Notes under the pieces: model-generated
What the model saw: only the letters and a program-made list of their open reading frames with translations
What the model was told of the DNA's origin: nothing
Database searches by the model: none
In this document: positions 1-64,000 of the stretch, piece after piece
How the letters are laid out: each line of letters begins with the position of its first letter
How positions within the stretch are numbered: the stretch's first letter is position 1
Made by a program: the position numbers and the translations under genes
NCBI RefSeq assembly: GCF_902729405.1
Contig: NZ_LR746496.1
Location: 2,294,001 to 2,358,000 of the forward strand
Origin: Acididesulfobacillus acetoxydans
GTDB taxonomy: Bacteria; Bacillota; Desulfitobacteriia; Desulfitobacteriales; Desulfitobacteriaceae
DNA: 64,000 nucleotides
Reading direction: 5' to 3'

Positions 1-2
1 AG

Positions 3-1112
3 TACGAAGGGACTTTGTTTTCCGAGAGCCCGTCGAGTGATAAACGCGCCCCGGAAACCCGGGGAACCGTGGGTAATCACGGGGCGAACCGGCGCGCCCA
101 GCAGAAACAAGCCGGCTGCAACGGGACGGATGCTCACCCGCGGCAAAGAAATCACAAGGCGAAGACAGATGCTCACCCGCGGCAAAAAGAAGGTTTTTGG
201 GCACGAAGGAAAGGTAAACCGCGGAAAACCCGGGAACCGCAGGGAAGATTGGCGGGGAATAAGGGAGAAAACTCTGTCGGCTTGCCCCTTCCGCCTACGA
301 AACTGACAACCCTCAAAGGATTTAACCGATATTTCAGGGAAGACTGGCAGGAATTTACTCCGCCGGGGCCGGAAAATTACCCGGAGTTGGGCCGAAACTT
401 TCCTACATATTTCGGCGAAGGCGAGGCCGCGGGGAAGCCCACCCCTGTCATCAAGAGCTTGCACGGTCTGCGGGCTTATTTCCGGGAAGTGGGGAATGAA
501 ACAGCGGCTAAGACAGAGGCACGGGTACATCCGGGGACACAGGAGGTACGTCCGCAGATACAGGCGGAGAAAGATCAGCCGGTCCGGGCGGGCGCACAGC
601 AGCGAATACAGGCGAGGAGGCAGCCGGAGCCCCGGCTCGGGACTGCAAGCGGAATTCCGACGACCGTCAAGATGGAGGTACCTCCGGAAAAACATCCGGA
701 TCCTCTGCCCCAGGGTTCGGACCCGGTAAAAATGACGCCTGTTGCCGAGGACGGTGACGGAGCGGGCGGCAGGGGGGTCAGAATACTGCTTGCCAGGGAA
801 AGGCAGGAAGGCGAGGATGCCAATGACCCGCCGGTAGCCGGTGGGCCGGTGCCCGAGATTTCCGCCACGGCCGAGGGGATCCCTGATCAGGAAGCCCGGC
901 TTTTTCTGGAAGCGGGCAGATTGTTTTTAAAAAGCGGTATGGCCTCGGTGACTTTTTTGCAACGCCGTCTGCAACTGGAGTATGCTCGGGCGGCCGAAAT
1001 CATGGACAAGCTGGAGGAGGAGGGAATTGTCGGGCCTTACGAAGGGAGCAAACCCAGGCGGCTTCTCGTCAGCCCGGCGGAATTTGAAGAGCGGTACGGC
1101 CAGAGGCAGTGA
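3..1112 (+). CDS. FtsK gamma-type winged-helix protein, 5' end open
   Basis: The reading frame is open to the left edge; the first usable start inside is TTG at 15, so the true start may lie outside. Only the last 70 or so residues are recognisable: they match the FtsK gamma domain, the DNA-reading winged helix that recognises KOPS sites, with the family hallmark LQRRL...YARAAEIMDKLEEEGIVGPYEGSK. The preceding 290 residues are low in complexity, rich in R, G, P, E and K, with no Walker motifs, and do not show the end of an FtsK motor. It is therefore either the tail of a very long FtsK with a disordered spacer or a stand-alone gamma-domain protein. Gamma domain call is firm; the rest is unknown. 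Confidence 0.6.
   Translation, partial: YEGTLFSESPSSDKRAPETRGTVGNHGANRRAQQKQAGCNGTDAHPRQRNHKAKTDAHPRQKEGFWARRKGKPRKTREPQGRLAGNKGENSVGLPLPPTKLTTLKGFNRYFREDWQEFTPPGPENYPELGRNFPTYFGEGEAAGKPTPVIKSLHGLRAYFREVGNETAAKTEARVHPGTQEVRPQIQAEKDQPVRAGAQQRIQARRQPEPRLGTASGIPTTVKMEVPPEKHPDPLPQGSDPVKMTPVAEDGDGAGGRGVRILLARERQEGEDANDPPVAGGPVPEISATAEGIPDQEARLFLEAGRLFLKSGMASVTFLQRRLQLEYARAAEIMDKLEEEGIVGPYEGSKPRRLLVSPAEFEERYGQRQ
129..186 (+). repeat. 19-nt direct repeat inside the disordered N-terminus
   Basis: Two copies of GATGCTCACCCGCGGCAAA lie at 129-147 and 168-186, 39 nt apart, so they keep frame and encode DAHPRQ twice. They are part of the low-complexity section of the first gene and resemble the in-frame repeat growth seen in other genes of the window. 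Confidence 0.7.
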
Positions 1113-1208
1113 ACAGACCCGTGAATACATGATATGGATAGAATTGGGGATAATTATAGGGATTGCAAAAAAACATTGCAAAAAACCATGGATCACGGGG
1201 TCGATTCA

Positions 1209-4200
1209 ATGAAACTTAACACAGCCTCTAACCTTATGGATGAACAACCGTTAAAAGATATTGTCCTCAACCACGACGAGCTGATTAAGCACGCTTTTGA
1301 AATCTCCCATTTTCACGCTTTAACGGGCCCGGGCAAGAAAAGGGTTTTCCTGATGCCGCGGGTTTCGGACAACGCACGTTTCTTGCTGAAGGCTCACCGG
1401 GAGGTGAGCGCCTATGTCCAGAGGACTCAAGACATGGTTCCCGCCGCGGAGTGGTTTTTGGATAATTACTATTTGCTGAAAGATCTGCCCCGGGACATCC
1501 GGTTTAACCTCTCCAGGCATTACGAGCGCCAGCTTCCCTGCCTGGCCGGGGGGGTCTTTGCCGGCTATCCGCGGGTCTATGCCCTGATGGTCGAGTTGAT
1601 TGAACACACGGACAGCCTCTTACAGGAAGACAGTTTGAAGGATTTCATCACTACGTACCAAGAGCAGGTTCCCCTTTCCAGCGGTGAACTCTGGGCGATC
1701 CCCACCATGCTGCGGGTAGCCCTGCTGGAAAACGTCCGTCGCCTGGTGGAACAGATTCTGGAGATCCAGAACGAGCGGGATGCGGCGGAGAAATGGCTTG
1801 AACCCTTTCGCAACACCGAGCAGGCGTCCGAAGAGTGGGAGAAAACCCTGGAGCGAGCCGGTCAGCCGGACAGCTATTCTCCCGCTTACGGGGAGCGCCT
1901 CTTAAAGCGCATCAGGGAAATGGGCCTGGACGGGCTTCCTCTTCTGCGTCTGCTCGACCGCTTCATGGCGAAACAGGATACGAACATTGAAAGTCTGTCG
2001 AAATTGGCTCACCAGCAGCAGGCGGCTTGGCAGGTGTCCACGGCGCATGCGATCGGGAGCTTGCGCTTCCTGGGGGCGGAGGATTGGCCCCGCTTTTTTG
2101 AAGAAGTCAGCTTGGTGGAACGGGTGCTTCAGTCCGACCCGGCAGGGGTCTATCCCGAGATGGATTTCGAGTCCCGGGACGCTTACCGCCATGAAGTGGA
2201 ACGACTTTCCCGGCGTTTCACGGTTTCTGAGACGAACGTGGCTCGCAGAGTTTTGGAGCAAGCAAAGTCGGCCGCCGCGCCCGCAAATCACGTGGGCTAT
2301 TATTTGTTGGGTCAAGGCAGGGAAGAGGTGGAAAGGGAGTTTGAACGGGAATGGGGCCCTGTGCACAATATCTTGTGTCAAGTGCGCCATCTGCTTAAGC
2401 GCCGCCCGGCGGCCGTCTATTTTGGCGGTATCCTTGTTCTCACAGCCTGTTTCCTTTATTTGCTTCATATTTACGCGCGCTTTGCCGGCGTTCTCAACCC
2501 GGGGCTGGAGTTTGCGGCTCTCCTTCTGGCCCTGGGGCCGGTGAGCAGTATCGCGATCGTATTGATCAACGGGTTAGTCACCCAGCTTCTGCCCCCCAGT
2601 TATTTACCCAAACTGGACCTGGGCGGGGGGATCCCCGCCCAGCTCAGAACGATGGTGGTCGTGCCCACCCTTTTGCCCAGCGTACGACGGGTACGGGAAC
2701 TCCTGGAACAAATGGAGGTCTACTATCTGGCGAATCAGGACGCCAATTTGCACTTCGCCCTTTTGGGCGATTATACGGACGCTCCGGTGGAGATTGTGCC
2801 CGGGGATAAGGCGATTTTGGAAGCAGCTGTCCGCGGAGTGGAAGATTTGAATGCCAAGTACGGGGAGGGAAGGTTTTTCTTTTTTCACCGGCACCGTTTG
2901 TGGAATGCCCAAGAGGGCGTGTGGCTGGGCTGGGAACGAAAAAGGGGTAAACTGATTGAGTTTAATCGGCTTCTGCGCCGCAGCGGACCGACCAGCTATT
3001 CCACCCAAGTCGGGGACCTGGCTCTTTTGCCCTCAATCAAGTATGTGATTACGTTGGATGCCGATACCCAGCTTTTGCGCGGGACGGCCAAAAAGCTGAT
3101 CGGCGCTTTGGCTCACCCTTTGCAAGCAGCGCGTATGAATGCGGACGGATCACGCGTGCTTAGCGGCTATGGTGTTCTGCAGCCGCGTATAGGGGTCTCT
3201 GTCAGCAGTGCCAACGCTTCCTTTTTCTCCCGGTTGTTTTCGGGAAATGTGGGAATCGATCCGTATACCGCCGCGATTTCCGACGTCTACCAGGATATGT
3301 TCGGTGAGGGCATTTTCACCGGCAAAGGGATTTATGATGTCGATGTCTTTGCCCGTATGACCGGGGATGCCTTCCCGGAAAATACCATCCTCAGCCACGA
3401 TCTCATTGAGGGTATCTATGCTCGGACCGGGCTGGTAACGGATATTGAACTTTTTGACGGCTATCCGGCCAAGGTTCATGCTCACATGCGCCGGCTTCAC
3501 CGCTGGGTGAGGGGAGACTGGCAGGTTGCGTCCTGGCTTTTTCAGCCCTTGCCTTTTGTGGCGAAATGGAAGATCTTTGACAATCTGCGGCGCAGCTTGG
3601 TTGCACCTTTGGAATTTCTGCTCATCGTTCTGGCTTTTGCCGTCTTACCGGGGCAGCCCTGGCTATGGGCCGGGGTCGTCTTATTGGAACTCTTTTTGCC
3701 CATGGTTCTTTGCCTGGGCAACATGTTAGCCAAGCCTAAAGCCCAGCACACGGGTGTCGCTGAAGGGCTGAAAACCGGGTTGGCCCAGTTCTTGGTTCAT
3801 GTTGTGCTGCTGCCCTATACGGCTTACACGATGGCGGACGCGCTGGCGCGCAGCCTGTACCGGCAGCTGGTGAGCCACCGCCATCTTTTGGAATGGGAGA
3901 CGGCGGCGGAAACGGAAAAACGCTTGGGAGCCACCTTGGCGATTTCCTGGTCGCAAATGTGGCCGTCCGTTCTAATGGTTATCGTCGCCGCGGGTCTGGT
4001 TTCGGCGCTAAGTCTATACCGGCTGGCTGCGTTTGCACCTCTGTTTTTGCTCTGGCTCATTTCCCCTTGGGTCGCTCATCGTCTCAGTCTGCCCCTGCCT
4101 CGGGAAGAGGAGGGGCTGAATGCGGCCGAACAGGCGGAGCTGCGCCTGTGGGCTCGCAGAATCTGGGCCTTTTTTGAAGAGTTCGTCGGCCCGGGGGATA

Positions 4201-7200
4201 ACTGGCTCCCCCCTGACAATGTCCAGATCGATCCGCCTAACGGGGTGGCACACCGAACTTCCCCGACAAATATGGGCCTGGCGTTGCTGGCTAATTTGGC
4301 GGCTCGCGACTTGGGCTATGTTTCCCTGCAAACCTTTTTCGAGCGGTTGGAACAGACCCTCGAGAGCATGGAGAGCTTGGAACAGTGGCACGGTCATCTC
4401 TACAATTGGTATAACACGGTGCAAAAGACCCCGCTCCTTCCGCGCTATGTATCTACTGTGGACAGCGGCAACCTGGCTCTCTATCTCTTGACATTAAAGC
4501 AAGGGATTGAGGAGATCCTGACTCTTCCGGTACTGCCGCATAGTTTGCTGACAGGCTTGGCGGATACGTACAAGCTATATAGGCGCGAGGCGGACAGGGA
4601 CGGTAAGGCAGCCGTGGAAGCCGAAGAAGAATTCTCTGCAGCGCTGGAGGGCCTCCTCAAACGGCCGGAAGCGGAGGTGACTCTGGCAGAGTGGTTGGAC
4701 TTGTTGGCTAAATGGCAGTCCGGCACCGCGGCGGGCGGAGAAAGACCGACGGGTGTCGGAGAAAAACAGCCGGGTGCCGAAGAAAGACCGACGGGTGCCG
4801 AAGAAAAACAGCCGGGTGTCGGAGAAAAACAGCCGGGTGCCGGAGAAAAGCAGCCGGGTGTCGGAGAAAAGCAGCCGGGTGTCGGAGAAAAGCAGCCGGG
4901 TGTCGGAGAAAAACAGCCGGGTGCCGGAGAAGTCGCTTGTTCCGAAACGGCCCCGGAGCTTAAAGGCTCCGCGGCGGATGAAGAGGAAGACAAAGACTTT
5001 GCCGCCGAAACCCCTTATTGGGCGCGACGCCTCTCCCGCATGGTGGAAGGATTGCGCGGCGAAATCTCCGCCTTTTACCCTTGGCTGGGCCGGGAAGATG
5101 AACTGACCGAGGCAGACGGGGAGATGTTGCAAAACGTATGGCCGGGCCTGACCGTCCGGGAGCTTAGGGATGCCTATGCTCGCTTGGCCTCTAAAGGCTC
5201 AGAGGCCTTGCGCGGGTTTGTCCGGCAAGGGGCGGCTGCGCTCGACCGGATGTCCGGCCAAGCCGCCAAGCAGCGGGAACGCCTGCGGTCGATGGCGGAC
5301 GCCATAGATTTTAAGCCGCTTTATGATGAGCAGAGGCAGCTTTTTTCCATCGGTTTTCGTTGTCAGGATGGGGTCCTGGACAAATCTTACTATGATCTCC
5401 TCGCCTCGGAAGCGCGTCAAGCCAGCTTTATTGCCATTGCCAAAGGAGACGTGCCTCAAAGTCATTGGTTTCGCTTGGGAAGAAATCTCACCAAAGTCAG
5501 AAGGCAGCGGGCACTCGTCTCTTGGAGCGGCACGATGTTTGAGTTTCTCATGCCTCTTCTAGTCATGAAGGATTATGAGGGAACTCTATTGGACCAAACG
5601 TACCGGACTGTGGTCAGTGTGCAAAAAGCTTACGGGGACGAGCACAAAATTCCTTGGGGTATCTCCGAGTCAGGCTTTTACGCTTTCGACGCTCAACTCA
5701 ATTATCAATACAAGGCCTGCGGGGTTCCGGGCCTCGGCTTGAAGCGCGGGTTGATCCAGGATCTAGTGGTCGCCCCCTACGCGACTTTCCTCAGCTTAAT
5801 GGTTCAGCCGAAAGAAAGTATGGCTAACCTGGTCCGGATGGAGAGGGAAGGTTACTCCGGGCGTTACGGCCTTTACGAAGCAATCGACTATACCCCCGAA
5901 CGCCTGGCGGCCGGGGAAACCCACCGGGTTGTGCAAAGCTACATGGCTCATCACCAAGGCATGAGCTTTTTGGCCTTGACCAATGTTTTGCTGGACAACG
6001 TCCTGCCTAAACGCCTCCATGCCGACGCTTTGATCCAGTCTTCCGAGCTTTTGCTTCAGGAGCGGATTCCGGGCAAAACGGCACTCACCCCGCAGCCGGA
6101 GGAACAGGCCGTTACCTATGAAATCAAACACTCTCTGCCGACGGAGGATAAACGGGTCTTGACTTTGACGACGGCCCAGACGGGTATTCCGGTGGTTCAC
6201 TTCGTTTCCAACGGGCAATACTCTGTGATGCTGACGAATGCCGGTTCGGGTTTCAGCCGCTGGGGAGATATCGCGGTGTCACGCTGGCGTGAAGATGCTA
6301 CCAGAGATCATTGGGGGATGTATTTCTACATTCAGAACCTCAATTCCGGCAATGCTTGGTCAGCTACCCATCAGCCCTGGGGGGACAGCGGAGAAGATTA
6401 CAAAGTTGCTTATGCGCCAGACAAAGTGGAGTTCAGCCGACGGGACGGAAATATCACTACGCGCACGGAAATCGTGGTCTCACCGGAAGACCCGGTGGAG
6501 ATCCGGCGTCTCAGTCTGGCCAACGATAGCCGGCATAGCCGCACCTTGGAAATCACGAGTTACTTTGAATGTGTCTTGGCCCGGACGAGTGAGGATCTGG
6601 CTCACCCGGCTTTTGGCAACCTTTTCATTCAGACGGAGTATTCTCACCGGGCCTTACTCGCCACCCGGAGACCGCGGCGTGAGGCCCAAAAACGCCTCTG
6701 GCTCATGCATACGCTGGCTCTGGAAGGGGAAGCCGTCGGCGGCTTGGAGTATGAAACTGACCGGGCCCGTTTTATCGGAAGGGGCAGGACTCTGGCCCGC
6801 CCTCAGGCCTTGGAACCGAATCAACCCCTGTCGGACACGGTTGGCCAGGTGCTCGACCCGATCATGAGTTTACGGCAAAGAGTCCTGGTCCGCCCCGGTC
6901 AAACCGTCAAGGTTTCTTTTGCGGTCGGCGTCGCCGAAAGCAGGGAGGAAGCCGTCCGTTTGGCGGAGAAATACCGCAGCCCTGCGGCGGTCAGCCGGGC
7001 GCATGAATTGGCCTGGACGTACAGCCAGATGGAACTGAGGCATCTCAATCTCTCTGCGAGTCAAGCTAACGAGGCACTGAGCCTTGCGGCTCACCTGGTC
7101 TATAACAGCCCGGTACGGCGGGAGCACCAAGAGGCGTTGGCCCGGAACGTCAAAGGACAGTCTGCCCTCTGGCCCTACGCCATTTCGGGGGACCTTCCCA

Positions 7201-10200
7201 TCGTGCTCGTGCGGGTGCAGGAATTTTGCCAGACAGACCTCGTCCGGGATTGTCTGCGGATGCATGAATACTGGCGTCTAAAGGGTTTGATCGTTGATTT
7301 GGTGATTCTCAATGAGGATGAAAGCGGGTATGTCCAGAGTTTCCAGGATACCTTACGGGATCTGATCGCCGTGGGACATGGGAGAGAGTTGGTAAACCGA
7401 GCAGGCGGAGTGTTTCTCCTGCAGAAGAAACACCTTCCGGAGGAAGACCTTACCTTGTTGTTGACGGCTGCGCGTATCGTTCTCTCCGGGGAGGCGGGCT
7501 CCTGCTCTTTGCAGCTGCGCAGGAAAAGTAAGGCCGCGGCCGCCAGGGAGAACGAACATCAGGACGGAAACAGGTTGGAAAAGCCCGGGCCGGGGAGATC
7601 GGGTTGGGCTCCCGGCCTCGACCTGGGCACAGGCTATATGGCCAGTCAGTGGTCAGAGCGGGACCTTGGCGCCGTTTCGGCCGGAAGCGGGGATAAGCGG
7701 GCTCCGGAAGATACCACTTCCTCTAAACAGAAGCTATCCCGCCCAGAACGGGATGTATTCGTTTCCAAGCGGGAGCCAGCCGTTTTCAAGCGAGACCCGT
7801 CCGCTGTTAACCGGGAACGCTCGGATTCCGACCGGGAACGTTTCGCTTCCAACCGGGAACTATTCTCTCCGAAACGGGAAACACCCGTTTCCGGCTTTGG
7901 GGTCGCTGTTTCCGGCTCAGACGCCTCCGGTTTCTCTGACGCCCGCTCATCGGGGACTCTGCCGGCGGATCTGCTCTACGGCAACGGGTATGGCGGATTT
8001 CGGGCCGGGACACGCGAATACTTGATTGAACTCAGGCCCGGCACCCAAACTCCTTTGCCCTGGCTCAACGTCATTGCCAACCCCAGGTTCGGTTGCCAAG
8101 TTTCGGAGTCGGGAGCGGGGTACACTTGGGCTGAAAATAGCCGGGAAAATAAACTGACCCCCTGGTCCAACGATCCTATCCAAGATCCTCCGGGCGAAGT
8201 GTTATACCTGCAGGACGAACTCAGCGGCAAACTGTGGTCTCCCACCCCGGCTCCTATCCGGGACGGCGGACGCTACCTCGTTCGGCATGGTCAGGGCTAT
8301 ACGGTCTTTCACCATGTCAGTGAGGATTTGGAACAGGAATTGCTGCTCTTTGTGCCCGCGGATGATCCGGTCAAAATAGTCCGCCTGACTTTGCGCAATC
8401 TGGCGGCGGCCGAGCGCCGTCTTAAAGCGACCTATTATGCGGAGATGGTTTTGGGGGTAGCGCGGGAGCTAACGGCTCCTTACTTGGTGACAGAATACGG
8501 CGAGGAGGAGGAGGTTCTTTGGGTCCGCAACACGTACCAGGAAGAATTCAGCGGGCGTGAGGCTTTTCTGGCAGGGTTTGGCGGCAAGGTCGTCTCCTGC
8601 AGCGGTGATCGGACCGAATTCATCGGCAGAAACGGCAGCCTTGCAAATCCGCGAGGGCTCGGTTTGTCCCATTTGTCCGGCGGCGTGGGAGCGGGGCTTG
8701 ATCCTTGTGCGGCTCTGCAGTTGGAACTACTCGTCGGGCCCCGGGGAGAACAAACGGTTTTCTTTTTTCTGGGGGAAGGGGAGAATCGGGAGCAGGTGCG
8801 GTCGGTTCTGCAAAAGTATCGGGATCCTCAGCGGGTTGAGAAGGCCCTGGCAGAGGTCAAAGAATTCTGGAGTACGCTTAGCGGCAGGATTCAGGTGCAT
8901 ACTCCGGATCAGTCCCTGGATCTGCTGCTCAACAGCTGGCTCCTTTATCAGACGGTAGCTTGTCGCCTTTGGGCCCGAACGGCTTTTTATCAGTCAGGCG
9001 GGGCCTATGGCTTCCGGGATCAGCTTCAGGACGTCATGGCTTTAGCCGTCGTGGCTCCGGAACAGACCCGTGCTCAAATTCTCAAGCATTGTGCTCATCA
9101 ATTCAAAGAGGGGGATGTCCAGCACTGGTGGCATGCGGAACGCGGCAAGGGCATACGTACCCGTTGTTCCGATGATTTCCTTTGGCTCCCGTTCGTGACG
9201 GCCGATTATTTGGAGCACAGCGGGGATTACGGGCTTCTCGAAGAACGCGTGACCTTTTTGGAGGATGCGCCCCTGGCGGAGGAAGAAGATGAACGTTATT
9301 CCGTTCCCCGGGTTTCCGAGGAAGAGGGAAGTGTCTATGAGCACTGCCTGCGTGCCATCGAACACGGCTTGCGTTTCGGGGCACACGGCCTGCCCCTTAT
9401 CGGCTCCGGGGACTGGAATGACGGTTTCAACCGGATAGGCCGTTGGGGAAAAGGAGAGAGTGTTTGGCTGGGGTGGTTCCTCTATCTCACCCTGCAACGC
9501 TTTAGTGCGGTTTGTGCCAGGAAGTCGGATGAAAAACGGGAAGAACGTTACCTCAGGATCGCGGAAGAACTGCGGGAACACTTGGAGCGTGAGGGTTGGG
9601 ACGGGGGCTGGTACCGCAGGGCCTACTTTGACGACGGAACGCCTTTGGGTTCGGCGGCCGGCGAGGAATGTCAAATTGACGCGCTGGCTCAGTCCTGGGC
9701 AGTTATTTCCGGAGCGGCGAGAGCCAGCCGGCAGGCGGACGCCATGTTGGCGCTGGAGCACTATCTCTGGCGGCGGGAGGAAGGAATCCTTCTTCTCCTC
9801 ACCCCTCCTTTTGATCACGCTGACAAGGATCCGGGTTACATTAAAGGGTATGTTCCGGGAGTACGCGAAAACGGCGGACAGTATACCCATGGTGCCATTT
9901 GGGCGGTCCTTGCCTACTGCGGGATGGGGGACGGGGACAGGGCCTATGAATTGTTCCAGATGCTCAACCCGATTAATCACTCCCGGACGGAGGGTGAGGC
10001 GAACCACTACAAGACAGAACCCTATGTGATGACGGCGGATGTTTATGCGATGCATCCGCATGCCGGGCGCGGCGGCTGGAGCTGGTATACGGGGTCGGCC
10101 GGCTGGATGTACCAGGCGGGACTGGAAGGGATCCTCGGCTTCCGCCTGGCCGGAGACGAGCTCACTCTGGACCCGTGCCTGCCCAGGCGGTGGGACGGAT

Positions 10201-10370
10201 TTTCCCTGGAATATCGTCATGGCCGGACGCTGTACCGAATTGAGGCGGAAAACCCGGACGGCAATATGCGCGGGGTGAAAGAGCAATTTCTCGACGGCAA
10301 GACCGTCGCCCAAGGCGCCATCAAACTGGTGGACGATGGGGAAGTGCATGAGATCAAGCTGAGGCTTTAG
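1209..10370 (+). CDS. Cyclic beta-1,2-glucan synthase-like GT84/GH94 protein
   Basis: A 3053-residue membrane protein of the NdvB/ChvB family, which polymerises glucose from UDP-glucose and trims and cyclises the chain by phosphorolysis. From the ATG at 1209 (weak GGGG site; ATG at 1134 is also in frame): helical N-terminal part, membrane segments near 405-475, a GT84 glycosyltransferase with LDADTQ (D617) and the HRWVRGDW box near 764, further membrane segments near 800-860 and 930-990, then two beta-sandwich parts and a C-terminal GH94 (alpha/alpha)6 barrel with GSGDWNDG (D2735, D2738). The family is normally about 2800 residues; the excess is explained by two heptad-repeat inserts at 1177-1239 and 2181-2229 plus flanking disorder. 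Stands alone. Family call is secure; ring product in a Gram-positive is inferred. Confidence 0.9.
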   Translation: MKLNTASNLMDEQPLKDIVLNHDELIKHAFEISHFHALTGPGKKRVFLMPRVSDNARFLLKAHREVSAYVQRTQDMVPAAEWFLDNYYLLKDLPRDIRFNLSRHYERQLPCLAGGVFAGYPRVYALMVELIEHTDSLLQEDSLKDFITTYQEQVPLSSGELWAIPTMLRVALLENVRRLVEQILEIQNERDAAEKWLEPFRNTEQASEEWEKTLERAGQPDSYSPAYGERLLKRIREMGLDGLPLLRLLDRFMAKQDTNIESLSKLAHQQQAAWQVSTAHAIGSLRFLGAEDWPRFFEEVSLVERVLQSDPAGVYPEMDFESRDAYRHEVERLSRRFTVSETNVARRVLEQAKSAAAPANHVGYYLLGQGREEVEREFEREWGPVHNILCQVRHLLKRRPAAVYFGGILVLTACFLYLLHIYARFAGVLNPGLEFAALLLALGPVSSIAIVLINGLVTQLLPPSYLPKLDLGGGIPAQLRTMVVVPTLLPSVRRVRELLEQMEVYYLANQDANLHFALLGDYTDAPVEIVPGDKAILEAAVRGVEDLNAKYGEGRFFFFHRHRLWNAQEGVWLGWERKRGKLIEFNRLLRRSGPTSYSTQVGDLALLPSIKYVITLDADTQLLRGTAKKLIGALAHPLQAARMNADGSRVLSGYGVLQPRIGVSVSSANASFFSRLFSGNVGIDPYTAAISDVYQDMFGEGIFTGKGIYDVDVFARMTGDAFPENTILSHDLIEGIYARTGLVTDIELFDGYPAKVHAHMRRLHRWVRGDWQVASWLFQPLPFVAKWKIFDNLRRSLVAPLEFLLIVLAFAVLPGQPWLWAGVVLLELFLPMVLCLGNMLAKPKAQHTGVAEGLKTGLAQFLVHVVLLPYTAYTMADALARSLYRQLVSHRHLLEWETAAETEKRLGATLAISWSQMWPSVLMVIVAAGLVSALSLYRLAAFAPLFLLWLISPWVAHRLSLPLPREEEGLNAAEQAELRLWARRIWAFFEEFVGPGDNWLPPDNVQIDPPNGVAHRTSPTNMGLALLANLAARDLGYVSLQTFFERLEQTLESMESLEQWHGHLYNWYNTVQKTPLLPRYVSTVDSGNLALYLLTLKQGIEEILTLPVLPHSLLTGLADTYKLYRREADRDGKAAVEAEEEFSAALEGLLKRPEAEVTLAEWLDLLAKWQSGTAAGGERPTGVGEKQPGAEERPTGAEEKQPGVGEKQPGAGEKQPGVGEKQPGVGEKQPGVGEKQPGAGEVACSETAPELKGSAADEEEDKDFAAETPYWARRLSRMVEGLRGEISAFYPWLGREDELTEADGEMLQNVWPGLTVRELRDAYARLASKGSEALRGFVRQGAAALDRMSGQAAKQRERLRSMADAIDFKPLYDEQRQLFSIGFRCQDGVLDKSYYDLLASEARQASFIAIAKGDVPQSHWFRLGRNLTKVRRQRALVSWSGTMFEFLMPLLVMKDYEGTLLDQTYRTVVSVQKAYGDEHKIPWGISESGFYAFDAQLNYQYKACGVPGLGLKRGLIQDLVVAPYATFLSLMVQPKESMANLVRMEREGYSGRYGLYEAIDYTPERLAAGETHRVVQSYMAHHQGMSFLALTNVLLDNVLPKRLHADALIQSSELLLQERIPGKTALTPQPEEQAVTYEIKHSLPTEDKRVLTLTTAQTGIPVVHFVSNGQYSVMLTNAGSGFSRWGDIAVSRWREDATRDHWGMYFYIQNLNSGNAWSATHQPWGDSGEDYKVAYAPDKVEFSRRDGNITTRTEIVVSPEDPVEIRRLSLANDSRHSRTLEITSYFECVLARTSEDLAHPAFGNLFIQTEYSHRALLATRRPRREAQKRLWLMHTLALEGEAVGGLEYETDRARFIGRGRTLARPQALEPNQPLSDTVGQVLDPIMSLRQRVLVRPGQTVKVSFAVGVAESREEAVRLAEKYRSPAAVSRAHELAWTYSQMELRHLNLSASQANEALSLAAHLVYNSPVRREHQEALARNVKGQSALWPYAISGDLPIVLVRVQEFCQTDLVRDCLRMHEYWRLKGLIVDLVILNEDESGYVQSFQDTLRDLIAVGHGRELVNRAGGVFLLQKKHLPEEDLTLLLTAARIVLSGEAGSCSLQLRRKSKAAAARENEHQDGNRLEKPGPGRSGWAPGLDLGTGYMASQWSERDLGAVSAGSGDKRAPEDTTSSKQKLSRPERDVFVSKREPAVFKRDPSAVNRERSDSDRERFASNRELFSPKRETPVSGFGVAVSGSDASGFSDARSSGTLPADLLYGNGYGGFRAGTREYLIELRPGTQTPLPWLNVIANPRFGCQVSESGAGYTWAENSRENKLTPWSNDPIQDPPGEVLYLQDELSGKLWSPTPAPIRDGGRYLVRHGQGYTVFHHVSEDLEQELLLFVPADDPVKIVRLTLRNLAAAERRLKATYYAEMVLGVARELTAPYLVTEYGEEEEVLWVRNTYQEEFSGREAFLAGFGGKVVSCSGDRTEFIGRNGSLANPRGLGLSHLSGGVGAGLDPCAALQLELLVGPRGEQTVFFFLGEGENREQVRSVLQKYRDPQRVEKALAEVKEFWSTLSGRIQVHTPDQSLDLLLNSWLLYQTVACRLWARTAFYQSGGAYGFRDQLQDVMALAVVAPEQTRAQILKHCAHQFKEGDVQHWWHAERGKGIRTRCSDDFLWLPFVTADYLEHSGDYGLLEERVTFLEDAPLAEEEDERYSVPRVSEEEGSVYEHCLRAIEHGLRFGAHGLPLIGSGDWNDGFNRIGRWGKGESVWLGWFLYLTLQRFSAVCARKSDEKREERYLRIAEELREHLEREGWDGGWYRRAYFDDGTPLGSAAGEECQIDALAQSWAVISGAARASRQADAMLALEHYLWRREEGILLLLTPPFDHADKDPGYIKGYVPGVRENGGQYTHGAIWAVLAYCGMGDGDRAYELFQMLNPINHSRTEGEANHYKTEPYVMTADVYAMHPHAGRGGWSWYTGSAGWMYQAGLEGILGFRLAGDELTLDPCLPRRWDGFSLEYRHGRTLYRIEAENPDGNMRGVKEQFLDGKTVAQGAIKLVDDGEVHEIKLRL
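4737..4925 (+). repeat. 21-nt tandem repeat, 9 units (GEKQPGV heptads)
   Basis: Nine contiguous 21-nt units encode GERPTGV/GEKQPGV/GEKQPGA-type heptapeptides inside the glucan synthase gene. Copies are nearly identical in DNA, especially the last five, which indicates recent slippage or unequal exchange. It lies in a hydrophilic linker between the membrane domain and the first GH94-like part. Confidence 0.95.
7749..7895 (+). repeat. 21-nt tandem repeat, 7 degenerate units (R-E/D heptads)
   Basis: Seven 21-nt units begin with CGG/CGA-GAx codons and encode heptads such as REPAVFK, RDPSAVN, RERSDSD, RERFASN, RELFSPK. Units are more diverged than in the upstream repeat of the same gene but keep the same period. 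It sits in a second linker before the C-terminal catalytic part. Confidence 0.85.
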
Positions 10371-10679
10371 TGGCTTCGCAACGGTGCTCAACGGGAGTTC
10401 CCGGAGTCCGGATTGGCGCACGCGAAAGTGCCGGAGAGAAAGGCAGTTCAGGTCCCTTGAGACGCTCAATATTTAGGGCATTGCTGTGCCGGCCGCTTGG
10501 GTTGCGGGGGGAATACCTCGGCCGAGGGCTTTGCCGGTTTCCGTTTTGGATGGACAGAGGAGAACAATCGATCTATACTTGGGCTAGGCTGGCAAAAGCG
10601 AATATCGTCGCCCCTGTCTCCGGTCCCGCATGGTTGGGGTACTGACGATCCACCCGGCTTTGGCAACGGGGGTGTAAGT
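10371..10679 (+). other. Intergenic region between glucan synthase and kinase gene
   Basis: About 310 bases with no credible gene. An open frame runs through it into the kinase from a TTG at 10497, but the translated stretch is Gly/Pro/Trp-rich and lacks a ribosome site, so it is taken as leader. No convincing sigma-A promoter or terminator hairpin was found. Confidence 0.5.
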
Positions 10680-12356
10680 GTGTTTTGGCGCCTCTTTCTT
10701 AAGTTAGCCCAAAATATCAGCGTCCTCGTCACGATTTCTTACTTGCTGAGCAAGACGAGGATTTTTAAGAAGGCGATGCGCCTCAAAAACAGTTGGGCTG
10801 AGAAGTTACTGTTGGTCGCTGTTTTCAGTGCCATTGGCATTATGGGTACCTATACGGGCGTCTCCATTAAAGGGGCTCTCGCCAATTCAAGGGTCGTGGG
10901 AGTTGTGGTGGGAGCCCTGCTCGGCGGGCCCTTTGTCGGCATCGGAGCCGGGATTATTGCCGGACTGCATCGCTACTTGATTGGCGGGTTTACGGCTTTT
11001 TCCTGCGCCCTGGCCACAGTGGCTGAAGCCGCTGCGGCTGCTTGGTTCAGCCGCAAAGAAAGTCCGAAGAGGCTGTCCTGGAAATTTGGTTTAGCCATTG
11101 GAGTGGGGACTGAGACCCTGCAAATGCTGATCATCCTTGCTATTGCCCGTCCCTTTGCCGCAGCCTGGGATTTGGTGCAAACGATTGGCTTGCCCATGAT
11201 CGTAATGAATTCGATTGGTATCGCCATTTTCCTGGTGATCGCCCGCACTTCCCTGGAAGAGGAGGAAAGGGCCGGAGCGGTGCAGGCCCAAAAGGCTTTA
11301 GAGATTGCCAATATAACCCTGCCCATCTTGAGACAAGGGTTGAACGAAAAGACGGCCCAGGAGGTAGCTCAGATCATCTTTGAACGAGCGGAGGTGGAGG
11401 CGGTGGCTCTCACGAACCGGGAGATTATTCTGGCTCACGTGGGAAGCGGCTGCTCACATCATTTGGCCGGAGCGCCGATTATGACGCAGGCGACTCGGAT
11501 GGCTATGGAAGCCGGGGAAATGCAGCTGGCCGAGGACAAAGGGCAAATCGGCTGCCGGAATAAAGATTGTACTTTGCGTTCGGCCGTCGTTGTACCTCTT
11601 TTCAGCCGCGGTGAGGTGAGCGGTACTCTTAAGCTCTACCAGGATCGCGACCATGGAATCGGGAGCGTGGAGATTCAATTGGCCCAAGGCTTAGCGGGTC
11701 TTTTTTCCACCCAGTTGGAGTTAGCCGCTCTGGAAGAGCAGGCGAAACTGGTGACCAAAGCGGAGTTAAAGGCTCTGCAGGCGCAAATCAACCCGCATTT
11801 TCTTTTTAACGCTTTGAATACGATAGTCTCTCTCGTTCGGACGGATGGGGAAAAAGCACGCAATTTGCTCATCCAGCTGGGTGAGTTTTTCCGCAAGAAT
11901 ATCCAGCGCGGGGACAAGTTTGTCACTCTGCGCGAGGAACTGGAACATATCCGGGCCTATTTGAGCATTGAACAGGCCAGGTTTGGCGACAGCCTGAAGG
12001 TGGTTGAACAGGTGCAGCCGGAGGCGGAAGATTGGTTACTGCCGGCGTTGACTTTGCAGCCCCTGGTGGAAAATGCCATTAAACACGGAATTTATCCTAA
12101 GATTGAAGGGGGCACGGTGGAAATCCGCTGTTGGATCGAAGGGAGTACTTTGCGCGTTATGATTGGGGACGACGGGGTCGGCATACGGGGGGAGAAGCTG
12201 GAGGAAGTTTACCTGAAAAAGAACGATTCTGCCCAGGGTGCCGGCGTGGGTCTCAGTAACGTGAATGACAGGCTGAAATATTTGTATGGCACGGGTCTCA
12301 CCATAGACAGTGAACCCGGGCACGGTACGCGGGTCCTAATCTGCATCCCCGGGTGA
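10680..12356 (+). CDS. LytS-family sensor histidine kinase
   Basis: A 558-residue sensor. GTG at 10680 is chosen because GGGGGTG lies just upstream and the protein then opens with a first membrane helix (FWRLFLKLAQNISVLV). Order: 5TM-5TMR_LYT membrane domain (about 1-190), GAF domain (about 210-350), His_kinase domain with phospho-acceptor His in QINPHFLFNALN, and an HATPase domain with the N box VENAIKHG and the DDGVGI and GVGLSNV boxes. Kinases of this class act with LytTR regulators; here the partner lies 130 bp downstream and a CstA-family carrier follows. By analogy with BtsS/BtsR and YpdA/YpdB of E. coli the stimulus may be pyruvate or a related metabolite; this is inference. Confidence 0.9.
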   Translation: MFWRLFLKLAQNISVLVTISYLLSKTRIFKKAMRLKNSWAEKLLLVAVFSAIGIMGTYTGVSIKGALANSRVVGVVVGALLGGPFVGIGAGIIAGLHRYLIGGFTAFSCALATVAEAAAAAWFSRKESPKRLSWKFGLAIGVGTETLQMLIILAIARPFAAAWDLVQTIGLPMIVMNSIGIAIFLVIARTSLEEEERAGAVQAQKALEIANITLPILRQGLNEKTAQEVAQIIFERAEVEAVALTNREIILAHVGSGCSHHLAGAPIMTQATRMAMEAGEMQLAEDKGQIGCRNKDCTLRSAVVVPLFSRGEVSGTLKLYQDRDHGIGSVEIQLAQGLAGLFSTQLELAALEEQAKLVTKAELKALQAQINPHFLFNALNTIVSLVRTDGEKARNLLIQLGEFFRKNIQRGDKFVTLREELEHIRAYLSIEQARFGDSLKVVEQVQPEAEDWLLPALTLQPLVENAIKHGIYPKIEGGTVEIRCWIEGSTLRVMIGDDGVGIRGEKLEEVYLKKNDSAQGAGVGLSNVNDRLKYLYGTGLTIDSEPGHGTRVLICIPG

Positions 12357-12486
12357 GCGAGGGCGCTGCATGCTGTCTTGCCGGTTCAGGGCGCGCAGGC
12401 GGAGCCAAAATTAAGCCTCGGTCAGCCGTTTGCCCAGGGGCCGGCAGGGTAAGGAACCATAGGATAAGGAACCATAGGTAAGAAAA

Positions 12487-13254
12487 ATGATTCGAGTTTT
12501 TGTCGTTGATGATGAGGCCCCGGCCCGGGATGAACTGAAATATCTACTCGAACAGATGCCGGATGTTTCGGTTGTCGGCATGGCCCGCAACGGGAGGGAA
12601 GCTTTAGAATTAATTCCGTTGGCCAAGCCTCAGGTGGTTTTCTTAGACATACAGATGCCCGACCTGTCTGGATTGGCGGTGGCCCGGGAGCTGCTGGCAC
12701 TTATGGACGAGGGGGATTTCCCCTTGCTCGTCTTTGCCACGGCCTTTGACCGGCACGCTCTGGAGGCGTTTGAAGTCCATGCTCTCGACTATATTCTCAA
12801 ACCTTTCAGTGCGGAACGACTGAAGAATGCGATGGATCACCTGCGCCGCACGTTGGCGGGGCGTTCTCCCGCGCAAGGGCCGGAGGCAGAAAAACTGGAC
12901 CGGATTCTCAGTCTCCTGGAGAAGCCGCCCCGGCCAAAACTTGCGGTGGAGGAAAATGAACGCATTATTTTGTTGAACGTGGATGAGATCGTTTATGCCT
13001 GGGTAGAGGATCGGCACGTTTTCGTCAAGACCAAGGACGCGTCTTACCAAACGGGCTACAGTCTAAGTGAACTGGAGGAAAGGCTCGGCCTCCTGCAAAC
13101 TCATAAGAGCTATGTGGTGAACCGCGATCAGGTGCGTGAAGTGATTCCTTGGTTTAACGGGACTTATAATTTAGTCATGGCCGATCGGGAAAAATCCCAG
13201 GTTCCGGTCAGTCGGACCTATGTCAAGTCGGTGCGCCAAGCCCTGAGACTGTAA
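12487..13254 (+). CDS. LytTR-family response regulator
   Basis: A 255-residue regulator: receiver domain (1-120) with the acidic pocket VVDDE and phospho-acceptor D in VVFLDIQMPDL, conserved KP in DYILKPFS, a linker, and a C-terminal LytTR DNA-binding domain (about 150-255) with HKSYVVNRDQV. It is the cognate partner of the LytS-type kinase just upstream and probably controls the CstA-family gene that starts 250 bp downstream. A direct repeat of ATAAGGAACCATAGG precedes its start. Family assignment is firm; target is inferred from order. Confidence 0.9.
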   Translation: MIRVFVVDDEAPARDELKYLLEQMPDVSVVGMARNGREALELIPLAKPQVVFLDIQMPDLSGLAVARELLALMDEGDFPLLVFATAFDRHALEAFEVHALDYILKPFSAERLKNAMDHLRRTLAGRSPAQGPEAEKLDRILSLLEKPPRPKLAVEENERIILLNVDEIVYAWVEDRHVFVKTKDASYQTGYSLSELEERLGLLQTHKSYVVNRDQVREVIPWFNGTYNLVMADREKSQVPVSRTYVKSVRQALRL

Positions 13255-13412
13255 TCCTTGAGGTGGGAAACTGACAAAAAGGGACTATCTGGGGGCGAAA
13301 TTGCGGGGCAGCGGAAGTCGCATGGAGACGGCGGTAACAGAGGGAGGGGAGCCAGCAAAAGGCGGGAGCTTCGCACGTTTGTATTTGGGCAAAAAAAGTA
13401 TACCTGTCAGGC

Positions 13413-13432
13413 ACGTTTTTTGACGTTTTTTG
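13413..13432 (+). promoter_or_regulatory. Tandem decamer, possible LytTR operator
   Basis: ACGTTTTTTG occurs twice back to back in the leader of the CstA-family gene. LytTR regulators bind pairs of direct repeats about 9-10 bp long, though usually with a spacer, so this is a candidate operator only. No good promoter could be placed next to it. Confidence 0.3.
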
Positions 13433-13503
13433 CAGTATTTCCCCCTTTTTTCACTGCATGCCGCTATCATAAAAAGGCAAAAACAAGAAAAGGGGGATTA
13501 CAA

Positions 13504-15324
13504 ATGCATGCACTTTATCTCGTGATTGCGGCAGCCTGTGTTTTGCTCATCGGCTATCGCCTCTATGGGACCTTCATGGCCTCCAAAGTGTTGGCCGTTG
13601 ATCCGCGTATCGTGACACCGGCCAAGCGACTGGAAGATGGACATGACTATGTCCCGACCAACCGCTGGGTGACCTTTGGTCATCATTTTGCAGCCATTGC
13701 GGCGGCCGGACCTTTGGTCGGGCCGGTATTGGCGGCCCAGTTCGGGTATCTGCCCGGAGCCTTGTGGATTCTGATTGGTGGCGTTCTCGGTGGGGCCGTC
13801 CACGATATGGTGGTTCTTTTTGCCTCGATTCGCCACGACGGGGAGTCCCTGCCTCAGATTGCCAAGAAAGAAATCGGGCCCGTGACCGGGGTGGCTGCTT
13901 CTTTTGCGGTCTTATTTATCTTACTCATCACAATGGCCGGTTTATCTATTGTGATTGTCAACGCCCTAAACACCAATCCGTGGGGTGCCTTTACCGTCGG
14001 TATGACGATTCCGATTGCGCTTTTTGTCGGCATCTATATGCGCTTTTTGCGGCCGGGCAAACTGGGGGAGGCCTCCATCATCGGAGTCGTCCTCATTTTC
14101 CTCGCCGTCGCCCTGGGTCCCATGATCAAAAATTCCGGCCTTGCTTTTTTCTTTAATTACAGTTCTAAAGCAATCGAAATCGCTTTGCCGGTCTACGCTT
14201 TTATTGCGGCCGCTCTGCCTGTCTGGTTGCTCCTGGCTCCCCGCGATTATTTGAGCTCCTACCTCAAGATTGGGACCATCGGGGCTTTGGCGATTGGAAT
14301 TATCGCCGTAAATCCGGTGCTTAACATGCCGCCTATCACGAAATTTGTCAACGGCGGCGGCCCGATCATTGCCGGCAAGGTCTGGCCTTTTGTCTTTATT
14401 ACCATTGCCTGCGGTGCCATGTCTGGATTCCATAGCTTGATTGCGGCCGGGACCACGCCTAAGATGCTGGAAAGTGAAAAAGACATTAAGATCGTCGGCT
14501 TCGGGGCCATGCTGATGGAATCCTTTGTGGCGATCATGGCCTTGATTGCCGCTTCCGTGCTCCCCGTCGGCGACTATTTCGCCATTAATACCATGCCGGC
14601 GGTTTTTTCGCACCTGGGCATGCATGTGGACAAACTTCCCATGCTTTCACACCTGATTGGAGTGAACGTGGCCGGCCGTCCCGGTGGGGCCGTGTCCCTT
14701 GCTGTCGGCATGTCATATGTCTTCAGCAGCGTTCCCGGACTCAGCCACCTCGTCGCCTACTGGTACCAGTTTGCTATTATGTTTGAGGCCGTGTTCATTC
14801 TCACGGCGGTGGATGCCGGCACGCGGGCGGCCCGCTACGTGGTTCAGGATATGATCGGGGTCGTGATCAAACCGTTCAAGAAGATCAACTGGTGGCCGGG
14901 GGCCATTATCAGTGCGGCGCTCGTCTCCTTTGCCTGGGGTTACCTCCTTTACGGAGGGAATATTTCCACGGTCTGGCCACTTTTCGGAGTTTCCAACCAA
15001 CTCTTGGCCTCGTTGGCCATGGTGGTGGGCACCACGGTTATCCTCAAAAGCACGGGGAGAATTGCCTACGCGCTGACGACTTTCATTCCTTTCGTTTTCC
15101 TGTTTATAACGACGCTGGATGCTTCCTATTTCAATGTTACGAAAGTTTACCTGCCTCAGCACATGATCCTTAATACGGTTCTTTCCGTGATTATGGCAAT
15201 CCTGGCTCTGATCATTGTGGTGGATGCGGTGATCAAGTGGGGTAACCTCCTGCGCGACCGTAAGAGCCTGCAGGCGCAGAAAGTCCGGCACCAGGCGATC
15301 GTGCGCGAGCTGGCGGCGAAGTGA
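13504..15324 (+). CDS. CstA-family carrier, probable pyruvate transporter
   Basis: A 606-residue polytopic membrane protein of the CstA family (CstA and CstA_5TM domains), with about 16 hydrophobic segments and the family segments VPTNRWVTFGHHFAAIAAAGPLVGPVLAAQ-type N-terminus, SGFHSLIAAGTTPK and the C-terminal GVSNQLLASLA. ATG at 13504 has a strong AAAAGGGGG site; the open frame further upstream is not coding-like. Length fits Gram-positive CstA (near 600) rather than E. coli CstA (about 700). CstA and BtsT of E. coli import peptides or pyruvate; a LytS/LytT pair directly upstream matches BtsSR-BtsT, so pyruvate or a related small acid is the likely substrate. Confidence 0.88.
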   Translation: MHALYLVIAAACVLLIGYRLYGTFMASKVLAVDPRIVTPAKRLEDGHDYVPTNRWVTFGHHFAAIAAAGPLVGPVLAAQFGYLPGALWILIGGVLGGAVHDMVVLFASIRHDGESLPQIAKKEIGPVTGVAASFAVLFILLITMAGLSIVIVNALNTNPWGAFTVGMTIPIALFVGIYMRFLRPGKLGEASIIGVVLIFLAVALGPMIKNSGLAFFFNYSSKAIEIALPVYAFIAAALPVWLLLAPRDYLSSYLKIGTIGALAIGIIAVNPVLNMPPITKFVNGGGPIIAGKVWPFVFITIACGAMSGFHSLIAAGTTPKMLESEKDIKIVGFGAMLMESFVAIMALIAASVLPVGDYFAINTMPAVFSHLGMHVDKLPMLSHLIGVNVAGRPGGAVSLAVGMSYVFSSVPGLSHLVAYWYQFAIMFEAVFILTAVDAGTRAARYVVQDMIGVVIKPFKKINWWPGAIISAALVSFAWGYLLYGGNISTVWPLFGVSNQLLASLAMVVGTTVILKSTGRIAYALTTFIPFVFLFITTLDASYFNVTKVYLPQHMILNTVLSVIMAILALIIVVDAVIKWGNLLRDRKSLQAQKVRHQAIVRELAAK

Positions 15325-15468
15325 ACCAGTCGGATTGAGGTAAAACCTTGGAGGCAGGGGAAGTGGGTTTGCCCCGGACGGGGTGGGGAAAAACTTGGAG
15401 ATTTTATCCGAAACCTGGCACCTTGGCCCCCTTGTCAGGGCTCAAAGAGTATCGGGAGGTGAGAAAGG

Positions 15469-15774
15469 ATGTGGACGATTTCGCCTGAAGCGCTGGTCTA
15501 TCTCCGGAAGAACGGGTCCGCATGCTTAACAGTGGACCAGCCGCTGATAGTGGACGGATGCTGCCTGCAAATATCGGAACCGCCTGCGGTGTATTTGGGG
15601 GAACCCAAACCCACGCCGGGCAAAAAGAGAACCCCGGGGTCGTACACTACCCTCGAGGTACACGGGATCAAGCTCCACGTCCCTTCCCATTTGAGCCGCC
15701 TGGATCTCGTTATTGATCTTACGCGCTTTTTCCGGAGAGAGAAGCTGGTGGTTGAGGGTTGGAACCTGGTCTAG
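15469..15774 (+). CDS. CC/Se-motif family small protein
   Basis: A 101-residue cytoplasmic protein with a ribosome site GGGAGGTGAG. It resembles the CC/Se motif family, in which a Cys-Cys or Cys-Sec pair follows a short beta-strand; here the pair is in VDGCCLQ (about residues 33-34). The C-terminal VVEGW segment is also typical. Function in the family is unknown; a thiol redox role is only suggested by the vicinal cysteines. Single gene with its own terminator. Confidence 0.6.
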   Translation: MWTISPEALVYLRKNGSACLTVDQPLIVDGCCLQISEPPAVYLGEPKPTPGKKRTPGSYTTLEVHGIKLHVPSHLSRLDLVIDLTRFFRREKLVVEGWNLV

Positions 15775-15868
15775 ACTCTAGACTAGGGCTTCGGGAAGCC
15801 GGCGCGGAATGTCTGGAATGTGGCATGGTGCTTCCGGAAGCAGAAGTCCCACGCCCGGATAAAACTTG

Positions 15869-15906
15869 AGAGCCGCTCGGCCCGATGGGGCTGCAGCGGC
15901 TCTTTT
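15869..15906 (+). terminator. Rho-independent terminator
   Basis: A 9-bp stem AGAGCCGCT/AGCGGCTCT with a 17-nt loop is followed by TTTT. It ends the CC/Se gene and, read from the other strand, could also serve the convergent hydrolase gene. Confidence 0.8.
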
Positions 15907-15929
15907 GCAGGTGCTTCAGTGTGTGCTCG

Positions 15930-15956
15930 GTTTAACTTTAGTTGAACGAGTTCACT
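15930..15956 (-). repeat. Stop-overlapping GTTCAAC hairpin, copy A
   Basis: Read on the minus strand this is GTGAACTCGTTCAAC followed by TAAAGTTAAAC. The TGA is the stop codon of the hydrolase gene and GTTCAACT/AGTTxAAC forms a short hairpin right behind it. Similar units lie at 19084, 20966, 41178 and 55013. Confidence 0.7.
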
Positions 15957-16599
15957 TTCCGGGCGCGGAAAATTCTAAGACGACGACCTCTTGAGTTTGG
16001 GGCAGAGAAGCCCTGCTGATTTCCAGAGTTTTAGCCTTTTTCACTTGGGTAAAATGTTGAAGAAAATCATCGACCCCGGCGATGGGGAGAGTGACAGCCT
16101 CATCAGGCTTATAGTGCATAGGTAAAATGACTTTGGGATTAAGCTGCTGCACGGTCTCATAGGCTTGGCCGGCGTCAATGGTGTAGAACCCGCCTACCGG
16201 GACACAGACGATGTCCACCGTTCCTATGCCCTCGCGCTGTTCCGGTGTGAGCAGGTGACCGAGGTCGCCCAGGTGAACGACGCTGACTCCATCCAGGGTA
16301 AAGGAAAAAACTGTGTTCTGACCGCGTTTTGCCCCTCGTTCAGCGTCATGGAAAGTGGCTGTCCCTTTAAAGGTCAAGCCGGCCGCCGTTTGCCGACCGG
16401 GGCCTTCGATGACTTGGGGTTTGCCCGGAAGTACTTGAACGGCGTCATGATCAAAATGATGGTGACTGATTGTGACGACGTCCGTCTCCGCCTTGGGGGT
16501 GGGATAACCCACGCTTTGGTCAAAAGGGTCTGTCAGGACGCTCACGCCTTCTTGGCCTACAAATAAGAAGCACGAATGTCCAAGCCAGCGAATTTCCAA
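15952..16599 (-). CDS. MBL-fold metal-dependent hydrolase (UPF0173-like)
   Basis: A 215-residue protein of the metallo-beta-lactamase fold, in the lactonase-like UPF0173 branch. It opens MEIRWLGHSCFLF, has the metal motif SHHHFDHDAV (HxHxDH in the form HHHFDH), HLGDLGH and a late PMHYKP histidine. TTG at 16599 is preferred because GAGGTGAG sits 7 nt upstream; longer forms add a poor N-terminus. Substrate unknown. Expressed from its own promoter and convergent with the CC/Se gene. Confidence 0.85.
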   Translation of the reverse strand: MEIRWLGHSCFLFVGQEGVSVLTDPFDQSVGYPTPKAETDVVTISHHHFDHDAVQVLPGKPQVIEGPGRQTAAGLTFKGTATFHDAERGAKRGQNTVFSFTLDGVSVVHLGDLGHLLTPEQREGIGTVDIVCVPVGGFYTIDAGQAYETVQQLNPKVILPMHYKPDEAVTLPIAGVDDFLQHFTQVKKAKTLEISRASLPQTQEVVVLEFSAPGK

Positions 16600-16636
16600 C
16601 GCTCTCACCTCATTTTTTGAAATCCCGTCCTTATTT

Positions 16637-16664
16637 ATTATATAACAAGCGGGAGAGTATGCAA
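16637..16664 (-). promoter_or_regulatory. Sigma-A type promoter of the hydrolase gene
   Basis: On the minus strand, TTGCAT (16659-16664) and TATAAT (16637-16642) are 16 nt apart, about 40 nt before the hydrolase start. Confidence 0.7.
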
Positions 16665-16993
16665 GTCTGCGGTAAGGCGGGACTTCTGAGCATCTGAATC
16701 TCCCCATGGCCAAATCCGGCTAAAGCCAGGGGCATGCGGCTAAGCCTCTTGGTCAAAAGTGTAGTGCATAGGATCCGAGGATCCGTGGGTACACAAGTAA
16801 AGTATAACTTCAGCTTACGCCCCGATGACTCCACCGGATCAATCGGGGCAGTGGAACATTTCTTTGCGGAGTTTTACCTCCTGCGAAGAGAGGTTGCGGC
16901 CCGCAAGCATAAATCCCGCGTGAAAGGCAAAACCTAGCAGCAGGATTTTGTGTTCCCAAAGTCTGAATGATTAAGGAGAAAGGTTGGAAGAAA
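16665..16993 (+). other. Intergenic region with hairpin
   Basis: About 330 bases without a credible gene. It holds a hairpin GCCCCGAT/ATCGGGGC at 16819-16849, and the segment from 16807 to 16840 resembles 25072-25110 (both read AACTTCxGCTTxCGCC, then CTCCACCGGA), so it may be a short dispersed repeat. Confidence 0.45.
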
Positions 16994-17341
16994 ATGAGCA
17001 ATTTGAAATGTGAGGCCGTCCGCTGCGCTTATAATACGGATCGGTTTTGCAGTGCCAACGAAATCGAAGTTCAGGGCGGCAACACCCTGAGGGGGCGCTC
17101 CACCTACTGCGGCACGTTTGACGAACGGGATCAAGTGGGCGGTATGAAAGAAATGAGCCAATTGAGCCAATCGGATCTGAGCGATCTGGCCGGTACGGGT
17201 TTGGATCCGGTCGTCGCCTGCAACGCCGAAAACTGCCGGTATAACCATGACCGTTATTGTCAGGCCGAAGGTATAAACATAACCAGCGCGGTGGCGTCCA
17301 CGGCCGAACAGACGGAATGCCAGACCTTTGCGCCGCGCTGA
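16994..17341 (+). CDS. Double DUF1540 protein
   Basis: A 115-residue protein made of two DUF1540 repeats. Each is a short Cys-rich unit: residues about 5-45 with C-x4-C-x7-C-type spacing ending TYCGTF, and about 72-112 with CNAENCRYN, YCQAEGI and ECQTF. The eight cysteines suggest a small metal or disulfide module. ATG at 16994 is preferred to the in-frame ATG at 16967, which lacks a ribosome site. DUF1540 proteins are common in spore-forming Clostridia; function unknown. Confidence 0.85.
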   Translation: MSNLKCEAVRCAYNTDRFCSANEIEVQGGNTLRGRSTYCGTFDERDQVGGMKEMSQLSQSDLSDLAGTGLDPVVACNAENCRYNHDRYCQAEGINITSAVASTAEQTECQTFAPR

Positions 17342-17369
17342 ACCCGGTCACCGGGTTGGTAAGGTTAGA

Positions 17370-17398
17370 GGCGCATCTCTGCTCTTAAGGGATGCGCC
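17370..17398 (+). terminator. Terminator-like hairpin
   Basis: GGCGCATC/GATGCGCC with a 13-nt loop, followed by AAGTTTT, 30 nt after the DUF1540 stop. A second palindrome, AACCCGGT-C-ACCGGGTT, starts right at that stop. Confidence 0.6.
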
Positions 17399-17857
17399 AA
17401 GTTTTGGTGTCACGCATAGCGATTAACACTGCCTTCAAGAAGATTTCGCCATAATCAGGACTGTCTGCCGTGCTTGTTTTAGCAACAGGAAACTTCTCGC
17501 CAATTCCGGGAATATTTTCGTGTCGCCATGCTGAATTAGATATGTTTTCTTGTCCGATATCGTCTCCCGCCACTCGTTATCCTTCCCCTTTGATCCAGTC
17601 GTTGATTATCTCATTTGTCTTTTGCAAAGTTTGTCGTTATCTGGAGACGGATCAGGACTTTTTCCCTGCCGGAGACGGTCGAGCCAGGGCAAGCTAGGCA
17701 ACGAATCGTGAGGAGGTGCACATATGTGATTTAACTAAGCTTGCGCTTTGCCCCGAGTACTGTTAAAATTAGGAAAGGGAAAATTTCCTGGAAAGGCGAG
17801 TGTCGCTCCCTGACATGAAAGACAGGCCAGATGACGATTTCGAGAGGGGAAGAGAAA
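17399..17857 (+). other. AT-richer intergenic region, possible gene relic
   Basis: About 460 bases of lower GC than the flanks. A 62-residue minus-strand frame (17385-17573) and a 75-residue plus-strand frame (17470-17697) overlap here, but neither has a ribosome site or a recognisable family. It looks like decayed or acquired DNA. Confidence 0.4.
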
Positions 17858-19087
17858 ATGGAGCGAGGGGCATCGGCGCAAAATGTTTTTTGGCTGGGGC
17901 TGATGGTTATTGCGGGGATCTTTGCTGTTCTGTACCTCAGGAGTTCAGTCTTCCCGGGACCGATTGATCCGGCAGTTCTTAAGTATTTTTCCCCGCAGTT
18001 GGTCAAGAACGGCCGGGCCTACAGCCAAGTACCCCGGATTTTGTACATTGTGGGCTTTCTTCTTCAGGCCGGATTTTTGGTTTGGTTTGTCTTCGGCGGT
18101 TGTGCCCGGCGCTGGCAGGATTGGTTAATGGCGCGCACGGGCCAGAATTACTGGGGCAGCGTCTTTTTATTTTTTCTTACGGTGTGGTTGGTCCTGACTT
18201 TGCTGAACCTGCCGCTGACCTTTTACAACAGTTACGTCTGGCAGCACCGTTGGGGTTTTTCGACAGAATCCCTGCCTGCCTGGTGGTCAGATTATTTCAA
18301 GAGCACCGCCCTGGATTTCCTCTTGTCCGCGGCCGCGGTTCTTATCGTGTTCTGGGTACTCAACCGCTGGCCGAGGACCTGGTGGCTCTTCGGGGCGATC
18401 CTGTTCGGTCTCTGGCTGATTGTTCAGGACGTTCTCTGGCCGGTCGTCGTCGCGCCCCTATTTAACCACTTTCGTCCCGTTGACAATCCGGCCATTACCG
18501 GCATGGTGCATGATCTCTCGCTCAAATCCGGTGTTCCCGTCAAGGACGTACTGGTCATGGATGCCAGCCGGCGTACGACGAAAGTCAACGCTTACTTTAC
18601 AGGCCTGGGTAAAACCAAGCGCATTGTCCTATATGATACCCTTTTGAAATTTCCCTTGGATGAGATCAGGGCGGTTGTGGCGCACGAAATGGGGCACTGG
18701 CAGAAGAGGCATGTCTTGATCGGTACCGTGCTAGGCATTCTGGGTGGTTTCATCGCTTGGCGCCTGCTGGCTTTTGCCCTTCACCCGTGGTATACGGGTG
18801 CGGGGCGGGCTGCGCCCCAGGTTTGGGCCGTTATTCAGCTTTTTTTCCTCTTGGCGCTGTTTGTCACAAACCCGGTGCAGAACGCCATCTCGCGGGAGAT
18901 GGAACGGCAAGCCGACCAAGTGTCCCTTCAGCTCACCCAGGACCCGCAGGCGGAGGTCCGTTTGCAGATTGACCTGGCCAAGCAGAACCTGACTGACTTT
19001 TCCCCGCCGCCTTTCATTGTCTGGTTCGGCTATAGCCATCCTACTCCTCTGCAGAGGATTAAGGCCATGCAGGGAGCAGGAAAGTGA
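17858..19087 (+). CDS. M48 family zinc metalloprotease (Ste24-like)
   Basis: A 409-residue integral membrane protease. ATG at 17858 follows a GAGGGGA site; the in-frame ATG at 17831 does not. It has an N-terminal membrane helix, further hydrophobic segments near 60, 100, 155 and 180, the catalytic motif VVAHEMGHWQKRH (HExxH), more membrane segments, and the downstream SREMERQAD segment that supplies the third zinc ligand. The order of membrane helices around HExxH matches Ste24/CAAX-prenyl-protease-type M48A enzymes, which cleave membrane or prenylated substrates; in bacteria a membrane quality-control role is usual. Its stop codon begins repeat copy B. Confidence 0.88.
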   Translation: MERGASAQNVFWLGLMVIAGIFAVLYLRSSVFPGPIDPAVLKYFSPQLVKNGRAYSQVPRILYIVGFLLQAGFLVWFVFGGCARRWQDWLMARTGQNYWGSVFLFFLTVWLVLTLLNLPLTFYNSYVWQHRWGFSTESLPAWWSDYFKSTALDFLLSAAAVLIVFWVLNRWPRTWWLFGAILFGLWLIVQDVLWPVVVAPLFNHFRPVDNPAITGMVHDLSLKSGVPVKDVLVMDASRRTTKVNAYFTGLGKTKRIVLYDTLLKFPLDEIRAVVAHEMGHWQKRHVLIGTVLGILGGFIAWRLLAFALHPWYTGAGRAAPQVWAVIQLFFLLALFVTNPVQNAISREMERQADQVSLQLTQDPQAEVRLQIDLAKQNLTDFSPPPFIVWFGYSHPTPLQRIKAMQGAGK

Positions 19088-19158
19088 ACCCGTTGAACTA
19101 AAGTTGAACATCGAGCAACGGGGGGACCACTCCCACTTGTAGAAGTGGGAGTCTCACG
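19084..19158 (+). repeat. Palindromic IS200/IS605-like repeat, copy B (75 bp)
   Basis: Starts GTGAACCCGTTGAAC with TGA serving as the stop of the M48 protease gene, and ends with the hairpin CTCCCACTT-GTAG-AAGTGGGAG then TCTCACG. It is a short version of the elements at 20966 and 41178 and lacks their internal part. Confidence 0.75.
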
Positions 19159-19282
19159 GGTGGATGAAGAAATGAAAGTAAACGGATGAAAATGAAGGGG
19201 TAAAGTGATAAAAAGACCAAGGTAAAGGGATGAAGGCGGGGATGAAGGCAGCGAAGCAGGGATAGAGATCTAAGGCGAAAGG

Positions 19283-19969
19283 TCAGGGGATGATTTTTTT
19301 AAGCACAAATATCCCCGCCTTGCGTGCCAGGGGCAGGCCTACCCGCTTCAAGAGAGGTATTCCCACATGTTGGGCCAAGGGCGGTCCGAGGCGTTTGGCG
19401 AGGGGCGGGCCCAAGCGGCGGGCCACAGGAGGTCCAAACCGGCGTAACAACGGCGGTCCATATTGCTTCGCAAGGTAGAGACCGGCTTCCTGCCAGGTGG
19501 AGCCGCCGGTCAGCAGACTTTCGAGAGAGGGCTGCCCAGAGGGGCTTGACGGAAGTACTTCTTCAACCGGCGCGGGAGAAAGTTTGGCGGCTTTTGGCTC
19601 GGGCGGGAGGAACCGGGGAAGCATGCGGGACAAATGGCCGCGGGGTCCGGAGTCAGGGGGAAGAAAAGGAAGGGGAAGAGGCCAGGGCAGGGATGGCGCT
19701 TGAGATAAACCCTGGTGTGGGGCGGTAGAGAGCGGCGCGGGAGATGTTCCCGACTTAAGCGGAGTCTGCGGTGCTTCCCGGGGATTTGTGAACTGAGGTT
19801 TGGGATTGGCGGTTGAGAGCGCCTGGGAATTCGAGGCCGGTTGGGCGTCAGAAGCTGAGGCCGGCCGGAAAGAAGCGGCCGGAGGCTGCAGGGGACGCAT
19901 TCTTCCGGGCAGGACGCTTAAGGGCAGCGTGCCGGGTTTTATTCCGGGCTCGTAAGCAAAGGCTGGCAT
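19283..19969 (-). CDS. Proline-rich protein with GPPLA octapeptide repeats
   Basis: A 228-residue protein of unknown family. ATG at 19969 has a GGAGGGG site; an in-frame ATG at 20008 does not. Residues 1-150 are Pro/Ser/Ala-rich and probably disordered. The C-terminal 58 residues are seven contiguous octads of the form (Y/F/L/V/A)-G-(P/I)-P-L-(A/L)-(K/R)-R, for example LGPPLAKR, ending in KKIIP. The repeat is cationic and amphipathic with regularly placed Gly-Pro-Pro, which could bind membrane or a polymer. No signal peptide. Not recognised; it stands alone with a 75-bp repeat downstream. Confidence 0.65.
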   Translation of the reverse strand: MPAFAYEPGIKPGTLPLSVLPGRMRPLQPPAASFRPASASDAQPASNSQALSTANPKPQFTNPREAPQTPLKSGTSPAPLSTAPHQGLSQAPSLPWPLPLPFLPPDSGPRGHLSRMLPRFLPPEPKAAKLSPAPVEEVLPSSPSGQPSLESLLTGGSTWQEAGLYLAKQYGPPLLRRFGPPVARRLGPPLAKRLGPPLAQHVGIPLLKRVGLPLARKAGIFVLKKIIP

Positions 19970-20116
19970 GAACACCCCTCCCCAGGTGAAAGATGGGTTA
20001 TCTGCCATATTTTATGTTAAACACGGGGGAGGGGTGACGGAATACCGTGTTTGCCGGGAGCCTCCTGCCTGTAGGGGTAGCGGTTGAATAGGAGTAGTGG
20101 GCGAACCGGTACGCCG

Positions 20117-20446
20117 TCAGTCTTTTCCCTGTTTATGAATTTGCACATCTGTGCTGAAGACCAGGCCTTTGGGAACTATCCTGCATATTTCGGGAAGGAT
20201 GGCCTCGATTTTCTCGTTGCGGTCCACGACCTCAAGTACGATGGGCAGATCCGAAGACAGTTCCAATAACCGGGCAGTGTGTAAGATGTTGTCTTTCCCG
20301 TAGCCCTCAATCCCCCGCGAAGCCGTAGCTCCGCTGATGCCCTTTTCTTTAAGCCAGCGAATCAAGTATTGATAGAGCGGTTTATCCCGATAACGTTCGC
20401 TTTCCCCCACATAGATTTTTAGGAGTTTTCCTTGCAGTGCCATCAT
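20117..20446 (-). CDS. DUF190 protein, fluoride-efflux partner
   Basis: A 109-residue DUF190 protein (LKIYVGESERYRDKPLYQ, then LPIVLEVVDRNEKI). It has a P-II-like ferredoxin fold in known members and is nearly always found beside crcB, as here, where crcB lies 36 bp upstream on the same strand. Start ATG at 20446 follows AAGGAGAGGG; the ATG codon just after it is also possible. Likely a soluble regulator or accessory of CrcB; biochemical role is not established. Confidence 0.88.
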   Translation of the reverse strand: MMALQGKLLKIYVGESERYRDKPLYQYLIRWLKEKGISGATASRGIEGYGKDNILHTARLLELSSDLPIVLEVVDRNEKIEAILPEICRIVPKGLVFSTDVQIHKQGKD

Positions 20447-20482
20447 TAACCCTCTCCTTTCCATAAATTGAGTTACGGCGGT

Positions 20483-20857
20483 TCAGATGAGCCTGGCCAG
20501 GCCGACGCCTAAGGCAGTGCCGACAAAACCGACGGCAATGCTCAGTACAGTATATAGGGCAGCTGTGAAAAAACTTCCGTTTTCCAATAGGGTGATCACC
20601 TCAAAACTGAAAGTGGAGAAGGTCGTGTAGGCACCGATGAACCCAATGCCGATGCCGAGTCGCATGGCGGGGCTGACTGTCAGGCGTTCGATGAACAAAA
20701 CATTGAGGAAACCCAGCAGAAAAGCCCCGCTGATGTTGATGATAAAGGTTCCCAGGGGGAAGCTCTGGTTCCAGCGGTTGCTGACAAATAGGCCCAGCCC
20801 ATAGCGCGACACGGCGCCCAGCGCTCCCCCCAAAGCGATGGCCAAGATGTTTAACAT
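20483..20857 (-). CDS. crcB: CrcB/Fluc fluoride channel
   Basis: A 124-residue, four-helix membrane protein of the Fluc family, which exports fluoride as a dual-topology dimer. It shows the family segments GGALGAVSRYGL, GTFIINISGAFLLGF and GFIGAYTTFSTFSFE, with the conserved Asn and the phenylalanine box (TTFSTFSFE). A good AGGAGG site precedes the ATG. Co-directional with DUF190. No fluoride riboswitch was found in its leader. A single crcB gene implies a homodimer. Confidence 0.93.
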   Translation of the reverse strand: MLNILAIALGGALGAVSRYGLGLFVSNRWNQSFPLGTFIINISGAFLLGFLNVLFIERLTVSPAMRLGIGIGFIGAYTTFSTFSFEVITLLENGSFFTAALYTVLSIAVGFVGTALGVGLARLI

Positions 20858-20965
20858 TTCTCTTTAAACCTCCTAAAATCCTTTTCCTTTTCTCTCTCTG
20901 AGTTTTAAAATTTGATCTAGCTACAACCAAAATAGTTATAACCAAAACGGCCAACAGGATTGGGA

Positions 20966-21238
20966 GTGAACTCGTTCAGCTAAAGCTGAACATCACGATA
21001 GTGTCCTGTGGACACTATCGCCGAACCGCAAGCTTTCAACGAATACTTGTGCGGTGAGGATGACTTTGGTGACGAAAGTCTCCAGTGAAGAGTTTCGCCG
21101 AAGCCGCCTATCCCAAAATTACACTCCGCGGCGAAGGCGTCATTGTCCGGTGGACAATGACGGCCGAAGGCTGAGTCTACACCCACCGAAGCGGGGTACG
21201 CGGGACCCACTCCCACTTGTAGAAGCGAGAGTCTTACG
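20966..21238 (+). repeat. Palindromic IS200/IS605-like repeat, copy C (273 bp)
   Basis: Longest copy. It starts GTGAACTCGTTCAGC-TAAAGCTGAAC and ends with the hairpin CTCCCACTT...AGAAG and TCTTACG. Inside are two related stem-loops: GATAGTGTCC-TGT-GGACACTATC and GTCATTGTCC-GGT-GGACAATGAC, which keep the GTCC/GGAC top while the lower stem changes on both sides. Its last 140 bp match the element at 41178. No transposase gene is present. Confidence 0.75.
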
Positions 21239-21253
21239 CCTTGGATAAAATAA

Positions 21254-21321
21254 GATTGAGAACGAAAAAGGATTGAGAACGAAAAAGGATTGAGAACGAA
21301 AAAGGATTGGGAACGAAAAGG
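21254..21321 (+). repeat. Four 17-bp tandem repeats
   Basis: GATTGAGAACGAAAAAG is repeated three times exactly and a fourth time with two changes. There are no spacers, so it is not a CRISPR array. It abuts a terminator-like hairpin. Confidence 0.9.
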
Positions 21322-21349
21322 CTCCTACTGTACTGAGACAGTAGGAGCC
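21320..21349 (+). terminator. 12-bp inverted repeat, terminator-like
   Basis: GGCTCCTACTGT/ACAGTAGGAGCC with a 6-nt loop. No T run follows on the plus strand (ATCAG); on the minus strand the stem is followed by TTTTCG, so it could stop leftward transcription toward crcB. Confidence 0.55.
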
Positions 21350-21638
21350 ATCAGCCTTTGCCGGCACTAAGCGAGCCCCATCGCTAGGGATATATTACCA
21401 AAAGCAGCGTGCTCCGGTGTCATGAGCTCCGGCCGCGGCCAGACGCCGCAGGCGGATTCCGGCACAATAGGGGATTTCAGCACAAGAGGCGGATTCCCGT
21501 ACAAAATTATAACCGGACCTGCGGAGAATAGCAAGGAGCCGCGAGCACTCACTCGTAATATTGCCTAAAGGGTCAAAATTGAACTCGAAATGGCAAAAGG
21601 TGCCAGTAAGAGTGGAACCGGAAGAAAGGTGAAAAGTT

Positions 21639-22781
21639 GTGTACAACATCGTCGTATTAGGCATAGTAAGTCTCCTCACGGACGTCAGCACGGAAATGGT
21701 CTATCCTTTGCTGCCGGTCTTTCTCACCGCCACCTTGGGCGCCAGTCCGGCCATCCTCGGCGTGATCGAAGGAATGGCGGAAAGTTTAGCCAGCTTGTTA
21801 AGGGTCTTTTCCGGTTACATCGGGGATCAGACTAAACGCAAGAAGGAACTTACAATTGCGGGATACGGAAGTTCAACCCTGGGCAAGGTATTTCTCTTTT
21901 TTGCCGGTTCTTGGGGTATGGTTTTGCTGGCTCGCTTGGTCGACCGGTTGGGCAAAGGTATCCGAACGGCTCCCCGTGATGCCCTGATCGCGGATTCGGC
22001 TCAGGCGGCCGGACGGGGACGGGCTTTTGGGCTGCATAGGGCTATGGATACTTTCGGGGCGGCGGCGGGGGTCGCGATATCCTACCTGCTGTTAACGAAG
22101 ACATCCTCCGTAAACGACGCCGTATCCTTTAAGCGAATCTTTCTTCTTTCCATGATTCCCGCTCTGCTGGGGGTATTAGCTCTTTTTTGGCTGCATCCGG
22201 CGAAGAAGGCAAAGACAAGTACGAGTTTCACCTTCTCCTGGAGTCATTTGGACAGTCGGCTCAGGGCTTTCTTGGTCCTGGCTTTTGTCTTCGCGCTCGG
22301 GAATTCATCCAACCAGTTTCTGCTCCTCCGGGCCAGCCGCTTGGGGGCCGGCCTCCCTATGGTTGTTCTCATGTATTTGGTGTACAACCTGAGTTACGGT
22401 CTCCTGTCATACCCTGGCGGGTACATCTCGGATAAATTGCTGCCCAAAAGAATTCTGGTGATGGGCTACCTGATTTATGGCGTGGTCTATTTTGCTTTTG
22501 CCCGGGTCACGCGAATTTCCAGCCTCTGGCTTCTCTTTACTGTCTACGGTTTTTATACCGCGTTCACACATGGAGTGGAGAAAGCGTTACTGGCTGATAT
22601 TGCTCCCGTAAATTTGCGGGGGACGGTGCTGGGTCTCCATGCGGCCATAGTAGGGGTCGCTTTACTTCCCGCGTCTCTTTTGGCGGGTTTTCTTTGGAAT
22701 ACGTTCGGTGCGCCGGCGCCTTTTTTGTTCGGCAGTGCTATGGGTTTCGCCGCCGCCATAGGCCTTCTGATCATTTTGTAA
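21639..22781 (+). CDS. MFS transporter
   Basis: A 380-residue major facilitator protein with 12 predicted helices, starting at GTG 21639 behind GAAAGGTG. N-terminal segment LTDVSTEMVYPLLPVFL and the loop GDQTKRKKELTIAGYGSS correspond to helix 1 and the conserved loop 2-3; a second-half copy reads SDKLLPKRILVMGY. This branch (DxSTEMxYPLLP) is a common drug/metabolite:H+ antiporter type. Substrate cannot be told from sequence. Single gene ended by the terminator at 22823. Confidence 0.85.
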   Translation: MYNIVVLGIVSLLTDVSTEMVYPLLPVFLTATLGASPAILGVIEGMAESLASLLRVFSGYIGDQTKRKKELTIAGYGSSTLGKVFLFFAGSWGMVLLARLVDRLGKGIRTAPRDALIADSAQAAGRGRAFGLHRAMDTFGAAAGVAISYLLLTKTSSVNDAVSFKRIFLLSMIPALLGVLALFWLHPAKKAKTSTSFTFSWSHLDSRLRAFLVLAFVFALGNSSNQFLLLRASRLGAGLPMVVLMYLVYNLSYGLLSYPGGYISDKLLPKRILVMGYLIYGVVYFAFARVTRISSLWLLFTVYGFYTAFTHGVEKALLADIAPVNLRGTVLGLHAAIVGVALLPASLLAGFLWNTFGAPAPFLFGSAMGFAAAIGLLIIL

Positions 22782-22822
22782 TGTGCCGCATATCGAGATT
22801 CCCGTCTGATTTGTGACCAAAG

Positions 22823-22849
22823 TCCCTGCCCCCGAGGCAGGGATTTTCT
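22823..22849 (+). terminator. Rho-independent terminator
   Basis: TCCCTGCC/GGCAGGGA with a 5-nt loop, followed by TTTTCTT, 42 nt after the MFS stop. Confidence 0.9.
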
Positions 22850-22946
22850 TATCTATTATGGAAAATATGGAAGCAGTGAAGTTGTGTGTTTCTTTTTTGG
22901 AGTGCATAATCCAGCGCGTAGTGAGAACACAGGAGGTAGGGCTGTC

Positions 22947-24284
22947 ATGTCAAATCTTCTGGGGGACTACTTGGCAGGCAAAGGATTGTCGCAGGCGGAG
23001 ATAGCTAGGCGCGCCGGAGTGAGCAAAAGTTATCTGTCCATGATCGCCCATGGTCAGAGGCGGTCTCTGAATCCCCTGATCGTTGAAAGACTTGCCCGAG
23101 AACTGGGTCTGGCGCCCCCAGAATTGAAAAGCCTTCTCGGCCACGGTTCTGAGACTCAGCCCGCCCGGTCCGGGGTTTACCCTGGGACGGGGAACGACGG
23201 GCCCGGGCAGAGCGGCTTGGCGCTCTTCTACCAGGCTTTGGAACAGGGTTTGCGCGCTGAACATGCCAACAACCGGAATGAGTTGGAAAGGGTCTGCCGG
23301 GTAATTGCCGGAATGGATCAAGGGCTGGTGCCCCTTAGGCGGAACTTCCTCTGCTGGCATGAGGCTCTGGAATTGGCTTGGCAGAACCGTTTTGAGCAGT
23401 CTCTGGCAGTTCTGAGGGCAGCTGTCGGGTTCAAACCCACATCTCCCTTGGAAAGGCGGTTTAAGGCCAAGATCATCGGAGACATCGGGGCAGTTCTGGT
23501 GGCTCGGGGCTGTTACAAGGAGGCGTTGAAGAGCCTGAGGTTAAGTCTGATTCTTTGGGATGAGGGAGAGCAGGGAGCGGTGGTGAACCTTAACCTAGGC
23601 ACACTCTTCCGGAGAACGGACAACTTCGCGGATGCCGTCGAAGCCTATGAAAAGGCGGTTTTGATGGGTTCCCCCTCGCTGAAACTGCTGGCGTATGCCG
23701 GACTGGGCCAGGTCAGCCTGGACCAAGGGGGTCTGGGTCAGGCACGGAAATATCTGCTGAAAGGGTATGCACTGTCCAGAAGCCTGAAGGATGCCCCTCA
23801 GCGGGCCGACATCTTGTGCAACCTTGGAAAATACTACAAGGAAGCAGGTAAACAGAGCCGGGCCGTATACCTGTTAAGCAAAGGTTTGGAAATTGCCTCC
23901 GTTGACGGTAACACCAGGACAAAACTTTATCTCTTGGCCGAATTGGCGGATATCTATCTGGTTAACGGCCGCCTTAAGCAGGCCGATCGAATCTTGGCCC
24001 GGATTGAAGAAGATGCCGCCGCGGACGGGGGAGATGTTCTCCTGGCGGGGCTCTGCCTGACAGCCCTGGCCAAGAAGGGACTCTGCCTGGGTCAAATTCA
24101 ACAGTCCCTGCTCGTACTCAACAGATGTTACCGGGCTTTGTCCAAGTTTGCCCCCACTGCCGAATTTGAGACCTGTTGCGACCTTCTGCGGCAAGCACAT
24201 GTTCGCTTGAGAAAACCGCAAGAAGCCGCATTTTTTGCCGGCGAAGTGAGGCGCGCCCGGAAGGCGCTCAAACGCCGGACTTAG
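22947..24284 (+). CDS. HTH-TPR regulator, RNPP-like
   Basis: A 445-residue cytoplasmic protein. ATG at 22947 has an AGGAGGT site. Residues about 5-60 form a Cro/C1-type helix-turn-helix (LSQAEIARRAGVSKSYLSMIAHGQR). From about 85 to the end it is alpha-helical with TPR-like repeats, e.g. GCYKEALKSLRLSLILWDEG, FADAVEAYEKAVLMG and ADILCNLGKYYKEAGK. HTH plus C-terminal TPR superhelix and this length match RNPP peptide-pheromone receptors such as NprR (about 420 residues). The next gene, 86 bp downstream, is a tiny ORF with a signal-like hydrophobic core and its own promoter, the usual receptor-pheromone order. The pheromone role is inference; a plain HTH-TPR transcription factor is the alternative. 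Confidence 0.8.
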   Translation: MSNLLGDYLAGKGLSQAEIARRAGVSKSYLSMIAHGQRRSLNPLIVERLARELGLAPPELKSLLGHGSETQPARSGVYPGTGNDGPGQSGLALFYQALEQGLRAEHANNRNELERVCRVIAGMDQGLVPLRRNFLCWHEALELAWQNRFEQSLAVLRAAVGFKPTSPLERRFKAKIIGDIGAVLVARGCYKEALKSLRLSLILWDEGEQGAVVNLNLGTLFRRTDNFADAVEAYEKAVLMGSPSLKLLAYAGLGQVSLDQGGLGQARKYLLKGYALSRSLKDAPQRADILCNLGKYYKEAGKQSRAVYLLSKGLEIASVDGNTRTKLYLLAELADIYLVNGRLKQADRILARIEEDAAADGGDVLLAGLCLTALAKKGLCLGQIQQSLLVLNRCYRALSKFAPTAEFETCCDLLRQAHVRLRKPQEAAFFAGEVRRARKALKRRT

Positions 24285-24313
24285 TGAACGCCGGAATTTC
24301 GACTGAATCTGCG

Positions 24314-24344
24314 TTGTCCGCTTCTGAAAATTCGCTATTATAAT
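24314..24344 (+). promoter_or_regulatory. Promoter of the small peptide gene
   Basis: TTGTCC at 24314 and ATTATA/TATAAT at 24337-24344 (17-19 nt spacing) lie between the regulator stop and the peptide ORF, so the peptide can be transcribed independently of the regulator gene. Confidence 0.6.
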
Positions 24345-24370
24345 ACAAATATAGAAAGGGGGTGAGGCAA

Positions 24371-24484
24371 ATGTTCACGCGGGGAAAGAGCGGGGCATTC
24401 GGCTGGGTTTTAGAGCTCCTGACTCTCGTCTTCCTGGTGACTCCGGCGATAGATCCGATTAAGCTGATCCATTTCTTTGGCTGA
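24371..24484 (+). CDS. 37-residue hydrophobic peptide, candidate pheromone precursor
   Basis: A short ORF with a strong GGGGGTGAGG ribosome site. It encodes a basic N-terminus (MFTRGKSGAFG), a hydrophobic core (WVLELLTLVFLVTPA) and a short tail (IDPIKLIHFFG). This is the layout of small exported peptides and single-pass micro-membrane proteins. It directly follows an HTH-TPR receptor-like gene, as papR, nprX, aimP and phr genes follow theirs, so the C-terminal tail could be the signal. No homologue is recognised; a small membrane protein unrelated to signalling is possible. Confidence 0.55.
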   Translation: MFTRGKSGAFGWVLELLTLVFLVTPAIDPIKLIHFFG

Positions 24485-24599
24485 CGCTTACTCAATGACG
24501 AGGGTATGGGGCGGTGAAAAACCGGGTTCGGCCGCGAAACAGAGCTGAATGCCCGCAAGGCGCAAGAAACAATACCGGGGTTTCATATGGGAACAATAG

Positions 24600-24688
24600 T
24601 TGTATTAAAGGCAAATCCATCGAAAGGTGGAGACGCAAAGCATAGGGTCTAAGGTGCCGCCGGCACTATGACAGCCTGGCTGCTACAC
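24600..24688 (+). ncRNA. Cyclic di-GMP-I (GEMM-I) riboswitch
   Basis: Contains the family core in order: AAAGGCAAATCC, a stem capped by a GAAA tetraloop (CGAAAGGTGG), the receptor side GACGCAAAGC, GGGTCTAA, then a second stem, ATGACAGCC and GGCTGC closing P1. These are the conserved c-di-GMP-binding and tetraloop-receptor positions. It lies 70 nt upstream of a small membrane protein gene, with a terminator-like hairpin between. Confidence 0.9.
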
Positions 24689-24695
24689 TATCGGC

Positions 24696-24733
24696 AATCA
24701 GACCTGCCCGTTCCGGAGCCGGGTCTGATTTGT
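24696..24733 (+). terminator. Expression-platform terminator of the riboswitch
   Basis: AATCAGACC/GGTCTGATT with a GC-rich loop, then TTGTCTCTC. It follows the aptamer directly and ends before the ribosome site of the next gene, so it is the likely switch element. The U tract is poor, so on/off sense cannot be told. Confidence 0.65.
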
Positions 24734-24753
24734 CTCTCAGGGAGGTGAAACCA

Positions 24754-25059
24754 GTGCTGGACTTCTATACGTACTCGTCGCTCGACTCATTGACGGGAGC
24801 AGTCACAGCAACACTTCTCGTGGTAGAGTTTCTTAAGAACTTGGGGCCCTTCCGGCACCTGCCCACCCGCTGGCTGGTCCTGATGGTTGCTGAAGGCATC
24901 GTCACAGGGACCGGTATCTTTGCGGGTCACTTTACTTTATCCGGTATTCCGCTTTGTCTGCTCAACGGTTTGTTGGTAGCCGCCAGTGCGGCCGGCGGCT
25001 GGCATGTCGTTTCCGGCAACCTCTTCGGCGGCGGGCGAAGACACCATGGGGTAAGGTAA
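24754..25059 (+). CDS. Small membrane protein under c-di-GMP riboswitch (holin-like)
   Basis: A 101-residue protein starting at GTG 24754 behind GGGAGGTG. It has three hydrophobic stretches (about 12-30, 43-62, 66-90), an amphipathic loop FLKNLGPFRHLPTRW, and a Gly/Arg/His tail. Size and topology recall small holin-like proteins, but no family is firmly recognised. Its riboswitch places it among c-di-GMP responsive genes, so a surface, export or motility/biofilm-linked role is likely. Followed by a strong terminator; single-gene unit. Confidence 0.65.
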   Translation: MLDFYTYSSLDSLTGAVTATLLVVEFLKNLGPFRHLPTRWLVLMVAEGIVTGTGIFAGHFTLSGIPLCLLNGLLVAASAAGGWHVVSGNLFGGGRRHHGVR

Positions 25060-25071
25060 GTGCACAAACGC

Positions 25072-25137
25072 AACTTCGGCTTCCGCCTTCGCTGATTGCT
25101 CCACCGGAGCCAGCACGGCGCCAGCCGAAGTTTTTTT
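25072..25137 (+). terminator. Rho-independent terminator
   Basis: AACTTCGGCT/AGCCGAAGTT with a long loop, followed by a run of seven T. Ends the riboswitch-controlled gene. Confidence 0.85.
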
Positions 25138-25367
25138 GTGAAGCCGCCGGCCGCCGGATGTTCCCTATACGGTTAAGGATTTGCCGTGAAGGCGCTGACC
25201 GAGCGTTAGCCGAGCCGCCGGTCTGTTTTTTTCAGTGCCGGTTTTGGCCGGGTTAAGCGGAATTTTGGCTAATTCATGGTCCCAATGAAGACGGCGGTTC
25301 AAGCAGCTTCTATAATAAAATTGAAGGAGCAACAAAGAAGGAGCAAGAAAAGGGAGATGGCATAACA
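25138..25367 (+). other. Leader and promoter region of the kor operon
   Basis: Gene-free. TATAAT at 25311-25316 lies about 50 nt before the korD start; no good -35 box was found at the right distance. Confidence 0.5.
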
Positions 25368-25583
25368 TTGGTCAGAGTAACGGAAAATACTCAGGTAATA
25401 GTCAACCATGATTGGTGTAAAAAATGCGGCATTTGCCTTGCCTTCTGTCCCAAACGAGTGTTGGAGAGTGACGAACTGGGGCGGGTCGTGGTGGCGAAAC
25501 CAGAGGAATGTATCGCTTGTAGAATATGTGAACGGCTCTGCCCGGATTTCGCGATTAACATTGAGGTGAGCAAAGATGAGTAA
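25368..25583 (+). CDS. korD: 2-oxoacid:ferredoxin oxidoreductase delta subunit (ferredoxin)
   Basis: A 71-residue 2[4Fe-4S] ferredoxin-type subunit with KKCGICLAFCPKRV and CIACRICERLCPDFAI. It starts at TTG 25368 after GGGAGATGG. It is the electron-transfer subunit of the following KorABC complex, passing electrons to free ferredoxin. Overlaps korA by 8 nt, so translation is coupled. Confidence 0.92.
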   Translation: MVRVTENTQVIVNHDWCKKCGICLAFCPKRVLESDELGRVVVAKPEECIACRICERLCPDFAINIEVSKDE

Positions 25584-26694
25584 TGCCCGGTTGATGCAGG
25601 GGAATGAGGCTTGCGCCGAAGGGGCGCTGGCGGCGGGGGTACGCTTTTTTGCCGGGTACCCAATCACCCCGTCCACGGAAATTGCGGAGATCATGGCGGA
25701 GAAACTCCCCCTCCTGGGGGGAACTTTTATCCAAATGGAAGATGAGATCGGCAGTATGGCCGCGGTGATCGGGGCTTCCCTCACGGGAGCGAAAGCCTTG
25801 ACAGCCACCAGCGGTCCGGGTTTTTCCCTCAAACAGGAAAATATCGGTTTCGCCATTGCCACCGAAGTGCCCTGTGTCGTCGTCGACGTGCAAAGGGCCG
25901 GTCCCAGCACCGGACTGCCCACCTCCCCGGCTCAGGCGGATGTCATGCAAGCCAGGTGGGGAACTCATGGGGACCACCCGGCCATCGTTTTATCACCCGC
26001 CTCGGTTCAGGAATGCTATGAGCTGACCGTTCAAGCGTTCAATTTTGCCGAAGAATTCCGCACGGCCGTTATTATGCTCATGGATGAAGTGATTGGCCAC
26101 CTGCGGGAAAAGGTGGAACTGAGGGAGAACCTTGCCGTTGTTGACCGGAAAAAGCCCTCTGTGCCTCCGGACCGCTACATCCCGTATGTGAACGACGAAA
26201 GCCGGATTCCGGCCATGGCCAACTTCGGTGAGGGCTATCGTTACCATGTCACTGGGTTAACCCACGGAGAGAACGGACTTCCCACAGGTAAGCCGGAAGT
26301 TGCGGGCAAATTTTTACAGAGGCTGACCCATAAACTCGACCCCTACCTCGACCGTATTCAACGCTGGGAAGAGGTGGAACTTTCGGATGCCGAGCTGGTC
26401 ATAGTGGCTTACGGCTGCACGGCTCGTCCGGTCCGTGAGGCGCTCGGGGCCGCCCGCCGTGAAGGACTGAAAGTGGGCCTATTCCGGCCGATTACCATCT
26501 GGCCCTTTCCCTCCGGCGAAATTGCCAAGCTGGGAGGACGGAAGTTTCTCGTTCCGGAGATGAACAGCGGACAGCTGGTGGGTGAAGTGGAGCGCATTTT
26601 CGGGCCGAAAAATATCCACCGTTATAACCGGATCGACGGGGAACTTATCACCCCGGGTGAAATCCTAGAAAAAATCCGGGAGGTCATGGCGTAA
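25576..26694 (+). CDS. korA: 2-oxoglutarate:ferredoxin oxidoreductase alpha subunit
   Basis: A 372-residue subunit holding the pyrimidine-binding TPP domain (GYPITPSTEIAEIMAEKLP, MEDEIGSMAAVIGASLTGAKALTATSGPGFSL) and the transketolase C-terminal domain. With KorB it forms the TPP site that decarboxylates a 2-oxoacid to acyl-CoA, reducing ferredoxin. The gene order korDABC and sucCD downstream point to 2-oxoglutarate rather than a branched-chain acid. Overlaps korB by one base. Confidence 0.93.
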   Translation: MSNARLMQGNEACAEGALAAGVRFFAGYPITPSTEIAEIMAEKLPLLGGTFIQMEDEIGSMAAVIGASLTGAKALTATSGPGFSLKQENIGFAIATEVPCVVVDVQRAGPSTGLPTSPAQADVMQARWGTHGDHPAIVLSPASVQECYELTVQAFNFAEEFRTAVIMLMDEVIGHLREKVELRENLAVVDRKKPSVPPDRYIPYVNDESRIPAMANFGEGYRYHVTGLTHGENGLPTGKPEVAGKFLQRLTHKLDPYLDRIQRWEEVELSDAELVIVAYGCTARPVREALGAARREGLKVGLFRPITIWPFPSGEIAKLGGRKFLVPEMNSGQLVGEVERIFGPKNIHRYNRIDGELITPGEILEKIREVMA

Positions 26695-27500
26695 TGTTCA
26701 GCGAGATTTCCGAGTATTTCCGGACGGAAGCCCTTCCTCATATCTGGTGCCCCGGCTGCGGGATCGGGACCGTCATGCAGGCTTTGGTTCGGGCCATTAA
26801 GACACTTCAGCTTGATCAAAATAATATTGTCGTCGTTTCAGGTATCGGCTGTTCCTCCCGTATGACAGGTTACTTGGATTTTAACACTCTGCATAGTACT
26901 CACGGGCGGGCCCTGGCTTTCGCCACCGGTATTAAGGCTGCCAAACCCGAACTCGACGTCTTCGTCGTTATGGGTGATGGGGATGCGGCGGCCATCGGAG
27001 GGAACCATTTTATCCACGCGGCCCGTCGTAATATCGATTTAACCGTCATCGTTATCAATAACAGTATTTACGGGATGACCGGGGGTCAGAGTTCACCTCT
27101 CACACCTCATGACAAGAGGGCGACCACTTCACCTTACGGCAATCTGGAGAGGCCCCTGCAGCTTCTGGCTGTGGCCGAGGCGGCCGGGGCCACTTACGGC
27201 GCCAGAGCGACCGCCTATCATAACCAGCTCCTGACAAAAGTGATCATTGACGCCTATAATAATCCCGGTTTTTCTGTAGTTGAAGCGGTTTCTCAATGTC
27301 CGGTTTCCTACGGAAGAAGAAATAAATTCAAGACCCCGGCGGATATGCTCCGTTGGCAGAAGGAGCATGGGATCATGAAAGGCCGCCAAGAGATTGGGGA
27401 CGAGGAATTTTTGATCGGGGAAATCTTTAGAGCTCAGGCTGCGGAATATACCCGGGAATACGAAAAACTGCGTCAACGGCTGCAAGGGGGGGAACGCTAA
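26694..27500 (+). CDS. korB: 2-oxoglutarate:ferredoxin oxidoreductase beta subunit (TPP)
   Basis: A 268-residue TPP-binding subunit. WCPGCGIG supplies Fe-S/TPP-region cysteines, GIGCSSRMTGYLDFNTLHSTHGRA is the substrate-facing segment, and MGDGDAAAIG...NNSIYGMTGGQSSPLTP is the TPP-Mg motif (GDG to NN). These segments match KorB. Overlaps both neighbours by one base, showing a tightly coupled operon. Confidence 0.94.
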   Translation: MFSEISEYFRTEALPHIWCPGCGIGTVMQALVRAIKTLQLDQNNIVVVSGIGCSSRMTGYLDFNTLHSTHGRALAFATGIKAAKPELDVFVVMGDGDAAAIGGNHFIHAARRNIDLTVIVINNSIYGMTGGQSSPLTPHDKRATTSPYGNLERPLQLLAVAEAAGATYGARATAYHNQLLTKVIIDAYNNPGFSVVEAVSQCPVSYGRRNKFKTPADMLRWQKEHGIMKGRQEIGDEEFLIGEIFRAQAAEYTREYEKLRQRLQGGER

Positions 27501-28066
27501 TGTCTGGCGAACAAGTTTTACTCTCGGGAACGGGAGGACAGGGGCTGATCCTGGCTGCTATAATGCTTGCGGAAGCGGCTGTCTTGGCCGGGCACAATGT
27601 CGTCCAGTCTCAGAGCTACGGGCCGGAAGCCCGGGGCGGGGCCAGCAAAGCCGAAGTGATTATCAGTGACGAGAAGATTTACTATCCCAAAGTGCAGACC
27701 CCCGGTCTGGTTCTGGCTATGAGCCAGGAAGCTTACAGGAAATACGGCTTAAATCTGGATGAGGCAGCGATCCTTGTCGTAGACAGCACTTATGTACTGG
27801 AAGTGAAGCCAAGGCAGAAGAACTTCTACGCTTTGCCGATTACGCGCCTGACCCGGAGTGAACTGGGCGGTGAACAAAGCGCCAATGTCATGGCTTTGGG
27901 TGTGGTAGCGGCCTTGGGAAATTTGCTGACCCGGGAACAAGTGACTCAAGCGGTCTTAAACCGGGCCCCTAAGGGAACGGCCAAGCGTAATCTTAAGGCC
28001 TTGGAAATCGGCTGGCAGCTGGGTAGGGAAGCCGAACTTCCGGCGGGTAATAGGAATGCCGGCTGA
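27500..28066 (+). CDS. korC: 2-oxoglutarate:ferredoxin oxidoreductase gamma subunit
   Basis: A 188-residue CoA-binding gamma subunit with SGTGGQGLILAAIMLAEAA and QSQSYGPEARGGASKAEVIIS, both conserved in this family. Completes the four-subunit complex that makes succinyl-CoA from 2-oxoglutarate or, in reverse, carboxylates succinyl-CoA. Overlaps the next gene by 11 nt. Confidence 0.93.
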   Translation: MSGEQVLLSGTGGQGLILAAIMLAEAAVLAGHNVVQSQSYGPEARGGASKAEVIISDEKIYYPKVQTPGLVLAMSQEAYRKYGLNLDEAAILVVDSTYVLEVKPRQKNFYALPITRLTRSELGGEQSANVMALGVVAALGNLLTREQVTQAVLNRAPKGTAKRNLKALEIGWQLGREAELPAGNRNAG

Positions 28067-29633
28067 CAGGGGAGAGCAGGTGAGTCCGCGCCAGGGTGAA
28101 CCCGTACGCTCAACACCGGAGCAATCAGACGTGGCGCAGGCATCATTCAGCCTACCCCCGGGAGGGACCGCGGGCACATCACCGGACCCGGCAGACGTGG
28201 CTCAGGTGTTGGGTTCGGTCTTGCTGGAAGAGTGGGGAGGTCCGCGCAGCCCCCTGGCGCTTTCCTATATCCAGGATGTCATTATTCCGGATCTTGTGCA
28301 CTGTTTGGTTCGAAATGCCGACCTCTGGCAGAATCCGACCTTTGCAGAAATTGTCGCTTGGAAATTTAAATCCCAATATGCGTTCCCTCAAGCGGTGGCT
28401 GGCAGTCTAACCTCGGATCTCCTGACAGCCGTGCTCAGGATGGGCCGTCCGGCCCAAAACAACAACCGATGGGAACCTTGGCGCCGGATTTTGCGCGCCA
28501 ACGTGGCAGGAAAATCTCTCTTAGATGTCGAAAAAGAAGAGGGTTATCCTTTGGCTTATTCAAATCTGCTCCTCCTGCGCCTGAGCAAGCTGCGCAAATA
28601 TCTGGGCCAAAGCGGAGCCGGTTACCGGGATTGTTTGGAACACCCGGAACTCCGGGAATGCGGGCCCGAGCAGCTTCGCTTTCTTTATAAGTTTCAGGAA
28701 GCGATGACGACTGAACCGCTGTACAGAGAGAAGTTGATTCTGGAACAGGTGAGCGTGGACTTGGGAGGATCCCTTCCGGTTTCCGCTTTGGCGGATCTTC
28801 TAAAGACAGTGCAGGCCGGGGAAGAGAGAGCGGACGAGGCCGCTCTAATATCTGTTCTAATATCTGTTCCGGAGGAAAGAATAGGTGTAGTTTACGAGAC
28901 GGAGTACGGCGCGGGAAACGCCCCCGGCCGAGACCGTCTCTCCGCTGTCATCGCGGGACTGATAAAATTAGAGCTTCTTGAGCGCTGCCCGTCCGGTGGG
29001 CTCAGACTCACGGACACTGGTGCCGCGGTTATCGCGCCCTTTTTAATTCCCGAACTGCTGGAGCAGCTTCACGCCGTCCGCGGGAACAGGGAGGAGGCAC
29101 GAAGGATGCTTCTGCGGTTAAATCCCGGCGTCCTCCTCCCGCTCCTGCGGGAGGTGAGGCGGGGATTTCCCGAAGATATCGTTTGGGGGGTTTTTGAGGC
29201 CGTATACCAAGAGTCCGACCGGCGGATTGACTTATTCGTTATCGAGTCCGCGGCGGAATATGAGCGGGCCGCGGCTTTACTGCTCAAGGCACTGCAAGCG
29301 GAGGACAGTTTGGTCCGGGCTCAAGCCTGTCGGGGTTTGGGGCGCTGGACGGTTTTACGAAAGCGGGGGCAAAAGACGCGGACGCCGGAAGCGGAGGAGA
29401 AGTGGTCGAGCGGCAAGGGAGGCGGGATGCCGAAGAAGCCGGAAATCGTTCTGGCCTTGGTGCGGACCTTGGCCGACCCGGTGGCTCAGGTACGGGAAGA
29501 GGCGGCTCAGGCCTTGGGGAATATCGGATCGCCCGAAGGACTGCAGGCTCTGGCTAAGGTTGCGGAGGATTTCTATGAAAGTCCGAACGTCAGGGGACGG
29601 GCGCGGGAGGCCTTGCGCCGGATTGTAAACTGA
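28056..29633 (+). CDS. HEAT-repeat protein in the kor-suc operon
   Basis: A 525-residue soluble protein. Residues 1-50 are disordered. The middle is helical with no recognised family. A winged-helix-like stretch may lie near 285-330. The C-terminal part (about 395-525) has HEAT-like helical pairs, LVRAQACRGLGRW and VAQVREEAAQALGNIGSPEGLQALAKV, interrupted by a charged insert (KRGQKTRTPEAEEKWSSGKG). HEAT modules bind proteins, so a scaffold or maturation role for KorABCD/SucCD is plausible from its place between them and its overlap with korC. No enzyme motif was found. Confidence 0.7.
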   Translation: MPADRGEQVSPRQGEPVRSTPEQSDVAQASFSLPPGGTAGTSPDPADVAQVLGSVLLEEWGGPRSPLALSYIQDVIIPDLVHCLVRNADLWQNPTFAEIVAWKFKSQYAFPQAVAGSLTSDLLTAVLRMGRPAQNNNRWEPWRRILRANVAGKSLLDVEKEEGYPLAYSNLLLLRLSKLRKYLGQSGAGYRDCLEHPELRECGPEQLRFLYKFQEAMTTEPLYREKLILEQVSVDLGGSLPVSALADLLKTVQAGEERADEAALISVLISVPEERIGVVYETEYGAGNAPGRDRLSAVIAGLIKLELLERCPSGGLRLTDTGAAVIAPFLIPELLEQLHAVRGNREEARRMLLRLNPGVLLPLLREVRRGFPEDIVWGVFEAVYQESDRRIDLFVIESAAEYERAAALLLKALQAEDSLVRAQACRGLGRWTVLRKRGQKTRTPEAEEKWSSGKGGGMPKKPEIVLALVRTLADPVAQVREEAAQALGNIGSPEGLQALAKVAEDFYESPNVRGRAREALRRIVN

Positions 29634-29699
29634 AAGACGGACTCCGAGTCCCCGTGCGAAACCTCCTAACCCGATAGTCAACGAAGGGAGATGAAGCTC

Positions 29700-30815
29700 G
29701 TGAAAATGTTTGAGTACATGGGGAAAGAACTTTTTGGACAGTATGGACTTCCCATACCCAGGGGAAAAATGGTGACAACTCCGGAGGCTGCGGCCGCGGC
29801 GGCTCGTGAAATCGGCGGTTCGGTCGTGGTCAAGTCCCAGGTTCTCTCCGGGAAGCGAGGAAAGTCGGGGGGAATCAAGTTTGCAGATAATCCGGAAGAA
29901 GCGAAAGCAACGGCCGGGGAGCTTCTCGGCCTCACCATCCAGGGCCTCCGGGTTGAAGCACTCCTGGTGGAAGAAAAACTGAAAATTGACAAAGAACTGT
30001 ATATCTCCCTGGCTATTGACGGAGCGGCCAAGCAACCGGTCCTGATCGCTTCGGCTCAGGGCGGGATGGAAATAGAGGAAGTTTCCGAAGAGCACCTTGT
30101 CAAAACGCATATTGATCCCGAATTGGGCATGCAGGATTTTATAGCCCGCGAGGTGGTCAGAAGGATGGGCGTTCCGCGTACGAGTCCGCACCATCAGGAG
30201 TTGGTCAAGCTCATCAAAACCTTATACAAAATCTTCACGGAAAAAGACGCCGAGCTGGTCGAAATCAATCCGCTCGTTTTCAGCGGGGACAGGGTGATCG
30301 CCGCTGACGCCAAAGTGACCGTCGACGAGGAGGCGCTCTATCGCCAGCCGGGTCTGCTCCAAGTGACGGAGAGAACGTCTGCGGAAGAGGCGGCTCACGC
30401 TTTGGGTCTCTCCTTTGTCGAATTGGACGGTGACATAGGAGTTATGGCCAACGGGGCGGGTATTACGATGGCCACCTTGGATACGCTGGCTTTTTACGGG
30501 GGAAAAGCGGCCAATTTCTTGGATGCCGGAGGCGGCACGGGGGAGGAAGGGACGGCCAAAGCTTTGGAGCTCATCCTCTCGCGCAACCCCAAGTCCATTT
30601 TCATTAACATCTTTGGGGGCATTACCCGCTGTGATGATGTGGCCAGGGCTTTCGCCTCGGTTAAGAAGAAGCGTGGGATTCCGGTTCCGGTAGTGGTGCG
30701 CCTGGTGGGAACAAATCAGGAACAAGGCCGGGCTATTCTGCGGGAAGTTGGCATCGAGGCCTATGATTTCATGCAGGATGCGGCCCAAAAGGCCGTTGAG
30801 CTGGCCCGGTCGTGA
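29700..30815 (+). CDS. sucC: Succinyl-CoA synthetase (ADP-forming) beta subunit
   Basis: A 371-residue ATP-grasp subunit. It opens MKMFEYMGKELFGQYGLPIPRG, has the nucleotide-binding VVVKSQVLSGKRGKSGGIKFA, the metal/nucleotide loop ELVEINPLV and the C-terminal CoA-ligase part GGTGEEGTAKALELIL and NIFGGITRCDDVA. GTG at 29700 is preferred since GGGAG sits 9 nt upstream; the ATG at 29691 is too close to it. With SucD it converts succinyl-CoA to succinate with ATP formation, using the product of KorABCD. Confidence 0.93.
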   Translation: MKMFEYMGKELFGQYGLPIPRGKMVTTPEAAAAAAREIGGSVVVKSQVLSGKRGKSGGIKFADNPEEAKATAGELLGLTIQGLRVEALLVEEKLKIDKELYISLAIDGAAKQPVLIASAQGGMEIEEVSEEHLVKTHIDPELGMQDFIAREVVRRMGVPRTSPHHQELVKLIKTLYKIFTEKDAELVEINPLVFSGDRVIAADAKVTVDEEALYRQPGLLQVTERTSAEEAAHALGLSFVELDGDIGVMANGAGITMATLDTLAFYGGKAANFLDAGGGTGEEGTAKALELILSRNPKSIFINIFGGITRCDDVARAFASVKKKRGIPVPVVVRLVGTNQEQGRAILREVGIEAYDFMQDAAQKAVELARS

Positions 30816-30959
30816 GGCGGGTCCGGACCAGTGGCGGCGTTGGCCATCAGGGTAGTGCCCTAACAGGCGGCTGTGCGAACGGAACAGCCGCTGACGGCGG
30901 TAAAGGCAGGATCAGGGAGCCGGCCGAAGGGTTGTGGCATAGGAAAGGGGGAACTTTCA

Positions 30960-31889
30960 TTGGCGATTATTGTTGACGAACACACCAACGTTGTCGTCCA
31001 GGGCATCAGCGGCAAACAGGGGCTTTTTCACACGCGGCAAATGCTGGAATATGGCACTCGGATTGTGGCGGGTACCTCTGCCAGCAAAGCCGGCAGCATT
31101 CTGGAGGGAGTACCGGTATATGAGAGCGTCGGGGCGGCCTGTGAACGGCATCGCATTGATGCTTCCGTTATTTTTATACCGGCCGCCGGGGCTAAAGACG
31201 CGGCCCTGGAGGCGCTGGAAGCCGGGGTCAAGGTGGTTGCCGTGATTACGGAACATGTTCCGGTGCATGATGAGATGGCGATTGTCGCCTATGCCGAACG
31301 CCGGGGTGCCACGCTTATCGGACCCAATACCTTTGGTATTGTGTCTTCCGGCAAAAGCAAACTGGGCATTCCGCCTAACCGGTTTTTTGTCCCGGGACCG
31401 GTGGGTGTCGTAGCGCGGTCCGGTACTTTATCTTATGAAATCGTGGGCAACTTAACGGCCGCGGGTATCGGTCAATCCACCGTGGTCGGGATGGGCGGAG
31501 ACCGGGTGGTCGGTTTAACTTTTGTGGACGTTTTGCGGAAGTTCGAAGAGGACCCGCTGACCGAGGCTGTCGTTCTGATTGGCGAAATCGGAGGCAACGC
31601 GGAAGAAGAAGCGGCGGAGTATATCAAGGGGATGAAGAAACCGGTGGTGGCTTACCTGGCCGGAAAAAGCGCGCCTCCCGGGAAACGGATGGGACACGCG
31701 GGCGCCATTATTGAACGGGGGAAGGGGACTTACGAGGGGAAAGTGCAAGCCCTGACAGCCGCGGGAGTGAAAGTGGCGAGTGTTCCCTGGGAAGTCACAG
31801 AGTTGTTGCGACAGAAAGGAAGAGCTTCGAGTGGCGGCAGAGAAGGGAGATTTTCGAGCGGCCTCTCAGCACAACGGGAAAGAGCCTGA
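30960..31889 (+). CDS. sucD: Succinyl-CoA synthetase alpha subunit
   Basis: A 309-residue subunit with an N-terminal CoA-binding Rossmann domain ([23 protein letters not shown]) and a ligase domain with the phosphohistidine loop [21 protein letters not shown]. Starts at TTG 30960 behind AAAGGGGG; the upstream open frame is not family-like. The C-terminus runs about 15 residues past the usual end, with [15 protein letters not shown], into the kinase gene, overlapping it by 59 nt. Confidence 0.93.
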
Positions 31890-32607
31890 AGTCTCGCCGG
31901 AGCAAAAGGCGAAGTGGGAGGAACAACAGCTTTTATTGTTACAGACGGAATACCGGATGCTGAGAGCCCAAGTCAATCCCCATTTCTTTTTCAATACCTT
32001 GAGTACGATTCAGGCTTTGATTCCCTCGGATCCGGACAAGGCGGTCACCCTGATCAAGAATTTGGCCAGCTTTTTTCGCAAGACCCTTAATCCGGATCAA
32101 GAGATTGTTACGCTCAAGGAAGAGTTGGAAACCGTCAGGAATTATATCCAAATTGAAAAAGTACGTTTCGGCGATCGGATCAATCTCGTGGAGGCACTTC
32201 CGGCGGAGTTGTTGGCCTGCAAGATGCCCGTCTTTTCTCTGCAAATCCTAGTGGAGAATGCCATACACCACGGTCTTAGTCTAAAAAAAGGCAACGGTAG
32301 GATCCGGGTATCCGGCTGGATAGAGGGAGACAGCTGGTACCTTAATGTCGAGGACGACGGGGTCGGCATGTCTGAGACAAGGCTGGAAGAGGTAAGACAA
32401 GGCGAGGCGGTTCGCTCTGCCCGGGGAACCGGAATCGGACTCTTTAACGTCCGACGACGCGTCCAGACACTCTACGGGGATGAGTACGGGCTGAAAATAC
32501 AAAGTGAGTGGCACAAAGGAACCTCTGTCACCGTGAGATTTCCGCTAATTCCTCGAAAATGCCGAGAAGAAAGGGGTGGAGAGAGAGGCGGCCATGAAGA
32601 GACTTAG
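31831..32607 (+). CDS. Cytoplasmic LytS-type histidine kinase
   Basis: A 258-residue kinase without membrane or sensor domain. Start GTG 31831 lies inside the sucD end and has AAAGGA upstream. After a short coiled coil, the His_kinase domain has the phospho-acceptor in VNPHFFFNTL, then HATPase with VENAIHHG, DDGVGM and GTGIGLFNV. Without a sensor it must respond to an intracellular cue or partner protein; the operon suggests the state of the 2-oxoglutarate/succinyl-CoA pathway. Overlaps the regulator gene by 14 nt. Confidence 0.88.
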   Translation: MAAEKGDFRAASQHNGKEPEVSPEQKAKWEEQQLLLLQTEYRMLRAQVNPHFFFNTLSTIQALIPSDPDKAVTLIKNLASFFRKTLNPDQEIVTLKEELETVRNYIQIEKVRFGDRINLVEALPAELLACKMPVFSLQILVENAIHHGLSLKKGNGRIRVSGWIEGDSWYLNVEDDGVGMSETRLEEVRQGEAVRSARGTGIGLFNVRRRVQTLYGDEYGLKIQSEWHKGTSVTVRFPLIPRKCREERGGERGGHEET

Positions 32608-33358
32608 AGCGCTGATCGCCGATGACGAGGAAATCATGGGTGAGGCCTTGGCGCAGCTGCTGCGGCAAATGCCTGACATCGAGGTGAGTGGGGTCTGTCA
32701 TGACGGGGATGAGGCCCTGGACTTGATTGGGAAAACGAAACCGGATATTGCCTTTCTCGACATTCGTATGCCCGGACTTACCGGGATTGAGGTTGCTGAA
32801 ATTCTGAAACGGAAAGAGGACTCACCAGCGGTTGTTTTTGTCACAGCTTATGACGAGTTTGCCCTCAAAGGCTATGAAGTCGACGCCTTGGATTACATTC
32901 TAAAGCCGTTTGAGCGGGCCGACATTGAGCGCGTACTGCGTAAAATCAGGAAACACCGATTGCGCCGTCTCCCGGATGTTCCGGAAACGGGATTTGAAGC
33001 AGCGCCGCCGTTGAACGCACATCCTGAGAAGTTTTGTGCCTATGACGGGGAGACCATGATCATTCTTGACAGCCAGACTATCCGGCTCTTCTACGCTGAG
33101 GGCGGAGAGGTGTTTCTGCTTACGGAGTCCGGGGAAAGGTTTATGTTGAAACAGACCCTGCAGGAGATTGAGCAGAAACTAGACGACCGGCGGTTCTTCC
33201 GCTGCCATCGCAACTACATCGTCAATATGGATTTTGTCAAAAAAATTACCCCGGGGTTTAACCGGGGCTATCTCCTCACCCTGCAGGGGGAAAAATCTGT
33301 CGAGGTGCCTGTAAGCCGCGCCCACACTAAAGCCTTGGAACAGTATATCTACTTTTGA
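32594..33358 (+). CDS. LytTR response regulator
   Basis: A 254-residue regulator: receiver with ADDEE, phospho-acceptor D in IAFLDIRMPGL and KP in DYILKPFE, then LytTR domain with HRNYIVNMDFVKKI. ATG at 32594 has GGAGAGAGG upstream; GTG at 32576 is a longer alternative. Partner of the overlapping kinase. A copy of about 80 bp of its 3' coding part lies at 40125, next to a second copy of the peptidase gene that flanks it here, so this locus was duplicated. Confidence 0.9.
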   Translation: MKRLRALIADDEEIMGEALAQLLRQMPDIEVSGVCHDGDEALDLIGKTKPDIAFLDIRMPGLTGIEVAEILKRKEDSPAVVFVTAYDEFALKGYEVDALDYILKPFERADIERVLRKIRKHRLRRLPDVPETGFEAAPPLNAHPEKFCAYDGETMIILDSQTIRLFYAEGGEVFLLTESGERFMLKQTLQEIEQKLDDRRFFRCHRNYIVNMDFVKKITPGFNRGYLLTLQGEKSVEVPVSRAHTKALEQYIYF

Positions 33359-33650
33359 TTTTTTGAATCCGGGAAGCCGACATAGGCATCCATACAATAG
33401 CGGGAGTAATATTCGTAAGGCATCCAAAAATACCCTTTAAATTCCGGCGGGAGTTTGATGCCCCAATCGGCTCCCCACTGATTCAGAACAAGAACCAGTT
33501 GTTTGGCGGGATCGTAACCGATCGCGTTGACTGCGTGTCCGCCGAGTTCCCGTGAATCGGGAGCGGGCATCGGCAATAAGCCCGTCTGTGCGACTACGGC
33601 CGACTCAAGTTCACTAAAGACGGTGAATCCGAACAAGACGGGATGCCCGT
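33349..33650 (-). pseudogene. Papain-family (C1A) peptidase, C-terminal fragment
   Basis: About 100 codons on the minus strand match the C-terminal third of the intact peptidase at 40208-41026: NGHPVLFGFTVFSELES, GGHAVNAIGYDP with the catalytic His and NQWGADWGIKLP with the catalytic Asn. The part with the catalytic Cys is missing because a tnpB remnant interrupts the gene at 33651. Its end overlaps the convergent regulator gene by 10 nt. Confidence 0.85.
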
Positions 33651-33920
33651 TATACAAGCCAAGCATGCCCCCGTTGCGAGCATACGAGCAAGAACAACCG
33701 GCCGGGAAAGGGACTGCTCTTCACCCGCGAAGCTTGCGGTTATACGCAGCATGCTGACTTGGTAGGCGGACGTAATGTAAGGCTTAGAACGTTGGTCGCC
33801 CGGCAGGACCGGACGATTACGGGGCGCGTTTCAACCGTCCCTGATGTGGATTCCAATGATATTGGGCCGGACCCGGTGGAGGAAAGCCGCAATCTTCTGA
33901 CTTTAGTCAGGGGTAGTTGA
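33651..33920 (+). pseudogene. tnpB C-terminal remnant (IS200/IS605 type)
   Basis: Reading from 33651 to the TGA at 33918 gives the zinc-ribbon end of a TnpB: YTSQACPRCEHTSKNNRPGK, then LLFTREACGYTQHADLVGGR. The first CPxC pair is intact; in the second pair the first Cys is Arg (TREAC for TCEAC). The last RuvC Asp (HADLVGGRN) remains. No start, RuvC-I or RuvC-II part is present. It is inserted in the peptidase pseudogene, which resumes right after the stop. Confidence 0.8.
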
Positions 33921-33965
33921 ATGACGGTATGCTCCAGTTTGCGTTCTTCGTAATTTTGATGCTTT
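33921..33965 (-). pseudogene. Papain-family peptidase, internal fragment
   Basis: On the minus strand HQNYEERKLEHTVIQ matches QYYEERKMENTVKQ of the intact peptidase at 40208-41026. About 70 codons between this scrap and the C-terminal fragment are replaced by the tnpB remnant. Confidence 0.65.
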
Positions 33966-34039
33966 GGCGTCCCACGACATAACCGATAAGGCCTTGCTGT
34001 TCGGTGATCCCTGCACGACGGCCGGCAGTAGCAGAAACA

Positions 34040-34067
34040 AAGAAGGAACCGGAAGCGGTTCCTTCTT
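34040..34067. terminator. 12-bp hairpin inside the pseudogene region
   Basis: AAGAAGGAACCG-GAAG-CGGTTCCTTCTT, perfect 12-bp stem. On either strand only short T runs follow. It may be a terminator left over from the genes that decayed here. Confidence 0.6.
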
Positions 34068-34340
34068 AATTACCACAGATTCATCCTTTTCCACGCCATA
34101 CCCTTTCCCTGATCCGGGTTTGCAAACGTTTTCTCCCCCTTCAAGCCCTAGAATGACTGGAATCCCTTCATGCATATGTCTTTTCAGGTCTTGGATGATC
34201 GGGCGGCCACCGAGGTATCAATTCTCTCCAATAAGCCTTTTTGATGCTTGGCGAAATCTTTGATCCATGGTACTTTCGAGGGTAGTGCCGGTTGATGAAA
34301 CTGCGATTTTCATAGAATTATCTTTCTTTCTCTATTTTGG

Positions 34341-34391
34341 TTATTAGCGTATGCCATAAGCAATCCTAGCCTTATATTGAACAAATGTCAA
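34341..34391 (-). promoter_or_regulatory. Promoter P3 with GCATAYGC palindrome (leftward)
   Basis: On the minus strand TTGACA (34386-34391), 17 nt, TAGGAT (34363-34368), then the palindrome TTATGGCATACGCTAATAA at 34341-34359. The same layout occurs at 34503 and 35184. It drives the NifX-like remnant. Confidence 0.8.
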
Positions 34392-34502
34392 TAATATTAT
34401 TCGGAAAAATATGTACTTCAGCTCCTAGCCGGAGATTGTCCTTTCGAATCGAGGCCATTCTGTCATTCTTAAATCGCGGTAAATTATTTCCGAAGATAGT
34501 TA

Positions 34503-34554
34503 TTGACATAAGTCTGAAACAAGGCTAGAATCAGTTATAGGCATATGCTAATAA
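34503..34554 (+). promoter_or_regulatory. Promoter P1 with GCATATGC palindrome
   Basis: TTGACA (34503-34508), 17 nt, TAGAAT (34526-34531), then TTATAGGCATATGCTAATAA (34535-34554), a palindrome of the form TTATnnGCATATGCnnATAA just downstream of the -10 box, the position expected for a repressor site. Confidence 0.85.
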
Positions 34555-34714
34555 CAAAAGAAGGAAAGATTCGAAGTGAGGAGACGACTGTGGGGGTTCA
34601 GTGGGTGTGGGTGTCAGTGGGTTGGGCGTAAGGCGATGCGTCGTATTCGCTCAAGTAAACGGGTAACAGCGGAGACACTTGCAACGATTAGCTGGCAGAG
34701 AGGCGGTATCAAAA

Positions 34715-35086
34715 GTGAATTGTGAAAGATGTGGAGCTTCTCTGAACGAAGGAGAAGTTTACAATTACCGTGGAAAAGCGCTTTGTGAGGATTGCTATGT
34801 CGGAGCTTTGCAGCCTCCTAAATCCTGTGATGTGGCGGCTGTACATTTGGCCCAAAAGCATCGGGAGCATTTGGGCGAGACAGGTACGCAGGGACTTACG
34901 GAGCTTCAAAAAGATATCTACGACTATATAAAAGGAGTGGGCAAGTCGACAAGACAGGAGCTCATGAGGCATTTTAACGTGCCGGATTGGGAACTGGAAA
35001 AACAACTTGCAATTTTGCGACACTGCGAATTGCTGAAAGGAAGAAAAGAGGGAGACAAGGTTTTCATAGTTCTGTTTAATACTTAA
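34715..35086 (+). CDS. Zinc-ribbon plus winged-helix protein
   Basis: A 123-residue protein. Residues 1-30 form a LIM/treble-clef-like metal site (NCERCGASLNEGEVYNYRGKALCEDCYVG), and about 60-120 a winged helix (LTELQKDIYDYIKGVGKSTRQELMRHFNVPDWELEKQLAILRHCELL). Start GTG 34715 has only a weak AGAGGCGG site. It is the first gene behind P1 and could be a metal- or redox-sensing regulator of the following Fe-S cluster and of the GCATATGC promoters; that link is inferred from its DNA-binding fold and place. Confidence 0.75.
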   Translation: MNCERCGASLNEGEVYNYRGKALCEDCYVGALQPPKSCDVAAVHLAQKHREHLGETGTQGLTELQKDIYDYIKGVGKSTRQELMRHFNVPDWELEKQLAILRHCELLKGRKEGDKVFIVLFNT

Positions 35087-35183
35087 AGCGGAAGCGAGAG
35101 AGTCATTCAGAGGGTCGGGCTGCGTGTGGCAGGGTTACACCTAGGAGGTCTGGATAAAAAAGCTGATCAGGAGTCAAAGGTTA

Positions 35184-35235
35184 TTGACATATGGTCGAAA
35201 TGAGCTTAGAATGAGTTATGGGCATATGCCAAGAA
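35184..35235 (+). promoter_or_regulatory. Promoter P2 with GGCATATGCC palindrome
   Basis: TTGACA (35184-35189), 17 nt, TAGAAT (35207-35212), then TTATGGGCATATGCCAAGAA (35216-35235), with a perfect GGCATATGCC core. Same arrangement and spacing as P1. Confidence 0.87.
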
Positions 35236-35284
35236 CAAGTTCCGCGAAGTAGTAGTCATTTTGACGAGAGAAGGGTTATGTGTT

Positions 35285-35587
35285 ATGCCAAATAGAGACA
35301 GAATCGGGCCTCGGAATCAAGGCGGCGGACAGGGTCAAGGTATGGGAAGAGGTATGGGCCAAGGCATGGGGAAAGGCATGGGTCAAGGTATGGGAAGAGG
35401 TATGGGCCAAGGCATGGGCCAAGGTATGGGCCAAGGAAAAGGGGGGCTTGGCAGCAACAGTTTCGGCGCGGGTCCTGCCGGAGATTGTATCTGCCCGCAA
35501 TGCGGGACGAAAGTATCTCATCAGTTAGGCAGTCCGTGCAGGTCTTTGAAATGTCCTCAGTGTGGGACAGTCATGATCAGAGGATAA
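35285..35587 (+). CDS. Met/Gly/Gln-repeat protein with zinc ribbon
   Basis: A 100-residue protein. Residues about 15-55 are an (R/Q/K)GMG repeat, GMGxGMGQ, with about ten methionines at four-residue spacing; the C-terminus is a rubredoxin-like ribbon with ICPQCGTKV and KCPQCGTV. ATG at 35285 lies 12 nt behind GAAGGG. Proteins of this type accompany DUF5320 and NifX-like genes in anaerobes. The Met-rich tract could bind soft metals such as Cu(I); the ribbon likely binds Zn or Fe. Function unknown. Confidence 0.75.
   Translation: MPNRDRIGPRNQGGGQGQGMGRGMGQGMGKGMGQGMGRGMGQGMGQGMGQGKGGLGSNSFGAGPAGDCICPQCGTKVSHQLGSPCRSLKCPQCGTVMIRG
35336..35440 (+). repeat. 12/24-bp tandem repeats encoding GMGQ units
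   Basis: About nine near-identical 12-bp units (GGTATGGGCCAA, with AGA or AAA variants) arranged partly as 24-bp doublets. They encode the Met/Gly repeat. Confidence 0.9.
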
Positions 35588-35635
35588 CCTTGGGTGGCTT
35601 GTATGCGCACAACAAGCAGAGAGGAGGTGATAAGC

Positions 35636-35959
35636 ATGCCAGGAGGAGATGGAACGGGTCCAATGGGAATGGGGCCGCTCACAGGCAGAAGGGCCGGATT
35701 TTGCTCAGGCTTTGCGACATCGGGTTTCCTCAGTCCCCTGCCGGGTTACGGGAGGAACTTTGGCAGAGGACGGGGCTTCAGAATGAGCCGTTTTTCTGGT
35801 CTGCCCGGTTGGGCGGGCACAGGATTCTCTGCCTTGGGCGGAGCCTATGCAGGCCAGGGAAACGAGCAGGAGATTCTGGGCAAACAGGCCGAGCTCCTAG
35901 AGAAACAGCTGCAGTGGGTGAAACAGCAGTTGGCAAAGGTGGAGGCCAAGGCCGAATAA
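35636..35959 (+). CDS. DUF5320 protein
   Basis: A 107-residue DUF5320 protein with the family start MPGGDGTGPMGMGPLTGRRAGFC, an aromatic/Gly middle (FGRGRGFRMSRFSGLPGW) and a C-terminal coiled coil (EILGKQAELLEKQLQWVKQQLAKVEAK). The ribosome site is AGGAGGTGA. Such proteins occur beside Mrp-type ATPases, NifX-like proteins and zinc ribbons in anaerobes; role unknown, probably in metal or Fe-S handling. Confidence 0.85.
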   Translation: MPGGDGTGPMGMGPLTGRRAGFCSGFATSGFLSPLPGYGRNFGRGRGFRMSRFSGLPGWAGTGFSALGGAYAGQGNEQEILGKQAELLEKQLQWVKQQLAKVEAKAE

Positions 35960-36083
35960 GGCGAATACCTACCTAAGCCGGTGGGCAGGAGAAATTCCTG
36001 CCTGCCTCCTTTTGAAAGATATTGGACTATCTTAGAGCCACAACAGTTTTCCCGCGCTATTCTATTCGGGGGAAGTGAATGTC

Positions 36084-36476
36084 GTGCCGACAGGAATCTA
36101 CACGGATAAGGTTCTGGATCATTTCATCTGCCCACGAAATGTAGGGAGAATGAACAACGCCGACGGGGAGAGTACCATCGGCGATCCCAGTTGCGGAGAC
36201 TCGGTGACGGTTTATCTTAAAGTAAGGGACGGGAGGATCGAGGCGATCAGTTATCTCGTTTTCGGATGTGCCGGGGCCATCAGCACAAGCAGTGTGACCA
36301 GTGAGCTGGCTAAGGGTAAAGCCTTGGAGGAAGCGCTGGAAATTACGGATGACGATGTTATAGAAGCTTTGGGCGGACTGCCGGAACGTAAGAAGCATTG
36401 CTCGCTCTTGGCTGTGAAGGGGCTAAGAGGCGCGATTGAGGACTACTACAGGAAGATGAACGAAGCTGGTGAGTGA
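36084..36476 (+). CDS. IscU/NifU-like Fe-S cluster scaffold
   Basis: A 130-residue scaffold protein with the three conserved Cys sites: DPSCGDSV, FGCAGAIS and KKHCSLL, and the family start YTDKVLDHFICPRNVGRM. It assembles [2Fe-2S]/[4Fe-4S] clusters for transfer; the nearby Mrp/NBP35 ATPase is a plausible carrier. GTG at 36084 has GGGGG 10 nt upstream; GTG at 36075 is closer to that site. The Ala in CGDSV-type members is replaced as usual in NifU-like stand-alone scaffolds of Clostridia. Confidence 0.88.
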   Translation: MPTGIYTDKVLDHFICPRNVGRMNNADGESTIGDPSCGDSVTVYLKVRDGRIEAISYLVFGCAGAISTSSVTSELAKGKALEEALEITDDDVIEALGGLPERKKHCSLLAVKGLRGAIEDYYRKMNEAGE

Positions 36477-36828
36477 ACGAAAGCCAAGAGTTCGCAGGTC
36501 CCACCCGAAACGTGAAAGGAGGTGATGTCGGAAATGCGAATTTCGGCGTGGAGACCGGGGCGGTTTTTCCTGAGAAGCGGGATCTGGACAGCCGGCGGGT
36601 AGGAAAAGTGGTCGGGACAGCCTTGGCAGTCCCCGGGTAAACATCGTGCCGGGTATCAGGCGGTGGCGTTCGGGTGAGAGCAGACGTGTGCACCGGGGAG
36701 GAGTGCCGGTCTTGAGCATGCCTTCTACGGAAGACGTCCGAGCGCAAAGGAACGTACCCACAGGTCGGACGCTAAAGATGGATGGTAAAGGTAGAGTAAA
36801 CTCAAGCGACAAGAAAGGATAATGCAGG
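36477..36828 (+). other. Gene-poor 350-bp region
   Basis: A strong AAAGGAGGTGATG site at about 36515 precedes a 25-codon ORF from ATG 36526, too short and featureless to call. A second frame through the same DNA reads protein-like (RRVGKVVGTALAVPG) but has no start. No riboswitch was recognised. Confidence 0.4.
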
Positions 36829-37230
36829 ATGTCAAAATTAAGTACGGCCGTACAAGAACTAATTGCCAAACAAGAAGTTTTTCCGATAGCTACAGCAAAT
36901 CCGGACGGAACACCGAATGTTGTGCCCATGACATTTGTAAAGGTCTATGATGAAAACAACCTGTTAATCGTCGATAATTTTATGAACAAGACCAGGGGTA
37001 ATTTGACCTCCAATCCACAGATGGCCGTTTGTGTATGGGATCTGAAAGCCGGGCAAGCGTATCAAATTAAGGGGAAGACTACCCGGTCAACATCGGGAAA
37101 AGTGTTCGACGAAGCCGAAACCTGGGTTAAGGAAAAGATGCCCGGTTTACAAGCACAGGCAGCGGTTCTGTTACATGTGGAGAAGGTTTTTGTTTGTCAA
37201 CCGGGGGAAGAATTGGGTAAGGAAGTTTAA
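36829..37230 (+). CDS. Pyridoxamine 5'-phosphate oxidase-fold protein
   Basis: A 133-residue split-barrel flavin-binding-type protein: FPIATANPDGTPNVVPMTFVKVYDENNLLIVDNFMNKTRGNL is the typical FMN-binding half. The ribosome site is AAAGGA. Family members bind FMN, F420 or heme and include small reductases and scavengers of oxidants in anaerobes. The specific substrate is unknown. More AT-rich in codon use than its neighbours. Confidence 0.85.
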   Translation: MSKLSTAVQELIAKQEVFPIATANPDGTPNVVPMTFVKVYDENNLLIVDNFMNKTRGNLTSNPQMAVCVWDLKAGQAYQIKGKTTRSTSGKVFDEAETWVKEKMPGLQAQAAVLLHVEKVFVCQPGEELGKEV

Positions 37231-37299
37231 ATCTGAGGTTTAACTGAAAACATAAGGAAGGGCCTGGAGGAAGAGCCTGGGCAACGTTTGCGTTAGTGT

Positions 37300-37352
37300 T
37301 TACGGAGGGCTTACCCGAAGAGGTAGGCTCTCCCTAGGGCACTGCTCCGTAA
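37300..37352 (+). promoter_or_regulatory. Structured leader upstream of the DUF134 gene
   Basis: An outer stem TTACGGAG/CTCCGTAA encloses GCTTACC-CGAAGA-GGTAGGC and CCCTAGGG. This nested arrangement, 40 nt before the DUF134 gene, could be a regulatory RNA or protein-binding leader. No known riboswitch class fits. Confidence 0.35.
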
Positions 37353-37392
37353 CAGGGTCATGCTCATATGCATGAGGTATTGAGGTGAGAGG

Positions 37393-37731
37393 ATGTCTAG
37401 ACCCATAAAATGCCGAAGGGTTGAGTTTATCCCTGTTAACCAAACGTTTTATCCGCATCTTGAGAATCGCGAAGAGGTTATCCTGACCGTCGAGGAAATT
37501 GAAGCGATACGGCTTTCTGACTTGGAGGGTATGGAGCAGGACGCGTGCGCGGATAGCATGGGGATATCCAGGGGAACCTTTCAAAGAATTATCAATGCGG
37601 CCCGACAAAAGCTGGCAGACGCGCTTGTCCGGGGAAAGATAATTCGCATTGAAGGCGGAAATTACGAAATTTCGGGGCATCCTGGAGAACGCCAGGGAAG
37701 AGGGAGAAGGTTCCGCCATGAACAGCACTAG
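37393..37731 (+). CDS. DUF134 (UPF0251) helix-turn-helix protein
   Basis: A 112-residue protein with the family start MSRPIKCRRVEFIPVNQTFYP and a sigma-70 region 4-like HTH: LTVEEIEAIRLSDLEGMEQDACADSMGISRGTFQRIINAARQKLADAL. DUF134 proteins are putative DNA-binding regulators that accompany Mrp ATPases and NifX-like proteins. The conserved Cys pair may sense Fe-S status; inference. Ribosome site GAGGTGAGAGG. Confidence 0.88.
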   Translation: MSRPIKCRRVEFIPVNQTFYPHLENREEVILTVEEIEAIRLSDLEGMEQDACADSMGISRGTFQRIINAARQKLADALVRGKIIRIEGGNYEISGHPGERQGRGRRFRHEQH

Positions 37732-37881
37732 AGAGGGATAGAGAAGGCAAGTGTAAGTGGAGTTGCGAGATGGGCTAATCCATGAAGGAAAAAGTTATCT
37801 CGTGCGCAAATGGTAACGCCGCAAGACGGAATGTGGCAAGATTAAGACAGAATATGTCAAGGAACTAAGGAGATGGCTGAA

Positions 37882-38688
37882 ATGGATAAGCAAGGAGAAA
37901 CCCCGGATTTTAAAGTAAAGACTCATGAAATGAATTCGATTCATCGTGTCATCGGCATTGTCAGCGGCAAGGGAGGCGTCGGTAAATCCCTCGTCACTTC
38001 CATGCTGGCCGTGCTGACCCAGAGGAAGGGCTTTCGTGTCGGGATCTTGGATGCCGATGTCACGGGACCTTCGATCCCGAAAATGTTTGGTATTACCAGC
38101 AAGGCAGCGGGGAACCAATACGGCCTTGTGCCCGTGCAATCCCGGGACGGCATCCGCATAGTCTCGGTGAATCTTCTCCTGGAAAGAGACGATATGCCTG
38201 TGATTTGGCGCGGACCCATCCTCTCCGGAACGGTTAAACAGTTTTGGTCAGAGGTGATTTGGGGGGATCTTGATTTTCTCTTTCTCGATATGCCGCCGGG
38301 GACCGGAGACGTGCCCTTGACAGTCTTTCAGTCCCTGCCGCTGGACGGGGTCATTGTGGTCGCCTCTCCGCAGGATCTAGTCCATCTCATTGTGCGCAAG
38401 GCGTACAACATGGCGAAATCCATGGATATTCCCGTGCTGGGGATCATTGAAAACATGAGCTATCTGCGTTGTCCGGATTGCGGCCAAGAGATCAAGATGT
38501 TTGGGGAAAGTCATATTGAAACGATTGCGGCTGAGCTGGGAACGGAGGTTCTGGGCAAAATGCCGATCGATCCCAGAGTGGCTGAACTCTGCGACCGAGG
38601 AGAAATTGAAAATATGGACCAGGAGTATCTTGCCGCAGCTGCCGATCATCTTGTCAAGATGGCGGAAAAAACAGAAGCAAACCTTTAA
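37882..38688 (+). CDS. Mrp/NBP35-family Fe-S carrier ATPase
   Basis: A 268-residue deviant-Walker P-loop ATPase: VSGKGGVGKSLVTSML (KGGVGKS), ILDADVTGPSIPKMFG, DMPPGTGDVPLT, and the cluster-binding CxxC in RCPDCGQ. Such proteins dimerise and carry [4Fe-4S] clusters to apoproteins. ATG at 37882 fits the AAGGAG site 9 nt upstream; ATG at 37873 abuts it. The IscU-like gene in the same cluster is the likely donor. Confidence 0.93.
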   Translation: MDKQGETPDFKVKTHEMNSIHRVIGIVSGKGGVGKSLVTSMLAVLTQRKGFRVGILDADVTGPSIPKMFGITSKAAGNQYGLVPVQSRDGIRIVSVNLLLERDDMPVIWRGPILSGTVKQFWSEVIWGDLDFLFLDMPPGTGDVPLTVFQSLPLDGVIVVASPQDLVHLIVRKAYNMAKSMDIPVLGIIENMSYLRCPDCGQEIKMFGESHIETIAAELGTEVLGKMPIDPRVAELCDRGEIENMDQEYLAAAADHLVKMAEKTEANL

Positions 38689-38768
38689 GAAGGTTCGCCT
38701 GATTGCGGCTCCCGGCTGTTCCCATTTCGAACCAGTCGGGTACCGTGCGGGCCGAAAGGGGGAGGGGT

Positions 38769-39983
38769 ATGAAAAAGGTTGAGAAGACAGCGGTTACCGC
38801 CTTTATCATCAATAGCTTTGCCTTCGCCGTCAAGTACGGATTAGCTCTTTATTCCGGGAGTATTGCCTTAAAGGCGGAAGCCTTGCACTCGCTGACAGAT
38901 GTAGTGGCATCGCTGACTGTTTTCGCCGGTCTCAAGTTAGCCAACCGCAAGACCCCCCGGTTTCCCTACGGCCTTTATAAAGTGGAAAATTTAGTCTCGG
39001 CCCTTGTCGGCATCATGATTATTTTCGCGGGGTACGGGATTGCCAAAGAAGTGTTTCAAAGTGCGGGTCAGGCGCTGAAGAACAGTGGGTGGAATATTGC
39101 CGGCATGTGCCTGGTGATCGCCGTTATTTACAGCTTTTCCCGCTACGAGCGGAAAGTTGGCAAAGAAACAGGATCGCCGGGCCTAAGCGCGGATTCCAGA
39201 CATTTTCTGGCTGACGTCATGAGTAATGGTGTGGTCCTGATTGCCCTCCTGTCCAACTATTTTGGAATCAGGCTGGACAGAGTGGCGGCTATCCTTATCG
39301 TGCTCTTCATTGTCCGCGCGGGGGGAAAGGTTATTCTTGATGCCGTCAAAGTCCTCCTGGACATTTCTCTGGACAAGGACACCCTCGACAGGATCAGACA
39401 AACCATGATCAACGACCCCGTCGTTTCGCAAGTCCAAAGTCTAATAGGGAGAAGTTCGGGACGCTACAAGCTGATTGAAGCCAATATCACGCTCAACACG
39501 AACGATCTCGTCCAGGCCCATGAAGTATCGGAACGGATTGAAAAGGAAATACGGAAGAAAACCCCGAACATTGACGAGGTTTTCATCCATTATGAACCGG
39601 TGCCGAAGACGAGTTATCGTTACGCGTTGCCGGTTGAGGACCCGGGGGGAGAAACAATTTGTGCGCATTTTGGGGAAGCACCCTATTTTCGATTTGCGAC
39701 AATAGAAAAGGAAGAGAAAAACCGCAAGTGTCGGGAAGAGGTGCTGGCCAACCCGGTTCCTGCGACTGAACAAGGAAAAGGCATTTTGACAGCGGAATGG
39801 CTGAGCCAGTGCGGGACCGATGCGGTGATCATGCGCAATAAACCGAGTGGGAAAGGGCCTCTTTATGTGTTTTCTCATGTCGGGATGAAAGTTCTCAGTA
39901 CGGAAGAGGAGACGGCCACTAAAGCACTAGAAACGCTCGGCATCTGTGGTGCCGGCCCCAAGGCTCATCTTCCCGGAGATTAA
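38769..39983 (+). CDS. CDF metal exporter fused to a NifX/DIMC domain
   Basis: A 404-residue fusion. Residues 1-200 are a cation diffusion facilitator with six membrane helices (NSFAFAVKYGLALYSGSIALKAEALHSLTDVVASL, then HFLADVMSNGVVLIALL, the two HxxxD metal sites), about 200-275 the cytoplasmic CDF domain, and about 280-400 a dinitrogenase iron-molybdenum cofactor-like domain (ICAHFGEAPYFRFATIEKEEK). NifX-like domains bind Fe-Mo or Fe-S clusters, so the fusion suggests metal export or delivery tuned by a cluster. Fe(II) or Zn is the likely CDF cargo. ATG 38769 follows GGGGAGGGG. Confidence 0.9.
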   Translation: MKKVEKTAVTAFIINSFAFAVKYGLALYSGSIALKAEALHSLTDVVASLTVFAGLKLANRKTPRFPYGLYKVENLVSALVGIMIIFAGYGIAKEVFQSAGQALKNSGWNIAGMCLVIAVIYSFSRYERKVGKETGSPGLSADSRHFLADVMSNGVVLIALLSNYFGIRLDRVAAILIVLFIVRAGGKVILDAVKVLLDISLDKDTLDRIRQTMINDPVVSQVQSLIGRSSGRYKLIEANITLNTNDLVQAHEVSERIEKEIRKKTPNIDEVFIHYEPVPKTSYRYALPVEDPGGETICAHFGEAPYFRFATIEKEEKNRKCREEVLANPVPATEQGKGILTAEWLSQCGTDAVIMRNKPSGKGPLYVFSHVGMKVLSTEEETATKALETLGICGAGPKAHLPGD

Positions 39984-40026
39984 GATTGCCAACGCGAGTG
40001 CAATTGGCTTTGCGCCAAGGTGCTGG

Positions 40027-40067
40027 AGCAAAAGTAGCTCTCACTGGCCGGGTGGGCTGCTTTTGCT
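40027..40067 (+). terminator. Terminator-like hairpin
   Basis: AGCAAAAGTAGC/GCTGCTTTTGCT (12 bp with one G-U), 45 nt after the CDF-NifX gene. T content lies in the stem; termination is probable. Confidence 0.6.
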
Positions 40068-40124
40068 TATGTCAAGGCAGTCAAGGCAACAGAGCTGAAG
40101 CACTAATGTAGAGTCAGCGTAATG

Positions 40125-40206
40125 CGTCAACATGGATTTCGTCAAAAAAATATCCCCGGGGTTTAACCGGGGATATCTGCTCACCCTGCAAGGGAAAAGT
40201 CTCAGA
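40125..40206 (+). pseudogene. LytTR-domain fragment duplicated from 33220-33300
   Basis: NMDFVKKISPGFNRGYLLTL matches residues near 208-230 of the regulator at 32594-33358, with close DNA identity. It has no receiver part and breaks off just before the convergent peptidase gene, exactly as the intact regulator is convergent with the peptidase fragment at 33349. It is one edge of a duplicated block. Confidence 0.8.
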
Positions 40207-40207
40207 T

Positions 40208-41026
40208 TCAATCGGACATGTCAGGCGTTCCCGTTTCCCTGCTCTCAGTGTGCAGAGGTTGCGGCGGGGCATCGGGGAAACCGACATAGGCATCCATACA
40301 GTAACTGGAATAATACTGATAAGGCATCCAAAAACAGCCCCTAAACTCCCGGGGAAGTTTGATGCCCCAATTCGCTCCCCATTGGTTCAGAACCAGAACC
40401 AGCTGCCTGGTCGGATCGTAGCCGATGGCATTGACCGCGTGTCCGCCGAGTTCCTGAGAATCAGGGCCGGGCATGGGCAGCAAGCCGGTGTCTGCCACTT
40501 CCGGTGATTCGAGTTCACTGAAGACGGTGAAACCGAACAAAACGGGATGGCCATTAGTCAAGGCATCCAGGGTATCGGCTAACACGGTGTCCGGATTCAC
40601 TTTCTGCACCTGTTTGCGACTCAGCTTGAGCGAACGATTCCAATCGTTGGGCGGAGGGTCGACCGCAAAATCCTGGGGGGTGTAAGGATCATCCTGTTCC
40701 GGCATCACCCCGTATTTCTCCAATACACTCAAGGCATCCTCCAGGCTCGCCCCTGAATCCTGCTTGACGGTGTTTTCCATTTTCCGCTCTTCGTAATACT
40801 GCGCTTGTTCGCTGGGGTTTAGCCAGGATAGTCCCCCCTGCTTTCTCAGGGCTCCGCGGAACTGGAGCGAGGCAAAAGCCGAGCAGGAGCCTTCCTCACC
40901 CTGGTTTTCGATGGTCCCATAGAGGTCTCTCAAGCTGACCGGGGTGTCAGAGAGTGGTCGTCCTGAATTTTGGTAGGTCGCATAAGGTGTCGGAGCTGCC
41001 GATTTCAGAAGCAAATATTTTGGCAC
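40208..41026 (-). CDS. Papain-family (C1A) cysteine peptidase
   Basis: A 272-residue peptidase. Catalytic Cys in NQGEEGSCSAFASLQF (with the oxyanion Gln), His in GGHAVNAIGYDP, Asn in NQWGANWGIK, in papain order. GTG at 41026 has AAGGGG 9 nt upstream; in-frame ATG at 41035 abuts that site. No signal peptide and no long propeptide, so it is probably intracellular. A decayed copy lies at 33349-33965. Substrates unknown. Confidence 0.88.
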   Translation of the reverse strand: MPKYLLLKSAAPTPYATYQNSGRPLSDTPVSLRDLYGTIENQGEEGSCSAFASLQFRGALRKQGGLSWLNPSEQAQYYEERKMENTVKQDSGASLEDALSVLEKYGVMPEQDDPYTPQDFAVDPPPNDWNRSLKLSRKQVQKVNPDTVLADTLDALTNGHPVLFGFTVFSELESPEVADTGLLPMPGPDSQELGGHAVNAIGYDPTRQLVLVLNQWGANWGIKLPREFRGCFWMPYQYYSSYCMDAYVGFPDAPPQPLHTESRETGTPDMSD

Positions 41027-41579
41027 TTTGAACATCCCCTTTCGTTTTTCGCTGACAAGCTCTCCCATTACAAGAGTATGACGGCTCATCCACCGGTGTG
41101 AGTACGAGAGTGAGACGAAGTTGCTGCCTCCACACTTGTTTGTCGTACCCGAAATGAAGCCTTCATTTGTAAGATAAGTGAACTCGTTCAGCGAAGCCGT
41201 CTATCCCAAAATTACACTTCGCGGCGAAGGCGTCATTGTCCGGTGGACAATGACGGCCGAAGGCTGAGTCTACACACACCGAAGCGGGGTACGCGGGACC
41301 CACTCCCACTTGTAGAAGTGGGAGTCTTACGTTTGGATAAAGGCTTTTTCGGAGCGCATTGATGGGCAGCGCCCTGATGGTTTTAAGTATTCTATATCTT
41401 TGGGCAATATCCTTCCTTAGTAAGCGGGTTTTGGCGGCGGCTTGGCACTGAAAAATTTAGTGAAATCCTCGGGATTTTGTGCCATAATGATAAAGTGTTT
41501 TCGAATGAGCTCGGAAAATTTCAACTGACCAGACTCGGGAATTTTAACCAGGCCCGGGGAACTTTTAACGGAGGTGCCT
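41027..41579 (+). other. Intergenic region with repeat copy E
   Basis: About 550 bases. Holds the structured repeat at 41178-41331. The remainder shows no gene; the AACGGAGGTG ribosome site of the hydratase gene lies at its end. Confidence 0.6.
41178..41331 (+). repeat. Palindromic IS200/IS605-like repeat, copy E (154 bp)
   Basis: Starts GTGAACTCGTTCAGC, then joins directly to GAAGCCGTCTATCCC and matches the last 140 bp of copy C, including the GTCATTGTCC-GGT-GGACAATGAC stem and the end hairpin CTCCCACTT-GTAG-AAGTGGGAG with TCTTACG. It lacks the first internal stem-loop of copy C. Confidence 0.8.
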
Positions 41580-44312
41580 ATGCCGGACATGGTTCGTCTG
41601 CTCAAAAACGGTGTTTACCTTATCCAAGGGACAAAAGTTTTGCCAACTGTGGGCGCCGGGGTTCAACTGGGTGCCGGGATTCAAGATGTGTTACGTGGGC
41701 ATCAGGTTGAGGCGGAAGAGTTGGGTCTTAACCCGGCCAGCCTGGATCCCTCTTCAGCCCGCAAAAGCACTATTTCTTACCGGATTCTTTCTGCGCATAA
41801 TGCTGCAAGCGACAGCCCAACTGACGTTCCAAATGAGCGGGAAACCCTGAAAATACGTTTTGACGCTCTGGCTTCGCATGATATCACTTATGTCGGGATT
41901 GTCCAAACAGCCCGGGCCAGCGGACTGAAAGAATTTCCCCTGCCCTATGTGCTGACGAATTGTCATAACAGCCTTTGCGCCGTCGGCGGCACGATCAATG
42001 AAGACGACCACGTCTTCGGGCTTTCCGCAGCTCAGAAATACGGGGGTATTTATGTTCCCGCCCATGAGGCGGTCATTCATCAGTACATGAGAGAGATGAT
42101 GGCCCGCTGCGGCGCTATGATCCTGGGCTCGGACAGTCATACCCGTTACGGGGCCTTGGGCACGATGGCTATTGGGGAAGGGGGACCGGAACTGGTCAAA
42201 CAGCTCTTGGAAAAAACTTACGATATTCCTTACCCCGAGATCATCGCCGTCTATCTCACAGGTCAACCCCGGCCGGGAGTCGGGCCGCAGGACGTGGCCT
42301 TGGCTCTCATCGCTGCCGTCTTTAAAAACGGTTTTGTCAAAAATAAGATTCTGGAGTTCGTGGGTCCGGGAATTGCAAACCTATCGCTGGATTATCGCAA
42401 CGGCATCGACACGATGACCACGGAGACCACCTGTTTGAGCTCGATTTGGCTGACCGATGAAAAGGTCAAGGAGTATTTTCAAGTTCACGGCAGACCGGAA
42501 GGGTATGCCAGGCTGGGACCGGGAGAGATTGCTTACTACGACGGAATGGTCCTGATAGACCTGGCTGAGGTGGAGCCCATGATCGCCTTGCCGTTCCATC
42601 CCAGCAACGCTTACCCCATTTCCGAACTGAACCGGAATGCGCGTGAGATCTTGGCGGCGGTGGAAGAGGAAGGGCTAAAACAGCTGGACAATCCTGCCAT
42701 CCGCTTTTCTCTCACGGACCATCTGGTCGGAGGGAGGTTGAGGGTGGACCAGGCGGTTGTGGCCGGCTGTGCGGGTGGTACTTTCGAAAACCTGGTTCAA
42801 GTGGCGGACATTGTCGACCGGCACTCCATCGGCAGCACAGCCTTCTCCTTTAGTGTCTATCCGGCCAGCCAACCGGTTTATCTTCAACTGGTGGAAAACG
42901 GTGCCGCGGCCAAGATGATGCGAGCCGGTGTAACCGTTAAGACGGCTTTCTGCGGACCTTGTTTCGGGGCGGGAGATGTGCCGGCCAACGGCAGCCTGAG
43001 CGTCAGGCATACCACGCGCAATTTCCCCAATCGGGAGGGATCGAAACCGGGAGAAGGTCAGATTGCCTCGGTCGCCTTGATGGACGCGCGTTCCATCGCC
43101 GCCACGGCCATCAACGGCGGGCGTTTGACTTCGGCTGCGGAATTGGCTTGGCCGGCCTCGGCCGAACCTGAGCCGTATGAGTTTGATCGAGAGATTTATG
43201 CCCACAGGGTGTATCAAGGATTCAGGAGTCCCCAGCCGGAACAGGCGCTGCGCTTGGGACCCAATATCGCGGACTGGCCCCGGATGTCCGCCCTGCCGGA
43301 AAACCTGCTTTTACAAGTCGCGGCTGTGCTGCATGATCCGGTGACCACCACCGACGAACTCATTCCCTCCGGTGAAACGTCCTCTTACCGTTCCAATCCG
43401 CTCAAACTGGCCGAGTTTACTCTGTCGAGGAAAGACCCCGGCTATGTGGAGCGGGCCAAGCAAATTCAGGCCCTAGAGTTGGAACGGAGGCAGTTTATCG
43501 CAAAAAGAGTTCCTAGTCGACTGACTCCGACCGAAGAGGTTACAGGCGCTCGGACCGTGAAGAAGATTGCGGACGAAGGGAGTGCCACCGGAGAGATTGC
43601 AATGGGGCCCGTAAGAGAGGGGCTTGCGGGAAGCGTGGTCACGGGGAAGCTTGCGGCAAAGGATGTTGCAGCAGAAAAAGCCGCTGCTGGAAGCGGTGGC
43701 GGGGAGAAGGCCGCCGCGGGACAAGTCCCGACTGCCGCAGAAGAAGCCGAGACTCCCAGCGAGGCAGGAATTTCCGGAGAGACGGGCATCTCCAAAGAGG
43801 CGGAAATCTCCGGAGAGACGGGAATCTCCAGAGAGGCCGGAATTTCCGAGAGCTGGAGAGAAGTCTGTTCAAAGGTGTTGAAAAATCATCCGGGTTCTTT
43901 CGCCGATTTGACTGCCCTGTTGGAGAGCACGGGAATCGGCACGACGATTTATGCCGTCAAACCAGGCGACGGCTCTGCCCGGGAACAGGCCGCTTCCTGT
44001 CAGAAGGTTTTGGGCGGGTGGGCCAATATCGCCAATGAATATGCCACCAAACGCTATCGCAGTAACCTGATCAATTGGGGGATGCTGCCGTTTACGGTGG
44101 AGAGCATCGTGGGCCTGAGTCTTAAGTTGGCTGATTTCATTTTTATTCCCGATATTCGGGCCAGGGTTAGCCGCGGCGAGGAGGTCATACCGGCCGAACT
44201 CATAACCCCAGCCGGAGTTAAGCCGATTGAGCTGTGGCTCAAGGACTTGACAAACGACGAAAGGAAGATCATTCTGGCGGGTTGTTTGATTAATTACTAC
44301 GCGGGTGAGTGA
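41580..44312 (+). CDS. Aconitase-family hydratase
   Basis: A 910-residue member of the aconitase superfamily, in the YbhJ-like hydratase group. Segments: [49 protein letters not shown] and the cluster region with [10 protein letters not shown], then [23 protein letters not shown]. Cys residues in TNCHNS, CAGG and CGPC can hold a [4Fe-4S] cluster. The C-terminal swivel-like domain is about 780-910. Between them (about 640-760) is a low-complexity insert with 18-nt tandem repeats. Family enzymes dehydrate/hydrate citrate-like acids; the exact substrate is unknown. Next to acyl-CoA genes but convergent with them. Confidence 0.85.
43758..43847 (+). repeat. 18-nt tandem repeat, 5 units (GETGIS hexads)
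   Basis: Five in-frame 18-nt units encode [30 protein letters not shown] in the linker of the hydratase gene. Period differs from the 21-nt repeats in the glucan synthase, but position (interdomain linker) and style are alike. Confidence 0.9.
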
Positions 44313-44385
44313 GCGCAAAGGCTCGGTGCGGCGAAGGTTTCCCCGGCCGATTGTTCGCAACACTTGTTGCCTTCATGATGAAGCT

Positions 44386-44427
44386 AAAGAGCAAATAGCC
44401 TGTCTGGCACAGGGCTACTTGCTCTTT
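44386..44427. terminator. Bidirectional terminator
   Basis: AAAGAGCAAATAGCC/GGCTACTTGCTCTTT, 15-bp stem with one G-U pair; A-rich on one side and T-rich on the other, between two convergent genes. Confidence 0.85.
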
Positions 44428-44462
44428 CCCCGAATGACCGCCCATCAGCGGCAGGCTGTACA

Positions 44463-44491
44463 ACCGGGATGTTATCAGCATCCCGGTCTGT
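44463..44491 (+). terminator. Rho-independent terminator
   Basis: ACCGGGATG/CATCCCGGT followed by CTGTTTTAG. Second hairpin behind the hydratase gene. Confidence 0.75.
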
Positions 44492-44567
44492 TTTAGTCTT
44501 TGTCCGCTTTTATAAGAGCGTTTTCCCTCCCGGGTTCGGGGTCACCATGCTTGAACCGAACCCACCG

Positions 44568-46232
44568 TCAGTACATAACGGAAGCGCTCCAGCCGGCACG
44601 CAGGACGTGTTTGAGGATTTTGCCCGAGGCGTTTCTGGGTAAGCTGCCGACGATCTCAACCAGACGAGGAATTTTGTAGTCAGCGAGTTTGTCCCGGCAG
44701 AAGTCGCGTATGGCTTCGGGGGCAAGCGCTTCTCCGGGACGGAGTACCACTTTGGCCAGGACGGTTTCCCCCCAGTCGGGATGAGGTACCCCGATGACGG
44801 CGACATCCGCGATTTGGGGGTGCATACTCAGGATATCCTCTATTTCCTTGGGGTAAACGTTTACGCCGCCGGAGATGATCATGTCCTTCTTACGGTCCAG
44901 GATCCAGATATAGCCGTCGGCATCGCGGCGGGCAATGTCCCCGGTGCAGAGCCAGCCGTCGACGAGGGCTTCTCGCGTGGCTTCAGGGTTGCCGTGATAC
45001 TCCAGCATAATACTTTCAGAGCGGATAATAATCTCACCGGCTTCATCCGGGGCGGTGTCTGTTCCGTCGGCCCGGACCACCCGGATTTCGGTGTTGGCTG
45101 TGCCACGCTTGCCGATGCTGCCGCTTTTCGCAGCATGTTCGTAGGGGCGGAGGGCCGAACCATTGGGCCCGGCCTCGGTAAGACCGTACACGCCCATCCA
45201 TTGTCCGCCCAGGGCTTCCCGCCATTGTTGGATTTGCGCGCCGCCAACCGAAGCGCCCCCATAGATCCAGAGCTTCATGGAGGAGAGATCCCATTCTTTG
45301 AGGTTGGGGGTCCGGGACAGCAGCTGATAGACAATCGGGGCGCCAAAGAAATGGGTAGGCTTTTCATGGGAAACATATCTGAGCAGGACATCCGGGGCAA
45401 AGTCGCCCAAGGTGACGGTAGCCCCTGCCCAAAATGACCCCCAGAGGAAAAGATTGAGCGGGGCGGAGTGAGTGAGGGGCATAAGGATGAGGCAGTTGTC
45501 ACCGGCGTGGATCCCTGCTTCATAAGTTATGATCTTGGCCACGGACAGGACGGCCTCATGGGATAACCTGACTCCTTTGGGTTTGCCCGTGGTGCCGGAG
45601 GTATAGAGGATTTCGGCGGTTCCGGCCGAAGTCGGGATGCTCCCTGCGGGTTGGAGCGGCTCCGTTCGGTGCCCGGTCTTCGGGATGGGGTTGGAGTCAG
45701 AGCCGAAATGGGTCGTGCCCGGGCTCTGGTCAAAGCCGGAGCGAGCTTTAGGGTAGGAGTTCGGATCAGAGCCGGAGAGGGGGTTCGCGCCGGCGGCACC
45801 GGAGTGTGTGTTCATTTCAGAACCGGAGTCGATGCTGAGGCCGGCACTGAGGTCAAAAATGTGGAGTCCGCTCCCGGCAATTTCGGATGCGACCGGGCCG
45901 AATTCTTCCGCAAAGAGGAAGAATTCCGCTTCGGCATCAGCCAAAATGCCGGAAATTTCACGGGTTGTGAGCCGGATATTGAGGGGAATGATCACGGCTC
46001 CGAGTGAGGTCGCCGCCAGGAAACCGAGCACGAATTCCGGTTTGTTGGCCGAGAAGAGGGCAACGGTGCTTCCCGGCCGCACGCCCGCGGATTGGAGCCG
46101 GGCGGCCAGCTGCGTTGCTTCCGTATACAGATCCAGCCAGGTGTAAGTCCGTGGGCCTGAGGGATAACGGAGGGCGGTCTCATTCGCGTAATTCAGGGCG
46201 TTGCGCTCAATAACGCGCCAGAGCGTATCCAT
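44568..46232 (-). CDS. Acyl-CoA synthetase (AMP-forming)
   Basis: A 554-residue ANL-superfamily ligase. It has the P-loop LYTSGTTGKPKGVRLSH, the A5-like GVYGLTEAGP, the hinge TGDIARRDADGYIWILDRKKDMIISGGVNVYP and the catalytic Lys in PRNASGKILKH. ATG at 46232 has AAAGGA upstream; the longer frame to 46310 is not family-like. It activates a carboxylic acid (probably fatty or branched-chain) to acyl-CoA. An unusual 75-residue Ser/Gly/Pro-rich insert lies just before the P-loop. Downstream of the acyl-CoA dehydrogenase on the same strand and likely under LiuR-type control. Confidence 0.9.
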   Translation of the reverse strand: MDTLWRVIERNALNYANETALRYPSGPRTYTWLDLYTEATQLAARLQSAGVRPGSTVALFSANKPEFVLGFLAATSLGAVIIPLNIRLTTREISGILADAEAEFFLFAEEFGPVASEIAGSGLHIFDLSAGLSIDSGSEMNTHSGAAGANPLSGSDPNSYPKARSGFDQSPGTTHFGSDSNPIPKTGHRTEPLQPAGSIPTSAGTAEILYTSGTTGKPKGVRLSHEAVLSVAKIITYEAGIHAGDNCLILMPLTHSAPLNLFLWGSFWAGATVTLGDFAPDVLLRYVSHEKPTHFFGAPIVYQLLSRTPNLKEWDLSSMKLWIYGGASVGGAQIQQWREALGGQWMGVYGLTEAGPNGSALRPYEHAAKSGSIGKRGTANTEIRVVRADGTDTAPDEAGEIIIRSESIMLEYHGNPEATREALVDGWLCTGDIARRDADGYIWILDRKKDMIISGGVNVYPKEIEDILSMHPQIADVAVIGVPHPDWGETVLAKVVLRPGEALAPEAIRDFCRDKLADYKIPRLVEIVGSLPRNASGKILKHVLRAGWSASVMY

Positions 46233-46478
46233 AGTCGTCGTCCTTTCTCTTTTGATATTCTTCTTCAGATTTTTGAGTCCGGAGAGTTTCTTATTTACCA
46301 GATAAGGCAAGATAAGACATGAATTGACAGGCTTGCTTTCTGTCTTTGTATTGCACGAATTTCGTGGAATGGCGGATCCGATGGACGATGAAAAGTTGCT
46401 GCCATGCTAGTCTATTTTGCATATTTTCAACTTCCGGAATAATAACTGAGAGAGAAAACAAATTAAAACGTACCGGGT

Positions 46479-47717
46479 TCACTCGAAGACTTTTTCCTCG
46501 CTCAGATGCGAGTTTTCGGCATCGTTCTCACTTAAGCGTTTACCGGCGGAAGCAGCCGCCATTTCTTTGTAATACTCATGCTGGATGATGAGATCCATGA
46601 TCTCATTCGTACCGGTCCAGATCATGATCAGGCGGGTATCGCGCAAGAGGCGTTCGATCGGATACACGTTGGTATACCCGATTCCCCCCATAATCTGCAT
46701 GGCATCGTTGACTACGGCCCAAGTCGTCTCTGTGGCAAATTTCTTCGCTTCTGAGACCAGGCGGCGGGCCATTGACGGGGAAACACCGCTGTCAATCGCG
46801 CGGGCGGCGGCGTAGACCAAGGAGCGGGCCGCGTCCAGGCGGGTGAGGGAATCGGCGACTTTAAAGCTGACGGCTTCAAAGTCCTTGATTTTGCGGCCGA
46901 AAGCCTTACGTTTGGTGCTGTAGGCGGAGGCCACGTCCAAGGCGGCGCGGGCCATGCCCAAAGCCCCGGCGGCACTGGTCAGGCGTTCCGGGATCATCAT
47001 CTGATAGAAGATTTTCGCGGCTTGTCCTGCTTGCCCGAGCAGATTCTCCTCGGGAACCCGTACATTCTTGAAGACCACCCGGCCGGCCCCGCCTCCCCGT
47101 GTGCCCATGAGTCCGTAGACATGGGCGACTTCCACCCCGGGTCCACGGTCGACGATAAAAGCGCTCATGCTCTCATGGGCTTTGCCTTCCGGGTCAGTGT
47201 TAGCATAGACCATGAAGTAATCGGCACCCTCCGCTCCGACCACAAAGCGCTTTTGCCCGTTCAAAATGTAGCCCTGGCCTTCCCGTCGGGCAATCGTCGT
47301 GGCCCCGAAGAAGTCCGAGCCGCCGCGGGGTTCGGTCAGGGCCTCTGCCGTATACAATTTCCCGGCAAGCGTGGGTTTAAGGTAGCGTTCTTTCAGATGC
47401 TCCGAACCGAATTTGGCAATGGCTTCGCCGACGATGGAGGGAAGAGAGTAAAGACAGGCCAGGCTTGTACCCAGGACCCCGACTTCTTCCAGAACCGCCA
47501 CTTCCTCTTGCCAGCGAAGTCCGCGCCCGCCATAAGGCTTGTCAAAGCGCAGGCCCAAAAGGTTTGCGTCTCCCAAAGCCTTGAGGTAATCCGGGGGGTA
47601 AGTGATTTTCTCGGCGTCCATATCCAGAATTAGTTGCCGGGGGACTTTCTCCCGGACAAAAGCGGCGGCTTCCTCCTGCAGGCTTTTTTGATCGTCTGTT
47701 AAAAGGAAATCAAACAT
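46479..47717 (-). CDS. Acyl-CoA dehydrogenase
   Basis: A 412-residue FAD flavoenzyme. Hallmarks: [25 protein letters not shown] (signature 1), [32 protein letters not shown], and the C-terminal signature [39 protein letters not shown]. It oxidises an acyl-CoA to the 2-enoyl-CoA and passes electrons to electron-transfer flavoprotein. Exact chain type is not evident. The MerR operator at 47814 lies about 100 nt upstream. Confidence 0.92.
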
Positions 47718-47813
47718 AATTGAATCTTCTCCTCCTTATTCAAGTACCTTGACCTTGCCTCTTTCCGAGCAAATTCTGTTCGTGAAGCCTTAATCTTAGA
47801 TCGATAGATAAGA

Positions 47814-47852
47814 GATAAGAATGTTCTGTCGTCAGTTAACGTAAACGTCAAG
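47814..47852 (-). promoter_or_regulatory. LiuR-type operator and promoter of the acyl-CoA dehydrogenase gene
   Basis: Minus strand: TTGACG, then TTTACGTTAACTG, then CAGAACATTCTTATC. TTTACGTTAAC is the core known for LiuR-type MerR operators, and it follows a -35-like TTGACG with a long spacer, as usual for MerR promoters. An almost identical block lies upstream of the regulator gene. The rest of 47853-48044 holds no gene. Confidence 0.8.
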
Positions 47853-48044
47853 ACGTACCATTTCCAGTTCCGCATTCCTGGGTGCCGGCAAACAGCCGCA
47901 CCTGTGGATACTGACGCTCGTTGTAAAAGACAAAGGTAATTGATCGTATCCCCGTGGATTCCGTAGAACTGTTCACCTGCGGTCTGCACCGCAAACGGAC
48001 AGCTGAATTTTTCCTGCCCATAGGCTGTATTCTTCGCTGTGATT

Positions 48045-48470
48045 TTAAGGCTGTTTTGGTTGCTCCGGAGCGCTTTGGCTCCTGAGTTCGTCCAGCTTAG
48101 CGCAAAATTTTTTGTGGTAGTCCAAAAGCTCCTCCCGGATGAGGATAAGCTCTTGGATCTTCTCCTCAATTTCCTGCAGCCGCCGTTCGCCGTAGGCCAC
48201 GGTGCGTTCAAGCTGAAGGCGCTCGCTGCGATCCTCGTCATAAAGGTCGATCATTTCTTTGATTTCGGCCAGGGAAAAACCGAGCTTTTTGCCGCGCAGA
48301 ATGAGTTTCAGGCGAGTCCTTTCCCGCGGACCGTAGAGCCGCTGGTTCACTTTCTCTTGATTGAGCGGGGTGATGAGTCCCACTTCTTCGTAATAGCGGA
48401 TGGTCCTGGGGGTGAGCATGAATTCTTGGGCAAGCTCGGAAATGGTTATGGGCGGTTGGTGTTTGCTCAA
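48045..48470 (-). CDS. MerR-family regulator, LiuR type
   Basis: A 141-residue regulator with an N-terminal winged HTH (ITISELAQEFMLTPRTIRYYEEVGLITP) and the LiuR-subfamily segment RERTRLKLILRGKKLGFSLAEIKEMIDLYD, followed by a dimerisation coiled coil. LiuR proteins control branched-chain amino acid or fatty acid degradation in response to acyl-CoA-type intermediates. Here it probably controls itself and the dehydrogenase/ligase genes, since matching operators precede both. No metal-binding cysteines typical of metal MerR sensors. Confidence 0.9.
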   Translation of the reverse strand: MSKHQPPITISELAQEFMLTPRTIRYYEEVGLITPLNQEKVNQRLYGPRERTRLKLILRGKKLGFSLAEIKEMIDLYDEDRSERLQLERTVAYGERRLQEIEEKIQELILIREELLDYHKKFCAKLDELRSQSAPEQPKQP

Positions 48471-48575
48471 GTGACGGATCTCCTTTCCAATTCACTGCCT
48501 TTCGGTCAGGCCAATAGGCACCGGATGATGATGATGGCTGGATGTGTCGCAGGGGGGTAGACAGCTGGCTCCTCA

Positions 48576-48615
48576 CGATAAGAATATTCTGCCACCAGTT
48601 AACGTAAACGTCAAG
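48576..48615 (-). promoter_or_regulatory. LiuR-type operator and promoter of the merR gene
   Basis: Minus strand: CTTGACGTTTACGTTAACTG then CAGAATATTCTTATC. It agrees with the block at 47814-47852 in most positions. The rest of 48471-48877 shows no gene; TATACT at 48757 may be the aldolase -10 box. Confidence 0.82.
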
Positions 48616-48877
48616 AGAAAAAAGCTGCGTACTTGACGGTTTCGCTGCCGCGCCAAACCTTTGGGTAACACCTGTAGTCAACCTGTGGAGCGGCTAAGCG
48701 CTGCCTTAACCAAAAAACTCAAGAAGCTCAAAGTGGGAAAGTCAGCCAGAATGTGGTATACTTTGGCTAAGAGCGTATTTGCGTTTTCGGACCCAAACAG
48801 GCGTGTAGGAGCAAGTGTGGATAGGAAACCATGGATAAGCAGCCATGGATCCGATATTTCAGGAAAGGGGATATGAC

Positions 48878-49765
48878 ATGGATAGCAAGCAAGCGGAGAG
48901 AATGCGCCACGGGAAGGGGTTTATTGCAGCGCTGGATCAAAGCGGCGGCAGCACCCCCAAGGCTTTGGAACTGTATGGGATACCCAGAGATTCATACTCG
49001 GGTGAGGAGGAGATGTTCAATCTCGTCCACGCGATGAGGACCCGGATAATCACCAGCCCGGCCTTCACGTCCGAATACATATTGGGCGCGATTCTTTTCG
49101 AACAGACCATGGACCGTTCCATTGAAGGGATGCTGACCGGTGATTATCTCTGGGAGAAGAAAGGGATCCTCTCTTTTCTGAAGGTAGATAAGGGCCTGGC
49201 TCCGCTCAGCGACGGTGTACAGATGATGAAACCTATTGCCGATCTGGATGACTTACTCAAGAGAGCGGTCGCACGCAAAATGTTCGGTACGAAGATGCGT
49301 TCTGTCATCAAGAGTGCAGACCCCAATGGCATCAAACGGATCGTCGATCAGCAGTTCGAATACGGTCGGCGCATTGCCGCAGCCGGGCTCGTACCGATTA
49401 TCGAACCGGAGGTCGACATCCTCAGTGCCGATAAGGCGGAGTCGGAGCGGCTGCTCAAAGCTGAAATCTTGCGGCATCTGGATGTTCTGCCCGGGGACGT
49501 CAGTGTCATGCTTAAACTTTCGATTCCGACTAAGGCCAATCTCTACTCGGATCTCATCGCCCATCCTCGCGTCCTGCGCGTGGTGGCGTTGTCCGGCGGC
49601 TACAGCCGGGATGAGGCTGCTCAGAAGTTGGCGCTCAATCCGGGCCTGATCGCGAGTTTTTCCCGCGCCCTCTCGGAAGGCCTGACGGCCGCGCAGTCTG
49701 AGGCAGAATTTAATGCCGTGCTGTCTGATTCCATCCAAAAGATCTATCAGGCATCCATTACCTGA
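48878..49765 (+). CDS. Fructose-bisphosphate aldolase, class I
   Basis: A 295-residue class I (Schiff-base) aldolase of the short bacterial type. Family segments: [54 protein letters not shown] and [13 protein letters not shown] with the candidate Schiff-base Lys, then [17 protein letters not shown] at 48878 follows AAAGGGGA. Splits or forms fructose 1,6-bisphosphate. Single gene. Confidence 0.92.
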
Positions 49766-49804
49766 GCTTAGCCCAACCACGTATCTTTTGTTTCATCAAC
49801 CGTT

Positions 49805-49847
49805 GCCCTCGTCCAGCACTCAAGGTTTCTCAGTGCTGGATGAGGGC
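49805..49847 (+). terminator. 16-bp inverted repeat behind the aldolase gene
   Basis: GCCCTCGTCCAGCACT/AGTGCTGGATGAGGGC with an 11-nt loop, 40 nt after the aldolase stop. No T tract follows. It may be the aldolase terminator or the right-end hairpin of the adjacent IS200/IS605 element. Confidence 0.6.
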
Positions 49848-49905
49848 TTACACAATTTCCACAGGCGTAACTTCGGGCGGTTCCCACCCTACAGAAAATC
49901 TATGT

Positions 49906-50999
49906 TTAGGCCATGGCACTCAGTCCACGCTCTAAGATGAGTTTAGCACTCACTAGATCCCGATCCATCTCTAGTCCGCCACCGGGCACTCATGGAGACG
50001 GACACTGAGGTCTTTGGGGACATGCGCTCCACATAAGCAGGTTTGCGATGTGCCCTTGGGGTCAACTAGAACGTGTCGTTTCCCCTGGCGTAAACTTTTG
50101 TACTCAATGTAGTCTCCGAATTTCCCCCATCCGGCATCTTGGATGCTCTTGGCGAGTTTGTGATTTCGGATCATGTTTTTTATCGTTAGATTCTCCATGA
50201 TAATAAGGTCATGGTTCTTGACGATTTGAGCACTTGCCTTGTGGAGAAAGTCCCTGCGTTGGTTGGCGATTTTGGCGTGTACTTTGGCGACCTTCGCTTT
50301 GGCCTTCCCTCGGTTGTGTGAACCTTTCTTTTTGCGGGAAAGCCTGCGCTGTTCCTTGGCAAGTTTTTTCTCTGTTTTGCGGAAGTACTTCGGGTTGTCG
50401 ATATACGTTTCGTCAGACAAAACCGCAAAATGGTTGATGCCGCGATCAATGCCCACTGCTTTCATGGCATTTTCTACCGGCTCGGCCTCTGGTATTTCAG
50501 TGGTTAGATTAGCGTACCACTTGCCGCCATGGTATTTGACATTGACCCGCGAAATAGCCTGGGCCGGAAACTCTCGGTGAACGTTCATCTTAATAAAGCC
50601 TATTTTTGACAAGTAAATACAACCCGGTCTGCTGAACGTCTTCTTGACATTATCCACTTGCGGATAACTGAATGAAGTGTAGTGGTCCCGGTCTTTGTAA
50701 TGTGGATATCCGGCAAGACCGCTGAAAAACCGTTTGAAAGCATCCTCTAGTCGACGCAGCGCATCTTGTAAAACTTGGCTCTGAATTTCTTCGTATTCAG
50801 GCAATTCTCTCTTCATCGCTGGCAGTTCATTCTGTTGTGAGGTGTAGGACAAGGATTTGCCCCTTTGATGGTAACAAGTTTCTCTTTGTTCCAACGCAGC
50901 GTTATCAAGATGACGGCAAAGTTTCAGGGTATAGAACATCTTCTGTTCCTGTTCGCGGGAGGGGTATATCTCATATCGGTACACAATGCATCGTCTCAC
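49906..50999 (-). pseudogene. tnpB: tnpB, RNA-guided nuclease, 3'-frameshifted
   Basis: The frame runs 342 codons from 50999 and stops at 49971 in HECPVAD. A single missing base after the V codon explains it: in the next frame the sequence reads CGLEMDRDLVSAKLILERG and stops at 49906. The lost part carries the second Cys of the last zinc-ribbon pair and the RuvC-III Asp (DRDLVSA). RuvC-I (GIDRGINHF) and RuvC-II (IIMENL) are intact, as is CLCG. TnpB uses an omega RNA from the element's right end to cut DNA; this copy should be inactive unless the frameshift is a sequencing or programmed event. Confidence 0.85.
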
Positions 51000-51400
51000 C
51001 TCTTTTCTCCTTGAGATTCAATATACTTTTTCAGGGTTTCTAAGGGGGCTCCACCCGTTGTTAGCAGACAAAAGCTTTGAGACCAGAAATACTCCTTCCA
51101 GAGTTGGGGCCGAACTTGAGGAAATTCCTTCTTGACCAATCGGGATGACGCGCTTTTGAAAGCATTAATGTACTTCGATAACTCCGAATTAGGATGCGCT
51201 TTGAATAAGATGTGGACGTGATCTCGATTATAATTGTATTCCAGAAAGGTAACGTGGTAGTTCTGACCGATGATTTCTCCGATCTCTCGGATACGAATGG
51301 CTATCGTATCATCAATGACCTCTCGGCGGTACTTAATCACCATGATCAGATGATAAGTCAGTAAGAATACTGAGTGATTATTGTTATCAAGGTTCTGCAT
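50996..51400 (-). CDS. tnpA: IS200/IS605 transposase TnpA (Y1 HUH)
   Basis: A 134-residue single-strand transposase. The HUH metal motif is DHVHILF (HVH), the catalytic Tyr is in LKKYIESQ, and the start HSVFLLTYHLIMVIKYRREVI matches the family, although IMV replaces the usual IWV/VWC. Complete length. Acts as a dimer on hairpins at the element ends. Translationally coupled to tnpB by ATGA. Confidence 0.92.
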   Translation of the reverse strand: MQNLDNNNHSVFLLTYHLIMVIKYRREVIDDTIAIRIREIGEIIGQNYHVTFLEYNYNRDHVHILFKAHPNSELSKYINAFKSASSRLVKKEFPQVRPQLWKEYFWSQSFCLLTTGGAPLETLKKYIESQGEKR

Positions 51401-51488
51401 ATAATCAGCCCTCTACTCTATATACGACTGATTATATTATACCAGAATAACTTTCCAAATACTATAGGCTTTTTCGTGAATGTCCATA

Positions 51489-51539
51489 GCGATTCATCCC
51501 CCGCCTATAGAGGCCTATAGAGGACGGGGGATGAATCGC
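51489..51539 (-). repeat. Left-end hairpin of the IS element
   Basis: A perfect 15-bp stem GCGATTCATCCCCCG/CGGGGGATGAATCGC encloses a 21-nt loop made of two CCTATAGAGG decamers. TnpA enzymes recognise such subterminal hairpins. Confidence 0.75.
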
Positions 51540-51540
51540 A

Positions 51541-51845
51541 AGCCATGTTAAAAGGCGGCCTCCTTTTGCTTGGGCGCCGGATCGGAAAGTCAGCTCACGT
51601 GGCCTCACCCCCAGAAGGGCAGCCGCCTAGCCTCACCTGAAAAGAAGTAAGGGTGCAGCCATCAAGGCTGCCCGAAAGCTGTCGCGTTACGCGTCCGTAG
51701 TGTACGCGGGTTCGGAGAAATAGTCGGAAATTATTGGCTGATTGCTATTTTTGCAAACCGGTCTAAAATAAGGTTATGATATTTGGATAGAAAGCTTGTA
51801 CTTTGGACGATGAAGCCTTGCCAAGGAAAGGAAAGAACGACTGAC
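51541..51845 (+). other. Structured leader before the PhnD-like gene
   Basis: About 300 bases, no gene. Contains GGGTGCAGCC-ATCAA-GGCTGCCC and other GC-rich hairpins. No known riboswitch class was matched. A promoter-like TAAAAT/TTATGAT region precedes the gene. Confidence 0.45.
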
Positions 51846-52826
51846 ATGGCCAGAACAAAAGAAAGAGGACAAACGCCGAAAACAACCCGCTTCAGGGTTT
51901 GCCAACGCAAATTTGCCCTGTTGGCGCTGTTGCTTCTCTTATCCTCGTTCCTCCTCACGGCTTGCTCTCAGGGGCCGGCTCTGCCATGGGTGTCTTTGCA
52001 GGGGCCCATGAGCATTGCGTCCCGAACGGGAAAAGCTACACGGCAAGATCCTGTCCGGGTTGTCCTGGCTTCCATCACCTCGCCCCAGGAATCGCGGGTC
52101 TATTACGATGCCATGCTGAATTATCTGGGCCGGCAGTTGGGCCGGCCCATCGATATTATCCAGCGGAAAACTTACGCGGAAGCGAATGATTTGGTGCGGG
52201 CAGGGTCGGCCGATGTCGCCTTCGTCTGTACTTATGCCTATGTGGCCGGGCATGCGGAATTCGGGATGGAGCTTCTGGCGGCTCCGGTAATCCACGGACA
52301 AACGACGTATCACGCCGACGTCATTGTGAACAAAAACAGCAGCATCACCTCCTTCTCACAGCTGCGGGGGAAGGTTTTCGCTTTTACCGATCCCATGTCC
52401 AATACGGGGACCATGTATCCCCTTTCCCTGGTGAAGGCTTTGGGCTCCACTCCGGACGAGTTTTTTGCCAAATACTTCTATACCTACAGCCATGACTATG
52501 CCATTCTGGCGGTGGCGGATGGCTTGGCCGACGGGGCCTCCGTGGATAGTACGGTCTATGACTACCTGCGCAGCAGCAGTCCGGCATCGGTGGCTAAAGT
52601 AAGAGTCATTCGGGTTTCGCCGCCCTATGGGATGCCGCCGATTGTCGTACGCGCGGACCTGGATCCCCAGCTGAAGAAAAAAATTCAAATGATCCTTCTC
52701 CGGATGAATGAGAATAGCTCGGGCAGAAAAATCCTGGCCAAATTGCACATTCAGCGTTTTGTCACTGTCAAAGATTCCCTCTATGACAGTGTACGTGCCT
52801 TGGCCAAGGCGGCCGGTGCTCCGTGA
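51846..52826 (+). CDS. PhnD/TtrS-sensor-like periplasmic binding lipoprotein
   Basis: A 326-residue lipoprotein: signal with lipobox LLTACS (Cys about residue 41 from ATG 51846), then a PhnD/SsuA/transferrin-type binding domain with YYDAMLNYLGRQLGRPIDIIQRKTYAEANDLVRAGSADVAFVCTYAYVAG and GKVFAFTDPMSNTGTMYPL. The same fold is the periplasmic sensor of the tetrathionate kinase TtrS. Here it is a separate protein overlapping a kinase gene by 4 nt, so it is probably the ligand-binding part of a three-component system, not an ABC transporter component (no ATPase or permease nearby). Confidence 0.85.
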   Translation: MARTKERGQTPKTTRFRVCQRKFALLALLLLLSSFLLTACSQGPALPWVSLQGPMSIASRTGKATRQDPVRVVLASITSPQESRVYYDAMLNYLGRQLGRPIDIIQRKTYAEANDLVRAGSADVAFVCTYAYVAGHAEFGMELLAAPVIHGQTTYHADVIVNKNSSITSFSQLRGKVFAFTDPMSNTGTMYPLSLVKALGSTPDEFFAKYFYTYSHDYAILAVADGLADGASVDSTVYDYLRSSSPASVAKVRVIRVSPPYGMPPIVVRADLDPQLKKKIQMILLRMNENSSGRKILAKLHIQRFVTVKDSLYDSVRALAKAAGAP

Positions 52827-54379
52827 CGGGGCGGGTGATGGGTACCCTGCGCCGCATAGTGAAGTTTTTGTTCAACCTGGTCGGTCTGCGTTTTAAAGTT
52901 ATGGGCATCATCCTGCTCGTAGTTCTGATTTTCGGCGGCATAGCTATTTGGCAAGTCAGACAGTCTGCGGTGGCGACCTTCCGCCGGCAGTTGGATAGTC
53001 AGGGAATCTCGGCGGCCCAGGATGTGGCGGCCAGCAGTGTCGATTATATCTACACCAACAACGTTTTTGGTCTCTACCAGCTGGTAGAGGAGACTCTGAA
53101 ATACAACAAGGATGTACGCTACGTCTTTATTCTCAGTCCGAATGGCCGGGTCTTGATCAGTTCCTTTGGCCAAGGAGTTCCCGTGAGGCTCCTGACGGCT
53201 AACCGGGTGGACCCCTCGGCGCGGGATCATCTTCAGCTGTTGAGGACGGAAGACGGTTTGATTCACGATATCGCTGTGCCGGCGGACGAAGGAAGGGCCG
53301 GTACGGTTCGTCTGGGGCTTTCGGAGAAAACCCTCTGGTCCACGGTGGGAGGTCTTATCCACCGCTTGCTCCTCACCGTTCTTGTGGCAGCCGGTCTGGG
53401 CTTGCTGGCGGCGTGGGTGCTCACGGTCCTGCTCAGCCGTCCGATTCTGGCGCTGGTCCGGGCGGCCCGCTCTATTGGGGAAGGTAATCTGGAATGCAGG
53501 GTGTCTTTGGACTGGGCCCAGGATGAGATCGGGCAGCTGGGCCTGACTTTCAATCAGATGATGGATAGCCTGCAGGATTATCACCAAAAAGTCCGCGCTT
53601 TCAGCCGGGAACTATTGGAACGGAACCAAGAATTACAGCGGGTTTCGGAAGAACTTAAACGTAAAGAAGAAATGCGCTCTTATCTCTTAGGCCGCCTGAT
53701 CACGGCCCAGGAGGAGGAGAGGCACCGCATCGCCCGTGAGCTGCACGATCAGACGAGTCAATCCCTCACCTCTCTCATGGTGGGCCTGAAGAATGCGGAA
53801 GCCGCGCCGGACATGGCGGCAGTGCGCAGGAATATCGCCGGGCTGCGCGCGCAGACAGACGGGATTTTGGAAGAAGTGCATAACCTGGCTCTTGAATTGC
53901 GTCCGCGCGTTCTGGATGACCTGGGGCTGCCGGCGGGGTTACAGCGTTATTGCCGGGAGAGTGCCGAACGCTATGCCCTGGATATTGATTTACACTTGGA
54001 TGGCTTTGCCGAGGGGGAGCGCTTGTCACCGGAACTGGAAAACACGCTCTTTCGGGTGATCCAGGAGGGAATTACCAACGCAGCCAAGCATGCCCGGGCC
54101 AAGAATGTCAGTGTCATTTTGGAACGGAGGGAAAAGCGGATATTGGCGATTGTGGAAGATGACGGGTGCGGTTTCGAGCCGGAGCGCCTGAAGACGGCGG
54201 CATCGGCTGAAAGAAAACTGGGTCTCTTTGGTATGCAGGAGCGCATGGCGTTGGTCGAGGGCCATATGACGATCGAGTCCGAGCCGGGTGAAGGGACGAC
54301 CCTGTATTTTGATGTGCCTCTTCCGGAGAGTGAAGGAGGGAAACAAAGTGGCGAAGACCCGGATCTTGTTGGCGGATGA
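52823..54379 (+). CDS. NarX/DegS-type sensor histidine kinase
   Basis: A 518-residue membrane kinase starting at GTG 52823, overlapping the lipoprotein gene. Order: membrane helix (about 24-45), extracytoplasmic PAS/Cache-like region (about 46-175), second helix (about 178-205), HAMP domain (RPILALVRAARSIGEGNLECRV), coiled coil, HisKA_3 with phospho-acceptor His in RIARELHDQTSQSL, and HATPase with EGITNAAKHA and DDGCGFEP. Likely reads the state of the PhnD-like lipoprotein and phosphorylates the next gene product. Overlaps the regulator gene by 32 nt. Confidence 0.9.
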   Translation: MTGRVMGTLRRIVKFLFNLVGLRFKVMGIILLVVLIFGGIAIWQVRQSAVATFRRQLDSQGISAAQDVAASSVDYIYTNNVFGLYQLVEETLKYNKDVRYVFILSPNGRVLISSFGQGVPVRLLTANRVDPSARDHLQLLRTEDGLIHDIAVPADEGRAGTVRLGLSEKTLWSTVGGLIHRLLLTVLVAAGLGLLAAWVLTVLLSRPILALVRAARSIGEGNLECRVSLDWAQDEIGQLGLTFNQMMDSLQDYHQKVRAFSRELLERNQELQRVSEELKRKEEMRSYLLGRLITAQEEERHRIARELHDQTSQSLTSLMVGLKNAEAAPDMAAVRRNIAGLRAQTDGILEEVHNLALELRPRVLDDLGLPAGLQRYCRESAERYALDIDLHLDGFAEGERLSPELENTLFRVIQEGITNAAKHARAKNVSVILERREKRILAIVEDDGCGFEPERLKTAASAERKLGLFGMQERMALVEGHMTIESEPGEGTTLYFDVPLPESEGGKQSGEDPDLVGG

Positions 54380-55016
54380 TCACATGGTTCTGCGCAGTGG
54401 GTTGAAACTTATGCTGAATGCCCAGGCGGACATGGAAGTGGTTGGAGAAGCCGGCGAAGGGCAGGAAACGCTTGTACAGGCGGACCGCCTCCGGCCGGAT
54501 GTCCTGCTTCTGGATCTGAGCATGCCCGGAGTTGATGGGCTGCAGGTATTAGAAACGCTGGCGGCCGGCCATCCCAGCCTGAAGGTCCTGGTGCTGACGA
54601 TGCACGATGATGAGGAATATGTGAAGCGGGTCCTATCCTTGGGAGCGAGCGGTTATATTCTGAAGAGGGCCGCCGATGTGGAACTCCTGGCAGCCATTCG
54701 GACGGTGGCCCAGGGGCGGACTTACGTGGACCAGGCTTTGAGCGGTATTTTGGTACGTCAGGCTTTTCCGCAGCCGCAGAGCAAACAGAATCAGGCACAG
54801 GTGGAAAGCCTAAGTGAGCGGGAACGAGAAGTTTTGAAACGGGTGGCCATGGGGTATACCAACCGTCAAATCGCCGAGAGCCTGGTCATCAGCATTAAAA
54901 CGGTCGAGAGTCACAAAGCCCATGTCAAGGACAAACTGGGGCTGAAAGGGCGTTCCGAGTTAGTTCGCTATGCCGTGCAGCATGGTCTTCTGCCCGGGGG
55001 AGCGGCTCGGGAGTGA
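54348..55016 (+). CDS. NarL/LuxR-type response regulator (TtrR-like)
   Basis: A 222-residue regulator from GTG 54348 (AAGGAGGG site). Receiver 1-120 with LLADDH and phospho-acceptor D in DVLLLDLSMPGVDG and K in ILKRAAD; C-terminal LuxR-type HTH LSEREREVLKRVAMGYTNRQIAESLVISIKTVESHKAHVKDKL. Probable activator of the reductase operon 270 bp downstream. Its stop codon begins repeat copy D. Confidence 0.92.
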   Translation: MAKTRILLADDHMVLRSGLKLMLNAQADMEVVGEAGEGQETLVQADRLRPDVLLLDLSMPGVDGLQVLETLAAGHPSLKVLVLTMHDDEEYVKRVLSLGASGYILKRAADVELLAAIRTVAQGRTYVDQALSGILVRQAFPQPQSKQNQAQVESLSEREREVLKRVAMGYTNRQIAESLVISIKTVESHKAHVKDKLGLKGRSELVRYAVQHGLLPGGAARE

Positions 55017-55038
55017 ACTCATTCAACTCAAGTTGAAC
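55013..55038 (+). repeat. Stop-overlapping GTTCAAC hairpin, copy D
   Basis: GTGAACTCATTCAAC-TCAAGTTGAAC; the TGA is the stop of the response-regulator gene. A true terminator follows 17 nt later. Confidence 0.7.
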
Positions 55039-55054
55039 AACTTGCGATTGATTG

Positions 55055-55091
55055 AAAACCCTGATAGTTAAAGTGTGCTATCAGGGTTTTT
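55055..55091 (+). terminator. Rho-independent terminator
   Basis: AAAACCCTGATAG/CTATCAGGGTTTT, 13-bp stem, 10-nt loop, ending in TTTTT. It separates the sensory genes from the reductase operon. Confidence 0.92.
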
Positions 55092-55160
55092 CCCTGATCC
55101 GAAGGTCGGTGAAGTTAGAGGAATTGCCGGATTAAAATTTAGCGGTCAACTCTTTAAAAT

Positions 55161-55196
55161 AAATTATAGGACTCCGACCTAAAATTATAGACTCCG
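55161..55196 (+). promoter_or_regulatory. Direct repeat upstream of the reductase operon
   Basis: AAATTATAGGACTCCG at 55161 and AAATTATAGACTCCG at 55182, 21 bp apart, i.e. two helical turns on the same face. It lies about 90 nt before ttrB and is the best candidate site for the NarL-type regulator. Confidence 0.5.
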
Positions 55197-55283
55197 GATC
55201 CAGCGCGAGGACGCCAGACTACCGGACACGGATGTTAAGGTATGGGACCCAAAGGACGTTTTATAATGGGGAAGGTGATCACA

Positions 55284-56318
55284 ATGGCTGAAAAGGAAAA
55301 ACCGGTTAAACAAGAAGACGACAAGGTTCCGGATCGGCGGGGATTTCTGAAAAAGGCTCTCACCCTGGGCGGGGTGTTAGGGACTGCCGGTGCTTTTGGT
55401 GCTCTGGGTATCGGTAAAGCTTTGGCCGCAGGGCAGTCAGGGGGAGAAAGTCAGCCCGGCGGGATGATTCAGACGGACGGTGATGCCCTGACTTGGCAAG
55501 GCTATGCCGATCCGGATCTCAATAAGGCAGACGGCTGGCAGGATTGGAACCGCCTGCTGAACCCGGCCAAACTGCCCATTTACCATGATAATTTCGCTCA
55601 GATCAAGGCGGCGCGGCCGAAACACCATTGGGCCATTGTTGTCGATCTGCGTAAATGCACCGGCTGCCAATCCTGTGTCGTCGCCTGCAAAAGCGAGAAC
55701 AACATTCCGGTGGGAAGTTACCGTACTTGGGTGGATGTGGGGCAAATCGGCCGGACTGTGGCGGCTGCCGCCGGGGATGTGGTGACCGATGAGGGAAGTT
55801 ATGTGCAAGAAGTCAAAGTGCGCAATATTCCCAAGCTCTGCAATCACTGTGACAATCCCCCCTGTGTCACCGTCTGTCCGGTCAAAGCTACTTTTAAGCG
55901 CGCCGACGGTCCGGTGCTCGTCGATCCGCGCCTCTGCATCGGTTGCGGCACCTGTGTCAATGCCTGTCCTTACGATGCCCGTTACCTTAACCCGATTTCC
56001 CATACCGCGGACAAATGTACTTTATGTGTGGAGCGGATTGACGCCGGCCTGCTGCCGGCCTGTGTCACGACCTGTGTCGGCCGGGCGCGCGTTTTTGGGG
56101 ATCTGCTCGATCCCGAGAGCGAGGTTTCCCAACTGCTGGCCCATTACCCGGTGCAGGTGCGCAAACCGGAAGTCGGCACCCAACCACAAGTTTTTTATAT
56201 CGGCCTGGACGGGGAACTGAGTACGTCTGATAACTCGGCAAGCGAGCGGCTGGTTTACACCTATGCCATGAATACCAATTCGACAGCTTACCGGAAGCTG
56301 AATGCTCCGCGTAAATAG
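55284..56318 (+). CDS. ttrB: Tetrathionate-reductase-like Fe-S subunit
   Basis: A 344-residue TAT-exported electron-transfer subunit. Twin-arginine motif DRRGFLKK (R18, R19 from ATG 55284) and a hydrophobic segment, then an extra linker, then four [4Fe-4S] sites: CTGCQSCVVACKSEN, CNHCDNPPCVTVCPVKA, CIGCGTCVNACPYDA and CTLCVERIDAGLLPACVTTC. It passes electrons from the NrfD-type membrane subunit to the catalytic subunit. Order B-C-A matches Salmonella ttrBCA and Bacillus srdBCA, so selenate is an alternative substrate. Confidence 0.85.
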   Translation: MAEKEKPVKQEDDKVPDRRGFLKKALTLGGVLGTAGAFGALGIGKALAAGQSGGESQPGGMIQTDGDALTWQGYADPDLNKADGWQDWNRLLNPAKLPIYHDNFAQIKAARPKHHWAIVVDLRKCTGCQSCVVACKSENNIPVGSYRTWVDVGQIGRTVAAAAGDVVTDEGSYVQEVKVRNIPKLCNHCDNPPCVTVCPVKATFKRADGPVLVDPRLCIGCGTCVNACPYDARYLNPISHTADKCTLCVERIDAGLLPACVTTCVGRARVFGDLLDPESEVSQLLAHYPVQVRKPEVGTQPQVFYIGLDGELSTSDNSASERLVYTYAMNTNSTAYRKLNAPRK

Positions 56319-56521
56319 TTTGAAGCTCCGGGAGATTAAGATTACTGGGTATGGAGATTACTGGAGTTCGAAGTCCTGGAAGTTTTAAATCCTGGAGTTG
56401 GGGGTTCCGGGAGTCAGAAGTTCCAGGGTATTGAGGTGAGACTTTTCCGGACGGTGCCGCGTTGCTCTGTGTGGGTTCTCCCGAGGACAGCCCTTAAATT
56501 AACGAGAAGGAGAGGAAATGC

Positions 56522-57724
56522 ATGGGACTGGAACAGGTTTACTGGACGTTGCCGATTGTGGCGTATCCCTATATTTCCGGTCTGATAGCGGGCTCATTTA
56601 TCGTTGGCTCCCTATCCAAAGTATTCGGACAAAAGCAGTATGAGCCCTTGACCAAATTATCCCTGCTTGTAACCTTCGCCTTTATTCTGTTTGCGCCGGT
56701 GGGTCCGCTCGCTGACGCTCGGCAGCCCTCCCGCTGGTGGGAACTGTTCACCAGACCGCACCTGCCCTGGGCGCCGATGGGACTTTTTACAATGATTTGG
56801 ACGGCGTATTTGCTCTTGGTTCTGGCAGAGATGTATTTGGCTTTCAGGGTGGACTTTTGCCGGCTGGCAGCAGTTGAGACCGGCTGGCGGGCCGGACTTT
56901 ATCGGGTGCTCGCCCTGGGTTCCACGGATACTTCCGAACGGCGGCAGTCCAAGGAGCACAAATGGCAGGTGGGTTTAGCCGGGACGGGGATTTTTCTGGC
57001 CTTCGCCTTTCACGGTTACATCGGCTTTATCTTCGGGGCGATTAAAGCTCGTCCTCTCTGGCATAACGCTTTGATGATGCCGATGTTCATCACTTCCGCT
57101 ATTCTCTCGGGTATCGCTCTTATGATAGTTGTCTATACTCTAACCTTCCGTTATTTTTCACGGGAGCGGCAAGTCGACGTGAGCCTGACCAACGGCTTGA
57201 TGAAGATCATGACCTGGGTAATGTTGGTCGATCTGTTCTTAGATATTGTCGACGTCTTGAACTCTGCTCCCACGGCCTATGCGGACGCGGCCACGGGTCA
57301 AGGATTTGCCCAGGTTTTCCTGCACGGCCCTTTGGCGGGAGCTTATTGGTTCGGGCAAGTCGGACTTTTGGTCTTGGCGTTGATCCTGGCCTTTCTGCCT
57401 CAAATTCGGCGATCGGCTTTGCTCGCTTCCCTGACTTCCCTCCTCGTGCTCGTCAGCGTTTTCTTCATGCGTTACAACGTGGTTATAGGCGGGCAACTCC
57501 AAGCCAAAGCCTCCCAGGGGCTTGTTCTCTATACCCCAGCCTTGTTTGGAAGGGGTTCGGTGCAGGTGGTTTTCGGAATGTTTATGTTGATTCTCTTTGT
57601 CTTTTTGGTCGTTATGAACGTTTTTCCTTGGGATGACCAGGCGCTCAGGCAAAGGTTGGCGTTGGGGAATCGCCTTAGAGTGAGAGAACAGGCGGCGAAA
57701 GCAGCCGGGCGTCAGGTTCCGTGA
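56522..57724 (+). CDS. ttrC: NrfD-family quinol-oxidising membrane subunit
   Basis: A 400-residue polytopic protein with about nine hydrophobic segments, starting ATG 56522 behind GAAGGAGAGG. It has the NrfD/PsrC pattern (YWTLPIVAYPYISGLIAGSFIVGSL at the start, HGYIGFIFGAIKARPLWHNALMMPMFITSAILSGIAL). It oxidises menaquinol and hands electrons to the Fe-S subunit. The gap before it (56319-56521) contains only short imperfect repeats around TCCTGGAGTT. Confidence 0.87.
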   Translation: MGLEQVYWTLPIVAYPYISGLIAGSFIVGSLSKVFGQKQYEPLTKLSLLVTFAFILFAPVGPLADARQPSRWWELFTRPHLPWAPMGLFTMIWTAYLLLVLAEMYLAFRVDFCRLAAVETGWRAGLYRVLALGSTDTSERRQSKEHKWQVGLAGTGIFLAFAFHGYIGFIFGAIKARPLWHNALMMPMFITSAILSGIALMIVVYTLTFRYFSRERQVDVSLTNGLMKIMTWVMLVDLFLDIVDVLNSAPTAYADAATGQGFAQVFLHGPLAGAYWFGQVGLLVLALILAFLPQIRRSALLASLTSLLVLVSVFFMRYNVVIGGQLQAKASQGLVLYTPALFGRGSVQVVFGMFMLILFVFLVVMNVFPWDDQALRQRLALGNRLRVREQAAKAAGRQVP

Positions 57725-57894
57725 GAGACTAAGGCTATTTTAAACTAAAGTTGTTTTGACGACCGGGATCTTCTCCAGACGAAGATGCTTAGAATCCTTG
57801 TTTATAGAAATAGTGTTTTATAGAAATAGTGTTTTGACGAGCGATGCCGGTAGCCTTGAGTCAGCAAATCGGAGTGAAACGGAGGGAAGCAGCG

Positions 57895-60800
57895 ATGAGC
57901 GATAATTTAAACATGCAAAGACGGACATTTTTAAAAGGCGTCGCCTTGGGTGGTTCTTTGCTGGGAGGGCTATGGGGCAGTATGCCCTGGCTGCCCGACG
58001 TAGTGAAGCGACGCGGTCAATATGTCTACCCACAGCGAATTGAATCCTGGCCCGGGGTGGATGTGCGCTATTCGGTTTGCCGGCAGTGCCGTTCGGACTG
58101 TGGACTGGAGGCCAGGGTGTTTAACAATGTCCTTTTGAAATTGGACGGCAATCCTTACCACCCTAATTCGACGGAGCCTCAACTCCCCTACGCCGCGGAT
58201 CCTCAAGAGGCCCTGGGGGCCAAAATCCCCCACTCGCTCTGCGCCCGCGGGCAGGCGGGAGCCCAGACGCTCTATGATCCCTACCGGGTTCTTCAGCCCC
58301 TGAAACGGACGGGACCGCGCGGTTCTGGCAAGTTTAAAACGATCTCCTGGGAGCAGTTGGTGGAGGAGACGGTCAAGGGCGGACTTCTCTTTAAGGACGT
58401 GCCAGGGGAGGAAAAGCGCCAGGTGGACGGGTTTGCCCAACTCTGGAACCAAGGCCGGGGGCGGTTCACTCCCGCAGACCCGGCGCACCCGGATATGGGT
58501 CCTCAGACCAATCAACTGGTGGCGTATTGGGGACGGGCCGAAGTGGGTCAAAACACCTTTATCCAGCGTTTCGCCGCCGCTTTCGGCAGTGTCAACGCTC
58601 TGCCGCACGTGGGGATCTGCGAGCTGAATCACCATGTCGCCACCCAGCAGTCCTTGAATGGGGCGGTGGCCATGTTAAAGCCGGATATTGCCAACTCAGA
58701 ATTCGTTATTTGGTTTGGGGCCGGAATTTATACCGCCAATTTCCCCATGCAGGCTTTGGCCCGGAAGATTGCGGCCGCTTCGTCCCGGGGCCTGAAGTTC
58801 GTCCTGGTGGATGTTTCGGCCACGGCGGGCGTGGCCCACGCGGACCGTTTCATTACAGTAAAGCCGGGCGGGGACGGAGCCCTGGCCATGGGGATGGTTC
58901 GCTGGATTCTGGAGAATCACCGCTATGACAGCCGCTTCCTGATGAATACCACTTTGAAGGCGGCTGAGACTCAGGGGGAGCCGAACTATGCCAACGCGTC
59001 CTACCTTGTGATCAGCGATCCGTCTCATCCTAAGGCGCACAAATTTGCCCGGGCCGCTGACGTCGGTCTGGCGGCTGCCGGTTCCACTGACGCCGATAAA
59101 TATGTGGTGATTGACGCGGGCGGTCAGCCGGCAGTGTTTGATACGGTGGATCAGGGTCTTCTCTGGCCCCAGGGGGATCTGGAAGTAAAACCGACGACGG
59201 TCGGCGGGGTGAGCTGCCTCACAGCCATGCAGATCCTCTGCCAAACGGCACAGGAGCACACTTTGGCGGATTATGCCAAACTCGCCGGGGTGAGCAGCCG
59301 GGTGATCACGGATTTGGCCCGGGAGTTCACCTCTCACGGTAAGAAGGCGGTGGCCGATTTTTATCGCGGACCGGCTATGCACACCAATGGGTTCTACAAC
59401 GGGCGCTCGATCATGACCCTTAATTTCCTCATTGGCAACATTGACTGGGTGGGAGGGTATATGGCGGGCGGAGGTACGGCTGATTTTATGGGGACTAAAC
59501 CCACCTCTCCATTTCCTTTGGGCAAATGGCCCAACCAGCCCAAAGGTGTTCCGAACGGGGCCAAAATCTCGCGAGAAGGGGCTTTTTACGAAAAGACCAG
59601 CTACTACAAGGAACTTGAAGACAAAGGCCGCTCTCCTTTCCCCGCCAAGCGCCCCTGGTATCCCTTCGGCTTTGGCATTTGGCATGAAATCTTCGGCGGA
59701 ATATGGGATGAGTATCCTTACCCTGCCAAAATCGTCTACCAACACATGGGAAATCCAGCCTATTCGGCACCACCCGGCATGGGTGGCGCGGACGACGAGA
59801 AACTTCCCTGGTTCCGTATGATCAAAGATCTGAACAAAGTGCCGCTCTTTATCACCGATGACATCGTCCTTTCCGAAACATCCATGTATGCCGACTATAT
59901 CGTTCCGGACAGCACTTTTCTGGAAGCCTGGGGGGCTTTGCCGGGATTTCCCACGACACCCACGTCTGTGATCGGAATCCGCCAGCCGGTCGTAGATCCC
60001 CTGATGGCCAAGACCAAGGACGGACGGCCCATGTGCTTTGAAACGTATTATATCGACGTGGCGGAGAAGTTAGGCATGCCGGGTTTTGGCAAGAATGCCT
60101 TTATGGACGGGGGAAGCCTGCACCGGCGGGAAGACTTCTATTTGCGCATGATCGCCAACGTCGCCTATGATACCGGCACTTATCTTCAGCTTGATTCTCA
60201 GGGGTTGCCGGCCAAGATGGGTCCCGTGCCCGATGCCACGGCCGCGGAAATGAAGAGTGTGGCAAGCTGGCAGAAGCAGTTCGGCTCTGTTTTGACCGAA
60301 GCCCAGTGGCGGAAAGTGGCCTATGTCATGGCCCGGGGCGGACGCTTTGAGGATTATGGGCTGGCTTACCTGGGCGAAAAACCCGGCTGGCTCACCCATC
60401 GCTACGGCAGTGCCAAGAACCTGCTGCAAATTTACAATGAGGCTGTAGGGAGCACCCACAACGCGATCAGCGGCGAAGTATTTCATGGCACGGGCATTGC
60501 GCTGCCTCAGCGGACAATGAAAGGGCGTCTGCTGGATAATATCGATCCTTCAAAAGAATTCAACTTCCATCTGACCACGTACAAGCTGCCGATTCACACC
60601 CAATCCCGTACCATCAATGATCCCTGGCTGTTGGAACTTCTGCAGGAGAACTTTATCGAGCTCAACGACGCGGACGCCCAACGCTTGGGTATCGCGGACG
60701 GGGATTGGATCAGGGTGGCATCCGCCAGTTATCCCCGGGGGATTACGGGGAGAGCGCGCAGTCTTCCGGGGGTGCGGCCCGGGGTGGTCACATTTACCAA

Positions 60801-61017
60801 TTCGTTCGGTCATTGGCACTACGGTTCCGGCACTTGGCAAGTCGACGGCCAAACGCTCCGGGGGGATGATGCCCGTAACGGCGGGGTACGGCTCAATCCG
60901 CTGATGCGTCTGGATCCGGATATGCAGGATGCCAGCGGCTGGGGAACGTGTCTGGAAGATCCGGTAGGCGGAGGGGCGTCGTATTTTGACACCAAGGTTA
61001 AGATCAGCAAGCTCTGA
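57895..61017 (+). CDS. ttrA: Tetrathionate-reductase-like molybdopterin catalytic subunit
   Basis: A 1040-residue TAT substrate (MQRRTFLKG, R9-R10) of the DMSO reductase superfamily. It has the N-terminal [4Fe-4S] ligands CRQCRSDC (C62, C65, C69) and C116 in SLCARG, a probable Mo-ligand Cys in HVGICELN (C242), and TtrA-like segments GPQTNQLVA, ALAMGMVRWILENHRYD, FTSHGKKAV, TNGFYNGRSIMTLNFLIGN, PFPAKRPWYPF and YADYIVPDSTFLEAWG. Length and these blocks fit TtrA better than PsrA/PhsA (about 750). It should reduce tetrathionate to thiosulfate outside the membrane; selenate or arsenate cannot be excluded. ATG at 57895 has GGAGGG; the longer frame lacks a site. Confidence 0.85.
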   Translation: MSDNLNMQRRTFLKGVALGGSLLGGLWGSMPWLPDVVKRRGQYVYPQRIESWPGVDVRYSVCRQCRSDCGLEARVFNNVLLKLDGNPYHPNSTEPQLPYAADPQEALGAKIPHSLCARGQAGAQTLYDPYRVLQPLKRTGPRGSGKFKTISWEQLVEETVKGGLLFKDVPGEEKRQVDGFAQLWNQGRGRFTPADPAHPDMGPQTNQLVAYWGRAEVGQNTFIQRFAAAFGSVNALPHVGICELNHHVATQQSLNGAVAMLKPDIANSEFVIWFGAGIYTANFPMQALARKIAAASSRGLKFVLVDVSATAGVAHADRFITVKPGGDGALAMGMVRWILENHRYDSRFLMNTTLKAAETQGEPNYANASYLVISDPSHPKAHKFARAADVGLAAAGSTDADKYVVIDAGGQPAVFDTVDQGLLWPQGDLEVKPTTVGGVSCLTAMQILCQTAQEHTLADYAKLAGVSSRVITDLAREFTSHGKKAVADFYRGPAMHTNGFYNGRSIMTLNFLIGNIDWVGGYMAGGGTADFMGTKPTSPFPLGKWPNQPKGVPNGAKISREGAFYEKTSYYKELEDKGRSPFPAKRPWYPFGFGIWHEIFGGIWDEYPYPAKIVYQHMGNPAYSAPPGMGGADDEKLPWFRMIKDLNKVPLFITDDIVLSETSMYADYIVPDSTFLEAWGALPGFPTTPTSVIGIRQPVVDPLMAKTKDGRPMCFETYYIDVAEKLGMPGFGKNAFMDGGSLHRREDFYLRMIANVAYDTGTYLQLDSQGLPAKMGPVPDATAAEMKSVASWQKQFGSVLTEAQWRKVAYVMARGGRFEDYGLAYLGEKPGWLTHRYGSAKNLLQIYNEAVGSTHNAISGEVFHGTGIALPQRTMKGRLLDNIDPSKEFNFHLTTYKLPIHTQSRTINDPWLLELLQENFIELNDADAQRLGIADGDWIRVASASYPRGITGRARSLPGVRPGVVTFTNSFGHWHYGSGTWQVDGQTLRGDDARNGGVRLNPLMRLDPDMQDASGWGTCLEDPVGGGASYFDTKVKISKL

Positions 61018-61344
61018 GATCAGTGAAGATTTGCGATCGGCCGGATCCGGCATCAGTAAGCTCTAAGAGCGGTAATGGGCAAGGACCGGAATCAGCGCCG
61101 TTCAAGGGCAGATGCCCGCACCACATTCTTGTGACACCGGCGGTGAAGACACAAGGTGAAGTCTTGCGAAAGGGGCAGGACGGCCGAATCGGTTCTATGA
61201 ACCGTTTCGGCTGTGCCGGCAACAAGAAGCCCTGACAGCCGGCGATTACAGAGAGTTTGCGGGCCGTAAATGTCAAGAACGGGGATTTAAAGATCGTTGC
61301 GTAACGCAGTCGTCTTAAAAGGAACACCTGAAGGAGATGGAAAG
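61018..61344 (+). other. Intergenic region before the chaperone gene
   Basis: About 330 bases, no gene. It holds a hairpin CCGAATCGGTTC/GAACCGTTTCGG with one mismatch near 61180-61206. No terminator T run, so read-through from ttrA to the chaperone gene is likely. Confidence 0.5.
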
Positions 61345-62103
61345 ATGCTCAGCCGGATCAACAGGACCTCTTTCAGTGGGGAACAGCCCTTGTTGGAATC
61401 CTTCACGGCAGAGTTACAGCCGGAATTCGCTCGGCAAGAAATTGAGTTATGGTCGGGAAGGCGCCTTCTCTATGGTTTGGCTGCCGTATTTTTAGGCAGG
61501 CCGCCGGCTGAGGAATGGCTGGCACAGGTGTTTTCCCCATCATTCATTGTGGTGGTGGAAAACTTGGGGCTGTCAAGGAATCTGTCGGATGGTCTGAAAC
61601 AAGTCCTTGGGATTGTTCAGGACCCCGCCGAGCTTCCTCAATTTCTCGCCGACGCCCAAACGGAGTATGAGAGGTTGTTTAGGGTGCCTTTGAAAGGGAC
61701 GATGGTGCCTTTGGGGGCAGGCGCGTATCTCCCGCGGGAGGCTGACTTGAACCGGCGTCGGGTAATTGTCGAAGGTTGGTATGCCCGCTTTGCTTTTGAC
61801 TGGCGGGAGTATCTAGTCGGAACCCCCGGCGTCTGGCCAAACGAACCGGAACACGCGCTGCTGCTTCTGACTTTCCTCGCTATTCTGGCTGATGAGGTGG
61901 TTACCGGTCTCAGCGAAGGGGATGGCTTAGCTCCGGATCTGATGGCGCTCTGGCATGAAGTCTTAAGCTTGACACAGGAATGGTTGCCTGCGTGTATGGC
62001 TCGAGTGGCAGACCGGAGCCAAAATCTGTATTTCCGGAGTCTGGCACGGTTGACGGGTGAAGTCTTGGCGCGGGACGGAGGGGAACTTCCCCGAAAGTCT
62101 TAG
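61345..62103 (+). CDS. TorD/DmsD-family molybdoenzyme chaperone
   Basis: A 252-residue all-helical protein. ATG at 61345 has AAGGAG. Features of the TorD family: LAAVFLGRPPAEEWL early, YERLFRVPLKGTMVPLGAGAYLP (the LFxVP...P segment), and the C-terminal HALLLLTFLAILADEV. Such chaperones bind the TAT signal of the catalytic subunit and help cofactor insertion before export; the target here is the TtrA-like protein. Confidence 0.83.
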   Translation: MLSRINRTSFSGEQPLLESFTAELQPEFARQEIELWSGRRLLYGLAAVFLGRPPAEEWLAQVFSPSFIVVVENLGLSRNLSDGLKQVLGIVQDPAELPQFLADAQTEYERLFRVPLKGTMVPLGAGAYLPREADLNRRRVIVEGWYARFAFDWREYLVGTPGVWPNEPEHALLLLTFLAILADEVVTGLSEGDGLAPDLMALWHEVLSLTQEWLPACMARVADRSQNLYFRSLARLTGEVLARDGGELPRKS

Positions 62104-62139
62104 GACAAGGCAGTGCGGCGCTCCTTTTGAGCAAGTTTG

Positions 62140-62163
62140 AGCCCCGGGGATATCCCCGGGGCT
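62140..62163. terminator. 24-nt perfect palindrome
   Basis: AGCCCCGGGGATATCCCCGGGGCT lies 37 nt after the chaperone stop; the sequence up to 62331 has no gene. It is a likely end-of-operon hairpin without a clear T run. Confidence 0.5.
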
Positions 62164-62331
62164 TCTGTCGCCGAGTCTTTTCACCCTCCGTTGGCGGTGA
62201 CTGGGGGGCATTGAGGTCCAACCGGCGGACTCTCCGGAAGGGAAGGAAGATTCCTGCGCAGCCCGGCAGAAGCTAAAAGGGTCCATGCCTTGTGGACATG
62301 CCTTGTGGCTTCTGCCCTGAACGAGGAAGGT

Positions 62332-62679
62332 ATGTTTGATATTCTTCGGGAATTTCTCTATAATACAATTGGCGAGTTCGTAGTGAATAAGGTGGTAAAC
62401 CAAAGTTTTATTTGGATAAACTGTCGCTTGAACCGACTATTTGATCACCAGACGCAGCTGAAAATCCATTTAGAATCACAGGCGAAGCTCTTTATCCGAC
62501 AGGGACTCTTAAGTGGGGCTTTTCAGCCACTATGGTCTTATATATTGGAGTTTGAAGTTGTCAGAAGCGAAGGAATGAAGGAGCCTTTCGGCTATACGAA
62601 ATGGCAGGAGAATCTTTTTAAGGATATGGGCGTTCGGAAGTTAAGCGAAAAGGCCATGGACAGCATCATGACAGGGTGA
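62332..62679 (+). CDS. Hypothetical protein, 115 residues
   Basis: ATG at 62332 follows GAGGAAGG; an in-frame ATG at 62290 lacks a site. The protein is helical and mixed-charge with aromatic clusters (FQPLWSYILEF, PFGYTKWQENLF), no signal peptide, no recognised family. More AT-rich than its neighbours, suggesting acquisition. Followed at 20 nt by another small gene. Confidence 0.55.
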   Translation: MFDILREFLYNTIGEFVVNKVVNQSFIWINCRLNRLFDHQTQLKIHLESQAKLFIRQGLLSGAFQPLWSYILEFEVVRSEGMKEPFGYTKWQENLFKDMGVRKLSEKAMDSIMTG

Positions 62680-62698
62680 AGAAATAGGAGGATAAACG

Positions 62699-62854
62699 AT
62701 GGACGACCAAACCCGGGAAGCGATGCTCAAAATCATTGAGGACAAAAAACGCAAGAGCGCGAGTCAGAAAGGATGGCAGCGTGGTCAGGGACGCCTGGGG
62801 AACCCTCAAACCGGGGTCAAGAAATACAAAAAAGGCGGCTTATTCGACAAATAG
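62699..62854 (+). CDS. Small basic protein, 51 residues
   Basis: ATG at 62699 with a strong ATAGGAGG site. The product is Lys/Arg/Gln/Gly-rich (KKRKSASQKGWQRGQGRLGN, ending KKGGLFDK), likely nucleic-acid-binding or structural. Its spacing to the topoisomerase gene is 27 nt, so the two may be cotranscribed. No family recognised. Confidence 0.6.
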   Translation: MDDQTREAMLKIIEDKKRKSASQKGWQRGQGRLGNPQTGVKKYKKGGLFDK

Positions 62855-62881
62855 AAACCGCGATGAGGTAGGGAGTTCATC

Positions 62882-64000
62882 ATGAAACAACTGGTATTAA
62901 CAGAAAAACCCAGCGTGGCCCGGGAGATCGCCCGGGTTCTTAACTGTCAGGCCAAGAACAAAGGGTACCTGGAAGGGCCGAACTATGTCGTGACCTGGGC
63001 ATTGGGGCATTTGGTCACTCTGGCCGAGCCTGAGGACTATGATCAGAAATACAAACAATGGCGTTTAGAAGATTTACCCATGTTGCCGGAAAATATGAAG
63101 CTGAAGGTTATCCGCCAGACGTCACAACAGTATCAGGTCGTCTCTCACCTAATGAAACGTCAGGATATCAGCCAGCTGGTGATTGCCACGGATGCCGGGC
63201 GGGAAGGGGAGCTGGTGGCCCGCTGGATTATGAAACTGAGCAACTGGAAAAAACCCTTTAAAAGGCTCTGGATTTCTTCCCAAACGGACGCGGCCATCCG
63301 GGAAGGTTTTGCCAGCTTAAAACCGGGTGCCGAGTATAATAACCTCTATGATGCGGCGGTGTGCCGGGCGGAGGCGGATTGGCTGATCGGGCTCAATGTG
63401 ACCAGAGCCTTGACTTGTAAATTCAATGCGCAGCTCAACGCGGGCCGGGTGCAAACCCCAACCCTAGCCATGATGGTGCAGAGAGAGGAAGAAATCAAGA
63501 AGTTCGTTCCTGTGGACTATTGGACCATCCGGGCGGATTTTGGTGATTATTTCGGCGATTGGCGCGGCCAAGACGGCAACCGCTTGTTTGACTATGCCCA
63601 AGTGGAGGAACTCCTGGCTAAACTCCAGGGGCAGGCCGGCCAAATCGTGGAACTGCGCCGGGAAAATAAAAGTGAACCCGCTCCTCTGGCTTACGATTTG
63701 ACGGAACTTCAGAGGGACGCCAACCGGCGGTACGCTTTCTCCGCACAAAGAACCCTCAATGTTCTTCAGAATTTGTATGAGCGGCATAAGATCGTCACTT
63801 ATCCCCGTACGGATTCCCGTTATATTACCAGAGATATCGTACCCACGCTGCCTGCCAGGCTCAGAGGGATGGCTGTCGGGCCTTATGCGGATTTGGTGAA
63901 ACAGATCTTGCAAAAACCTTTGACTCCCTCGAAACGCTTTGTCGACGACAGCAAAGTGTCGGACCACCATGCTCTCATCCCCACGGAGCAGCCCCTGCGC
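62882..64000 (+). CDS. topB: DNA topoisomerase III (3' end beyond window)
   Basis: The first 373 codons of a type IA topoisomerase, open to the right edge. TOPRIM domain: MKQLVLTEKPSVAREIARVL with the catalytic Glu, and TDAGREGELVARW (DxD-type DAGRE). Then ALTCKFNAQLNAGRVQTPTLAM and the active-site Tyr in HKIVTYPRTDSRYI. TopB decatenates DNA. Length seen agrees with the N-terminal half of TopB (about 700-730). Confidence 0.95.
   Translation, partial: MKQLVLTEKPSVAREIARVLNCQAKNKGYLEGPNYVVTWALGHLVTLAEPEDYDQKYKQWRLEDLPMLPENMKLKVIRQTSQQYQVVSHLMKRQDISQLVIATDAGREGELVARWIMKLSNWKKPFKRLWISSQTDAAIREGFASLKPGAEYNNLYDAAVCRAEADWLIGLNVTRALTCKFNAQLNAGRVQTPTLAMMVQREEEIKKFVPVDYWTIRADFGDYFGDWRGQDGNRLFDYAQVEELLAKLQGQAGQIVELRRENKSEPAPLAYDLTELQRDANRRYAFSAQRTLNVLQNLYERHKIVTYPRTDSRYITRDIVPTLPARLRGMAVGPYADLVKQILQKPLTPSKRFVDDSKVSDHHALIPTEQPLR

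Follow-up and report, generated by a model that had tools for sequence, protein, structure and literature searches.

An HTH-TPR regulator of Acididesulfobacillus acetoxydans and the small ORF behind it very probably form a two-gene RRNPP-type peptide quorum-sensing system with a 'PxIDPI' pheromone, judging from comparison with related sequences. Membership of the RRNPP group has good probability and is carried by architecture, linkage and fold. The pair lies in a 64,000-nucleotide stretch (the window) of a 4,520,225-bp single-contig genome. An earlier note on this DNA had described a 445-aa HTH-TPR protein, a gap of 86 bp and a 37-codon ORF that has a promoter of its own and a strong ribosome site, and we confirmed each of these elements on the sequence (Table 1).

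Table 1. Coordinates of the regulator-peptide locus and the features downstream of it (window numbering)
Feature	Position	Strand	Basis
HTH-TPR regulator, candidate pheromone receptor	22947..24284	+	ORF, 445 aa; stop TAG ends 24284
Candidate operator half-site TTCGAC, 41 bp upstream of -10	24298..24303	+	Position-locked word, seven loci
Propeptide promoter	24314..24344	+	Pattern scan and conservation with CEB3
Ribosome-binding site AGAAAGGGGGTGAGG of propeptide gene	24354..24368	+	Sequence; identical in CEB3
37-aa propeptide gene, family core near C-terminus	24371..24484	+	ORF, ATG at 24371; family of eight
c-di-GMP-I riboswitch aptamer	24600..24687	+	Rfam RF01051, 80.3 bits; conserved in CEB3
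101-aa membrane protein ORF	24754..25059	+	ORF; homologues elsewhere; family unassigned

The regulator carries an Xre-type HTH (Pfam HTH_3, residues 12-60) and TPRs over approximately residues 212-355 (TPR_12, E=1.2×10−18). A strong terminator-like hairpin at 22819-22847 separates its gene from an upstream MFS gene. Further upstream, on the minus strand (19283-20008), a 241-aa proline-rich frame ends in RxGPPLAKRLGPPLA-type repeats. Published limits for the detection of RRNPP systems are 250-500 aa for the receptor, 10-100 aa for the propeptide and −60 to 400 bp for the spacing (PMC10075063). The regulator, with its size and TPR repeats, lies within these limits, as do the small ORF and the gap between the two, and the ribosome site ahead of the propeptide is of the good strength that is looked for in RRNPP propeptide genes.

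We modelled the regulator with AlphaFold (mean pLDDT 83.8) and obtained a helical superhelix, with the TPR part extending over residues ~86-444. Fold comparison of this model gave NprR as the best match by Z score (5dbk, Z 25.4, 344 residues aligned), followed by RapJ with peptide (24.9), Rap-phi3T of phage phi3T (24.3) and RapF with peptide (24.0), and the top seven rows by Z consisted of these four proteins only. Eukaryotic TPR proteins of the LGN type came just behind, with Z 23.8 against 25.4 for NprR, and when Foldseek matches were ranked by E-value LGN came first and Rap-phi3T was at rank 31. A sequence profile compared with solved structures returned NprR (E=3.5×10−5 and 5.6×10−4) as the sole named RNPP receptor. 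The predicted fold is thus compatible with pheromone receptors and closest to them by Z, but not exclusive to them; since LGN-type TPRs score nearly as high, the fold alone does not make the regulator a pheromone receptor. Docking of the peptide tail was attempted with a receptor-peptide read-through construct of a related locus (CEB3c, stops replaced by Gly), which gave a tail pLDDT of 25-31 and no confident placement.

The translation of the small ORF is MFTRGKSGAFGWVLELLTLVFLVTPAIDPIKLIHFFG; an alternative in-frame GTG start would extend it to 40 aa. It has a basic start, a hydrophobic segment and the C-terminal sequence TPAIDPIKLIHFFG, and it matched no family in Pfam, NCBIfam or PHROGs. 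The basic start and hydrophobic core, which the earlier note had pointed out, recur in all eight peptides of the family described below: each begins with Lys/Arg and continues into a hydrophobic stretch, with a hydrophobic 15-mer of mean hydropathy 2.15-2.75 (a measure of composition only). Pairwise dN/dS of the small ORF between the window and strain CEB3 was 0.48, in an ORF very short for such a test. This value does not by itself reject neutrality, so that the case for the small ORF rests on the wider comparison. On that sequence comparison, the small ORF is a real gene and more than a chance frame.

Eight loci, spread over five genomes of a single family, carry the pair; all are from related soil and mine-water bacteria. 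The regulators at these loci are 23-85% identical, one locus having the C-terminal half only, and reading the DNA beside each regulator copy revealed small ORFs, 32-53 aa long and preceded by good ribosome sites. In a profile search (E≤1×10−30), 5 of 73 genomes of the order had strong regulator homologues: there are four copies in CEB3, two in G007 and one each in G014, G011 and the genome of the window, with a fragment only in G003. A sample of 398 genomes of the phylum yielded no regulator homologue beyond the family (E≤1×10−20, with the best few candidates per genome scored), and no close homologue turned up in phage, plasmid and viral-contig collections. Homologues are few and the family is narrow; among the genomes compared, the subfamily appears confined to one bacterial family.

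The congener Peptococcaceae bacterium CEB3 has the same ORF and the same promoter at one of its loci (CEB3a), with 82 of 86 intergenic positions and 29 of 37 peptide residues identical to the window. Average amino-acid identity between A. acetoxydans INE and CEB3 is 89.3% (PMC8982180). At six more loci, a small ORF with the same core adjoins a homologous regulator. The peptide gene of G014, which belongs to another genus, is divergent and lies on the other side of the receptor, still linked to it. In G011 the receptor is reduced to a C-terminal fragment, with peptide and promoter intact. An AgrB gene is located ~210 bp before this cut-down receptor on contig 65 of G011 (L063 38-538, 748-1239).

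The expectation that regulator and short hydrophobic ORF go together in related genomes was borne out: at the eight loci they co-occur, are adjacent, and their similarities rise together. Regulators lacking the small ORF, which the earlier note had named as a counter-case, were met only as decayed copies, namely on CEB3 contig 41, as a relic in the genome of the window and as the fragment in G003. In the first copy on CEB3 contig 41 (L059 9304-9883), the C-terminus of the receptor is cut and the peptide gene is deleted; operator, promoter and ribosome site are retained, and the latter now abuts a frame resembling a glycine-rich secreted protein. The second, decayed receptor in the genome of the window (1,486,380-1,486,646, minus strand; L066 8300-8764) consists of the N-terminal part only, and no peptide ORF was found near it. 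Convincing matches to the small ORF among the 73 genomes lie only beside receptors.

All eight peptides have the C-terminal core P-x-[ILM]-D-[PG]-I in common, with differing flanking residues (TPAIDPIKLIHFFG, TPAMDPIKLIHFFA, NPQIDPIKLMPYM, VPLIDPIQAAVLH, APLMDGIDCG, SPNIDPIEA, HPNIDPIEGG and RPNIDPIQA); in one G007 peptide, MDGI replaces IDPI. The variable C-terminal tail proposed earlier is thus seen in the flanks, but the PxIDPI core is retained and the tail is not freely variable. The mature signal, for which the earlier note had proposed an 11-residue tail, probably centres on IDPI and is not the whole 11-mer. At three loci the hydrophobic part is set apart from the core by a stretch of ~20 or more additional residues, most of them hydrophilic. 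Together with the conservation of the core and not of the hydrophobic part, this spacer fits a signal peptide followed by a pro-region and a processed mature C-terminus.

We searched the 73 genomes of the order with a peptide profile, and all matches below E=1×10−9 adjoin a receptor; the next-best match (E=0.007) lies within a 378-residue open frame. As the profile was made from receptor-adjacent ORFs, this result shows absence elsewhere and is not an independent discovery. The convincing peptide ORFs all fall in the same five genomes, each beside a receptor. Used as a single query, the window peptide confidently matched the CEB3 orthologue only, and the distant peptides were found via the receptor neighbourhood. 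In 233 kb of the DNA compared, small ORFs preceded by a strong ribosome site numbered 178, four of which carry the core near the C-terminus, the remaining four pairs falling just outside the ribosome-site definition of this count. All four core-bearing ORFs are receptor-adjacent; the other 174 are without the core.

Receptor and peptide similarities were correlated across the loci (Mantel r=0.91, p=0.0003, n=8; r=0.78, p=0.014 without the near-identical CEB3a). The receptor clade of CEB3b, CEB3c and G014 has peptides with NIDPI[EQ], and that of the window, CEB3a and G011 has [IM]DPIKL. Because linked genes share their history, the Mantel correlation shows joint inheritance and not contact; shared inheritance accounts for the agreement between receptor and peptide as well as contact does.

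The propeptide promoter of the window has a −35 element TTGTCC (24314-24319) and a −10 element TATAAT (24339-24344) or, alternatively, TATTAT (24336-24341). A test for 6-mers shared between the intergenic regions lacked significance (437 of 2000 shuffles), and position relative to the −10 was therefore tested instead. When seven independent loci were aligned on the −10, a CGAC-containing word was located 41-42 or 51 bp upstream, i.e. at positions one DNA turn apart. With one mismatch allowed, the best position-locked word, TACGAC, was present at all seven loci and TTCGAC at six, while the best such word in 1000 dinucleotide shuffles reached at most five of seven. The operator evidence is strong, albeit not free of bias, since we picked the −10s and allowed for one DNA turn with the sequences in view. 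Both copies of the word occur at three CEB3 loci and in G011, where they form a 10-bp direct repeat CGAC-N6-CGAC; the promoter of the window has one clear half-site only. The strict pattern CGAC-N6-CGAC-N35-TANNAT gave four matches in five whole genomes, all in propeptide promoters of the family (at one of them the peptide gene has meanwhile been lost), and its backwards control also gave four matches in five genomes. A palindromic operator TTTTGTCGAC-N8-TTCGACAAAA was rejected, as a genome search within two mismatches returned only two CEB3 receptor loci. The candidate site is located upstream of the −35, ~40-50 bp ahead of the −10 and not within the core promoter, at spacings that differ by one DNA turn. 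From this placement, the propeptide promoter seems more likely to be activated, with positive feedback, than repressed.

We propose that the propeptide would leave the cell, probably via Sec, and be cut down to a short peptide around IDPI, which an Opp-type permease would re-import; the genome of the window encodes seven SBP_bac_5 oligopeptide-binding proteins. The peptide would then bind the concave TPR surface of the regulator and change the action of the HTH on the putative CGAC operator that immediately precedes the propeptide promoter.

Other readings of the locus have to be weighed against this one. The small ORF could encode a short membrane protein acting inside the producer, as a toxin or regulatory membrane peptide; the HTH-TPR protein would then be its local repressor or antitoxin-like partner, with neither export nor sensing. 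Such an arrangement would suit an ORF of 32-53 aa that has a single hydrophobic segment, is closely linked to an HTH regulator of the Xre type and comes with a local operator. However, it is the PxIDPI core and not the hydrophobic part that is conserved, three loci carry a spacer of at least 20 residues, and a full NprR/Rap-like TPR domain would be needless for a plain antitoxin; we consider this reading unlikely. Distinctly unlikely, in our judgement, is a peptide that signals to the TPR protein from within the cell, or via another export route (PptAB-like or none), and so reports on the cell's own state and not on density. Export and import are steps that we infer, and the window peptide, which continues for ~11-14 residues past its hydrophobic part, has no signal-peptidase site that is clear by eye. 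Against this, all eight peptides have the basic-then-hydrophobic start that is typical of exported RRNPP propeptides, and the seven SBP_bac_5 proteins are available in the genome.

Two further readings concern the nature of the small ORF itself. It might be untranslated, the conserved DNA serving as promoter or leader for the riboswitch-controlled 101-aa gene downstream; the dN/dS of the ORF is not decisive here, and conservation is higher in the intergenic DNA than in the ORF. The same amino-acid core nevertheless recurs where both the DNA and the downstream genes are unrelated, which makes this reading very improbable. Hardly credible is an AgrD-like precursor processed by AgrB, with the TPR linkage secondary. 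The AgrB gene adjoining the decayed receptor in G011 would speak for it, but AgrB was not found in the genomes of the window (G000), CEB3 (G001) and G007, to which six of the eight pairs belong, and the peptides have neither a conserved Cys/Ser for ring formation nor an acidic tail. We rejected AgrBD identity, there being no AgrB match in three of the five genomes. The two-gene quorum-sensing system with an exported PxIDPI pheromone thus remains our preferred reading.

Downstream of the pair, the riboswitch and a following terminator-like hairpin span 24600-24735 and precede the gene of the 101-aa membrane protein, an arrangement common to the window and CEB3a. The membrane protein has a dN/dS of 0.09 versus CEB3, and four distant homologues of it have no c-di-GMP-I riboswitch nearby. 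Between the peptide gene and the riboswitch we saw neither a terminator nor a convincing separate promoter, so that read-through from the propeptide gene into the riboswitch is possible, and the membrane protein is a possible target of the window's pair. It is conceivable, albeit doubtful, that the peptide-controlled transcript runs through the riboswitch and its terminator, so that synthesis of the membrane protein would require the peptide signal and a suitable c-di-GMP level at once. If true, a cis-encoded gate would join peptide quorum sensing and c-di-GMP on one RNA. At the second G007 locus (G007b, L062 9390-10052), a gene for an HD_5 (HD-GYP-like) protein comes next after the peptide, as another hint of c-di-GMP.

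At other loci a secreted protein follows the peptide directly (G011, 256 aa; G007a, 291 aa; G014, 172 aa; CEB3b, 129 aa). In G014 it is succeeded by two SurA-N-like proteins. On CEB3 contig 37 (L058 9184-12785), the CEB3b pair and its secreted protein are followed by a protein of 301 aa that has no Pfam match, by an ABC ATPase and by two further membrane-type proteins; the gene content of this cluster suggests a small secreted product accompanied by genes for export or immunity. The pair-adjacent secreted proteins show no homology between loci and mostly have no Pfam family match, as would be expected of pairs that each control a secreted product of their own. We therefore regard a secreted product as the probable output at these loci.

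In the open papers searched, we found no description of RRNPP signalling in Desulfosporosinus, Peptococcaceae or Acididesulfobacillus. Neither Peptococcaceae nor Desulfosporosinus is mentioned in the main text of PMC10075063 or of PMC12700828, and the propeptide set that belongs to PMC10075063 may hold some of the pairs unnamed. We accordingly call the pairs a new subfamily of a known kind. The bacteria concerned are of interest for the treatment of acid mine drainage, and the linked secreted-protein genes suggest products that they make at high density. Moreover, eight diverged pairs with a conserved core, three of them in one strain, provide a set for testing how paralogous receptors discriminate between peptides.

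The layout of the locus fits the comparison with PlcR, NprR, AimR and Rap systems drawn in the earlier note. In AimR-AimP of arbitrium phages, too, an HTH-TPR receptor precedes a small peptide gene; AimR identity of the regulator was rejected, as the NCBIfam model NF038310 scored 13.6 bits against a curated cut-off of 70. Rap proteins of Bacillus and its phages share the TPR domain architecture, and their partner Phr is a small protein with a C-terminal pheromone. Unlike the regulator described here, which is of the DNA-binding type, Rap has no HTH domain. NprR-NprX of the Bacillus cereus group is the best structural match and likewise combines an HTH and TPR receptor with a downstream propeptide gene, but NprR is only ~14% identical to our regulator over the TPR domain and its pheromone has a different core; the phosphatase function of NprR is not implied here.

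By description of its organisation, the closest precedent is Qsr/Qsp of Clostridium acetobutylicum, in which an HTH-TPR regulator is also followed by its precursor and several paralogous pairs occur in one genome. Eight putative RRNPP Qsr/Qsp systems have been reported in that species, with precursors of 39-50 aa that have only few C-terminal residues in common (L, P, W) (PMC7376267). The core found here is PxIDPI, has no conserved Trp and does not follow the L..P..W pattern of Qsp. In QspB, the active AEPTWGW is internal and is followed by a C-terminal extension (PMC7376267), and in this it resembles IDPI, which here stands ahead of extensions of the KLIHFFG type.
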